A DNA stretch of 64,000 nucleotides from Diprion similis (taxonomy: Eukaryota; Arthropoda; Insecta; Hymenoptera; Diprionidae), in NCBI RefSeq assembly GCF_021155765.1, contig NC_060114.1:14889501-14953500 (forward strand), given 5' to 3'. Positions 1 to 64,000 of this stretch are shown in pieces (positions within the stretch are counted from its first letter, which is position 1; each line of letters starts with the position of its first letter). Both the position numbers and the translations under genes were made by a program. Under the pieces are notes generated by a model, which did no database searches, was not told where the DNA came from, and saw only the letters and a program-made list of their open reading frames with translations.

Positions 1-2109
1 GGGAAAAAACCGTCAGCGGACCGTTACGCTCGTTACGTGGATTATAATTACGTGATTTTGAAGTTCAGTACATCAAAGTGTACCGTGTATGAAGATAATA
101 CTTTTTGCATTAGCTCTATTTGTCTCTAAGTCGAACCTTCTCGACAGACTGAGAAAAAGGACGGCTAAAAAGGGAGAAAGCGAAGCACGCCGGTTGCTGT
201 TAGGGCGAAACGAATGTGCAGTTACGTGATAATTATATACCTTTGCGTATTTTTATCTGAAAGCGATAGCAAAAATCGAAGAAAAGTAGTCGGATAGAAC
301 CCTTCGCGTTTTAGACTTAATTCAACCTTGAACGATTTATTCCGAGCTAGAATCTGCGTGGCAATTGCAAATCCATCAGAGGAATATTTCTGCAGTAACT
401 GAATAGCCATTACTCTCTTGTCGGAAATTTTTTAACCCGTGTTTCTGATCGTTTTTTTCAAAGATATGTATAAAAAGTATTCCTGTTAATTTTGTTCCTC
501 TTTTCACAATATTTCCAATGTTTTTAAAGACACGCAGAGTTGTTTTGATGTATTTCTCGACGAACATTTGCACATACCGTGGAATTCATTTTCATCGAAT
601 TCTGAAAATACTCACCCTATAACAATACTTATCATATACCATCACGAGATATAATATATGGGTCGGAAATGGATTTTATCTCTGACACTGCCGCTGTGGT
701 AAGAGTTTATCTTAAGAATTGAGTTCCACATGGCGGGTTGTGCAACTTTAGTAATTACCTTACAATAGACAATATGATTCAATAGTTAGAATCTGATGTA
801 GCGAATCAATTTCCCGGGCGGGAAGGACTTGTGCTGTGCAAGAGTGATGAAAATACAAGATAAATGCTCATGCAGGCAATTGCCAAAGTAGGACAACCTG
901 GGCCTAAAGTCCAACGAAGCGCAAAGCTATTGCGGGGCTCGCAAGAAGTTTAGCTACTTAGGAAGCCAAAATTCATTTCAATGATGAGAAAAAAGTGAGC
1001 ATATAAAATTAGAGATGAAGATTAATCACTCCGAAGATTACGAAATACCGCAATGGTAGCTTCACTCGCATGGATTACGATTATTATTATGTTATCATCA
1101 TCGTGTTTTATACGTGCGGAATTCAATCGGTTAAAAAATGTACCTGCTTCCTAGTTTCACCAACTTTGCAGTACGTATGTCATACGTGCCTGGGGGTCCG
1201 TAACTTCAAGTGTGTCGTTACCTCGGGACGTTTGCATTCATGCTCTGTTTGAGCAAGTACTGTGAATTCACCGAGTTTCTACAGGATATGGTTCCAAGAT
1301 GTTTTAATGGGACGAAGCAAGGATGCAACGGTGACACGATTCGTCATTTCCCTATTGTCATTCTAAGTTAATTGTCATGTGCAGCGAATGCGACGTATCT
1401 AGATCGTTCAGCGATTAGTTTTTATTCAATTATGCTCATATTACATGGGCATGGTTTAATTGGGGGACAAATGAACATTCTGTATTACGTAATCAATTAC
1501 CGAAATACCAAACTTTAATACAATCTGAGCACCGATCTTTCCGCAATAAGGAAACGTTATGTGAAAATTTAATGCTTACAAATATTTCGAAAGTCGAAAG
1601 TTCATTTTATTAAAGTTTAATCTGATTTGTTATCCGGATAAAATTCATTACCGCCAATTTCACCGAAATTACTCGCTCAAGTATTATATCATGTCAAACT
1701 GACACGGTTCAAACTATGCCTACGGTATATCTTTGAATTGAAATCATTGAAGTTTCAAACCATTTCTGTTACTATACATCGTATTTATTACTTATCCCAC
1801 GAAACACTTGACAGTAATGGACGGTCAGAGGCCGCAGGCTAATCAGTTGGTTGTAAAATTAGCATCGTAATTAATAACGAATCTGCTACGTCGTCACGCC
1901 TTCTGCTCTCGCGTTCTTTGAACCGGTGCCTGGAGAAAGCTTACATAGTACTATATCCTCAAGAGGGACAGTGAATTTCAACGCATAGGTCATTGAATGA
2001 TTAAGAGATTTAGCTGAAAAGTTTCTCACCAATCTTTCGAACACTGTGTTGAATCTTTTTGAACCGGATTTTATCACCGTTTTTGCAGATCAATCAACCC
2101 TGCCTCACG
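1..2109. other. Intergenic or 5' flank, no gene recognised
   Basis: I find no conserved coding sequence on either strand. The longest open frames are about 60 codons with low-complexity or unfamiliar translations. The end of the stretch (about 2030-2109) probably carries the 5' untranslated region of the next gene: a pyrimidine-rich tract followed by TTTTGCAG ends near 2088, a good splice acceptor 22 bases before the start codon, so an upstream non-coding exon is likely. Confidence 0.5.
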
Positions 2110-4000
2110 ATGGAGGTCAATGTCTTGACGTTACTTCTCATGATCGCATCGATGGGGTTGGCCAAGGCTACGATCGCGAACTGGGAAGGATGCGGTGGTC
2201 GACTAGAACGAGCCTTGGACGCTTTGAGGAGAGACACGACGAGGAGGACGCGCCCCGAAGACGATGAGCCCGAGTCGGGAATCATATACCAGCAAGTTTT
2301 ACGCTCTGCACCACTGGAAATGGTCGTGTCCCGGGTCAGCGTAAAGGTAGTGTGAGTTTTCGGTGCCAGGACTGTATCCGAATATTTGAATAGACGGAAA
2401 GATCAAAGAACATACGATAAACCGGAGCTCCTTTGGACTGAGGTGCAACTTTGGGACACCGAGAATTTTTCTGCTTTCGAATTTCCCGCCAAAATCAAAA
2501 AATGTCCCGCTGTCCCAATAAGCTGCACCCCTGCTCCAAAGTTACCTCGCTTTACGGTGAAACACGAAATTTTATTATTAGTAATGTTCATAAAACTAGT
2601 ACATTTTTATACCAGGAAGGTGATTTAAAGAGTTAATCGATCGTTGAAATTTTTCGGTTTTGAATCCTCGCAGCTTCCGCAGGATTCGAGAGGACGCGGA
2701 GGTCCTTGGGCGCAGGTAGAACGCTGCGTATACGAGCCAAGTAACAATTCCCTGCAGACGCGACTGGTCTTTAGCGATCTGACAGTGTCAGGACGCATAA
2801 CTCTCCTTCCTCTTGATTATCGGGTCGCACTACCCGCGGAATCTTGCAGAATGACGTTGCGACTGCGACGCGCTGGGGTCGACTTTTACACGAGCCCGAT
2901 CGCTCGGGGACGAGGTCAAATGCGTATTCGTACAGAATCTAGCTTCCTAGAGCCTCGCTTTGCTTCCATCTACGCTTTTGGATGCCGGCCGACTCGTGGT
3001 GATAAACAAATTAAACGACAGGACAAGTGGCCCCCACAGCCGACGCTTGTGAATGGTCACGTAGCCCCGAATATTGTAAGTATTTTTATACAAAAATTTT
3101 TCTTCAAGCATTGCTCTGTGAAAAGCAAAGTTTTAGTGAAACTTATATCATTCAGTTTTTAAATTCTCAAAATGCCGTATGTAGGGTTGCTCGAAGTTAG
3201 GCGCGCGAATCGCAAGGTGTATTTCGAATAGCCTACTAATAGGCGCTCAACTTTTGCTTACACATCTTGTTTCATTCTGAAATCAGGTAAAGAACGTAGT
3301 TCCGGCGGGAAATCCAACGGAGAACTATGAGGAGGCAGAACCGCGCGAAATTCCTTCAACCACGACGAAGGACGACGTCGTCGACGTCGAGAGGGAGAGC
3401 CGGAAAGCGCGTGCGCTGTTTCAAACGGATCCACGACCCGGTATCTGGCGTAAGAGCGACTGGATAACTCGTTCGTCGTCGGTTAGACAACGAAGAGAAG
3501 TCGCTGACATAACGCCGCAGGACTTCGCTTTGGCCCTTGCGAAGAAAGCTCGTGCATTGTTGATGGAAGACGCGGAATCCTTGACGAAGGATTCAGCAAG
3601 CGTAATGAGTGCGAAGAGGCAAGTTGAGACTGGCGATTCACAAGGTTCGATTCACAAAAATGGAAGCGATGTGGGTCATGGGGCAGCTACAAACTTACAG
3701 AATATCGAAGTTAAGGCAAATTACAAACGCGAAACCACGGAGATACCGATCGTCGAAGAAACACTGAGACCCAGAGAATTGCTCCTCGAAGAAGACCTCG
3801 CCGATGACATTAATCTTGCAAATGCCGACGATTTCGAGGGAAGAGCCTGGCACGTGAGGGAAGGCGTAACCAGAGAAATGGAAGACGTGTTTTTGAAAGG
3901 AGCTAGTCAGGCGTTGACAAGTTACATCGAGAGGCAATTACATCCAGCCATTAAAGAAACGCTGATGTTATCGATGGGTTACACCATCAGCTATGGATAA
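2110..4000 (+). CDS. Unrecognised secreted protein with a predicted furin site
   Basis: Exons 2110-2346, 2674-3075 and 3287-4000 join in phase 0 at both junctions to give about 450 residues. The ATG at 2110 begins a clear signal peptide (residues 1 to about 20, a leucine/methionine-rich core ending GLAKA); an upstream non-ATG extension would spoil it. The secreted part has cysteines near residues 28, 97, 137 and 183, enough for two disulphides, in a domain ending near residue 184. A tetrabasic RQRR lies at about 280-283, a typical proprotein convertase site, so the chain may be cut into a cysteine-bearing N-terminal part and an acidic, helix-rich C-terminal part of about 167 residues. I do not recognise the family and assign no function. 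The first donor (AAG|GTAGTG) is chosen because it alone fits the phase of exon 2; a stronger-looking GTGAGT five bases later does not. Confidence 0.7.
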
Positions 4001-4943
4001 TGACACAACTTAAAGCGCATTCTTCGCTCGATCGACTGTGCGACGCATCAGAAGCGGGAAAATTATGTGCATGCAAATTTTTTTTTTAAATAGTACAGGC
4101 CATGGAAAATTAGGAAAACCGGAATATGTTTCGCCAACAGCTATCGCGATTCGATCCTACCATTTATATTATACACACGTAAAATATGGTGCGATTCGAT
4201 TTTTGTGTTCGAACATTGGAATGAGCGTCAGAAAAAGGAAGAACATGTCCTCGCTTTTGACGTCACGATGCCACGTCTGTGCGATCTGTTTCAGAAGGAC
4301 CTTATGGACGATTACGCATCGCGCAGTTTATGTTTCTTGAAAAATTTTATACGGAAGCAAACAACTGATTCGATGCATCGTAATATAGGTAGATACGGAA
4401 TATGAATGGAGTAAAGTGTAATTTGTCCAATCTGGAGAGTGTAGTTATTTATTTAGAGTGCATACATAGTGTGCTATTATGTATACTTTTACGATTAGCA
4501 TATTTCCGTAGACTAAGTCGATAAACAAGTAGCATGTTTCCGTAGACTAAGCTGATTCTATAACGTAAGAGATTATTAATTATTATTAATAATAAATGTA
4601 TCATTCAGAGTACACGTTATACTGTTTTGTACAGTCAACAGATCGTTGTCGATTCTTCCATACATCTTTGGTGGCTTCAGTATCAAAAAAATTACAGCTC
4701 AAGTAAAAATTGACGATAATTTGACCAATACTTGAACATGTAAACAACTTAATCGCAAGTAAATAGAATGAAATTCAAAATATTATAGACATTTTCATTT
4801 TTTGAAATACTCTAACATCCAAAATGATATTGGAATCGGTCAAACCGTACATCTGGTATGACTAGAAACACAAGTCTCATACTTTCACAAGGCTTGTTTT
4901 GTGTCTTTGATTATTAGACCTTTTTTTGTGTTTTGCCAACACG
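4001..4943. other. 3' UTR and convergent intergenic stretch
   Basis: This lies between the 3' ends of the secreted-protein gene (+) and the SLC25A19 gene (-). It holds likely 3' untranslated sequence of both, AATAAA-like signals near 4590-4600, and a short tandem duplication at 4496-4556. No coding sequence is recognised. Confidence 0.5.
4496..4556. repeat. Two-copy tandem duplication of about 33 bp
   Basis: The block TAGCATATTTCCGTAGACTA is followed after a few bases by a second copy (TAGCATGTTTCCGTAGACTA) with one substitution in the core. It is non-coding and lies in the 3' region between two convergent genes. Confidence 0.7.
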
Positions 4944-6268
4944 TTATCGGAGGGAATTAAGCAACATCAGAGCCTGCTCATATGCTGTAAAATGCAAAGC
5001 AGTCGTAGCTGCAGCTTTCAATTGGCTAGGCCAAAGCCCCTTGAATAATCCCCTGAGTCCCTCAGTCTTGATGCTGACAACGATGCAATCAACGAATCCG
5101 TTGCAACGAAAGAATTTTCCAAAGCCTTTTCTCCCGTGCTCAAAGCCTTGGATCTGTAATCTCTTTCGTGCGAGATCAAGCGGATAAACTGCAGTCTTGG
5201 CAACTAGACCAGCCGCACTACCGGCGATCATCGAAGTGGCAAAGTTGTGTCCCGAATGATGAGTGTACTGGTTGTAGACATCTGTAAAAAACGCGTAGCA
5301 GGCAAACTGAAGCCCTGAATGAGGCGCAATTTGCAACAGGGTCGGCCACAGTCCTCGAAAAAATGTCCTTGGAGTTTCAGTACGTACAATCTCTCTGAAA
5401 ATAAATGAACACGGTATACTCTGATATAATGTTGTATTTTCTTCTATCTATATAGCGTGGCAAGACATCCACTCAAAAAGTAGGCAATAATAGTTTTTGC
5501 TATCGTATAAAAAACCTGATACGAAATATGTAATACAGATGACAAATGACAATGATCTTTGAAGCACAGTGATAATTTTCATGAGCAACATGCGAATAAC
5601 CCTTACATGCCGCAATGTAATATTCCTTGATATACACGATGATTAGAAGACTGAGCAACTAATCTTGTTCTTACAGTATCAAATGGGAATGACACGATGG
5701 TTGCAAATATGCCGGCACCAGCACCAGCCAGAAAATGCAATAGATGATGCCATCGGTCATGAAACGTGTAGTCATTTGCCAGTTTACTGATAAGGTTGTA
5801 CGATGTAAACTGTAAACAGATCGATAACGTTTTACATTGATGAATAGTCAGAAAGACGTATGCATCTATCTCACACCTTTCCTGTTCCATAAACAACGGA
5901 GAGAAGCTGAGCAGGGACGTGACCTTTCCATAATGCAGAGACTCCTTCTTCCTTTACAATGAGTGTACAGGCCTGCGTTATTGAACGGTACTTGCTTATA
6001 TAGTGATCAGTTATCGGCTCAACCTGAAGCTAAAATAAAAAGACCGATTTGTTTAATTAGTTTTTACGGTTAGGTAGAAGTTAGACTTTTCCTAATGTAA
6101 AATTAAATGGATAACAACACAAACCTGAAATCTGATCTTGATAACGTCGAGGGGTTGGCACGTGAAACGAGTAACGAAACCGCTCACTGCGCCGGCAATT
6201 GCGTCATCAATGTGAGAATGAGGTAATTCTTTCGCGATTTGCGACGTCTCGCTAATATCATCGTGCAT
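4944..6268 (-). CDS. SLC25A19: Mitochondrial thiamine pyrophosphate carrier
   Basis: Coding exons in transcript order are 6268-6125, 6029-5877, 5809-5607 and 5394-4944, giving 316 residues, normal for an SLC25 carrier. The three carrier repeats are visible through their signatures: [10 protein letters not shown] in exon 1, PFDTVRTR in exon 3 and [10 protein letters not shown] in exon 4. The C-terminal segment with [17 protein letters not shown] closely resembles insect thiamine pyrophosphate carriers (fly Tpc1), which import thiamine pyrophosphate across the inner mitochondrial membrane in exchange for nucleotides. The closing part has [20 protein letters not shown], the usual start of the last helix. 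The start is the first in-frame ATG of exon 1, directly followed by a short acidic leader and the first helix ([15 protein letters not shown]). The specific substrate is inferred by similarity. Confidence 0.88.
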
Positions 6269-6364
6269 TCTTACGTGGAATTCATGAAAACATTGACGTT
6301 GATACGAAACGGCTTAGCATTGACAGAATCAAGCAATGTTTACACTTTCGTCTTGACATCGCTC

Positions 6365-6372
6365 GTATATAA
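6365..6372 (+). promoter_or_regulatory. Candidate TATA box, plus strand
   Basis: GTATATAA is followed about 35 bases later by CTCACAT and TTCACTG, both acceptable insect initiator sequences. It points away from SLC25A19, so it would drive a divergent plus-strand transcript covering the short ORF at 6511-6600. This is motif evidence only. Confidence 0.3.
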
Positions 6373-6510
6373 CCCTTATGATCTGTTTGGCTCTCACATG
6401 GTTTTCACTGTGTAGTGTGTGTAGCCGGTGTAAGCGCGTTGTGCGCAGTATTTTGCGTGGGTGCATTGAAGCTCCTACTCCTGCGCTGAATAACTATAGC
6501 TTGTAGCGTG

Positions 6511-6600
6511 ATGCCGGTTTGGGGTACATACATTCCGAAATTAACTCGCAGAACTGTCAACGATCTTTCATCTCTTTTGCACTCCCGAGGTCGTAAGTAG
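6511..6600 (+). other. Short ORF (29 codons) with internal splice donor
   Basis: The ATG opens MPVWGTYIPKLTRRTVNDLS and continues to a TAG at 6600; a strong donor (C|GTAAGT) sits at about 6591, so it could be a first coding exon rather than a complete ORF. It lies about 140 bases downstream of a TATA-like motif on the same strand. I do not recognise the peptide and cannot find the next exon, so this may be chance. Confidence 0.2.
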
Positions 6601-7523
6601 CTTTGTCTCTATTCTAGGGACATTTCAGTGTTGGCAACTAGTTTCGGAACACACTGTTGATTAGGCAACCCAGCATACGTGAATGCAAGACAACACAAAA
6701 AAGAGAACTTTTAGGAAATTCGAGCTACTATGTCGTAGAATAGAAAGCGATAAAAGTATACATTTTTGTGTAAGTACTACATTTTCGGACAATAATCTCA
6801 CCTAACCGTAGCATGGCGAAGGAATTATTGATTATAATGTGATTTATCAATGAAGGAATAATAGAATAAGACGTAAATACATTGATGGTAGTTTATTGAT
6901 CATGTTGTGCTCAAGCTTCGACGTACACAAGATTGACATTTTTAGGTAAATAAAAGTTGCCCGATGAAGGAACAACAATGAAATATTTTCACAAATATAA
7001 CTCATTAAATTTTTTCAATCGACTCAGATCGTTAACCTCGTATAGACTTGTTACATCGATAATGTACGAGAAGTTTCATAGCATAGCTACATGCAAACTT
7101 GCATAGTTTCATTCTACCAAAGTTTACGAAAAAAAAAAAAAAAAAAAAATGCATACCTACGAATTCCAGACTAATATGGAATGAATACTGAAATATGAAA
7201 TGTATGCCTCACGCGGCTATCGATAAGGTTCAAATCTAACATTATCAATATAACATAAATAAGAATTGTCTAAATCAAATAGGATCCCGTTCGTAAATCA
7301 CCAACTCAAGTTCGGCCTATAAATAAGGGGAATTTGGTAGATAAATATGAATGGCCGATATTTAAAGTAGCAAATTCTGGTTACTGTCCTGCCGGACTCT
7401 ACCATTTGTTCACTCAATCGTAGTGTCAAGTATACATCAATTAACAAGATAGGTAATCCTTCAGGCATGTCGAATCATAATATGTATACCATGTACCGCC
7501 ATTAGGAACTAGTAAAAACGAAC

Positions 7524-12889
<5,366 letters not shown>

Positions 12890-14333
12890 CTTCAATTTAT
12901 CTTGGTCGCTGCTGTCCCAGTCCCCTTACTTACGAGCGGATTGTAAATGCTAAAAATCGAAGTTTTCGTTTTCAGCGCTCGCTGTTTTTCAACTGCCGCG
13001 TGATGTCTGTAAAACGAAAGACAAGTGTGGTTATTAGTGGCAAGTTGGCGGCTTCTTGTATTTCACATCATAAATTCAGTATTCACATACAGATAACAAT
13101 TAATTCAAAACTAAGATCATTAACAGCTCTTTAAACTCCTTGGAGGTCTTACCTTTTTCACGGCTCGGGACGGAAAGAGGGATCGAACCATAGAAAACTT
13201 ATAATCAACCTAGAACATCATTCTTGATCTAGATTCTACAGGACAGTCGTGCACCACGTGGAATCTAGTTAGACTCAAGTGATTGCCGGGGAAATGTAAA
13301 GAATGTGCGGTCGCTTGGCTCATTTACAATAATTACCGGATACAAATCTATACATTTCTAAACACTATCAATAAAATGATTTTTTCCATACGTTGCCTTC
13401 TTAAAAGTAATTAAAACTGGGACACGAAACGTAGAGTGCATTTTATTTGCCACCTTTGGGAAACGAAAGGATTGAAAGAAGTTACCAGTTGGGGCTGATT
13501 TTTGAATATTGACCAATCACATGAGTCTTTTAGTTCTTTCGTTTTCGAAAGGTGGCAAATAAAACATTCATGGTTTATCCTGAGATTATCCCATATGGAT
13601 TGTCCATAGAGTCCGTTGCGGCTCCGTCCAGGAATAGTTTTAAATACTTCTTTAGGTAAAACTAGGTAATAAACATAGCATTTACTTTCCCGAACTTTCT
13701 TTGTTACAGCTCGTCAAGACTTTGAAAACTTTTGAAGATAATTTTTTTCTATGACTAAATTAGCTAGTAGCTAACCACAGAAAAAAACAAAATTGGATTA
13801 GAATAGAGTTCAGTGGTAATTCTGGAGATAAAGCGAACATATACGGACAGACATATAGATAGACGATGAGTTTGGCATGAGCAGATGAAGACCGGAAATT
13901 CGTGCTAAGTTCGTCGGTCGAGCATTGGCGTCGCTATGACAAAAGTCAACAAGGGTAAGAGGCAAAAAAAGGTTAGAGAACGCATAGTAAAGTGACAGCT
14001 GATTTCTCCACTTTGCTTATGAGGTCAGGGGGTAACCTAGCCGTGTGTCATTCTGGCAGTCCCAAAATTCCTTGGCAAAAATAGAAGAAAAAAAAGGAGA
14101 CATATTTCGATTGAGCAATGTTGCGAAAAACTTCTCAGCCATCGACTCCAGTAACATCTCTGACGCTACCTGTCAAAGTCGTATAGCCTTTGGTTAGGGG
14201 ATTATTTTACCGTTTTTTGATTTGTTAGTTTCTTTCCATTATACACATTGTACATAAATTTACTTTTTATACTGAATTTACAAACTCGCGTAATAAAATA
14301 TTGTGAAAACTCGTATTTCGCGAATATTATATC
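12890..14333. other. Divergent upstream region of helicase and DIS3L2
   Basis: This holds the 5' exon(s) of the helicase on the minus strand (the 5' UTR runs from 12888 to perhaps 12960 or further, with an alternative donor GTAAGT near 12930) and the upstream region of DIS3L2 on the plus strand. A foldback lies at 13436-13570. No other gene is recognised. Confidence 0.5.
13436..13570. mobile_element. Short foldback (MITE-like) element
   Basis: Two arms of about 25-30 bases are inverted around a centre of about 60 bases: TTTTATTTGCCACCTTT on the left and AAAGGTGGCAAATAAAA on the right, with continued similarity (ACGAAAG) further in. No coding content. It lies upstream of both the helicase (-) and DIS3L2 (+). 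Confidence 0.6.
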
Positions 14334-17300
14334 ATGTCTGACAACGGCGGACCGCGGGGGTCTGAGAGCTCAGTAATCGCAAAAAAATCTCGCCGAGGTA
14401 AACGAGGCAACAACAGACCGAATCCGTTGACTGTTGAACAAATGCTTGCTACTGCTTTACAAAAAATAGAAGTGCAGCCTAAAAAACGACCCCCTAGAAG
14501 ACCAAAGGTCTCTAACCAAGGATCGAACAGTATTGACAGTAACTCCGTCATCTCGCCTGCCATTCAGGTGAACACTGTGCTCCAGAAGCAGGTAATTCCA
14601 CATTTGAATTAAGGCTTCTCAACGAAAGTATTGTTTAATCATTCTTTTCTTATACCAACAGACTAATGCGACGGTTGTCAACCATATTCAGACGCCCATT
14701 GTTCCACAAATTATCCAAAATCAAGGGGTAAACTTAACGAATGAAAAGAAGCTGCCGAAAAAGTGGAAGAAAAATGATCCGAGGAAAAACAAACAAGTCG
14801 TTCAAGAGCAGACTGAAAATCTCAGCATAAAAATTGCTGTTGGTGATGCAGCGCGAAATATAAGAAAAAATAAAGTTGTAGACACTCCGGGTAAAAGCAC
14901 TGAGAATAAAAAAGGGAACAAAAATACCTTCCCAGATTATATACCTCAAACAGTAATAAGAAAGTTATTAGCTGATCAAAATTCGAAGGAAATTGAATAT
15001 GTGGAAGGAAACATAAGGATAAATGCAAAGTCTTTCAAAGAAGCTTATGTCGCGATGGCTAATGACGAGATGGATATTTTGATAGATGGAATTCATGATA
15101 GAAACAGGGCCCTAGAGGGAGATCTGGTAGTTGTGAAAATAAATCCTGCCGATAAGTGGCGTAATTTGAAATCAGATAAACCGCAAAAGACTGCAACAGT
15201 TGTTTGTATATTAGAGAAAATTCACACGAGAAAAGCGGTCGGGTTTCTCAAAGTCATGCCTGATAAAAATAATCGAATTGCTCTATTCGCACCCAGGGAC
15301 CACAAAGTACCTCGATTAAATATTGATTCCAGTTACTGGCCGCCCAACTTCTATAACGATCCAGAATCTTATGCCAATATTATGTTTTTGGCCGAAATCA
15401 CATCGTGGAATGATGTCCGATATGCTCGAGGGTATGTGTTTAAACCGAATAAATGAAATAGCATCAGCATTAGAGTATCTCTATGTTGACTAATGACTAA
15501 AATTCTGCTTTGAATTGTGCTGATTTAAAATTCTTTCCGATGAGTTATGATCATTCAATTTAGAGAGAGTAATAATTTTTTTGTAGAATCAAATATGTAA
15601 AACTAAGCACAGAAAATAGCAAATTTAATTTCAAAATCTATCTTATATCCTCTGAATTAGCAAATCGACATGATCGTGTACCCTACTAAAAGTTTTTTTA
15701 AATTGCAGGAAAATTCTGAAATGCATAGGTGAAACAGGAGATCTCAGGGCAGAGTCTAGCGCGATTGTGCTTGAATATGACCTGGATGTAACACCCTACA
15801 GTCCAGAATTAACGCAAGACCTGCCGCCAAGTGACTACCAGCCTATCGCAGCAGATATCGATGGTCGAGAAGACTGGAGGAAACAATGTATTTTCACCAT
15901 AGATCCAGCAACTGCGGCAGATTTGGACGATGCAATGTCGTGCAGACCCATGGAGAATGGAAACTTTGAAGTAACTAATATACTCCAAGATTTACCCTGT
16001 ATTGTTATCCTGAGTCAACGAATTTCTTGCTCGTTATAGGTGGGAGTCCATATTGCAGACGTAACGCATTACCTGAATGCATTCACGCCATTGGACAAGG
16101 CAGTCGCACGGCGCGCGACGACCATTTACTTATCAGATAATGTATACCACATGCTGCCTAAACAACTGTGCAACGTGTGTTCTCTTCTGCCAGGCTATGA
16201 TAAGCTTGCTTTTTCTGTTATATTTGAAATGACGCCAGAAGGTGAGGTAGTCAGGCACAGATTTGCTAAAACTGTTATCAATTCGTGCTGTCAGTTTGCC
16301 TACGAGCATGCTCAAGTCATGATCGTGAATCCCAGTAAGGAGTGGTCGAAAGACGAGATCCCTGTGATCAAAGGACCCTACACAATTTCAGACCTGTGTA
16401 CCGTTGTAAACAATTTAAATAATCTAGCCGTGAAAATCAGGGAAAAAAGGTTTGAGAATGGGTCGCTTAGGATAGATCAGCCAAAGCTGCATGTAATCGT
16501 CGACAGAGAGACAGGATTACCTGTATCGTTTACGTTGGAGGAACAAAAAGATAGTAACAGGTGCAAAGCAGACAAATATACACGGAGTTTAGTTTGAAAT
16601 TTGGCTTAACATTCGCAATTTACCAGTTTTTATTCTTCGTAGGTTGATTGAGGAGTTTATGCTCTTGGCAAACATGACTGTAGCCACGCATCTCTATGAA
16701 AATTTACCTGACGTTTCCTTGTTGCGCTGTCATCAGCCCCCTATAATGCGAAATCTGTCCAAAACTCAGGCAATGCTTGAAAAGCTTGGGATCCATATAG
16801 ATATTGAGAGCGCAGGTGCCCTGCAGGCCAGTCTAGTTAGATACCAACCAAATCCTTGTGGTAGTTCCGAAGACTTTTACCTGGCAAAGTGCAGGGCTGT
16901 AGTGATGAACGTACTCTGTGCGAAAACTATGGCAGTAAGTATGATTCGTTTGATTTAAAAATGACCTGACAGTATCTAGAGAATTGGTAGAAAGCAGATA
17001 ATCGCAGCTGCAATGGTGTGACTAAACAAGACGCATGTACTTTACCGAATAAGGTCCACAACTACATCTGACTGGTTTTTCAATGTTTTTTTTTCTGTCT
17101 CTTAAACAGTAATTTTCCTCTTGTAGCGCGCCAGATATTTTTGTACCTCGGTCAAAATGGACGCTGAAAAATTGAAACATTATGCTTTAAATGTTCCTCT
17201 CTATACGCACTTTACATCGCCGATCAGAAGGTACTCTGATTGCATAGTGCACCGATTACTGCATGCATCCATTCAGAACGCTTTACCAGTTCCTAAGTGG

Positions 17301-18029
17301 ACGCGGAGTCTATGCGCTGAGTAAGTTTTAACAATAAAAAATCAGAAGTGGGATAATCTTCTCCACTTTTTGTACCTCTTTCCCGAATAATTTTGGCGTA
17401 TTAATCTTTAGATAAGCGTTGCTGAATGTCTGTAAATGCAAAAGTTGCAAAGTACAGAGTGCGACATTCTGGTAACAATTGTTACTGCTTTCTTGATCGA
17501 CACGTAAATATTATTCTTACAAATTGCAGGATAGCAATGAATTGCAACAGACAGAAATACAATGCCAAACTAGCCCAAGAGGTTTCCAGCGAATTGTACC
17601 TGACCTATCTCGTGGGTCTTACAGGGCCTGTAAATACCACTGCCATCACAGTTGACGTAAAGGATCGAAGCATTGATATTATACTTTACACAATGGGTAT
17701 TAACTTGCGAATTTATTTTGCTGAGCTGGAAAAGGTCGCCTCAGTTCATCACGTCAAGGAAGACGATATACAAACAGTAACGATTGTGTGGAAACATTTA
17801 AATATGTCTCAAGTAAGTAAAAATAATGCTGAGTCACCTCTGTCGCTTTGCATATTCGGTATTGGGCTATGCGCAATTGGGTTTAATTTCCACTCGTCAT
17901 TTGCAGGTGATCAATATATTTAGCATAGTAAATGTTCGGGTCGGAAAAGATCCGGCAAAGAATCGTTTACTTGGAGAGTTACTACCGCCGACGCCACTTG
18001 ACATTCAAGCCTCAGTACAAACATTATAA
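14334..18029 (+). CDS. Dis3l2: DIS3-like 3'-5' exoribonuclease 2
   Basis: Eight exons: 14334-14591, 14662-15431, 15709-15970, 16040-16560, 16643-16934, 17127-17320, 17530-17812 and 17907-18029, joining in phase to 900 residues, the usual length for DIS3L2. A lysine-rich N-terminal tail is followed by two cold-shock-type RNA-binding domains (for example [10 protein letters not shown] and [14 protein letters not shown]), then the RNB catalytic domain with [12 protein letters not shown]. The acidic residues near 408, 414, 416 and 417 are the magnesium ligands of RNase II-type enzymes. [16 protein letters not shown] is the second RNB signature, and a C-terminal S1-like segment follows. The PIN endonuclease domain found in Dis3 is absent, which separates this from the exosome subunit. 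The enzyme degrades uridylated RNAs in the cytoplasm independently of the exosome. The ATG at 14334 is the first in frame after an AT-rich leader. Confidence 0.95.
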
Positions 18030-19388
18030 ACGACCATTCGAATTATTGACGCAGTTCAATGGAATATAGCACAATCATTGTATTTAATATAAGGAATAAT
18101 TATATACTCACGAAATATTTTTTTTTCGCCGCAAATTGACTCCTACAATTTTGATGTATCCTCTACAAATACTGTATATTTTTATCATCATGTTTTGTGA
18201 ATATATATACGTTTTTCCGTTTTACCCGATATTGAATTTTTAGAAAAACAGAAATAGCAAACAGCTTTTTTGCTTTTGGAGAACATTTTTTTTCCTAAAT
18301 ATCGCTATAGAGTTACGATCATATAGATATGAATTGCCCCTCTCCGCACCCTCCGTTTCGGAAATTTAGCTATACAAATACATGCCACGATATTAAGATT
18401 GGTTTACTGAGTAATTCGGTATGTTTGTGTCGAATAAATTAGCCTGAGTGTCTGACATTCATTATAAAGTCTGTAACAGAAAGTTATTGTCAGTCGCCAG
18501 TCTCAAGCTATCAATATCAGATTTGACAATCAAACAAACACACTCCATGATACGATATTGATAGCACTTGTGTGTCATAAGTGCCGTAATTAACTGCAAC
18601 GGAGTTCATACAGTTAGAATTATAGCTGTCCAATTTGATTACACTGTCTCAGAAATTAACGGGTACTTTTAAATTAATCAATCATAAGAAATCAGATCTT
18701 GGTATAAGATTATTTACAATATTTTGAAGTCGTGACTCTACACTTGAGCAAACTTTGATGTAATATAAACTTCTGGGGATTGGATTTCAACGCTTATTTA
18801 GCCTTACGAATAGATTTTTATTTAGTTATTTACACTTAACAGTACGATGCTGTAATTATTCAAATTTTAATGTACGAGAACTTAATAATCTAGTGATGGG
18901 AAAACTCAAACTTGAGTGAATAAGAAGTTAATTGTGCATATTGTATACGAGAAGATAACGAAATGTTAGCTAATCTCTGTTTAATATTCTGAATACTTAT
19001 TTTACTTGACTTTGTTATCACAAGAAATACTAGGTATCTGTACACAGGAAATACGAATTTTTGCTTGAATGCGGGAAGGAAAGAAAGTAATATATTTATG
19101 TATCGGTAGTAAAAACTTAAAATTCAAGAAAAATTATGTTCTCTTTTCTATATTCTTTTTTTTTGGAAAAGAAACAGTCTTTGTAATTTATTTAGGTTCG
19201 GCTTACATAAATATATATATTAAGAATATTAAAAATTAAATCATGGTTGACGTAAGATATCAATTGTTATAAATTGAATAAGATAAAGGGTTTTAGTTAA
19301 TTGATTAAGAATGTACACGAAGCTAGCCTACTACGTTGCGTTTTTTTTCTTCTCCTTAATCTCTATGCACAATGTAGGAAACAGAGCG
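18030..19388. other. Convergent 3' region of DIS3L2 and MARCH6
   Basis: AT-rich untranslated and intergenic sequence. A plausible DIS3L2 poly(A) signal AATAAA is at 18433-18438. No coding sequence is seen on either strand; the right part is likely the MARCH6 3' UTR. Confidence 0.5.
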
Positions 19389-22300
19389 TTAGCTAGATCT
19401 TTGTTGCTGCTGTTGTTGTTGTTGTGCTTTGTTGCGATGTTCATAGTTTACAAGACGCTGTCCGACCAAGTATTTGTCATTTTTAATATGTTCGTAAAGT
19501 TTTTTGAACTGGCGTACTTGAAAGCTTATAAGTATGCATACCAAATTCACCAATAGTAGAAATGGGTAAAGACGCCTGGCGATCAGTATCTGAGTTTGTA
19601 AGTTGGTGACAAATAAAGGAATAATTCCGTACGCTACTGCATATGGGATCGCAAGTGCCAGCCCAAAGCAGCAAATTACGGGTGCAGCTAGCTCAGTGAC
19701 TACGAACTTTAAATCCATCTCTCTGATGCCGTCATTGTACGCTCGCTCAATCGCCAAACGCAGCCTCCACTCAGGCCCCATCATCGTCACGGCGGTTGCT
19801 ATTTTTGTATAAAGTACACCCAACGCCCAGTCTTGCCACACAAATAAAATCGGGTTCTGTTCCAACGGCACCCTCAATGGCACAACCACAACCAACTCGA
19901 GGAGAAGCCCGAAAAGTAAGGGTATCACACCCACTAACAGGACAAACGCAACGGAAGCTTTTAGTCCCAAGACTGCCCAGTGCTTGATTCTGTCCAATAC
20001 TGCCCTGCGACCTCGAGGAAGCCACGATAAAGCCAGAGCCAATCCTCTAGCAGCAGCCCAGCACACATAAGTGCCGCAAGCTACGGTATAAACTTCGTGC
20101 ACTCTTCCTGAAAGCGTAACGACAGCTTCGCTTCCATCTGAAAATATGAACATCATTCAACATTTTGAAAAATCTGATATTTCAGCACTCTGTGAAAGTA
20201 TATTGATCAAAGTTACTCACCAGTCGCTGCTACCGTTGGTGCCATGACTGGTGGCGAAGGTGCAGGTGCACCGACCATCCAAAGAGCCATTACTCGTCGT
20301 CCGAGCCATACAGGTAGAGTCATTGCGATGAGGCTTGAAACCACCAGCGATATGCATACACATAATAAAAGACCAACTAGTCTTGCAGGGAACCATCGCG
20401 GTGGGTCGTATGACTGATAACCCACTGGTCTCTCCCTCTGTACAAGAGCTTGATGAGCTGCAGCAAGGTGAGGATGCTGAGGTTCATCTATCACCGCAGG
20501 TTCCGGCTCATTGCTCTGGTCCCTCAGTAAATAGGATTGAAGGTCCAGAAACCAGGCAACAACTTTGCACCAACCTCGCAACAAGGCTTTTAGCCATGTA
20601 CGAGTGTGCGACTGCTCCAACAACGCGGGAAGAATGACTTGTAGCAACAACAATTCGAGCGATAATTCACTCACCTAGATAAAATGGTTTTTCATAGTTA
20701 GAAATTAAAAATTTTGCATAAAAAATTAGTTGCTTAATGAATAACATTAACTGTGATTGGAAAATCGTCATTTGGTTTACCTGTGCTTCGCTCTGCACAG
20801 TGACGGTGTAGGGAAGAAATCCTGGCCATCCCCACCTGAGTAGCTTAACTGGCAACCAGAGTACCAGAAGCACGACAGTTCCAAATATGACTGCAGACGC
20901 GACGAGCCTTCGGGCGTGTCTGAGTAGTGGTAGATGGATCATCTCTTGGATAGGCGAGAAATCCGGATCATTTAAGTTTCTGAGAAACCAGAGAACCCCT
21001 GGCCTCACGACTTCTCTCAGAAGTAGAATAAACGAGGCGAAATAATATATATAAACCATTCCGACAAGCCAGTGAATAAACATTGAAGTTCCAGGCGCTA
21101 GTCTAAACGAAGATTCTCTGTCTCTGAGACTGGCGTCAAACATCGCGAGCGAACAAATGTCAAGCCACCAACCGCACACGAGCGGCAAGACTCCTATCTC
21201 TACAACTGACAATAAAGAAACCTTCACAACAACGTAACAGAGGCCTAAAACCCTCTGGGATCGCTGCAAACCAAGAAGAGCTGCTAGTGTGTGCAAAACC
21301 ACCATAGAAACAGCTATCACACAGTAGCCGCAAAGCGTTGTTACCAGTCCCTCAAAATGCGAGGCTGTTACATGGTCTTGTAGACCTAGCCATGCTATTG
21401 TGATGTGTCCAATATGATAGGGGCAGAACGCAAAAACCTAGAACGAAAAATGAATTAGTAACGTAACTGATTTGAGACATCTCAAAAATAGCTTCGTGTG
21501 TCTGCGATCTCTCTATGCTCACCATTATGAACAGAGTGTTTAACGAAACTACCCAGAAAACATGTTCAATGAAAAGAAGTGACCCGTCTAATCCCAACAG
21601 TCGCTCCCAAGTCAGCTCTTCTGCTGGTCGATCCCATTCCATGGGATTCCAATTTGCTTCTTCAGCCTCCCCCTGGCCTTGACCTTGTGCTCTCCATCCT
21701 GCTCCAGCCTGGACATTGGGCTGAGCCCCATCTATGCCTGGCTCGTCCCTGGGAGGAAATACTGCTTCTTCTTCTTCACCTCTGAGTGCTCCATCCGGAT
21801 TCCCTACATTATTTTCACCAACTTCTGGGTTTAAGATATACTCCTCTGGATTTGGGGGAGCGTTGTTTAGGATTCCTTCGCCTATATCAGGATCTGGCCG
21901 AATTTCATGTTGGTTTTCTATGGATATTAAAGAAACATTACCAGTACTTGAAAAAAAAAATGTTCTTGATCAACAATCACACAGCAGGATTGTTGTTGTT
22001 GCATCAATTTCAAGTAACCTTCGATATTGTGTTGTCTTTCCTGCAAGATGGGAGGTTCGTCAACAAAGGGAGGTACATTGTTATTATCTTGAGCTTGCGG
22101 CTGATTATCCGCAGGCTGGTCCTGTCCTGCTTGACCATCCTGACCGTCTCGATGAGGGGGGTTATCGACCGGAGGCAACTGTACATTGTCTCTCTCAAGC
22201 CAATCGGGTCCTCCAGCATGGAGAATTTGTTCACGCAGCCAAATCAGCCCGATGAAACCGAAAAGAGTGCAGGTGACTACGAAGCACCCATGAAACACAT

Positions 22301-22815
22301 CCGAGGATAAATTTTCGGTTGAAAGCATATCCATCGGCAGCGACATTATCTGAGAAAAAAATACAATGATTTTCTTTTACAAATCTGCGAAATATTTGGA
22401 TGGCTGCAGATATATCTAGACAACTAACCCGAACTAGATCCAGAGAACCGCTGAAAAGAGTGCGATAAGTTCGACAGGCTGTGAGCGGAACAATGCCGAG
22501 CCATGCAATGGCGACCAAGGTGTAATGAAGCCAATATTTGACGGCTGTAACAATGCTGGAAAGCAGGCCGCCGACCACATCTCGGAGAGGAAGACGTCTG
22601 GGCATGTCAGGACTGTAGATTGGTGTAAAGGAAAAGCGGTAGCCACATAATTCGCAGTACTCTTTCCGTGAATACCGCATCCACTGCACCAAGCACTCCT
22701 GATGTATCCATTTAATACTGCCAGTGCAAATGCATGGGTGGAACAGCGGTCTATCCGCCAAGCCTTCGGATCTGCAGACCCTGCATATGTCTGACCCTAA
22801 CATGTCCTCCGTCAT
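19389..22815 (-). CDS. MARCHF6: RING-CH E3 ubiquitin ligase MARCH6 (Doa10 type)
   Basis: Exons in transcript order: 22815-22429, 22349-22019, 21917-21523, 21437-20781, 20674-20221 and 20137-19389, giving 990 residues with all phases consistent. The N-terminus has a complete RING-CH finger (residues about 11-56; CRVC, CIC, H-x2-C, CELC). It is followed by many membrane segments and the acidic linker ENQHEIRPDPDIGEG, which is near-identical to animal MARCH6. Long hydrophobic blocks follow in each exon, as expected of the 14-helix ER and nuclear-envelope ligase that degrades misfolded and sterol-pathway proteins. The polyproline/glutamine spacer in exon 2 and the eight-glutamine run just before the C-terminus are lineage-specific low-complexity additions. 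The exon 2 donor (GAAG|GTTACT) is weak but is fixed by phase and by conservation of the joined peptide. Confidence 0.95.
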
Positions 22816-23835
22816 GTTGGTTGAGTTATGTTGGTAATATTTGCTTCACCACCAATGTAGCTGAAAAGGAAAGTCATTGCTGTGCAAAAATGCAGTACAC
22901 GGCCGATGTCTCGATGGTAAATCTCGTAGCTTAACTTGAGGAAATGATTCCTTTTGAAGTTGCGTTATACCGAGTGATATATTCAACGATAATAATAGCA
23001 GAATTGGCTTATCGTCAGTGGGGTTAAGGGCGGATTGAATGTCACAAAAACATCAAGATATTACCGAGTGTACATATTTACATTATTACGTAACGAACGG
23101 TAAGAGGATACCTTCGTATTCTGCTACTCGTATCAGGATAAATGTGCCTTAAAGTCCAGTCGTAGAATGTAAGTCGAAGGTGATGTGTAAGCGATGATAT
23201 TTTCGTTATCAAAACATCGGTTTATATTGCAATAATAAAATTATTTATACATCGCTGAGTGTAGTGTAGAGATACGTTATGAAAGCTCTTACTCACGTAT
23301 GTGTCTAGGTTTATCGTATATACGAATATATTACTTTCTTCTCGTACCAAGTTGTGGAACAAAATCGAAAACTATTGATGTCATAAATGTCGTGACAAAA
23401 TATCTACTGCTATTTCCAGCTGCTTCTCTCCTCTCACTTGCAGTCGTACCAACCTCTCGTAGTTGTAAAAACAAAAAACGTCCGTGAAATCGGACTTCCT
23501 CTCAACTTCCTTTTTCGCATCGCATGAGGTCGTGACTGACGTGTATTTAGCACTAGAAATATAACAATACTCGACGCTCAATTCATATATGGCTCGGCAT
23601 GTGGCCGGATTTCGAAAAGAGAGATATTTCGGAGGTGAAGTGTTGTCTCTCTCACACCGATACAGTCTTTCAAAAAGCTAATACACCGGAGATCAGTGTC
23701 TCTTAGAGCATATACAGTAGTGTCCACGAACTCGTAAGTGTCTCTTTCGCACGAGTTTCCTTTTGTTGAGGTTGCATTTTTTCCCTAGACTGTTCCACGC
23801 ATGCGCAGTACCCCCAAAAATAAGCGTTCTAGTAT

Positions 23836-23987
23836 TATTATGGGCGCTTGCCTTTCACATCAATTTTCTGATACAATCGACACTAAGCGTTTGATTTCAT
23901 TGGTTGAATCTAATCAAACAGGCAAATAAAATCACTTAGTGTCGTGTAGTGTCAGAAAATTGACGTAAAGGGAAAGCGCCCCATAAA
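23836..23987. mobile_element. Foldback (MITE-like) element, about 152 bp
   Basis: The left arm reads TTATGGGCGCTTGCCTTTC, then TCAATTTTCTGATAC and CGACACTAAG. The right arm in reverse complement reads TTTATGGGGCGCTTTCCCTT, then TCAATTTTCTGACAC and CGACACTAAG. Arms are about 65 bases each. No coding capacity. It lies in the divergent promoter region next to a long C tract. Confidence 0.7.
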
Positions 23988-23999
23988 ATCCTCCTCTCA

Positions 24000-24023
24000 C
24001 CCCCCCCCCCCCCCCCCCCCCCC
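24000..24023. repeat. Run of 24 C residues
   Basis: Uninterrupted homopolymer, G on the minus strand, directly beside the foldback element. Its length in the assembly may be unreliable. Confidence 0.9.
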
Positions 24024-24278
24024 ATTAGTTGGTTTCTACCTTAGAGCATATATACATCAGATTCGTAGTGCTGATCGTTTGAAATTGAAAACACGACGCT
24101 CCTGCGTGTGTGTGTGGGACTTGAGGAGAATGGCGCAGCCAATCAGAAACGCCTCTAGAGCGGTACTCGTACTAGGCGATACGAGAACGAAACACGCGGA
24201 TGAACAGGTTAAACAAGGTTTTGAAGGTTATCAACAACGAGGCCGGCTGCTTCAGGGAGAAAAGGTTATCAAGTTTGA

Positions 24279-25174
24279 ATGGACGTCGATGAGAAATCAC
24301 ACAAGAAGGAAGCGGGGCGTAAGAAAAGACGACGTAGTAATAAAGAGGAGCAGGTCGTCGAGGATCAAGAATCAAAGCCAGGAAAACGAAAAAAGACAGT
24401 GACTGATCCTGCGTCTGAAGTCGACTCGAAGGAATTGACGAGCCCGAAGTACGCTCTGTTTTTATTAGTACCTACTTATTGGGAAAGAATCGTGCTTCAA
24501 AACTATACAGAAAACGGTGGTAAGTGTAATAATAGAACTTTTATTTTCAGCAAAGAAATTGAAGACGATGACGAGGCTGGAGTATCGACTGAGGAGAGTC
24601 CTGCAAAGGGGCCTAAGAAACCTTCTAAAAGACAGATAAAGAAGGAAAAGCTGGAGAGGAAAATTGCCGAGCAAAAAGAATCTAGTAAATTGGAAGCTGC
24701 CCAAAAAGCAATCACTTATGTGTCTAAGGTACCTGCAAGACCTCGTAATTTTGTAATGTAAATAGTCTTAAGGGAGTGTTCTAGTCGATTTTGGCATTAT
24801 CGTATATATATTTCTACATATCAAAATCCACATATCTCAAACACCCCCTTAACGTACGTATGGAGCTTGATTTAATTAACTTATAGTGGAAACACGCGAA
24901 AAGCGACTGGAAGTTTGAAAAACTGCGACAGATATGGTTGATGGATCATTTGCTTGATGACAATTTGGTGCCAGACTCGATATTTCCTATAGCTTTGGAA
25001 TATTTTGAAGGCTGCAAAGGAATGGCAAGGCAACAGCTAGTTAAAAAAATGATGGAAGTGATAAAGAAAGTCGAAGAGCAGCTGGCCAGCAATGAAGATG
25101 AAACTGAGGTGACAGCCACTTCAGAATACTCGAGAGCTAGACAAATCCTTCAAGCACTCCCCACAGAGACTTGA
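24279..25174 (+). CDS. WKF-domain protein, C7orf50 homolog
   Basis: Exons 24279-24448, 24551-24728 and 24887-25174 join in phase to 211 residues. The N-terminal half is highly charged (lysine/arginine-rich, nuclear-type, with acidic stretches). The C-terminal half starts with WKHAKSDWKFEKLRQIWL, the signature of the WKF domain, and continues as helices (YFEGCKGMARQQLVKKMMEV) ending SRARQILQALPTET, which matches the order in human C7orf50. The function is poorly known; the human protein is nucleolar. An in-frame TGA lies directly before the ATG, which fixes the start. The first intron uses donor GTACGC and is only about 102 bases; reading through it would insert a hydrophobic stretch unlike the family, so I prefer it spliced out. 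Confidence 0.85.
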
Positions 25175-25530
25175 AGGAGATATAAGATTTTTACTTTTTA
25201 TTAAAATTCCAGGTCTACAGGGGCTGTTATACGATTTGGTATATTTTTCATTTATAGCCAATGTTGATAGCGGTAATGTCACTTTTTCGACTACCTAATT
25301 TCACACATATTTATTTTTATCGGTAATGAGTGAGTGAATGTGAGTGAAAATCTAGTTGCAATAGTTCTTTTCGTTTAATAATGTAACATATAACGTTGCC
25401 ATGCGTAACCAGTAAATAAATTCATATACATTGTTTACAATAGTCTGGACTAATTACATTTAGTCATCTGTAAGACCAAGGCATCTCTAAGGACTATAGA
25501 TTGAAAGAATTTACGTATTTATCAGTATGA
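25175..25530. other. Tail-to-tail 3' UTRs with crossed poly(A) signals
   Basis: The WKF gene (+) and Txn2 (-) converge here. A plus-strand AATAAA lies at 25415-25420 and a minus-strand AATAAA (TTTATT on the plus strand) at 25310-25315. If both are used, the mature 3' ends overlap by about 100 bases. Confidence 0.45.
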
Positions 25531-26423
25531 TTATTTTGCATCAGCATACTTATTGACGAACTGTCGTAGTTTATCCGTATCTTGAAGTCCGACTACTCTT
25601 TCCAGAATCCTTCCATCCTTCATAGCGATGAGGACCGGAACAGAATCAACCTTTTTGTTTTCAGGTGATAGCGAAAGTTATGAGTATAATTAATTGCCTC
25701 CAACCAGTGTAAGTAAATACAATGTGGCAAAAATTTAACCAAACCTCGTAATCCAGGGCAAGATCGGTGTGTGCGTCAATGTCAACTTTGGCGAGTAAAA
25801 TTTTTCCTTGCTTTTCTGCAATTACAGATTCTAATCTGGGTGTCAGCAGTCGGCACGGATTACACCATCTGTTCAAAAACAAGTTGAAATAAGCGGGTTA
25901 ATATGAAGTGAATTTTGGTTTGGTTAGAGGTTTCTTCCTAACAAAAAATTTACCCTCCATATCATTTTAAAATCAACTGCACATATTAGGTGGCAATAAT
26001 TGTATTCAAAATAATACCATTGGGTGATGTTGGAAAGTATCGCAAGGAAATTTTGATTGTGCTGCAAATCATAACAAATTAAATTTGCAGGTAATCAGGA
26101 AATAATTCTTTGGACAGCAATTAATTTGAGTTGAATTCTACTTAGTAGAATTTCCTGACATCTAGGCTTTCGAGGTATAAAACGACCTTGATTCTTATTG
26201 CTTCCATAACCTAAAATCCAAACTGCGACGTGCGACCGTCCTGAGGGACTTACGTCGCGAAGAAGTCGATGATCACCGGGACTTTCGAGTTCTTAACACG
26301 GTCGTTGAAATCCTTTAGATCTTGGACAGTGAAAGCAGCCTGAATGGCAGGTTCTTGAGCCGGAGCATTTGCAAAGCCTCGTTTGACAGCGTTACACAAG
26401 ATCCTAGTTCCACCGCGTATCAT
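25531..26423 (-). CDS. Txn2: Mitochondrial thioredoxin
   Basis: Exons in transcript order 26423-26254, 25868-25745 and 25650-25531 give 137 residues. The first about 30 residues are basic and lack acids (MIRGGTRILCNAVKRGF), a likely mitochondrial presequence. The thioredoxin fold follows: VPVIIDFFAT, the active site WCNPC (residues 58-62), KVDIDAHTDLALDYEV, the cis-proline segment VDSVPVLIAMKDG, and the closing helix. KVDIDAHTDLALDYE closely resembles vertebrate thioredoxin 2. It would be reduced by mitochondrial thioredoxin reductase and serve peroxiredoxin. The active site reads Cys-Asn-Pro-Cys where most thioredoxins have Cys-Gly-Pro-Cys. Confidence 0.92.
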
Positions 26424-27370
26424 GTTTTAGCCTGGGAATAAAATGTGATGTGACGATCGCCTTAGTGTCCGATTAAGCAATAATGGCAGGTGATCGCTGC
26501 CAAGTATTCTATTAAATAATTGGAAATATATGAATAATTATCAACGAGATGCATCAATTAAATCAAATTAAATAGCGAAAATGAAATCACCTGAACTCTT
26601 GATTAAATCTGAACGATGAATAACGGGATTTGCGGCTTCGGATCCCGGGCACTGCTACCAACATTTCGTCACCGCAAAAATAAAATAATTTCTTATGTAA
26701 CGATTTTTGAAGTTTTTAGAGGAAATTCTGCCGTTGATTTTTTTTTTTTTTTTTTCAAAGCTTTAGGTGACGTCCGTAGAAAATTATTTTGCATAAATTG
26801 AGAAACAAATAATTGAAAAATACGCCGTCCTGGAAAAAATATTTTCCTTAATTCATTCATTAATATTGATATTTATAGCATTTTGTTACTTGAACATTTA
26901 TTTTTATTTTCATTGTATATCTATGAATTATATTTCTATTGAAATTTGATTATGTAAGCACGTGAAATAGTACGAAATTTTTTATCATCCAACGAATGTC
27001 AGGGCGGCGGGGAAACGGGTGAGGTGAGGCCGCAATCGATCCGCTTGCAAACTTGGGATTCCGAATATTCTTATAAATCACACAATAAATACGAAACACA
27101 CAGACTTCGAAATTTTCTTTTCCATTCCATTTTCATTCTTGGTAATACCGGAATTATTGCTCTGGAAATTACTTAAATCTTAGCTTGTATATATATGGCT
27201 AGTCTTGTATAGTCTATCAAATAAAGATCTAGATTAATCGAGTCTTGGGATTTAAAGGAATTTGGAGGAGCAAGGAATTAAAAGAAGTAAAAATAATTTG
27301 ACTGAGCAATAATAATTATAATTAATAATAGGAACAAAACAGTTTCTTTGCCTCATTACTGGCACTAGTA
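26424..27370. other. Txn2 upstream and SLC35B3 3' region
   Basis: AT-rich sequence with a T run (26737-26755). The Txn2 5' UTR on the minus strand and the 3' UTR of the SLC35B3 gene are expected here. No coding sequence recognised. Confidence 0.5.
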
Positions 27371-28900
27371 TTAAACGTTAGTCAGTAATCGTCTTTGTAT
27401 ACGGTTGTGTTTAATCCAACACTGCTTAAGACCTATCCATAATTCTCTAAATCCACCTTTAGTGCCTCCACGTTTCTTGCTGTAAATATTCAAGTAGATT
27501 CCAAGAACAACGATCAGGCCAGACCAAACGTATTGGAAGGTGAATGGTTTGTAAAAGAACATAAAGCTAATCAAAATCGATATTGCTTTTCTGCATGTCG
27601 TAACTGTTGCTGCAACGAAGGCTCCGCAGCATTGGACTAGAGTCAAAACAATCTGTATGCCCAAGTAACCGGACAATGAAAAGAGCAGGCCAAGTCCATA
27701 AGTTTCAACAGGATGCTGAAAAAAGTAATAAAATATATAAAAATGTACCAAAGACAAGAGTAACGCCGTCCTCAACAATCTACGTTTTGAATTGAATGTT
27801 TTTTATTACCTCGGCACAGAAAGAAGCACCCTTCTGCAGTTCGGATATTGTCAGGAGTATTAGAAATAAATAGACGAATCCAATGCTGTACGAGAAGAGG
27901 ACAACTTCAGTGTTTGACGCTTTGTGCTCGCGCATCGCCTTCTCCTGAACGTTTCCTATGACTGCATCGCACAACAGGGCGCAACTGATCATTATGATAC
28001 CGATTGGATCAAATCGGGGAGAAATTTGACTGTCTGCAACTGTGAAGAGCGCCAGGCCTATGCACATCAGAATCGCAGCAAGAAAATCTAAGGGACCATA
28101 TTTTTTGCCCTGTATCAGGATACTGCCTATTAGGACTGGGACTAGCTTGCAGCATTTGAATATCACCTAAAAGACATAGTTCACAAAGGTTTAGTAAAGT
28201 TGATGGTTATTTGCTTTGCAATTATGAGACTGGTAAAAGATTATTTCTCTCAGAAAAATTGTGAATTGTGACAATATTCGGTATAACATTTGGGACAATA
28301 TTTCAGTGAAAAAAGAGTTACTAGTATCGTAAATTCTTTCAGCACTTGAGTTTAATTTGAGGGAAGCTAAAGCATGAACATGCAATTGCAATAAAGAAAA
28401 AAAAATACTGGCTACCAGTCAATCCTGCAGTAATTTTCACCTGTGTCGGGTAATTCAAATATCCTAATGAGGAATTAGAGAATCCCATTGTGCCAAGAGT
28501 GAGAAGAGCAAGTAGTAAGTAAGTGCCCAAAGGTATTCTTCGAGTGACTCCTTTTATCCGACATTCGATCCATCCAAAAATTGTATAATATCCAAATTGG
28601 ATGAGAGTGAGGTACCAACCGAACGGTCGGAATCCATCGAGGGTAAATATCCATTCCTGTGAAATACGAAAATTGTATTAAAAGATACTAACCCATATTA
28701 CGCGTTTGGCAAAAATATTTTCGTACCTGTAAATATCCGTATAGAAGATAAAAAACGAATACCCCAGTGGTGCACCATAGTAGTTGGGCTTTCTGGCTAG
28801 CGTTGGTTAAATCAAAGCATAAAATTTTTATCTCCCTTTTATCGCTCTGTTTTCTTAGGCTACCATTCAGATTCTCTATGTGTACGGTTTTAAAATCCAT
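27371..28900 (-). CDS. SLC35B3: Golgi PAPS transporter 2 (SLC35B3 type)
   Basis: Exons in transcript order 28900-28727, 28656-28441, 28166-27810 and 27715-27371, all phase 0, give 363 residues. About ten hydrophobic helices are present in nucleotide-sugar-transporter style. Diagnostic segments are SNSSLGYLNYPTQVIFKCCK, LVPVLIGSILIQGKKYGPLD and SCALLCDAVIGNVQEKAMRE, all typical of the SLC35B2/B3 pair; the HPVETYGLG and YLGIQIVLTLVQ stretch fits SLC35B3 better than slalom/SLC35B2, which is a judgement from memory. These carriers move the sulphate donor PAPS from cytosol into the Golgi for sulphation of proteoglycans and proteins. The N-terminal 35 residues are cytosolic and charged. The start is the first ATG; the gene points away from the CDK14 gene. 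Confidence 0.88.
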
Positions 28901-30763
28901 TGCAATAATTGGCGATGAACGGGTTTCAAGTCACTATATACGAGCGTGTGACACTTCGTGGCAACGTCAAAGAGAGCTAATCAAGAGATTCTCAGATTTT
29001 AATCAACTGAGCGTCAAGCGTGTTCATATTTTTCATGAACACTTGAACCGATTGTTTGCTTTTAACAGGGTCATTCATAACTCCCCGACACGAGTTACGT
29101 ATCTGTCTACAATACGCTTTATTTACATAATTAACAAATGCAATTTACATAATTTCCATTCCTTATTATTTTGACAGTTGTACCGCAGAGTGACCGCAGA
29201 CACGTATGTATGTACATACATACATACAAAATGTTGCACGTTGCACAGATTCTCCGCGGCTCCCCGCCCCTCATCACTTCCGCATGCCCTTCGATTACGC
29301 GGAAATGTGAGTTGAGATCGCAGGCAAAATTTGCAAAGTCTCCATCTTTTTCTACGCACTTAAGATAGAAAGGGACACGCGCAACGACACGCGTGTAGCG
29401 TGCAAATTGCCCTAGAAAATTGTCGAACACAACTTCGAAAAAAGTCATCGCTATTTAAATATGATCACGTTCCCCATGCATTAGGCGAAAATAGTATATT
29501 ATCTAGATTTTTTATTTTCGAAAAGTAGATAAGCTGAGGGGTTGCGTTTTTGGTTCAACGAATCATTAATATATTGCAGCTGTTAAGTATTCAAAAATAG
29601 GATCTAATTTTCACAAGTTTTGACGTATTCTAAAGTTGAAAACGATTCGAATTTGTAAAAAATAATTTAAAACACAGTGTACAGATTTCTGAAATACCGA
29701 CTGGCTCTTCGTCTGCAAGATGGCATCACATATTGCCTAGAGAATGATTCAAGGCTGCCAACGTGAGCGAAGAAAATCATAATCGAAAGATGCCATCGAA
29801 GTCAACTCTCTTGTATTTACATTCAATGGTGCCACGGAGCGCTCGGGTAGTATAAGCGGTATAAGCCGCCGAGTGAAGTTTGCACCATCTTCGATATCGT
29901 TATTCACGGGTCGAATTTTTTTTTACGGAGTTAAAAGTCATATTTACAAGGGATTAACATTAGTCATTTAAATTAACATCGGGTATTCGAGTGTGCAGAG
30001 AAGGCGCGAAGGAGGTAATTCGTCGGTGTGATATGCGTGCAAGTTTTCGACTAACGACGGATAGGTTAAAACAGGCCGTATACTAGAAATATTTTTTCGC
30101 TACTACTTCTTCTTAAGAAAAGTTTCGGGTTTTTAAACGATTGCACTGTGAGGTGGTAACAGTGCGATGCAGGGGGCAGTCGCTCGGTCAGTTTTGTACT
30201 TTTCTGTTGTGTAGCCACACGGCACCCACGGCACACATCACCACCGCTCGGAAGAATCGACAGAAGCTGGGGTCAGCTTCGTGCTCGAGATAGCAAGTCC
30301 AATGATCGTTCACTCGAGATAGCAGTTAATACTCGAGCGTGGGACAGTAGAAGATCCGCGAATATCCGTGCTTAACGGATTATACCAGAAAGAAAGGAGT
30401 CGGGAAGGGAGGGAGAGAGAGAGAGCGAGAGAGAAAAAGAAAGAAAGAAAGATAGATAGGGAGTGAGAGTGAGAGAAAGAAAAGGGAGAATTTTCTTGAA
30501 AAGAAAAAAGTCATATGTAACAATAATCAGTCTCGAAAGAAAGTGTCCGTCCTTTCATATCGCGAGTGTGTGAACGTCGTGAGTAAAATAGAATGAAGTG
30601 AAGTAAAGTAAAGTAAAGTAAATCAGCTAAGCCGGAGAGAGGAAATTTTAATGGCGATCGGTTTAACGTGTTGTGACTTTTTACCAAATTTCAACATCGG
30701 CTCAATTCGTCGGTGAGAATCGGAACCTGATGTGTCCCCACCCATGTTTGTGAATGAATAATC
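28901..30763. other. Divergent region and CDK14 5' UTR
   Basis: The region separates SLC35B3 (-) and the PFTAIRE kinase (+). From about 30000 it probably carries the long kinase 5' UTR, including a purine-rich GA repeat (30408-30490) and an AAGTA-type repeat (about 30593-30622). No other coding sequence recognised. Confidence 0.5.
30408..30490 (+). repeat. GA/GAAA-rich low-complexity repeat
   Basis: Long run of GAGA, AAAGAAAG and GATAGATAG units on the plus strand, within the presumed 5' UTR of the CDK14-type gene. It could be a GAGA-factor binding region in an insect promoter or UTR, but that is only a motif inference. Confidence 0.7.
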
Positions 30764-33700
30764 ATGTACTGTCAAGATAAGGGCTCAGTCGCCTCGAAAA
30801 GCAAAGAAGGTAAGTCTGAGGCACTTAGCGAACTTTGCCGACGAGCTTCCGACCGAGTTTCCTGCAATTTTCCCGGCTGCGATAGTTCGTCTGTTGTTTG
30901 TTTCTTTTTTTTTTTTTTGTCTTTTGTTTTTTCATCACGAAATATTCCGCTTCGCTCGTTATCTACCGTACCGCTAATCTGTTAAAATCAACGGTCAGTT
31001 GTTTTATTTTTTTTTTTCCGCCTTGCCCTTTGTCCGCCACCGACATCGGCAACGAGCGAAAGGCCGAGAGGGGGGAAAACAGAACTAGACGGTCGTTGTC
31101 AAGTGCCCCGTAAAATGCGGGGGTGGATGACTGGACTAGATGACTGGACTTGAAAAAAAGACAGCCAGCCAGCCAGTCAGCGCATTAATCAAATACCTTG
31201 AAACTCGCGCAAACCTAAAGAAAATTTGAAGGAAAACATTACACGACGCTCGATTGACCAGACGTCAAAAGGACGCCGTTGCTTCTCGCGTGTTTTTCTC
31301 ATACACGCACACCTAAAATATCAATTCAACAGACTTGATCGCGTTCTGTCATCTCGTAGTATCGAATGCCGATTGATTGTTAGAACAGCATATCGCTAAC
31401 GTGACAATTGATTTATTAAACTTTGCTTGGTATGATACAGGCTAATTTTCATAATTCATATTACCTATGATTTATCGTCGAGCACTAAATTGGGCTGGAC
31501 AATTCAGGTCTCTTAACGCTATCAAGATTGAAGGGGGGAGGGGGGGGGGCACTGGCATGCCGTTTGTGCAAGTGGTGATGACGTCACTGTGTATAGTGAA
31601 TGCTTGTGTGATGGTCAAGCGGTACGATGAGTGATGCATGTGACGTAGTTCTCTGTTATTTTTCGGTATGCGTGCTGTAATTTACACTCTATATTCTTAC
31701 GATATAGTTAATTAATTATTAATCATATCTAGGTTCCGTGACGATGCGCGAAAAGAAGGGAGGCGCCTTAAGCAGAGTCCAAAAGCTCAAGAAACGCCTT
31801 AGCCATAGTTTTGGCAGACTTTGTAAGTACCGTTTTATGACTCTTATCGATATGACTAATGTCACACTTCGTATGCAGACTCCCTAACCAGCGCCACTTC
31901 CTATTTTAAAATTAGTTCCAATGAATTTTATTGCTAAATTATTCCTTTTACAGATCGACGTGCGTCAAATATATAATAAAACATAGAAAGGTCTGATACA
32001 GGAATAAATACTGCCTCAGAAGTAGAATTATTTGATAGGTTGAACATTGTTTTGCCACCGTATCAGTTATATCATGATTAGTTTCCTGTGGATTGTTTTA
32101 ACAGTAAATAAAGCATAAACTGATAAGAAAAGAGGCAGGCACACGGTCTTACCATGCTTGGTAAATCTAATAATCGGCTATAGCAAATATTCGTAATCAG
32201 AGTAGGCGGAAGTGGCTAATGCAAGCATAAAGAACTAAATATGGATGTAAATAAATTATAACAATATTGTGGTCAGGAATTTTACTTAGTCATTATATTT
32301 TTCATCACTTTTCTACTTCCAGCAATATCTAAGGAAGAAGCGGATGATGTTGCCACAAGGGAACACCAGTTACCGTATAACGGGTATTCAGAAGAATTTC
32401 TCGATCGTTTAGAGCCAAATGGCAACATACCTACTGACAAAGATCGACGATATGGTTAGTAAAGTTTTGAAAATTTTCTAAATTTACATAAAAATCATCT
32501 ACAGAACAAAATTGACTTATAATGTTCAAGGAATTTTCATTTTCTTATATTACTTTGTTCGATCATTTGCTGTTTGAGGCATAAAAAATTATTTCTGTCG
32601 TACCTTCAGACACGCGAAGTTCGAGTAGAATACAGACCGGTGCTCATCACGATGTTTTTATCTCCAACAAACGTGTGGATAAGCGTACACACACGCACAG
32701 CTTGTATCTCATCACGTTCTCGATGTTATCAATCACTGGTATTCAGTCAAATGTTGGACGTCATTTTGCATTCAGCATACTTGTGAAACTTTTATCGTTA
32801 TTCCATTCAATTATAAAATAATACTATGGTCATTGTGAAATGAACTTGAAAGCTTCATGCTTGTGACGTTGTCAGCTGACACTTTGCTGCAAATAAATTC
32901 TCATAACATGTCTGGTAAAATTACCAAGTCACTCGATAACAGCGTGTGCATCTTTATATTGGTTGATATCAGACAAGATGGTAAAATTCTGTTACCACAA
33001 GTGTTTTAGCTATGTGCTAGATACATACATACGTGAATACATACACACATATCTTGGAGCTGATTTAGAGTTAAATAGAACTGTTAACTAACGTGATAAT
33101 TTTCGTTGAACATGCTTAATTAGAGTTTCAATTGCTTCATTTCTATATGGCAAAGAAATAACACGTTCGTATTAATACGCGCATGCTAAATACCAGCTTT
33201 TTAAAAATAATACCTATTTACCGCTGCTGCATGCAAATGATAAGAAGCGGGTCGTAAAGAAGAACTATACGACCTACAAATAGAAACATCTGCTTCGCAG
33301 AAGATACGACATATTATTTTCTTTTACTCAGTCGCCTTGTGTTAGATCGTTGATATACATATATATATTTACAATGTCAACTAGCCAAACAGAGCAAATA
33401 CAAAGAAAATAAAATATTTTGTCCCAACAAGTCTTTGTCTTATTTTCTCTAAGTTTTGTTAGTGATTTAAACCAAAAACTGTTGCTAATTAAAAATTATT
33501 TTCAATGTCGCAGAGTGGTCAGGTGTCGGTGAGCACGAGAGAGTGCATCGGCAGCTCTCTGTTTCTAGTGATTCTAAGCTCCTCGATGTAGATATAAGGG
33601 AAGAGGCAAGAGTGGTTCTACGGAATCGACGTCCTCCTCGTCCAAAATCTGAGGTTTTCCTAGGGCCAGACCCACCCCCGAGACGAGCAAAACGTTTCTC

Positions 33701-35689
33701 CGCGTTCGGGGTAAGTTGTATCACCTGTTGTGAATAACGTTGGTAAAACTGCGTATTCGAAATCTAAAATATTCTTTATGTTCACAGGGAGATTCGCCGT
33801 TTGGTAAATCAGATGCCTACATCAAACTAGAGCAGCTTGGAGAGGGTTCTTATGCTACAGTATTCAAAGGGTACAGTAATCTGACAAACCAGGTTGTCGC
33901 TCTTAAAGAAATTAGACTACAGGAAGAGGAAGGTGCACCTTTCACTGCCATTCGTGAGGCCAGCCTTTTAAAGGAGCTCAAACACAGCAATATAGTTACA
34001 CTCCATGATATTGTTCACACCCGTGAAACTCTTACTTTTGTATTCGAATTCGTTCACACCGACTTGTCACAGTACATGGAGAGGCACGGCAGCGGAGGAG
34101 GGGGCCTTGATCCTCGAAACGTTCGATTATTCCTATTTCAACTACTCAGAGGACTAGCTTACTGTCATCGCAGGTGAGTTCATTCATTCTCTGTTAGAGA
34201 AGAATTTTTATTTAACCTACGGATTTTACTTTTTCACATGGAAAATGAATTTCGAAATTTGCAAAGCAGATTGCTTTACATAGTAATTCAGGGTGTCGAT
34301 GGATTGTAAAAATCTTTAACGGGAGGAAGAATTCACGGAAAAAATAACAATATTTGTTTAGCAACAATATTCTAATATCTTATCCATTGCGTAGTCTCGA
34401 TTGATTTTATATAAATGTGATTTCTGTAAATGTAAAAACTTCATAGATCTGATAATGATGTATGTCGTTAAGTCAAGGACCCTGAACTTTATTTCCTGCT
34501 TTTATAAGTTTCTGTTGCGGTACAATAATATCAATATTGCCATATATGTCTACATGAGTATGGGTTAATTAATTTGTCGGAATAATTATATTTTCCTGTT
34601 AGAAAATCTGGAAATCCCAAGCGTAAATCCCAGTATGACATTACAGTCGACATCCTGTACATGAATACAACAAAGAAAACAAATGTGACTAATGTTTATA
34701 AAAACAAATTACAGGAGAGTACTGCACCGCGATGTGAAACCCCAAAACCTGTTAATAAGTGAAATAGGCGAATTGAAACTGGCGGACTTTGGTCTGGCTC
34801 GGGCAAAGTCAGTACCGTCGCATACCTATTCACATGAGGTAGTGACGCTGTGGTACAGGCCGCCAGATGTGCTGCTTGGTTCGACGGAGTACTCGACTTC
34901 GTTGGACATGTGGGGTGTTGGATGCATATTTGTAGAAATGTTGACGGGACTGCCGACTTTCCCAGGTGTCCGAGATACTTATGATCAGCTCGATAAGATA
35001 TTCAGAGTTCTTGGAACACCGACCGAAGATAGCTGGCCAGGCGTCACACATCTCCGTGGATACCAAGCCCACAAACTAGCATTTTATCCATTGCAAAAAT
35101 TGGGACTTTCCTTTCCCAGGCTGTACGATGTTCCTGAGGGCGATAATATGGCCTCTGCACTTTTACAGCTAAATCCTGATGATCGGATAGGCGCTGATGA
35201 CGCTCTTAGGCATCCTTATTTTGCGACACTTCCGCCAAAACTTTACGAGTTACCAGACGGTAAGTCGATCATTGTTTCCTGAGGTGGGGTTTCAGTTTGT
35301 CAATCGATAAAGGGGTAATTTTCAACCCTGAACTTAAAGTTCAAAATGAAATTTGAACATACGTTTATTTTATTTTCTGAACAATTCTCGCTCGCAAAAC
35401 ATTTGTCGTTACTCTAAATTTGCAAAATTAATCAATACTTTCAGTCCTTTGTAACAACAGAATATATATGTAAAATAGTACAAATTTGGGTCATATTTAA
35501 GTGGATAATTTTGCAATGAAAATGGTAGAATATTGGTGAAAGAACTTATTTTGATAAACTGAAACTGGAAAGTTTTCATTCATTTGTTTTGATGGAAAAA
35601 AACTTTTCTTTCTTACAGAAGTGTCCATATTTAGTGTCGAGGGCTGCCATTTATTCACGGAATCGCGGCACTCTGCTCTGAAGACTTGA
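30764..35689 (+). CDS. Cdk14: PFTAIRE cyclin-dependent kinase (CDK14/Eip63E type)
   Basis: Exons 30764-30809, 31733-31822, 32323-32454, 33514-33710, 33788-34173, 34715-35259 and 35619-35689 give 488 residues with consistent phases; an in-frame TGA nine bases before the ATG fixes the start. The kinase domain begins near residue 166 ([12 protein letters not shown]). It contains catalytic lysine near 195, the PFTAIRE cyclin-binding helix, the HRDVKPQN loop (Asp near 290), DFG (Asp near 308) and the long near-invariant stretch [20 protein letters not shown]. The N-terminus has [12 protein letters not shown], matching a conserved segment of CDK14. The human kinase pairs with cyclin Y at the membrane and phosphorylates LRP6 in Wnt signalling; the fly homolog is Eip63E. 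The first intron is about 0.9 kb. The last exon is small (23 codons) and supplies the SSIF-like C-terminal motif (here VSIFSV). Alternative 5' exons are likely, as in other animals. Confidence 0.94.
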
Positions 35690-35797
35690 GACTAGCGTAA
35701 TTGTTGAGTTGTAACAGAGAAAAATATACGAAGAAATTAGGAGAAGTAATGGCCGATCTACAAGTTCAGAAATACAGGCACAGGCGCGTTGCCCGCT

Positions 35798-35853
35798 CTC
35801 TCTATCTCTCTCTCTTTCTCTCTCTCTATCTATCTCTTTCTCTCTCTCTCTCC
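35798..35853. repeat. CT microsatellite
   Basis: Mostly CTCTCTCT with CTAT interruptions, after the CDK14 stop codon. Confidence 0.85.
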
Positions 35854-35980
35854 GCCTCTTTTAGGGCCACTCGACTTCCAACATACCACGAAACGATGAT
35901 GGTTTTTTTCTGAGGACAACTATTGTAATAAAATGATGATTGAATCGATGAAAAAAATCAGTCTGAAAAATACGTATATA

Positions 35981-35990
<10 letters not shown>

Positions 35991-36016
<26 letters not shown>
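35991..36016. repeat. Poly-A run next to TA repeat
   Basis: About 26 A residues directly after a short TATATATA tract. It lies about 60 bases after the likely CDK14 poly(A) signal. Confidence 0.9.
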
Positions 36017-36018
<2 letters not shown>

Positions 36019-36766
36019 CAACGATAAAGAATCCTAAGTTTCAACGTGAAGTAAAAGAGAAGGGAAACGAAATGATGAAATAGAAAATTACCTACTACCT
36101 ACGCTACTGAAGAAAATTTCTTTCTCGAGAAAAATATTTAAACAATGGAAAGAAAAACATTACTAAATTTATAGTGTCAAAAATGCACGCTGGATTTAGA
36201 AAGCAAAGCACGCACGACCCATCCTCGCACTTCGTCCAAATACTAGCTTTAGACTGACACCAATCAAAAGTAAAGCCTGTCATCCCACGTCCCATCAATT
36301 TGAACCATCCAAGGCCATGGGGATGGCGGCAGTTGACTAGCGAGAATATAATTAAATAAATGATTAAATAAATAAAATTAAACGAATAATTATAACGATA
36401 TTAGGAAGACCATAGAGGACGTATGACATATTGTAACGCTTCTTGGGGCAGATAAACCACCTTTGTTACTCTGATCAATTATTTCTATCCTAGGACCTGG
36501 GTAATAAGTAAGAGGTGATTGTAGTGGCCATGTGCCAATATTATTAAGTACTAACATACATGCATACACACATTCATACATACAAAGCCAAGGAAAGTGT
36601 TACACGTCTTCTAAATTTTATCTAAGTTACGATATCGACGGATTACTATCGATTAATACGGCGATACATAATACTATTATTACCTACTCCCTACCCTCCC
36701 TTAGTAGTTTATATTTATACCGATTTTCAGCACACTTTGATAAAAAAATATCAATGAGAGAAAGAC

Positions 36767-36807
36767 GATGATGGTGGTGATGATGATGATGATGGTGGTG
36801 ATGATGA
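36767..36807. repeat. GATGAT/GGTGAT trinucleotide repeat
   Basis: GATGATGGTGGTGATGATGATGA-type repeat, non-coding. It translates as poly-His or poly-Ile in open frames, which explains spurious short ORFs here. Confidence 0.85.
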
Positions 36808-37520
36808 AAATGCAAGAATAAAAAACGAATAACTTGCTGAATAAACAGAAAAATATTATTGAAAAAAACTGATTGAATATTGTTATGGTTACTATTGTCA
36901 TTGTTTGACAACAGAAAACGCGTAAGGTAGAATGTATATAGGACTCCAGGTTTATATTATTCATGACGCTGAAATAGCTGAGCTAAACTAATAAATGTGA
37001 CTTTGTAATAAATCGTAAGTCGTAAATCGTAACGCACGCATCAATCCTTAATCCTATATATAACAATCAAATACTGAGCTTTCGCACTCTCACGAACTGT
37101 TTTTTTTTTTTTTTCCCAATCATAAATCAGTCAATGGTCACGTACCTCATTATTATTACGGAACAACATTATTCTAGGTTGTGAGAGATCGAATAATATA
37201 GTTTCGCGCGATCACATCAAACTGTTTCCCTGCCTGAACCAATTTTAAATCACTCAGTTCAGATCCAGCAAGATTTTCTACAAACATGGAGTTTTTGCGT
37301 TCTTTTTCTCATTCAAGATGATAGCACATCTGTTTGTCGATATGAAGAAAAGAATATAATATAAAAAATAGAGTAGTTTGGGATGTGTGAAAAATTTCTT
37401 ATGAAAGACTAATTTCAAAACAAGACTGTATCGCGATGATATTGCTGGTTGTGTGTAGAAAAGAATAGTTCTGTGAAAAAAAAAAATTTTTGATGGTGCA
37501 AAATAGTACACGGCACGCGG

Positions 37521-37589
37521 GAGTGAAAAAGGCTATCCCAAACTGCGTCACGCAGTTGCATGCAGTTTGGAAATGCCTACTTTTCCTCC
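37521..37589. repeat. Small degenerate foldback
   Basis: Inverted arms CCCAAACTGC and GCAGTTTGG, with weaker similarity continuing outward (GTGAAAAAGGC against GCCTACTTTTCC). Upstream of Psa. Confidence 0.45.
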
Positions 37590-38148
37590 CTAGGTGCGCA
37601 ATATCATATATTTATAGGTACACAGTGGACTCTCCGTGTGTCGCCGTCCAAGGGGCGGTAGGGAAGGAAAATTCTCGCCAATGGCGATATACGAATCGCC
37701 CTTATTCCTTAGCCGTTGTAGCCTAGTGGAGTCCTGGTCACCGGGCGTCGAATCGCAGCGGGTGGGAGTGGGGGACGCTATTTTGTAGTCGTAAGAATCT
37801 GTGTAAGGATTTTCTCGCCGCTGCTGCGTTATACCGATCGGCGATGTATGGAGAGCTACCGTATTCGTGATCTCTGAAGTTGAAGTTAGTTTGAATGCTT
37901 GAAAGAAAACAAAACAACGGCGGGAAAGCCGGCGCCGCTTTCGCTCCACTTCTGCGAGTGGTCAGGGGCCTGATTCTGACTTATTTTTCATTCGTGAAAG
38001 CGGCGATAGCAACGCCGAGCCAATGAGAAGACACTTTAAAACGGAAAATCTTCCTTATGTAACGCGAGCATGTTTTACGCGTGTCTCCATACGTGTTTTC
38101 CGTACAAAAAGTACCCGTTTCTTCGACGGTCGAGTGAGTCTGCGAATA

Positions 38149-38228
38149 CGCATGCGCAGAGTACAGAAAAGATCACTTATAAGTCCTAGGAGTTGAAACT
38201 GGTCTTTTCAGTACTGCGCGCATGCGCT
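38149..38228. repeat. Small foldback carrying NRF1-like palindromes
   Basis: CGCATGCGCAGAGTACAGAA on the left and, inverted, CGCATGCGCGCAGTACTGAA on the right. Each end contains CGCATGCGC, the core of an NRF1-type (fly ewg) binding palindrome. It lies about 440 bases before the Psa start codon. Confidence 0.6.
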
Positions 38229-38667
38229 GTCGCCAACGAATCTGACATTACGCGTCCCTAACCTCAATTTCATAATTCGTGAAAAAACACGTAACATACT
38301 CTAGTTATGTAAAGAATCGTCTCGCGTATTTGCAATATTCGTCTTCGGCTCATCTACGACTCATATTGCACACCTGCGCCCGGCCCGAAAAGACCGAGTC
38401 TACTTTCTTATTACACAATATATTATTTCGCGAGTGAAAAATAAGTGAGAATCAGGACACAGGCGCCCCGGCGCCGTTTCGTTTCGGTTTTAGTGGTTCT
38501 CCGTTTCGGTCCGTTTTCAAATACTTAGCGGTCGTCGCGAGTCACCGCTATACGTAGTCTGGTAACGTTACGACGAGTCTGTGTTTGAGCGAATAGCGGG
38601 AGTGCGTTGGGTCGGCATACACTGATCGCCGGATCGTTCGTACGGTACTCGGACGACATTGGTGTAG

Positions 38668-41600
38668 ATGTTTTCGCGCAGATTCATTCAGCGTGGTTGG
38701 CGTCGCTTTCGGTTGTGTGGTAGTGGTGTTGTGAGTCTGCAAAAAGAGAAAGGCGGCGGCATAAGAAGGAGTAGCAGCAGCAGTTTAGTGCAGCTGGTGT
38801 CAGTGGAACGCGGCGTGTTAAACAACGGTAATATCGTCGCACTCTCCTCACTCGCCGTTAAAGTGTTTGGAAAATCCTACGCCGCCGCTAGCAGCACGTC
38901 GGCCAACTTTGTTCCTACGGCGCAAGATACGATAAACGACGATCCGAATCTTTCCAATATCATGCCTTCCGCCGAGAAGAAACCGTTCCGCCGTTTGCCC
39001 ACCGACGTACGCCCCTATCACTATGACATTACGCTAACGCCGGATCTGGGGAAATTCGTATTCAGTGGAAAGGAAAACGTGCACGTTGATGTGAGTCTTT
39101 CCGAATTAGAGTAAGCAATCTCACCTCTCCCTGACAAACCCGAACTCCCGGTTATCCTCCCTTATTCATATTTTAAACCATATGCTGCACGTGCTCACGT
39201 GTGCAAAGCCTTGGCGAATACACACATTCACGTTCATCGCGTGTCTGAAGTAGAATGTCGATTGTACATACTCTACTCACACTACCGCTATTCCTAGGTT
39301 AGAAAATCTAACCGTTATTCCTCTCCCGTTTCACCGGCACTTCATCCGTCTAATCTGATAATGTTCTTCTCACTTTTTCAATGCTTTAACAACACTTCTT
39401 CTTCCACAGCTGTGAATTGTTATTTCGCATTATCTATATTTCGATCTCACGAACAGGATTGGTTTACAAATTGTCTTTAAAAAATATCTTACAATGGAAC
39501 AGCCACTGTTTAATCAATCGAGTATTTGCAATATGTATGCACATTTTTTTTTTCTGGAATATAAGCGATTTTTTGCACCTAGAAACAACGTCGGGTCTTT
39601 TTTGATCAATTATATTTCATTGTAATATAATAAACTTGGTTATCTGTTAAATTTCTAGGCGTATGTATTCAGTGCATTCAGTTTTGCAAACTTTGCAGCT
39701 GTGGAATGAGTTTTATCAGTATCGTTAGTCATGCAGTGTGGTATACTTAGTACTCGAATGATAACAATGATAAAATTTATCCAATCGTATTTAGTTAGTC
39801 ACAGGGGAAAAAAACTTGACATGGTCAGAAAAAAATCTCTTGCTTTCAATTTTGCTGAATCACTTTTCTCTCTTGAAAATAAACCGAGTTTCTCTTTGCA
39901 TAAAGGAGTGGAGGGAGTAAGGATTATATTTCATTCTTTAAATAAATTCTTCCAAGGTAATCGTACAATTTTATGCAAAACACTCTCTGAAAATATTATC
40001 AGAGCGAATAATATTGTCACAGTATAAGGAATATTGAATTTTTAACTGTGCAATTATATCGTTAATGAATTGCTAAATCCACGAATACTGTGTGCTGATC
40101 AATAGTTTTATCTTTCAATGTTTCAATTCAGTTCCACATTTAATACTTTCATACGCTCATCGTATGTTAATTTTTATTTACAACCACTTGTGATTTATTT
40201 GACACTTTAACTCGACTAGGTAAGTGATCTGCTTTCATCTCTTTGATAATAATTTTCAATTACATGGAAAATCCCTCCAACATGATCACTGATTGAAATA
40301 AATGTGTACGTTCATTTAATTAGAATAGATAGTCTCTTACTGTTTTAATAATCTATTAGCGTTATTAATCGCACCATAAACAGGTAAAACAATCGATCGA
40401 TACTGTGGTCTTGAATTCCTTGGATATCGACATAAAAAGTGCCGTATTTTACGGTAACGATGGAACGACGATCCCTGCGAGTAATATCGAGCTGTCTGTG
40501 GAGGCGGAAACAGCCACCATCAAGTTTTCTAAAACATTACCGATCGGTGATAAGGTTGGATTCATCAGCTTCGTTTTCACCGGTGAATTAAATGACAAGA
40601 TGAAGGGATTCTACCGCAGTAAATACACCGGGTAAGTCTACGTTCTAGTTCATTACTTTGTTCACATCCAAATTTGAAAACATCTTCCAGATTATCAGGT
40701 GACGAAGTGAGTTGTGCGGTAACATTTCTTTGTCCTTGTTCAGCGCGCATGTTGTTTCCATGCTGGGATGAGCCGAGTTTGAAGGCTGAGTTTACTCTCA
40801 CTATTTGTGTGCCAGCCTCCTCAACTGCCCTGTTCAACATGGTATGCATTATTCCTTCGTAATCAATCGATTGTTGTATTTCAGATCCAAAGGCGAGGAT
40901 CAGTTCGCGGCTGTGACGCAATTCGAGGCCACAGATGCGAGGCGCTGCTTTCCCTGTTGGGACGAACCTGCCCTCAAGGCTACCTTCAACATTACGCTAG
41001 CCGTTCCTCAGGACCGTGTTGCTCTATCCAACATGGTAAGCAGCGCCTTGTGTTTGTCCTTCTTTTGCTTGTGCCCATAACGTCCTTAAGCGTTAATATA
41101 AAATCGATCACAGGCCTCACACATCCAATTCTCATTTCAGCCAGTTAAGTCCGAATCCGTTGAGGGAGAGTTCAAGGTGCTGAAGTTTGACAAAACGCCC
41201 ATTATGTCGACTTACCTTGTCGCAGTTGTCGTTGGCGAGTATGACTATGTGGAGGGAAAATCGAGCGACGGAGTTCTTGTGAGGGTATACACACCGAAGG
41301 GAAAAAAGGAACAAGGTGAATTTGCCTTGGAGGTTGCAACAAAAGTGCTACCCTACTACAACACCTACTTCGGCATTGCTTATCCATTGCCAAAAATGGA
41401 CCTGATAGCGATAGCCGATTTCTCGGCCGGAGCCATGGAAAATTGGGGCCTCGTTACATACAGGGAGACCTGTCTGCTCGTTGATCCCCAGAATACTTCA
41501 GCAGTTAGGAAACAGTGGATCGCTTTAGTCGTTGGTCACGAATTGGCTCATCAATGGTTCGGCAATCTTGTCACCATGGAATGGTGGACTCACTTATGGC

Positions 41601-43549
41601 TTAACGAGGGCTATGCATCGTTTGTGGAGTTCCTTTGCGTCGCTCACCTGTTTCCCGAGTACGATATTTGGACCCAGTTCGTTACAGACACGTACATCAA
41701 GGCTCTGGAACTCGACGCGCTCAAAAACAGCCATCCCATTGAGGTCCCTGTCGGACATCCGTCCGAAATTGACGAGATCTTCGATGACATATCTTATAAC
41801 AAAGGTGCCAGTGTGATCCGGATGCTTCACAGCTACATCGGCGATGAAGACTTCAAGAAAGGCATGAGTCTCTACCTCAAGAGACATTCTTATTCCAACG
41901 CTTTGACCGAAGACCTTTGGGCTGCGCTTGAAGAAGCCAGCAGCAAGCCTGTCGGCGCTGTCATGTCAACATGGACCAAGCAGCAAGGATTTCCAGTTTT
42001 GAAGGTCCGTAATGCATTATTATTATGTAAATAGGTATTTGATTAATCGATGAATGAGTTGTTTTCCAGAAATTGAAATATATCAATGAATTTTTTTAGA
42101 CACCTGTAGTTCAACCTATCTTTGAGTAATTATTCATCTGTATAGTACTTCATGTCCAGTTTTAGACGAAAATCAATTCGAAAATAGTTCTTTTTTACCT
42201 GTAGAGTGAAAGTGGAATACAAGTGATGCACACTGGAAGACGGCACATTTATGATTTGAAAAAAAATCAGTATGTAAATTTATAGGATATTTCGAAAGCG
42301 ACACTGTATAACGATCCTTGAACTGCAGGTTGACCAACGGCAGGAGGGAACGTCGCGCGTTCTCTCACTTTCCCAGGAGAGATTTCTTGCCGATGGATCA
42401 AAGGACAAGGAAAAAAGCCTGTGGATGATACCAGTGAGCGTTAGCACGTCGCGGGCACCGCAGGAAGTCGCGATTAGCACGGTAATGAACGAAGCTCAGA
42501 AGGAGATCGTTTTGAATGACGTACCCAAAGGCGCTTGGGTAAAAATCAACCCAGGGACGATCGGGTTTTACAGAACTCGTTACAGCCCCGAAGCACTTTC
42601 CCTCCTCCTTCCCGCCGTCAAAGATCGCACCCTCCCTCCGTTAGACAGACTCGGACTCCTGGACGATCTCTTCGCCATGGTACAAGCCGGCCATGCCTCA
42701 ACGGTCGAGGTTCTACGACTGATGTACGCCTTCCAAGCGGAAGACAATTACACGGTTTGGTCGAGCATTGTTAACAGTCTTGGTAAACTGAGCGTTTTAC
42801 TTTCTCACGTCGATTACGAAGACTCATTCAAGGCCTTTGGACGATCTCTGATGAAGGACATCGGCAGCAAACTGGGCTGGGATCCAAAACCTAACGAGAG
42901 TCATCTGGACACGCTTCTCAGATCCTTGGTGCTGGGGCGCCTGGCCGCGTTGAACGACGCGGAGACGATCGATGAGGCCAAGAAACGCTTCGAGGCTCAT
43001 GTGTCAGGGGTCAAAGTTCTTGCCGCGGATTTACGCAGTCCTGTTTACAGGGCAGTGCTTTCCGTGGGCGGAGCCGATACCTACGCAACGATGCTGAAGT
43101 TGTACAGGGAGGCTGATCTTCACGAAGAGAAAGACCGAATATCGCGAGCCCTGGGCGCGATAAAAGATGAGACACTGCTCAAGCGGGTGCTCGAGTTTGC
43201 GATGAGCAGCGAGGTTCGCGCCCAGGATACGGTCTTCGTTATAATGTCCGTCGCCATGACGTACAAGGGACGGATTTTGGCCTGGACATTTTTCAAGGAC
43301 AACTGGAAGGTACTCATGGACAGGTACGACGGCGGTTTCCTACTCTCAAGACTCGTCAAATTTACGACAGAGAATTTCGCTACCGAGGAAAGCGCTCTAG
43401 AGGTTGAAAAGTTCTTCGCCGATCATCCGACACCGGGGACTGAGAGGACCGTACAGCAAAGCGTGGAAACCATCAGACTGAACGCGGCATGGCTTGCTAG
43501 GGATCGAGAAGCGATAAAATCGTATCTCTCACAATCAGCCTTACCGTAA
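38668..43549 (+). CDS. Psa: Puromycin-sensitive aminopeptidase, M1 family
   Basis: Constitutive exons 38668-39090, 40384-40631, 41141-42004 and 42329-43549 plus one of two alternative exons (40691-40841 or 40885-41035) give 968 residues. Exon 1 ends at GTTGAT|GTGAGT; the joined peptide HVDVKQSIDTVVL matches the family. The catalytic domain has GAMEN (371-375) and zinc motif HELAH-X18-E (His407, His411, Glu430; catalytic Glu408). The SGAMENWG, VTMEWWTHLWLNEG and DRLGLLDDLF stretches are almost identical to NPEPPS. This cytosolic zinc enzyme trims N-terminal residues from peptides and helps clear polyglutamine and neuropeptides. The N-terminal about 95 residues are basic and serine-rich, possibly a mitochondrial or leader extension; a second ATG at about 38961 (MPSAEKKPFRRLP) corresponds to the short cytosolic start of other PSAs. 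Upstream intron 1 is about 1.3 kb. Confidence 0.96.
40691..40841 (+). CDS. Psa: Psa alternative exon A (divergent copy)
   Basis: 151-nt exon with acceptor TTCCAG and donor ATG|GTATGC; entry phase 2 and exit phase 0, identical to exon B. It encodes LSGDEVSCAVTFLCPC then SARMLFPCWDEPSLKAEF and ends FNM. By hand alignment 24 of 50 residues match exon B without gaps. It keeps FPCWDEP but has TFLCPC where exon B has TQFEAT, losing the Gln and Glu that contact the substrate N-terminus in M1 enzymes. The open frame, good splice sites and conserved structural residues argue that it is used rather than a dead duplicate. Confidence 0.85.
40885..41035 (+). CDS. Psa: Psa alternative exon B (canonical copy)
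   Basis: 151-nt exon with acceptor TATTTCAG and donor ATG|GTAAGC. It encodes SKGEDQFAAVTQFEATDARR then CFPCWDEPALKATF and ends LSNM, essentially the standard PSA sequence. It is separated from exon A by 43 nt, which includes the whole intron with its own acceptor tract. Confidence 0.92.
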
Positions 43550-46500
43550 CTCGGAATAAACCGCATTAACACCTAGTCACTTATTTCTTACATCTACGTT
43601 GTTTCGAGAACCTTTTTCTATTACAACGTGTTCAACGTAATTTAGGTTGAATCAAATTGCCAAGACTTCGGTGCATAATAATAGTAATAATAACAATAGT
43701 TATTATTATTTTTACAACTATTTACTAATATCTCAAGGAACGTGCGGGCGTTTTTGCGCCGCGGCCAGTGATTTGGAGAGATATTTAGTTTTATTGTGTT
43801 TCTTTTTTTTTCTGCCAAGGAGAGAGATGGGAAGTCATTTTTTACCTTACAAGTAGTCGAAGGACTCTATTGATGTTACGTTTCGAGTCATACGTGTTTT
43901 CGTATCGACCAACGTTCGCCCCTTTACTTAATTTTTTCTAAACTCCAAACGGCAAGTCATGTCCGGTTTCCTTTACACTACGTGAAAATCGTCTGGAAAA
44001 TGTTTGTCCTTTGTCTTTAGTAAAATTCCGAAGAAACGACGTATCTTCAACTAGGGAGGAGCGGATTTATCCATCTGTGTATAGATAATAACTGGTTTAA
44101 ATATACTTCTTCATATCTGAGTCCGAATATTCAATTACCAAAACAATATTTTGAAGCCGAGACATCGTTTTTATTTTAGTCCGGGCCAAAAGACTAATAT
44201 TTTGCCATTATGACACTCGCCGCTCAGATGGACCAATGCAACACCGAAATTATTTAAAGCAATATCTAATAAAACACCCTTGTATCAGTTATAACACGGT
44301 TTGAAAAAAAAAGACAAAAAAAACACCGTCAAGACACGACAGACAGATACACGAAAAACGCGACAATTAAAGAAATATGCATGGGAATCATCCTCAAACT
44401 GTTTTACGAGATGAATGATTTTGAACAAATGAAGAAGTGACTGTGAACCTTTCCCGTTTTCGTTGAAATATTGCGTCATTTTGAATAATTTGCAGCTCTA
44501 CTGATCGAGATGCTGTGTAAAGAAATCGATTGCAATGGTCCCAAGTCGTCGAGAGGAAAATACGGAATACGATTTCAAAATATTTAAGAAATCCTCATCT
44601 TTATTCACAACAGTTGGTATTGGGATACTTCAGTGGGTACAGCCTCGTAATGGTATTTCATTTGCCTAAACGGATGGACATGACCCAAATGTGGGAAAAC
44701 GTTTAATTCGATGATTCGATAGGGTGTATACGGACGATTTATTTTTCGACCGAAAACGATTAAGAATAATCTCAATTCGCTGTGATCAACGCTCCAAAAG
44801 TTACAGTCGAAAAACTGAGAAATCTCGTCGTATTTTCCTGTCAAATTCATTCGATGATTTAAATTAAATTTAACGGAAAAACAGCACATTTCTAACGTAT
44901 CTGCAACTTTATCGAGTACTTGAGAGATCATTCGAAGTATTGAAAAATTCAAAATCTTCTATCATTGCAGGGATGTAGAATTGAAAAATATATAAAATCT
45001 CAAATCAAACCTTCGCAAAAGGCTTTAGAGATTTGTATCTTTCTACCGCTGGCTTTATTTGCTAGTTTTAATTTTTCTCATCGTTTCTTTTTATTTCGAT
45101 TTCTGTTTACACTGCCGGTGACGTAACAGCTTGGCGTCGCAGCGACTTATTAAACGCGATAAGCGTCACGAGTAGTATCATATTTCTAACGAGGGATGTG
45201 TTTATTGTTTATACAGTAATTACGTACGTCTAGCCTTATATCTCGGTAGAGTTGAGTGAGTAGTCTCTCGAAATGCACTTCGCCGTTTAAAACAGGCTCC
45301 AAGTGCGGCGGACCTTAACTTACAGTCGAGTCGTCTCGTCATCCCGCAAGAAGTGGAAGAAGAAGAAGTTGTTTATCTTAACGTAAAATATTAGTTTTCG
45401 ATAAGATATTACTAACTACGACGCCTATTAGTCACGCATAACTTGCCTGGCACACGTGCAGAGAAAAGCCATGTAAAAATTCAAGCTTCACTCAATATAT
45501 GTTTCCTCACCCGTGCATACACCCAAGTATACCGCAATGTGTTAGGCAATATCTGTACGAAGTCATGTTGTACCATCAGAAGAAGCATCGCTTCACGCCT
45601 TAGATACCGCAGCCGATTATACGCCTGTGAACCCTCGACTGTGGGATTCGCCGGATATGTTTCATTCATTGGTTCATTCATACATAGATACTGATGACGC
45701 ACAATATCGTCTCTCTATTCCCCAATGACGAAAACCAGACATTACAGAACCCTCCAAGAGGATTGCTGAACGCAGCAGGACGCGAATTGTGTTTCATTGA
45801 TCGATTCTACGCGACTCCCGCAACGGGAAGAAGGTATGTTTAGGTTAAAATTACTACGTCACGTGGGAATTGTTCAGAATTCGAAAGCCGGAAATAGTCT
45901 GAGAACATGATTAAAAATTGGAAATTCAAGACCATGTAAATATGTCTGAGTTTCATTAAACGTGTCCAAGTGAAGTGCGTAACTATTACGGATTACGTAT
46001 AATCGTATCCGACCTCTAGATCACGGACAATGCCGAAACTTCTATTTGGTAATGAATAATCTGAATGATTCAAAACGAGGATAAACGTAGTCCGTTTAAT
46101 ACATCGATCGAACCCTGCCGTTAGCTGGATTGGCCGAGGGGAAGAGCAACTTTTAATCAAACGATAAATTGTCATTCCTTATACGTGCGTAACGAGGAAC
46201 AATGGCGACTGTGCGCAATCAGTGCGAAGGGTAATCGACATTTCGCGAGCTTGAGAGTGTCTGCGAACAATTCCGGCACCCGCTGCACCCACCAGCAACG
46301 AGTTTCACCCTCGCAGAACGAGCCCTAAAATCCTTGTAGATATTCATACATATTCGACAATGGCGGCGTTCCCTCGCCCTAAAAAAGGACCCGCCACCCC
46401 TTGGTATGAATAGGAAGTGGAAGTAGATTGGAGTGGCGAGGCGGAAACTTGGGGTGTCTCGGCTGTCCTATCGTCATCGGCCGATTCCCAGTTGCCGCGT

Positions 46501-48023
46501 GGAAACCTCGCCGCCCCCGCGTTCCCAAGCCGGGTTTTCCGAGACCCGCGCAACGCGCACGCGACTCGGAACTCGGATCAATACCGACCCAGGCGTTCGG
46601 TTCCGCGCAGCTGGATAATTACAAGAGTAAAGAAAAGTAGAAGCGAATGAATGCTTGGCTCGTCGACCATCGAGCAGCGCGAATTTTGCAACATAAATGT
46701 ATAGGATCATCTACCGCAGCTGTTGTTTTATTCTACGATTACGCGTTGCACAGTTTGCCTGAAATGTTCTGATGAATTTTCATTAGAAAACCAAAAAGGT
46801 GATCAGATTTGCGTCGAATGATTTGTAAACGATATGATTGTTGGTATTTTTTTTCCATCGGTGCAGAGCGCGTTTCTATTATTCGATATGCACTGATACG
46901 AGGTACAAAAAAGGTCACGTGATGGTCAATTTAATTGACAAACAACTGAACGCATTACATGACGAACGGATAATGGTCGATAAGAGTCGACGAGAAAAAA
47001 GAATCGATTTAATTGAAAAATATTATTGTTAGATATGAAAAAAAGCAACAGGATTGATAAAAAAAATGGATAACGTACACATTATGCACACGTAATGTTG
47101 TTGGACACGATTGAGTTTATTATTATATTATTCATTCATTCGATGTGAGACGCAAACAAATCGTTTCACTCTTCGCAATGACCGCATGTTATATATTTAC
47201 ACTTGTATATAATTATTTTCATTTTTCATTTTTTTTTCTATATCAAGTTTCCTTTTTTTTGTCGTTTGCTATTATTATACTTTTTGTTCTCAGTCTTTGT
47301 AAATATACACTATAATAGAGTAGGTTTCTTTTCTCTTCTTCTTCTTATAAACGTAATAGTAATGACAATAATAATAATGATCATATTACAATAATTAATA
47401 TTAATAATAATTTTTTTATTTTTATTCCTTTAATATCTAAACAATGAAATAAAATTATGGAGAGTCAATAACGTGACGATAAAAATTTGTTGAAGAAAAA
47501 AAAAAAAGAAAAGAAAAAGAAAAAACTATCGCTTGTTTCAAAGAATAATAATAATAATAGTCAATAATAATATTAATAATCAATAATAATCGATAATATT
47601 AGTGAAAACAACATAACGTAAATTTATATTGCGTGTCAGTGTATGGTTTTTTTTTTTGTTTTTTTTTTTTTACTAAATTGGCCAGTGTCTAATAGTAATA
47701 ATAATCATAGTATTCACGAAAAATGGAATAAAACAAAATTCCGTTACTATCATGCTTTCGTGCGTATAGAGTAAGCAGGTATATGTATGTAGGTACAAGT
47801 CCATGTACAGGACTATCTTCAACGGCAGAGGTAATAAAAATGACCTATTATACGAGTACATCTCTGTGTATATCAATAACAGGTATGTTCGTCGGTTTAG
47901 TTCTTCTTCCATTTCTCTGAACGTGTGTGTATGTCTGTGTGTGTTTCGGGTCGGGCGGGGTGGGGGTGTCTCTTTTTCTTACAACTGAGGAATGACGATG
48001 AGTAATATATGAGTATATATACG

Positions 48024-48054
<31 letters not shown>

Positions 48055-48162
48055 TATATTTATGTACAGTATTTACACTCCCTGAGCACCGCAGTGTCGC
48101 CGTAACGCTTGCGTGCGTGCTTGAACGAGACAAGATCTTTAGGGATTGTCTTTTCGCGTCCG
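43550..48162. other. Psa 3' UTR, intergenic DNA and emc 3' UTR
   Basis: No coding gene recognised. AATAAA lies at 43555-43560 directly after the Psa stop and again near 44270. A CpG-rich patch lies around 46360-46620. The right end is AT-rich with T runs, ATT repeats (47525-47600) and a TA/TATG repeat (48008-48060), and probably forms the long emc 3' UTR on the minus strand. Two Su(H)-like sites are noted at 44690 and 45862. Confidence 0.45.
48008..48060. repeat. TA-rich repeat with palindromic arms
   Basis: GAGTATATATACGTATATATATATATATGTATATATACATA-type run; self-complementary, in the presumed emc 3' UTR. Confidence 0.8.
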
Positions 48163-48239
48163 TCACCGTTCGGAAATTTCGGACGACGTTGTTTCCGTCG
48201 TCGTAACGATGAGACTCTGGGTCGATGCGGGAACCATCA

Positions 48240-48270
<31 letters not shown>

Positions 48271-48615
48271 GTTGGAAAGCGGCTGTAAAGGCTGACGTTG
48301 TTGTTGTTGTTGTTGTTGCTGTTGCTGCTGTTGCGAGTGCTGCTGTTGTTGTTGCTGGTTTTCAGGCGCGTTCGTCTCCTCGAGGGTCGTTTGCAGGTCG
48401 CATATGTACTCGATCACCCTCTGTATGACTTCCAGTTTCGAGAGCTTCCTCTTCCTCGGCATGTCCGGCACGAGCGATCTCAGCTTTGTTAGATAAGCCG
48501 CGACCTCCTCCGCTTCCATATCTCTTCGGCTACCGTTCAGGCCCAAACCATTGTGCAGGACCCCGCGGCTGGGCGGCACTCTTCCTCCAACCGGACTCAC
48601 CACCATCGCCTTCAT
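48163..48615 (-). CDS. emc: Id-type helix-loop-helix inhibitor, extra macrochaetae
   Basis: A single open exon of 150 residues with an ATG start and TGA stop. Residues about 36-76 form the helix-loop-helix: YLTKLRSLVPDMPRKRKLSK then LEVIQRVIEYICDLQ, the Id/emc family signature. No basic DNA-binding region precedes it, so the protein should sequester proneural and E-protein bHLH factors (Achaete, Scute, Daughterless) in inactive dimers; in flies it restrains bristle and neural fate and acts in wing and ovary. The C-terminal half is low-complexity: two polyglutamine runs (about 86-106), then nine threonines from an ACG repeat. The conserved tail RQPLQPL recalls fly emc. A possible donor (GAACG|GTGACG) near the stop codon leaves open a second exon. 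Confidence 0.88.
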
Positions 48616-50139
48616 TGTGTTCTATCAACTGCTGTTTTGTTCCTCTTTTTCCTTCTTCTCCTTGCCGCGGTTTTTTCGCCGGCACCAGACTCTCAGTCAC
48701 CTCTGTACACCCGCGATCGCTTATATTTACTTGTCTATCCTTGTATGCTATATCCGCGTTACGTAAATGCAGGAACAGGTGCAAACTGATATATATTTTT
48801 ACACCGCGTCACCAATCGCGCGCACTCACGCAAACACGGTCTGTTTCTCTCTCTCTCTCTCTCTCTCTTCGCCTCTTCACTGTCACTCGCCCCCGACTTG
48901 CTCGGGTATTGATTTCTCACGGTTAGACCTGCACCGCGACTTCGCCTTCTCTTCTCTCCTTCCCTTCTTCCTTCCTACGTTCCTGCAAGTTCGATGACTG
49001 CTGGATAATATATCCTTCTTGACGAACACTCCGGTTTACAGTAAATATATCCTGCACTATCTTTGCTGTCACACAACGGACAATTAATGACACTTATCAC
49101 GCACCGTAATTGTGTGATTTAATACTGCAACGACGATAATCCTTACGCTTCGTTACACTTGCTACTTGCCAATCCGATCCTCTTGGTTTATATCCTGCTA
49201 ATTTTCCTTGTAAAATACGTGTTTATGATTACAGTTATTACTATTATTATTACTTCTACTATTACTCTGTAACTCTCTTACACTTTCTCTACAATTTCAA
49301 CAACAACGTCGCACGAATCTGCTGTGTTATAATTCACAATGTTTCGGTTGTTTATTTTATTGTTTTTGTTTTTTTTATCCTTTACTCAATCGGATCGTTT
49401 ATTCCGCCACCAGGCGCCTCGAGCCGGTTTATTTTCTCTGCACAATGAACGATTTCACGTCGTAGCCGTGTCGCCGCGTTCTGTCGAAGAATTCGACTTC
49501 TTCTACTCGACGACAAAAACTCACTTGCGACACGCGCTGCGCCTGCAGATCGAAGTCGACTAGCCTCCGCCCCTCACCTTCGGCCTTATATACTCGCCTC
49601 CCTCCCTTGGCCCGTTACCCTTCCCCGCGCCCTGCACCGAATGCCTGACGCCGCCAACGTCGTGTCGCCGTACCGCGCCTTTACTTCTTCAACGGCGCAA
49701 TCGTTGCACGAGTTACCCGCACACAGGCGCACACAAACGTATTCGTGCAATGCCAGCGACGGCATCGAACCGGCGCTTGAGCCGCGGCTTCAAGCTAATT
49801 GCGAATCGTTCATTCGCCCGTAAACGGTCGCTCGATTTTTCCGCCCCGGTTTACCATCTAGATCGCCATTTTCAAATGTCTATCGCCTATGGCAGAAGGC
49901 ATACGCTTGTCTGTTCGTTAATTAAAGTTCCCAGTTGCTCATAATTGTTTTGGAATTAGAACCGAAATGTGGTTTCTTTTTTGTAGAAATTTTACGTATT
50001 TGTGATCGACGTATCGTTTGATGTTTGTTCTCCTGTCACTTGCGTCGACGTTAGTCATTGGTACATGAAATTTGCTTAGAAACGAAACTCGTTCTATTAT
50101 TGATTCCAAAAAAATTGTGAGCATTGCTGTACAGTTTTT
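48616..50139. other. emc 5' UTR and promoter region
   Basis: This includes a CT repeat (about 48847-48869), a Su(H)-like site at 48913-48921 and a TATA box at 49585-49594, all consistent with emc transcription on the minus strand. A plus-strand ORF at 49339-49563 looks like a signal peptide but is T-rich sequence antisense to this UTR. Confidence 0.5.
49585..49594 (-). promoter_or_regulatory. Candidate TATA box for emc
   Basis: On the minus strand GTATATAAGG lies in a GC-rich context, about 975 bases upstream of the emc start codon; transcription would begin near 49555-49560. The 1-kb leader would be unusually long unless it contains an intron. Confidence 0.45.
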
Positions 50140-50280
50140 GGCTAACTTGTTCGCGGTCCGAAACAAAACGCGAGTTCAGTTCTATACGAATTATGTGACA
50201 ATGAAGCCGATTCAGTCACTGTCACATAATTCGTATAGAACTGAACTCCCATTTCGTTTCGGATCGAAAACCAGTTAGCC
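50140..50280. mobile_element. Foldback element with a perfect 29-bp inner stem
   Basis: Left arm 50140-50200 and right arm 50220-50280. The inner 29 bases are perfectly complementary (for example TTCAGTTCTATACGAATTAT), the outer 30 are imperfect, starting GGCTAACT and ending AGTTAGCC. Loop is 19 bases. No coding capacity; open frames here merely read the two arms. Target duplications not obvious. Confidence 0.75.
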
Positions 50281-52996
50281 GGAATATACAAGACATTTAT
50301 GAATTTTACTCGTACATCCACTGTAACCCAGTGCAATGGGAAACTGTTCGCCAAACTTATTCCATTTTATTTTCTAACGCACCATCGAGTGGATGGATCA
50401 ACAGAAGAAGAACGGTACACCACGTAACACTATCGGCTCGTTATAAATATCGAGCTGTGACAGCAAATGAGGCTGCGCAATTCGCGCTTGAATCCTTTGC
50501 TAGTCGGGGGTGTTGATGCCCTCGGGGCGGGTCCCTGGACGAGTGAGGGGAATGCCGAAGAAGGTCGGTCGGTCGGCGAAGGGGGGAGGCCAAGTCGAAC
50601 GTCCGGCGGCGCCAGCCAGTGGCGATCGGCAACCACTTGCGTGACGTGACGCTCTCCTCTCACATACCTACCTACCTACCTACCTTCCTATGTAGGTATG
50701 TACGTGGGGAAAACGCGTCGCAGGTTTATGCAGACGCATATACGTGTGCACTGCGTGTCGTGCATGCGAGCTCCAATGAGGCTTACTTCACTCTGCATAG
50801 GCGTGTGTGTGCAGGGCGAGCAGTCGAGATACTCTTACACATACAATGCGTGCATAGGCGAGGTACAATAAACACGCGTGTCGAGTACTCCAAGTCGTGT
50901 TGTGCAGCGTGAACCTACGACACGCAACGACGTGTGTGATTTCTTCGCTTTGCACGCCTTGCATTGACTCGAATGAGAATGACTCGCGCCTCTCACAGTC
51001 TCGGCAGCTATAACGCTCTACGGCCTTCCCCAGTTAGCGATAGTTCCACTACTACCACACTCCAATTCTCCGCGATCCAACACCTCGTTATCGCTGCTGT
51101 ATGCACTGGTACAGTTTGCTCTGTACCGGGGCAGGAACTGCGTTATTACTTAATTAGTTTATGCACGTGGTATCATGTGCGTAAGGTATAAAGAGAAGTG
51201 CAATAGCTGTGCACACATGTCAATCGTGCATTGTATACATATAATTTATATCGTTAGCCGATTTGTGATTGATCGTATCGAGGTTTATAACCGATACTAT
51301 TTTTCTCTATTATGTCTTACAATTAGATGCGTTTTTTAGTTTCAAATCCATTTTCATATCGTACAAGTCTATTAGAGACCAAATTATTGTTAATTCATTC
51401 ACCGCTTGAAAACTGAAATATTGTTTAGTTTCTTCTTTTTTTTTAGTGCACTTTATGTATCGCGAAGTTCAACACGTTTCGCTTCAATTTTTGATCCGAA
51501 TATTTTCTTTTTCCCCTCGAGTGCAGACCGTCTGATATTGTGGTATGTTATACGCGGCTTCGTTTACACCGGCTCCAGCGATAAGATTATTTCGTTTTAT
51601 TTCTTTCTCTTTTCTTTTGACCCCTTTTTAATGGGGTGCATCGATGTATACACACACACGCATACGTATGCACCTATGTTCATGTCATAAGTATTGTATG
51701 TTTAATCGCACGCCTCCGGCTTATGCAGGGTATATTATACCACATCTATACACATTATTACAGTGTATATGCTAGCCTGTATGCATATCGCGGATGTTTA
51801 CCGTCTTACATATGTATATATGAATGAATATTCCCATTGATAAACACCTGCAGCGTTTCACCCGAGAATGTGTGTGTGTGTGTTTTTTTTAAATTTCTTT
51901 ATTTTTTTCATTATATCCATAAGGTGCGTATATGGACACAGTTGCGTAACAATTTTACGAGCGTGTATATGTATATATGCACATACGGTGTGTACATGTG
52001 TATTTCTTATACCAAACCGTGATTTACGCGGTGGTTGAAAAATTTCCTGTGTATCATATATGTGTACGTATTGGTATATGCGTGATATATGTATACAGGT
52101 GCGCGATAAAGAAAGGTAAAAAAACTAATTATACGCAAGAAGAAGACGGTGAAGAGAAACTTGGCGCACGTGTGCAGATGCAAACTTGCGTCAAGGAAGT
52201 AGGAAAATAAAAATGAGTAATCCGTGAGGGATCGAAGCTGCAAGGAGCGAGGCCGGCTCGGCTCGTGCCTCGATCTAAAAACTCTACTCCGACAGCATAA
52301 TATGATGATGTATCGCTGACGATGATGAATATAAAGGAGCGAAACACGTGTGCGTATATACATAGAATATGCATATGTAAGAAGGTGCAGGCGGGAAATC
52401 AGAACCGTGCAGCATCAAAAGGTAGAAATTTAACTGTCGCCTTGCCCGCCTAACGTGTCGGCGAGCCGTCGACTTACGCCCTTTATTTTCACATACGCGT
52501 TGTCGATATTTATGAATGATTCATGGTGCGTGAACGTGTGGCGTCTATACGCGTCGTGAGCCTAATATCAAAACTCATGTCCGCACGCCGCGATTCTTTT
52601 TATTATACATACGACGTATTCTGTGGATATATATACATGTACATACGTATATACCTATTTAATTTATCATTGTTACTTCTCGATACACGTAACATCGGTT
52701 AATTGTCATTACATTATATCGAGAGGGGGGTTTTCAGAGTCCATACAGTAAACAAGTACAGACGTCAAGAAGAAAAAGAAGATTAAGAATCGAGGAAATT
52801 ATTTATTCGTATTTGTGTATAAATTATTTATCTGGCTGTCACGCAGGTGTTATAATGTTATAGGTGTATATATATGTATGTGTACGCCTGTGTTTGTTCA
52901 TGTTAGACTTCAATCGCTGCACAATAATGATAGATTGTTTCTCACCTTATTAAATACTCGCGGTAGGTATGTGATGTATAAATGCGTATATATGCA
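50281..52996. other. Gene-poor region upstream of emc
   Basis: No coding gene recognised. A GC-rich block at about 50500-50660 contains GGTCGGTCGGTCGG, followed by a CCTA repeat (50665-50702) and many TATG/CATA tracts. It may hold emc enhancers, but nothing in it is specific enough to call. Confidence 0.4.
50665..50702. repeat. CCTA tetranucleotide repeat with inverted tail
   Basis: TACCTACCTACCTACC repeat followed by TATGTAGGTATGTA, which can pair back with it. Confidence 0.8.
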
Positions 52997-53294
52997 TATA
53001 TACCCTGTGTCCGTGAGAAAAGTGCGCACATTACGCGCGTGCGTCAAGTCCTTCGAATTTTATTGGCCGACAGTTATCGCCTGATTGAGCAGCCGACGAA
53101 ATACCAATCGCGACTGTCAGAAAATATCCCTAGGAGTCCACAGCTAAAGGTCAGCTGCTAGGGACATTTTTTGATACACGCGATTGGTATTTCGTTGGCT
53201 GCTCAATCAGTCGATAACTGTCGGCCAATGAAATTCGAAGGACTTGACGCACGCGCGTAACGTGCGCACTTTTCTCACGGACACATGGTATATA
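52997..53294. mobile_element. Long near-perfect inverted-repeat element (298 bp)
   Basis: The ends are TATATACCCTGTGTCC and, inverted, TATATACCATGTGTCC. Arms of about 130 bases match with only around ten differences by eye: GTGAGAAAAGTGCGCAC, GCGTGCGTCAAGTCCTTCG, TTGGCCGACAGTTATCG and GCTGCTCAATCAG-type blocks are shared. The centre (CCCTAGGAGTCC ... CAGCTGCTAGGG) is also partly palindromic. No coding frame. The TATA at both ends may be the target duplication. Confidence 0.85.
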
Positions 53295-56200
53295 CTACAT
53301 CTATCAATCGATGGATTAGGCGATTTGACAGCCAACCATTTATGCCGGCTAACCTCGCCTAATAACATTGGAAATCCCAGTGTATTACGGACTAAGAGTA
53401 GGCATAAAGTGCCTTCGCACCGATTAAGGTGTGTCTTCGGTGCGCTGGCACGATCGCCTCGAGTTCCAATGTGTACCTATATACCTACATACAACCCGTC
53501 TTATACTTTCACACTCGCTTGCAGCGTTCATGCAGGGACGTATGTATTACACGCATTCATGTAATGCAAACATACATCAACGATGCGTTTGGAATTGGTG
53601 AAAAATACTGTTAATTTCGGCAAACAATTGTCTGTAATGATCAATGAACGGCTGTAAACGATAATGTTGCTATATATATTTCGTGAAAATATAGCTTTAC
53701 AACACTATGATGAAATTGGATATTTTCGACCCGCTTAACAGCTACGCAAAGCTCCACTATTCATGCACGGTTGATAAGAAAGATTTTCATAGTTTAATAA
53801 ACGGATATTTGTTCAACTAAATTCTTGACTATTGATGATAAAGTAGAATTAAATAACTTGGAAAAATTCTGGGATATGTATTATAAAATATTATAAACAT
53901 AAATTTTATGTTTTCGAGTGTGCTGAAACCAAAAATGATTTCCATTTCCCTCTCTTGCGAGACACAAAGTCTTTACACAGAAAAAAGTATAACAATAATG
54001 AAAAAACTACCATTTTATTACAATGAATTAAACAATATGTTTTATAAATTTTAAAAAACAACTTTTAGCCTTTAAAACTTTTACCTCTTCGCTTTTACAC
54101 AGCTCCCAACACGCTTCAGCATATCCATTTTCTTTTTTCCTATTTGTATTAATTTTCGAGTCTCACTGTAATACATGTTACATGCAAGTAAGAAATCACT
54201 CTTGCATAAGATTTTTGGAATCAAGAATAGAATACCAAATTTCGAATGAAACTACAAATACGAGTTGAAGAAAAAGTCTGACGTGATCGAACCATTTGAG
54301 TATTTTTCCCCGTTTCAGTGAGTGAAAATCAATAAGAAGCAGTATGAAAAACTTGTGCAATTTTTTTCTTTGCAGACCTGTGTTAGTTGTCTTCAGAAAA
54401 ATGAAATTTTGAATACGAAAAAATAAAACATTCATAAAACAACGGAATATCGGAAAATGGATCGATCTGCTCAATAACTCATAACTCATTGAATTTTCAA
54501 TATTTATTTCATAATTTTCGAGATTCAGATATTAAGGATAAAAAAAAACATGGAGATACTGCGCGATAAAAAAAAGCATTTATTTTAGTGAGTTAAATTA
54601 AATTTTGGGAAATAGTGAATTGACGATTTTTAATAAGACTATCTTGCATATTTTTCATACTGAATTCACAGTACAGATGCCGTGGGGTCATTTCAACCCC
54701 GGTGTACATTTATGTATATCCATACGTACATAGCATATGTATTTACATACCTATATATACATACATATATCACTGAAGTTAATTTCATGACGTGTGGTAA
54801 GCTCGTTTGCGAGTCAATCAAAGATCTGAAACTTATTATTAATATATATACGTCAGAGTCGAAGAATCGGCCCTCTTACGTAAGATCGTTTAGCAGATAT
54901 GAGCTGTACAGGTGCCGTGCATGATGCATATATGGGTATTTACGACTACACAGTAGATACGTTCGAAACCTTTTACGTAATTTTTCCAAATAGGATTCCT
55001 GAATATTTTACATACGCACATTTTCGCGTGGTGACTTTATATCGTGGTATCTTAAAGTTGCGTTGTAATGCTTTTTTTTCCTCTTCACTCTTATAATTTC
55101 ATTGCCCGCAGTTTTCATAGCCATTATTATAGTTTATTATTCATACTAACGAATAATATATACATATATACATACATACACATATTGATCAAAACATCTT
55201 TATTATACAATTTTATACGTTATAAATAATATCATCATGAAATTAATATGATAGTTGAACAGTGTTAGTAAAAAGCTTGTATACATAAATTATTGACCAA
55301 ATTTCTAGTTAAGGCCTTACATACGTCCATAATTTTGAAAAAGTCGATTTTTTTTCAACAGATTGTTGTTCTCTATAGTTTTAGGCTTATTTTTGTGAAA
55401 GTCGATTGCAAAAATTTTCCATAGATCCAAAGTTATGCTATAAAATGTGACGGTCCGACGTAAGAGATCAGAACAGCTCGTCGACTGTAAAAAAATAAAC
55501 AAAAACAATTAACTACCGTGAAGGAAGGCATACAATACGAAGCTGTAATGTGAGATTAAACGTAAGTTTACAAAACAAATAAAAAAATTCATAAAGTTCT
55601 TGCTTTGGCTACGCGCGACATCGAGCAGAACGCACTTAAAACTTTGAGCACGTTTTTCTCGAAACTACTTTTTCCGACACGGTCAACATGATAATTCGTA
55701 TAATTTTTAATAATTTTTTGATGTGTTTTTTTTCTAATATTTGAAATAGTTTTCTCTATAGTCTACCAAGCCGGATTTTTGATATTTTGATTCAAAAGTT
55801 TTATAAAAATAATTAAAGTGTAAAATTTACGACGTAAAACGCATATTTTTTTTTAAACTGCCATAAATTGCTAAATATTTCGAAATCCAATATTCCGACT
55901 CAATAGACTATAACTACAACTCCATTTTACAAGAATTTTTGAAAATTTTGAAAATCGATCAACATTCACCGGAGATATGATGTCGACCGTGGAGCAACTT
56001 TTTTTTCTTAGAGTTGTGGATCACATGATTTTTTATACAGTAATTTATAAAAATGGAATAAAATAAATTTTTTTTATAAAGTTTAGATACCAATAAACAA
56101 TGTGTATTATTTATTTTTATTAATTTCTACTGTTATGCCCACTAAAATTTTTTTTTCTTGTAGTGCATTTTTGGCGCTGCCAGACGTACGGTAATGCCTT

Positions 56201-57085
56201 AGCGCAAGTAACATTGTTTTACTATACATATTTATAATACATATATCTGCCTGTAAGCCTGTACATCATACATATACTCATTCGTTAATTATTTGGACAA
56301 ACATTTTTACACCTACATTATACCAGCGGACGTGGACGTACACACTTAATGAATACATATAGATTATACGTAGTAATTAACGTGAAATGCAGACGAGAAA
56401 AGAGAAGCGGGTGGCGAGTTGTATAATAAATGTAGCGGACTTCCCTTATCTCGTTATCGTAGCAGCTACATGGCACCTACTGTGCGACGAAACCATGGTT
56501 TTCCGTATACATATACAGCTATTTCAAACACATATACATACGGTATCTTACATATGTATACGTATACGCTGCACACCCGAAACCAAGATAACAACCGGGT
56601 TTTATAGGCACTGCGGTACAAGTTACAAGATGCACGGACGGGCTCGTGTTAAATAGGGAGGTACACACACGCATACGTCCATATATAGGTGTAGACACGC
56701 ACACACGCACTCAGCCCGTGTCGGGTGCGTCGAGAGTGCGCACAGCTGACCCAGACACCTGGGTACACCACCGGGAGAGCAGCGGGCTGGGAACCGCTCG
56801 AAATCCGTGCAAGACGCGTGTGATTCATTCGCCCACTCGTTTCGCATCCCCGAGATGATCATCGGTTCCGTCCTTCCCGTGACGCCTGCAGGCTACCTCG
56901 TCGCGAGCATAAAAATATTCCCTTTTATGCCGCACTGATCTGTGGCAGGATTATTTTACTACAGATTTTTATACCCTGCAGAGAGTAATTGGTTCGAAAA
57001 CGTGCAGATTTCGCTTCGCTTGGTCGATGTGCGGATGATAATCATTATAAGGGGTGAATTTGTAATGACTGCATTGTACGTATCG
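53295..57085. other. Gene-poor region with decayed repeat sequence
   Basis: AT-rich DNA without recognisable genes. The segment about 55590-56000 (CGAAACTACTTTTTCCGAC and similar phrases) reads like a decayed dispersed repeat, judged from its style only. Many CATACATA and TATATA tracts. Confidence 0.4.
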
Positions 57086-57296
57086 TCTGCTGAAATTCAA
57101 CGCGCACGTGTTGCGATCCGGCAGCAATTGTTTGCCAGGGCGACCAACTGTCTGATATGAAAAAGTTTTATTATTGTTACTGGCGGTTGTGCGCAAGACG
57201 CGTAACTGCGACAATATTTCTGGTTAGACAGTTGGTCACCCTGGCAAACAATTGCTCTCGGATTGGAGCGCGTGCGCAATGAGATTTAACAGACAG
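57086..57296. mobile_element. Foldback (MITE-like) element, about 210 bp
   Basis: Inner arms are GCAATTGTTTGCCAGGGCGA and, inverted, GCAATTGTTTGCCAGGGTGA, both followed by CCAACTGTCT. Similarity continues outward through GCGCACG and a looser CTG..TTAAATC end. Loop about 60 bases. Non-coding. Confidence 0.75.
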
Positions 57297-59383
57297 TGGA
57301 ATATGCATTCGTTAGGAATTCAGTTTGTGCATGTATTTTATCGACGACTTGTTGTCTGGCAATTGAGACTTATACACGAATACATATATACAAACTTTTG
57401 TTTATCATTTTTTACAAGATTTACCTAACCGCCTGAGGAATAATCCTACCGTTTATACGGATCGACGTTATCGTTGATTTCGTCGAAATAGCGACGAGTC
57501 ATATAAGAATTGTAAAACGGGTATCAATAAGATGACCCGTAGAGTTTCAGGCTACATGTAATTTATATGTGATAAATTTCGCGGTTTTTTTTTCTCGATC
57601 ATGCGATTTTTAAACTTCACATCTAGGTATATTCAGAAGGTAATCGAATTCGGCAAATCATTGTTTCTGTTCAGTGCGTGTGGTTTTTTTTTCCCAACTT
57701 CAAATATCTCTATCTGATTTTTTTCCCGGAGGTAAAACGCGGTCGCGTCATGAAACTGATTTGCAAATCGTACTGTATGTAATCGAATTTTTATCGATGT
57801 CTATTTTTATCGTCGTCGGCGTCGTCGGATCGAGGGTACACCGGTAGACAACGGCGCGTTGTTGGATCGTTGTATGTACACGATTTTCTACCTGCTGTCT
57901 AGCCGTGAGTTTTGCCTCTAGTGCTTCAGTCAGCTGAGTCGATGCATCGCAGGCGCTTCCTGCTGCATGCGTGCGCCTATAATGTATCCGTTATACATGC
58001 ACATGTACGACTTTATACTGCACAATGCGCGTTTAACTCGTGTATACCTACAATATACATATCTGTATGCAACAATCACATTATAATACGAGTATGCCGC
58101 GCCGGATGAACGCGCGTTGCATGTCGACATGTAAGATTTTATTTTTATACACTGACGTTGAATCGCGAAGTTGTGTAATGCATGCATTTGCGACACATGA
58201 TCGCTTGTGTACACTTATATAGACTCCACACGCGTATAATATTGTAACCATTATAATTATATTTATTTATAGCCGTGTAGATATCCTCTTATCTTTCTCC
58301 TTATTTCTCTTTCTCCTTCTCTGTAATGTACAGGTAATCGCGGTGCCGTGACTTATCATAACATCTATATCAATTGCGATAATTATAACTCATTCTCAAA
58401 TTATAACGTGACAGAAAAAGAAAGTCTCCAGACTCTCGAATGGAGTTCAAAAAGTCGAATATTTCGGTATAAGTCGATGTCCATTCATAATTTTCTTCAT
58501 ATCCTGATAATTTTACAATATTTGCGCGCGATTAGATTTCAGTAATATATTTCAACATGGCGTACACTGTATAACTCTACATGAGAATGGTCCCGACAAC
58601 CATAAAATGTCATTTATTTGAAATGCCAAAAAATAGAAAAAAGAATAAGGTTCGAGAAAAACGTAAAACAAAAAAATTATTCAAAAGCCGGTTAAATCTC
58701 TGTAAACCTCATCGACTTGTCACAATTTAATCTTCGTTTCATAAAATTCTCGCACATTTCTGCCAGCTCTCTGTGGCGAGGTACTCATATGGATATCTTA
58801 TGTTCTGCGCGGACAAGAGAGGCTGCGACGAGGTCGCGGTGTCGAGGAGTCGGCAAACCGAGCGGATGGACGAAGAGCGGACGAGTTGATGAGTCGGTTG
58901 CTGCAACGCCTGGTACGTTACACTCTCGGTGCGCGCAGCTGTGTCGCACTCGCTTCACTCGACGCGCTACGGTAGCCAGCCGTCGGCTAATCGTGGGCTT
59001 CCTGTCCCATCGCAACACCGCAACACCGCTGCACCTAGCTCCTGCGCAAACCGCGCCGTGATAGCTGCTTCGTATGTTTTATACCCTACTCATGTAAACG
59101 TCAGTCTGAGGAATGGAATATTGGGATCGTCACTTTGCAATGCGTCATCTGGTGGAAAAAAATCAAACTAATACAACCAGGCTGACAGATGACCGTTGAC
59201 CGTGTTTATTAGCGTGTGGATAGTAAAACAGGTAGATTATTTATTGTATTTTCTTATTTTATCTGCCAAGAGTAATTCGAAAGCCCAAGAATTACTATTT
59301 GCCTCCATTAAAATTAAAAACTTAGGTTATGTGATGGTGAAATGGCAATTATTCTATTACTCATCGTTGGAACCTGGTAGAGA

Positions 59384-59406
59384 GGGGGGGGGGGGGGGGG
59401 GGGGGG
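59384..59406 (+). repeat. Run of 23 G residues
   Basis: Uninterrupted homopolymer on the plus strand followed by AGAGG. It could form a G-quadruplex; its length may be an assembly estimate. Confidence 0.9.
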
Positions 59407-59560
59407 AGAGGATAGGTATAGTTAAAATTCAGAATTTCGACCAGATTCTGCAGTAGTTTTGCCCGCCATGTTGAATTAATTGTATAAGTCACGAAATATC
59501 GATCGTAAACAAGAAATTGTTACAACCGGAGTTGCAGAGAATTCAATTTCCTACAACTTT

Positions 59561-59650
59561 AGCGGTCGTGCATAAACTACGTTATCAGTTGGGTGCGGGG
59601 AGGGGGGGGGGGTTAAAGCTCAAAACTGGTAACGTAGTTCGTGGTCGGTC
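59561..59650. repeat. Foldback with central G tract
   Basis: GTGCATAAACTACGTTATCA on the left and, inverted, CACGAACTACGTTACCAGTT on the right. The loop contains GGGGAGGGGGGGGGGG. The paired ACTACGTTA.CAGTT arms indicate a small MITE-like insertion. Confidence 0.6.
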
Positions 59651-60725
59651 CCGTGGTTGTGGCCGAGTTATTTGAAAAAAAAAAACAAATTCCACTAAAT
59701 TCGTGATGGCGGCCGAAGCTCCTGCATAATCCGGAAGACATTTTGGATTAAGACTACCGATGACGCCCCTCCTAATGATTAGAAAAAGAAAATGTGGCAT
59801 CGGAGAATTGCAATTTCAAATATGCATACATTCCGACTGGATTGCTGCACAAGTTTACGTACGCCGTGCGTGCACCTGTACATATGCATGTATGTATAGC
59901 AGTGGTACAACGAGACGGTACGATAATGAGAGAGGAGATTTGAAAAAAGAATACTAAACAAAAGACGGAATTTCGTGTACACGGGTCGGATGCAGGTTTC
60001 ACGTGTATGCGTGGTAACGGTAAACGGTAAATGGCGTAATGATACTCGTCGCTTCGCATGCAGGCGCTCGCATATTACTTACAGCTTATGCATGTTTTGC
60101 TGGTGTGCGGCTCAACGCACGTAATACGTGTAAGAAAAATGCGAAATTTCGACCGTCTGTACAATAGAAGCCCTGCTATACAGCCTGCAGCGACTCGCCG
60201 AATATTTACTCGCTGTTGCACGTTGTATAGGCTATGTGCACGCGTGGTAGTGTAATGAAGTCTTGTTTCCGCCCGTCGATTATTATCGACCGTTTATACG
60301 TATGCACGTAGCATGCTCATGATCTGCTTCTGTGTTCAGTCTCCTGGTTAATTTCTTTTCTCGTGTGTAGGTGTCACTCTCGCGCTTATATAGCTATGAC
60401 AAATTCGAACCAATTGAAAGTTCAGATCACTTTAATAATACTCTCTGCAGCGACGCGGCCGCAGCGCAGCTGCTTTTGCTACGCGACGTGTGTTCGTTCC
60501 TACGTATCGTATGTATAACGTACGTATGCATGCACGATCATCGGCCAGCTCCGCGTACACACTTTGAGCATTATTTTACTCAAGTATTGTACGTATTAAC
60601 GTACTCTGTATGTATACCTACTGTACATATCGCGCATCGCCTTGGACTCTTGACAGTCTCCGTCGTCGCGGCAGAGTTAAAAAGACGTACGCCTGTTTAG
60701 TTAATCTTATTTCACCTCTTATTCT

Positions 60726-60780
60726 TATTTCCTCCTCCTCCTCCTCCTCCTTCTCCTTCCTCTTCTTCTTCTTATTCTTT
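60726..60780. repeat. CCT/CTT pyrimidine trinucleotide repeat
   Basis: CCTCCTCCTCCTCCTCC followed by CTTCTTCTTCTT-type units, non-coding. Confidence 0.85.
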
Positions 60781-63700
60781 CTGTAAAGCATGCCGGCCAT
60801 ATCCCTATACCTATATTTGAACTCGGTACACGTGATCGTATTTGAACGACACTAAAAAAATCATGTATCAAATATTTTCACCGTGTATATGTTGTAATAT
60901 CCATGGCCAAGCGTATTTTACACGTCCGCACGTATCTTGGTATAACACGAGAGCTTGGATGTTGGCTGTGGTACTGCACTTCCGGTTTCGACTCGAGATC
61001 ATACACCGGCAGAGGAACGAAGTCGTTCGACGTATAATATAACGAATCTCGTATTCTTTATTATAACGTCCGAACTGTAACTGCTGAACAAAGCGTTGTT
61101 ATTATTATACCTGCCCTGAATTCAGAATTTCGTGTCTTTGTACAAATATATGTATGTAATAATAATAATAATAACAATAATAACAATACCATCGAAGATT
61201 ATTCGACATTTTCGCTACCTGAATTATAAATACAAATGCTGTATCATGTACGTGTAAAATAAGGCGAAAAGGTTTTTTCCTTCACTTTGTGTTCTTTCGC
61301 TCGATCTTCTTTTTCTCCTTCTTCTTCTCGAATCCTCGACGCAGTCTCTGCGGGATTATTTCGAGCGGTGTATCTTGGCATTCGTGATTACGTGCCAGAG
61401 GCTAGAGCTGTGCTTCGGAGTGCACGTGCAAGGCGCACGTGTGAGCCGGCCGACCAACCGACCGACCGACCGACCCTTCCCTCGTTTTACCATCCGTATC
61501 CCTCACAGCCAGGCTCTGCCAACTGTGACGTTTTGTGTCGGACGAACATCGCGGACTCGAAGAGTCGCAGCCACGTATCGCACTTTTATTATACCTGCCT
61601 AGTTAATAAAATGCGAAGGCGATGTACGGCGTTATATTATCAAGATTGCTTTCGACGAAACTTTCATTACAACTCACATTTATTCAAAATTTTTATCCCA
61701 CCGTGTATATAACAGTCTTTTTGTACGTAAAGATTCGCGAAGAAGAAACCCAACTCTGGCGTCAGGTGTAAATCCGACGGAATACCGCTGGAATTTAAAG
61801 AAATTTAAGCGTTATTAGCATTCTTCTTGAGGCAAGGAAATCCGTAATTACATGTGATTTATAAAAATCAAAATGGTCGAAAAGGCGCACGCTCCGTTCC
61901 ATGTTTCCTCGTACTCTTCTTACTCGTTAAGTTTCGGTCTATAACTGATTTCTAATCTTATCTATACGCCCGAGGCGTCGACGTCCGTACAGTGTACAAC
62001 GAGTATATTATAAAATACATGCGAGGCATACATATACTGTGTTAAATATAAAAAATATATATAATTTTTATACGTACATGTGACGTGTAACTTGTAAAAG
62101 AGCCGTTTAAGTATGAATAAGGAAAATAAAAATAACTGAATTCGGCACGGAATTAGTAATTCACATTGCAAATTTTTTTCGCTGGATTGCTTAAAATTAG
62201 GAGTATAGTTGGTATTACAAGTATAATAGTACAGAAAATCGAAATATAGAAAAATAAAAACGTAGAAAGATGAAAGTATACTGGAAAGTTAAAAAACAGA
62301 ATCGTCAGCATAAATAAGAATACGAGCATATGAAAACAAGGCGGGGAATCTATGTAACTTCGCAGGCAATTCTCTGTTTTGGTTAACTTAATATTATACC
62401 GTACGCCATTCTAAATTTCCAAAATTCTATAATAAAAATTTTTGCATTATTGGTAAAACCATTTTCCTCTCTTAAAAATTTTCCCAAATCTTTATCCTCC
62501 GCACTCGATTATCGTCTGCTGTATGAGTGAGTTTAAAAAAAATCACGACGTATTAACCGATCGAAAGGTATTTACCTATACACAGGTATTTGTACGTGTA
62601 TAATAGTTTAAAGATCGTTATGAGCGCATACGAGGTATGGAGAGTGTCTATCTTGTTATTTGCACAGCTGTTCAAACCGGCCGGAAAAATTGTTCGTCAT
62701 CTGTTTTTAATATCCAGTCTTCTCTTAACACTATGCTGCCACCGCGGCACCGCCGCAACCATCGTCTCGCGAGGTGTGACCATGTTTGCCCACCGACAGG
62801 ATAAATGTTAATTAACCGAACAACCGACCGTCCGAGCTATATCGCCTAATTTATGCACTGCAAACAATAAAACTGCGCCTATACGATTACTCTAGTTGAT
62901 GTATTTAAATATATATACACACACACACACATCGATTTCTGCAACGATTCAGGTGTTGTACAACAGCCGTGTGTGTGTGTGGCGTTTGGGTTTCTGTGCG
63001 TGCGTGCGATGCGGGTATTAATAGCCGGTGCGAATAGCGGCTTACGAGATTCTCTCTGCCTGCACATTCTGCACCCCCGTTATAGCTCGTGCACAGTGTA
63101 GTTGTGGTAGTTGATTAGGACGAACAATTATTCTCGTTCCCTGCTAGGCGGCAGTAATTTTTATCACATGCATAAGTATATGTGCATACATGTGGGGAGT
63201 CCCATGCGTGTACCCGACGAACGTCTGGCTGACTTTTGCCGTTTCTGATTTTGTTTAGAAATTTTTCCCCAATTATCTCAGCTCTGAAACAGTTGACCTG
63301 AATGTTTTCAGATTTTTTATTCAACTGCTCAATTATTTATAAATATTTGAAGCGATCTTGATGAGCACCTTCTCAAATTCTCAAAACAATTTTCAGAAAT
63401 TGTACTTTTTATTCCAGACATTCTGAAGACCGGACCTATGATGGACCGATTTTTTGTTTCATTTTGTCAGCACTTTTAATTTTTTTTTTTTTTTGGTCAA
63501 CTAAAACATTGTATGAACGGTCTGAAAATTGCCGAAAAATTCTAAAAACTTTAATTTTTCACGCAGAACATTTCCAGACTGGTTTCATTATGAGGTTTAG
63601 AAAAAATGTTTTTTAACGTGCCAAAGAAATAGGCAATAGTAGGTCCAAAAAATTCAAGGTACTGTTTCAGAGTCGGGATCATTGTAGAAAAAATTTTGAA

Positions 63701-64000
63701 AAAAATCAACAATGGTGAGGGTTAGACGATAGTTGGGTTCGCATGGAATTCCTCATATTGTATACATACATAAATATGTTTATTATATTATATAAGTGCG
63801 CTACGATGCATCATATGGTGCGATATTGAAAAACAGAAGGCAAAAAAAAATTTCAATGACACCTTTCCTTGTAACATACGTGGGCCGAAGTCGTCACATC
63901 ATCTGCGGACTCAACTGCGTCTATACGTATAGATATGTAGAAGCGTTATAATACACATACATAACCTAGTTTCACCACGTGCCATGCAACAGTCTGGCAT

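Follow-up and report, generated by a model that had tools for sequence, protein, structure and literature searches.

Paired exons in the aminopeptidase gene Psa of Diprion similis: a putative splicing choice between two sets of substrate-seating residues

Can one aminopeptidase gene supply two peptidases by exchanging, through splicing, the residues that seat the substrate? This question is raised by the Psa gene of Diprion similis, which occupies positions 38668-43549 on the + strand of the window (the whole 64,000-nucleotide stretch of DNA analysed, from contig C10 of the 269-Mb genome) and carries two adjacent homologous exons, A and B. The reading that we favour, at a probability of about two in three, is that A and B form a mutually exclusive pair produced by tandem duplication of B, and that splicing chooses between a B form that is a normal peptidase and an A form that is weakened or re-specified. 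Both the use and the activity of exon A are things that we infer from the genomic sequence.

Gene identity and exon layout

The assignment of the gene to Psa, made in the original prediction, was borne out by structure and profile searches. The human PSA chains 9o5k and 8sw0 were the best solved-structure match of a 100-residue segment, scoring 90 bits with A and 136 bits with B, and the catalytic exon matched Peptidase_M1 (PF01433) with 304.6 bits, at the top of 33 matches in the genome. On their own, exons A and B matched Pfam Peptidase_M1_N at 45.1 and 75.9 bits, respectively, the cut-off being 25.8 bits. The HEXXH zinc motif and GAMEN lie inside the M1 catalytic domain, as befits a member of M1, and the closest solved relative together with CWDEP in the N domain specifies PSA. 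In NCBIfam, every match of the first 465 residues stayed under its cut-off. GAMEN and HELAH, predicted to be kept in the A form, are indeed kept, both being encoded in the common exon (Table 1).

Table 1. Features of the Psa locus in window coordinates
Feature	Position	Strand	Remarks
Psa exon 1	38668..39090	+	coding from ATG 38668 or ATG 38962
Psa exon 2	40384..40631	+	ends two bases into a codon (GG)
Alternative exon A	40691..40841	+	151 nt; Phe at human PSA position 178, Cys at 180
A-B spacer	40842..40884	+	43 nt
Canonical exon B	40885..41035	+	151 nt; Gln178 and Glu180 equivalents, TQFEATDARR
Predicted hairpin burying the exon B 5' splice site	40925..41061	+	RNA folding
Common exon encoding GAMEN and the HELAH zinc motif	41141..42004	+	contains the stop reached by joined A and B
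Final coding exon (C-terminal part, stop codon)	42329..43549	+	

Exon 1 is followed by the splice donor GTGAGT at 39091. The codon begun by the GG at the end of exon 2 is completed by either A or B, both of which end in phase 0 and are bordered by AG and GT. Read from ATG 38962, the A-only and B-only coding sequences are each 2613 nt long and encode 870 aa with a single terminal stop. The upstream one of the two in-frame ATGs (38668 and 38962) adds an Arg-rich N-terminal extension, possibly a targeting peptide. The common catalytic exon is followed at 42005 by the donor GTCCGT, which matches the usual GTRAGT weakly. Neighbouring reading frames match the Pfam families for protein kinase, HLH, RINGv, Dis3 and RNB, DEAD box and mitochondrial carrier, and the neighbours of Psa look, by these matches, like ordinary animal genes.

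Coordinates and translations agree with the prediction of two tandem 151-nt exons in equal phase, 43 nt apart and identical at 24 of 50 residues, and they equally support the claim that exactly one of them must be used: either exon alone leaves the frame open for 870 aa, and inclusion of both or of neither leads to a premature stop. When A and B are joined, the junction reads GCC AGT TAA, with the TAA at 41146-41148; when both are skipped, the reading frame runs for 14 residues from the junction codon before it stops. Another intron lies downstream of each of these premature stops. Homologous exons side by side, compatible in phase and length, with premature stops from joint inclusion as well as from joint skipping, are what characterises a mutually exclusive pair. 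As described in excerpts of PMC5740500, a donor-branch distance below 50 nt is the steric criterion for mutually exclusive exons, and human clusters of such exons often show frame failure. The 43-nt A-B spacer contains no match to the yUnAy branch site and is probably too short to be spliced out. A spacer too short for the spliceosome would prevent the joining of A to B, so that each transcript would take one exon. Taken on these sequence features, a mutually exclusive architecture of A and B is very probable. A 17-nt inverted repeat of 88% complementarity, pairing 40385-40401 (exon 2) with 40862-40878 (A-B spacer), may cover the acceptor region of exon B, or it may have arisen by chance.

The same premature stops could be taken to make exon A a poison element, in the sense that transcripts with both exons or with none would be degraded and the output of PSA lowered. 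The early stop in both combinations, with a further intron behind it, is what such an element would have; the short spacer without a yUnAy branch site speaks against it, and so does the protein scaffold kept in exon A (see below), for which a pure poison exon would have no need. We consider this explanation extremely improbable.

Origin of exon A and constraint upon it

A search of the 269-Mb genome with the exon-A peptide returned 18 places, namely A, B and 16 other M1-like exons. Apart from A itself the best match was B (42.8 bits, the next reaching 32.0), and among the 18 exons the Trp of C-W-D-E-P, as in human PSA, is present in A and B only. A tree was built from 17 of the 18 genome exons (L026 was left out) and three further rows taken from PDB alignments, 20 rows in all. 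In it, A, B and human PSA grouped with a support of 96/90, and A with B with a support of 98/85; the branch of exon A is long (1.54 changes per column), so that its exact position is less sure than these support values suggest. The grouping in the tree, together with the absence of PSA-type CWDEP from the 16 other M1 exons, points to duplication of exon B as the origin of exon A. That exon A is a piece of another M1 gene was ruled out, the nearest match being B and the tree being concordant. No paired exons were found in other M1 genes, as among the 18 matches no two others lay less than 3,956 bases apart, start to start. In viral and bacterial/archaeal contigs, relatives of exon A were sought with 17 and 130 pattern matches, respectively, none of which was confirmed, a result that is uninformative for insects.

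The identity shared by A and B compares with a permutation null of mean 3.2 and maximum 12 identical residues in 20,000 permutations. The two exons differ at 22 first, 20 second and 38 third codon positions (of 50 each). Where the residue is identical and a synonymous choice exists (n = 22), the same codon is used in 5 cases, against a chance expectation of 7.6, and four-fold sites agree in 2 of 12 cases; the silent sites between A and B are thus randomised. We simulated neutral drift of A from a B-like start, at an assumed indel rate of 0.1 per substitution, and asked how often the frame stayed open with 24 or more identities, the AG/GT borders intact and indels absent. The joint chance was 9.0e-4 at 0.3 substitutions per site and 9.5e-7 at 0.5, and at 0.75, 1.0 and 1.5 substitutions per site 0 of 5000 runs satisfied these conditions. 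If A and B drifted equally, the expected silent identity would be ~0.59 at 0.3 and ~0.45 at 0.5, both above the observed 2/12. Since residues, frame, length and splice sites have been kept despite randomised silent sites, exon A appears to have been kept as protein-coding; it is probably under long protein-level constraint, and its expression as protein is, on this evidence, likely.

Another possibility to be weighed at this point is that exon A is a decaying duplicate, present rarely or never in stable mRNA. The long branch leading to A is in keeping with decay, as is the 17:1 excess of residue changes relative to B and human PSA (17 on A, at positions where B equals human, and 1 on B); relaxed constraint could also yield the greater divergence of A. 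Codon usage does not support the coding potential of exon A either, whose frame scores -1.5 bits and is not Psa-like, compared with 33.7 bits for B, although B belonged to the training set; one antisense frame of exon A scores 15.4 bits. What decay leaves unexplained is that the open frame, the exact length, the AG/GT borders and all 11 of 11 scaffold columns have been kept despite randomised silent sites, and the result of the drift simulation weighs on the same side. A decaying duplicate therefore seems to us quite improbable.

The active site of the two forms

Within the paired exons, TFLCPCSARM of A is aligned to TQFEATDARR of B. In human PSA numbering, obtained by setting the alignment of TQFE to the PSA chains against the residue names in an excerpt of PMC10343166, exon A carries Phe178, Leu179, Cys180, Pro181, Cys182 and Ser183. 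According to the same excerpt (PMC10343166), Gln178 and Glu180 of the PSA active site come from the N domain; the amino terminus of the substrate is likely bound by Glu180 and by Glu319 of GAMENW, and the counterpart of Gln178 in APN is a glutamine of the S1 subsite. The predicted loss of the substrate anchor in A is thereby confirmed at the level of residues, Gln178 of human PSA being replaced by Phe and Glu180 by Cys, both of them active-site contributors named in that excerpt. The gain of cysteines holds as well, with five in A versus two in B. By its Phe and Cys, the A form departs from the Gln178/Glu180 pair of a normal PSA member.

The surrounding scaffold is preserved: over positions 175-201 there are 11 columns in which 18 or more of the 19 other M1 rows agree, and A keeps every one of them (A184, R185, F188, P189, C190, D192, E193, P194, K197, A198 and F200). 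A kept scaffold with changed contact residues would be the pattern expected of a functional variant. At position 178 the 19 other rows have Gln in 11, His in 3, Lys in 2, and Y, F and T once each; at position 180 they have Glu in 9, Gln in 6, and R, A, S and P once each. Of the 15 paralogue exons compared, three have none of Gln, His and Lys at 178 and neither Glu nor Gln at 180 (C7:6404764, C3:1945687 and C1:17150363). The last of these, with Phe/Ala at 178/180, is without both anchor residues and yet keeps AMENWG and HEFAH, which rules out that zinc loss always accompanies anchor loss; it carries SFFAP where TQFEP is expected. It belongs to a cluster of many M1 exons, probably APN genes, that extends over C1:17097000-17168000 on the minus strand. 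Neither C7:6404764-6404883 nor C3:1945687-1945794 has HEXXH or AMEN in about 7-8 kb of downstream flank, and on their contigs there was no Peptidase_M1 match among the genome matches; possibly these two exons belong to dead M1 homologues.

Because the anchor Glu is not universal and C1:17150363 retains its zinc motifs, altered specificity of the A form appears at least as likely as inactivity, and loss of the anchor alone would be no proof of inactivity. Provided that exon A is expressed, we judge it highly likely that the A form is weakened or re-specified. A competing explanation holds that both exons are used and that the A form resembles the B form in rate and specificity, so that the swap would serve partner binding, localisation or stability, or would be nearly neutral. 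It can draw on the replacement of Glu180 in 10 of the 19 other M1 rows, six times by Gln, on the paralogue whose zinc motifs outlasted its anchor, and on the unchanged common catalytic exon; on the other hand, A alters both contact positions together with the scaffold kept, Cys at 180 occurs in none of the 19 other rows, and positions 178 and 180 are tied to S1 and to the amino-terminus site in the excerpt of PMC10343166. We regard such closely similar activity of the two forms as rather unlikely.

On the preferred reading, that of a splicing choice between a normal and a weakened or re-specified peptidase, exon B would have been duplicated in tandem within Psa to give the mutually exclusive A/B pair. 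Transcripts with B would encode an ordinary broad-specificity aminopeptidase. Those with A would encode the same fold and zinc site; Phe in place of Gln178 would alter the S1 wall, Cys in place of Glu180 would remove the acidic clamp by which the N domain holds the amino terminus of the substrate, and a weaker aminopeptidase activity or a different P1 preference would be expected of the product.

A predicted hairpin and related systems

RNA folding places the 5' splice site of exon B in a predicted hairpin (Table 1). The main stem pairs 40931-40950 of exon B with 41038-41057 of the next intron through 20 uninterrupted pairs (16 Watson-Crick and 4 G-U), its 5' arm being made of the exon B codons directly after the Gln/Glu pair, and a second predicted stem, 41013-41021 with 41029-41037, lies over the B junction. 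The stretch 40925-41062 folds to -61.5 kcal/mol (z -6.30), with 0 of 200 shuffles as low, and the matching stretch at the A donor has a z of -0.07. In a 541-nt context, pairing probabilities are 0.72-1.0 for the B donor bases and 0.34-0.96 for the A donor; upon shuffling of the whole 541-nt stretch, z was -2.38 and 2 of 100 shuffles were as low. Among 83 donor-like sites in the window, the B donor forms the strongest duplex with upstream sequence (-46.2 kcal/mol), a strength that was reached at 3 of 6000 random positions, all within inverted repeats at 53.1 and 57.1 kb. Ranked by raw energy among the local structures of up to ~150 nt on the two strands of the window, the hairpin comes 12th; of the eleven above it, eight are four inverted repeats, each counted once per strand.

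Shuffling of the intron part gave a minimum of -54.5 in 300 (z -5.79), and changing the exon and intron parts together gave a minimum of -57.3 (z -4.23), none being as stable as the hairpin in either case; synonymous replacement of the exon codons alone gave z -2.03 and a minimum of -67.7. As the hairpin is less exceptional under synonymous exon replacement, most of the signal lies on the intron side. With -54.9 for the fold of the antisense strand, the strand asymmetry is modest. A 68-window z scan at 70-nt steps, in which no window was aligned to the hairpin, did not make it visible (minimum -2.15). A repeat element as the source of the hairpin was ruled out by its single match in the genome. 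Strongly folding inverted repeats are found elsewhere in the window on both strands, at 53070-53221, 57114-57265, 50135-50285 and 23837-23987; the one at 53070 has at least 108 genome matches, both strands counted, and is therefore probably a MITE-like or palindromic repeat family.

A 5' splice site hairpin switch is marked by a stable stem over the donor, and such a stem is predicted here. The hairpin is consequently a candidate splicing switch by folding prediction, and we propose a regulatory role for it tentatively, at somewhat less than even odds. Its stability would set the frequency with which B is chosen, and a change from one exon to the other would follow when the hairpin is opened or masked. 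An unlikely extension of this thought is that the hairpin switch converts a housekeeping aminopeptidase to a zinc-bearing, clamp-less form in which Cys180, by the zinc site, would render the peptidase sensitive to redox state or metals, or turn it into a holder of peptides.

Among the titles and abstract openings listed, none described a mutually exclusive pair for an animal PSA gene; Psa may already be included in the survey across Drosophila by Hatje and Kollmar (2013). In a term search, the main text of PMC3228551 contained no mention of Psa, aminopeptidase or CG1009.

If splicing does swap the substrate-seating residues with the zinc site intact, then two peptidases would come from one gene, and the study of the N-domain Gln/Glu pair would gain a natural, long-kept variant in place of a point mutant. 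The hairpin at the B donor offers a concrete and testable candidate control element. In tau exon 10, the 5' splice site is sequestered by a hairpin, and the likeness to Psa lies in a donor base-paired in a stem; the Psa stem is predicted, and it pairs the intron with active-site codons.

With human PSA (NPEPPS; M1; PDB 8sw0 and 9o5k), the B segment is identical at 39 of 50 residues, and GAMEN, HELAH and CWDEP are shared; the A segment is identical at 23 of 50, with the two replacements described above. Tricorn interacting factor F3 (1z1w), another M1 enzyme, has His at position 178, thought likely to set its P1 preference (PMC10343166, excerpt); in F3 the difference is built into the gene, whereas in Psa it would be chosen by splicing, if A is used. 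Lepidopteran aminopeptidase N shares with the Psa pair the occurrence of alternative transcripts from insect M1 genes, in that case exon-skipping and circular forms at short repeats, in an excerpt of PMC6722899 that mentions neither PSA nor duplicated exons.

Like the human set of tandem-duplicated mutually exclusive exons (PMC5740500, excerpt), the Psa pair has homologous neighbours, equal phase, joint use that breaks the frame and, probably, a short donor-to-branch distance. Unlike them, it is a pair predicted from genomic sequence, and its swapped segment holds the substrate-contact residues of a metallopeptidase. Dscam, Mhc and PKM are further systems of tandem-duplicated mutually exclusive exons. 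Beside these, the A/B pair of Psa would be a known kind of arrangement with an unusual segment being swapped.
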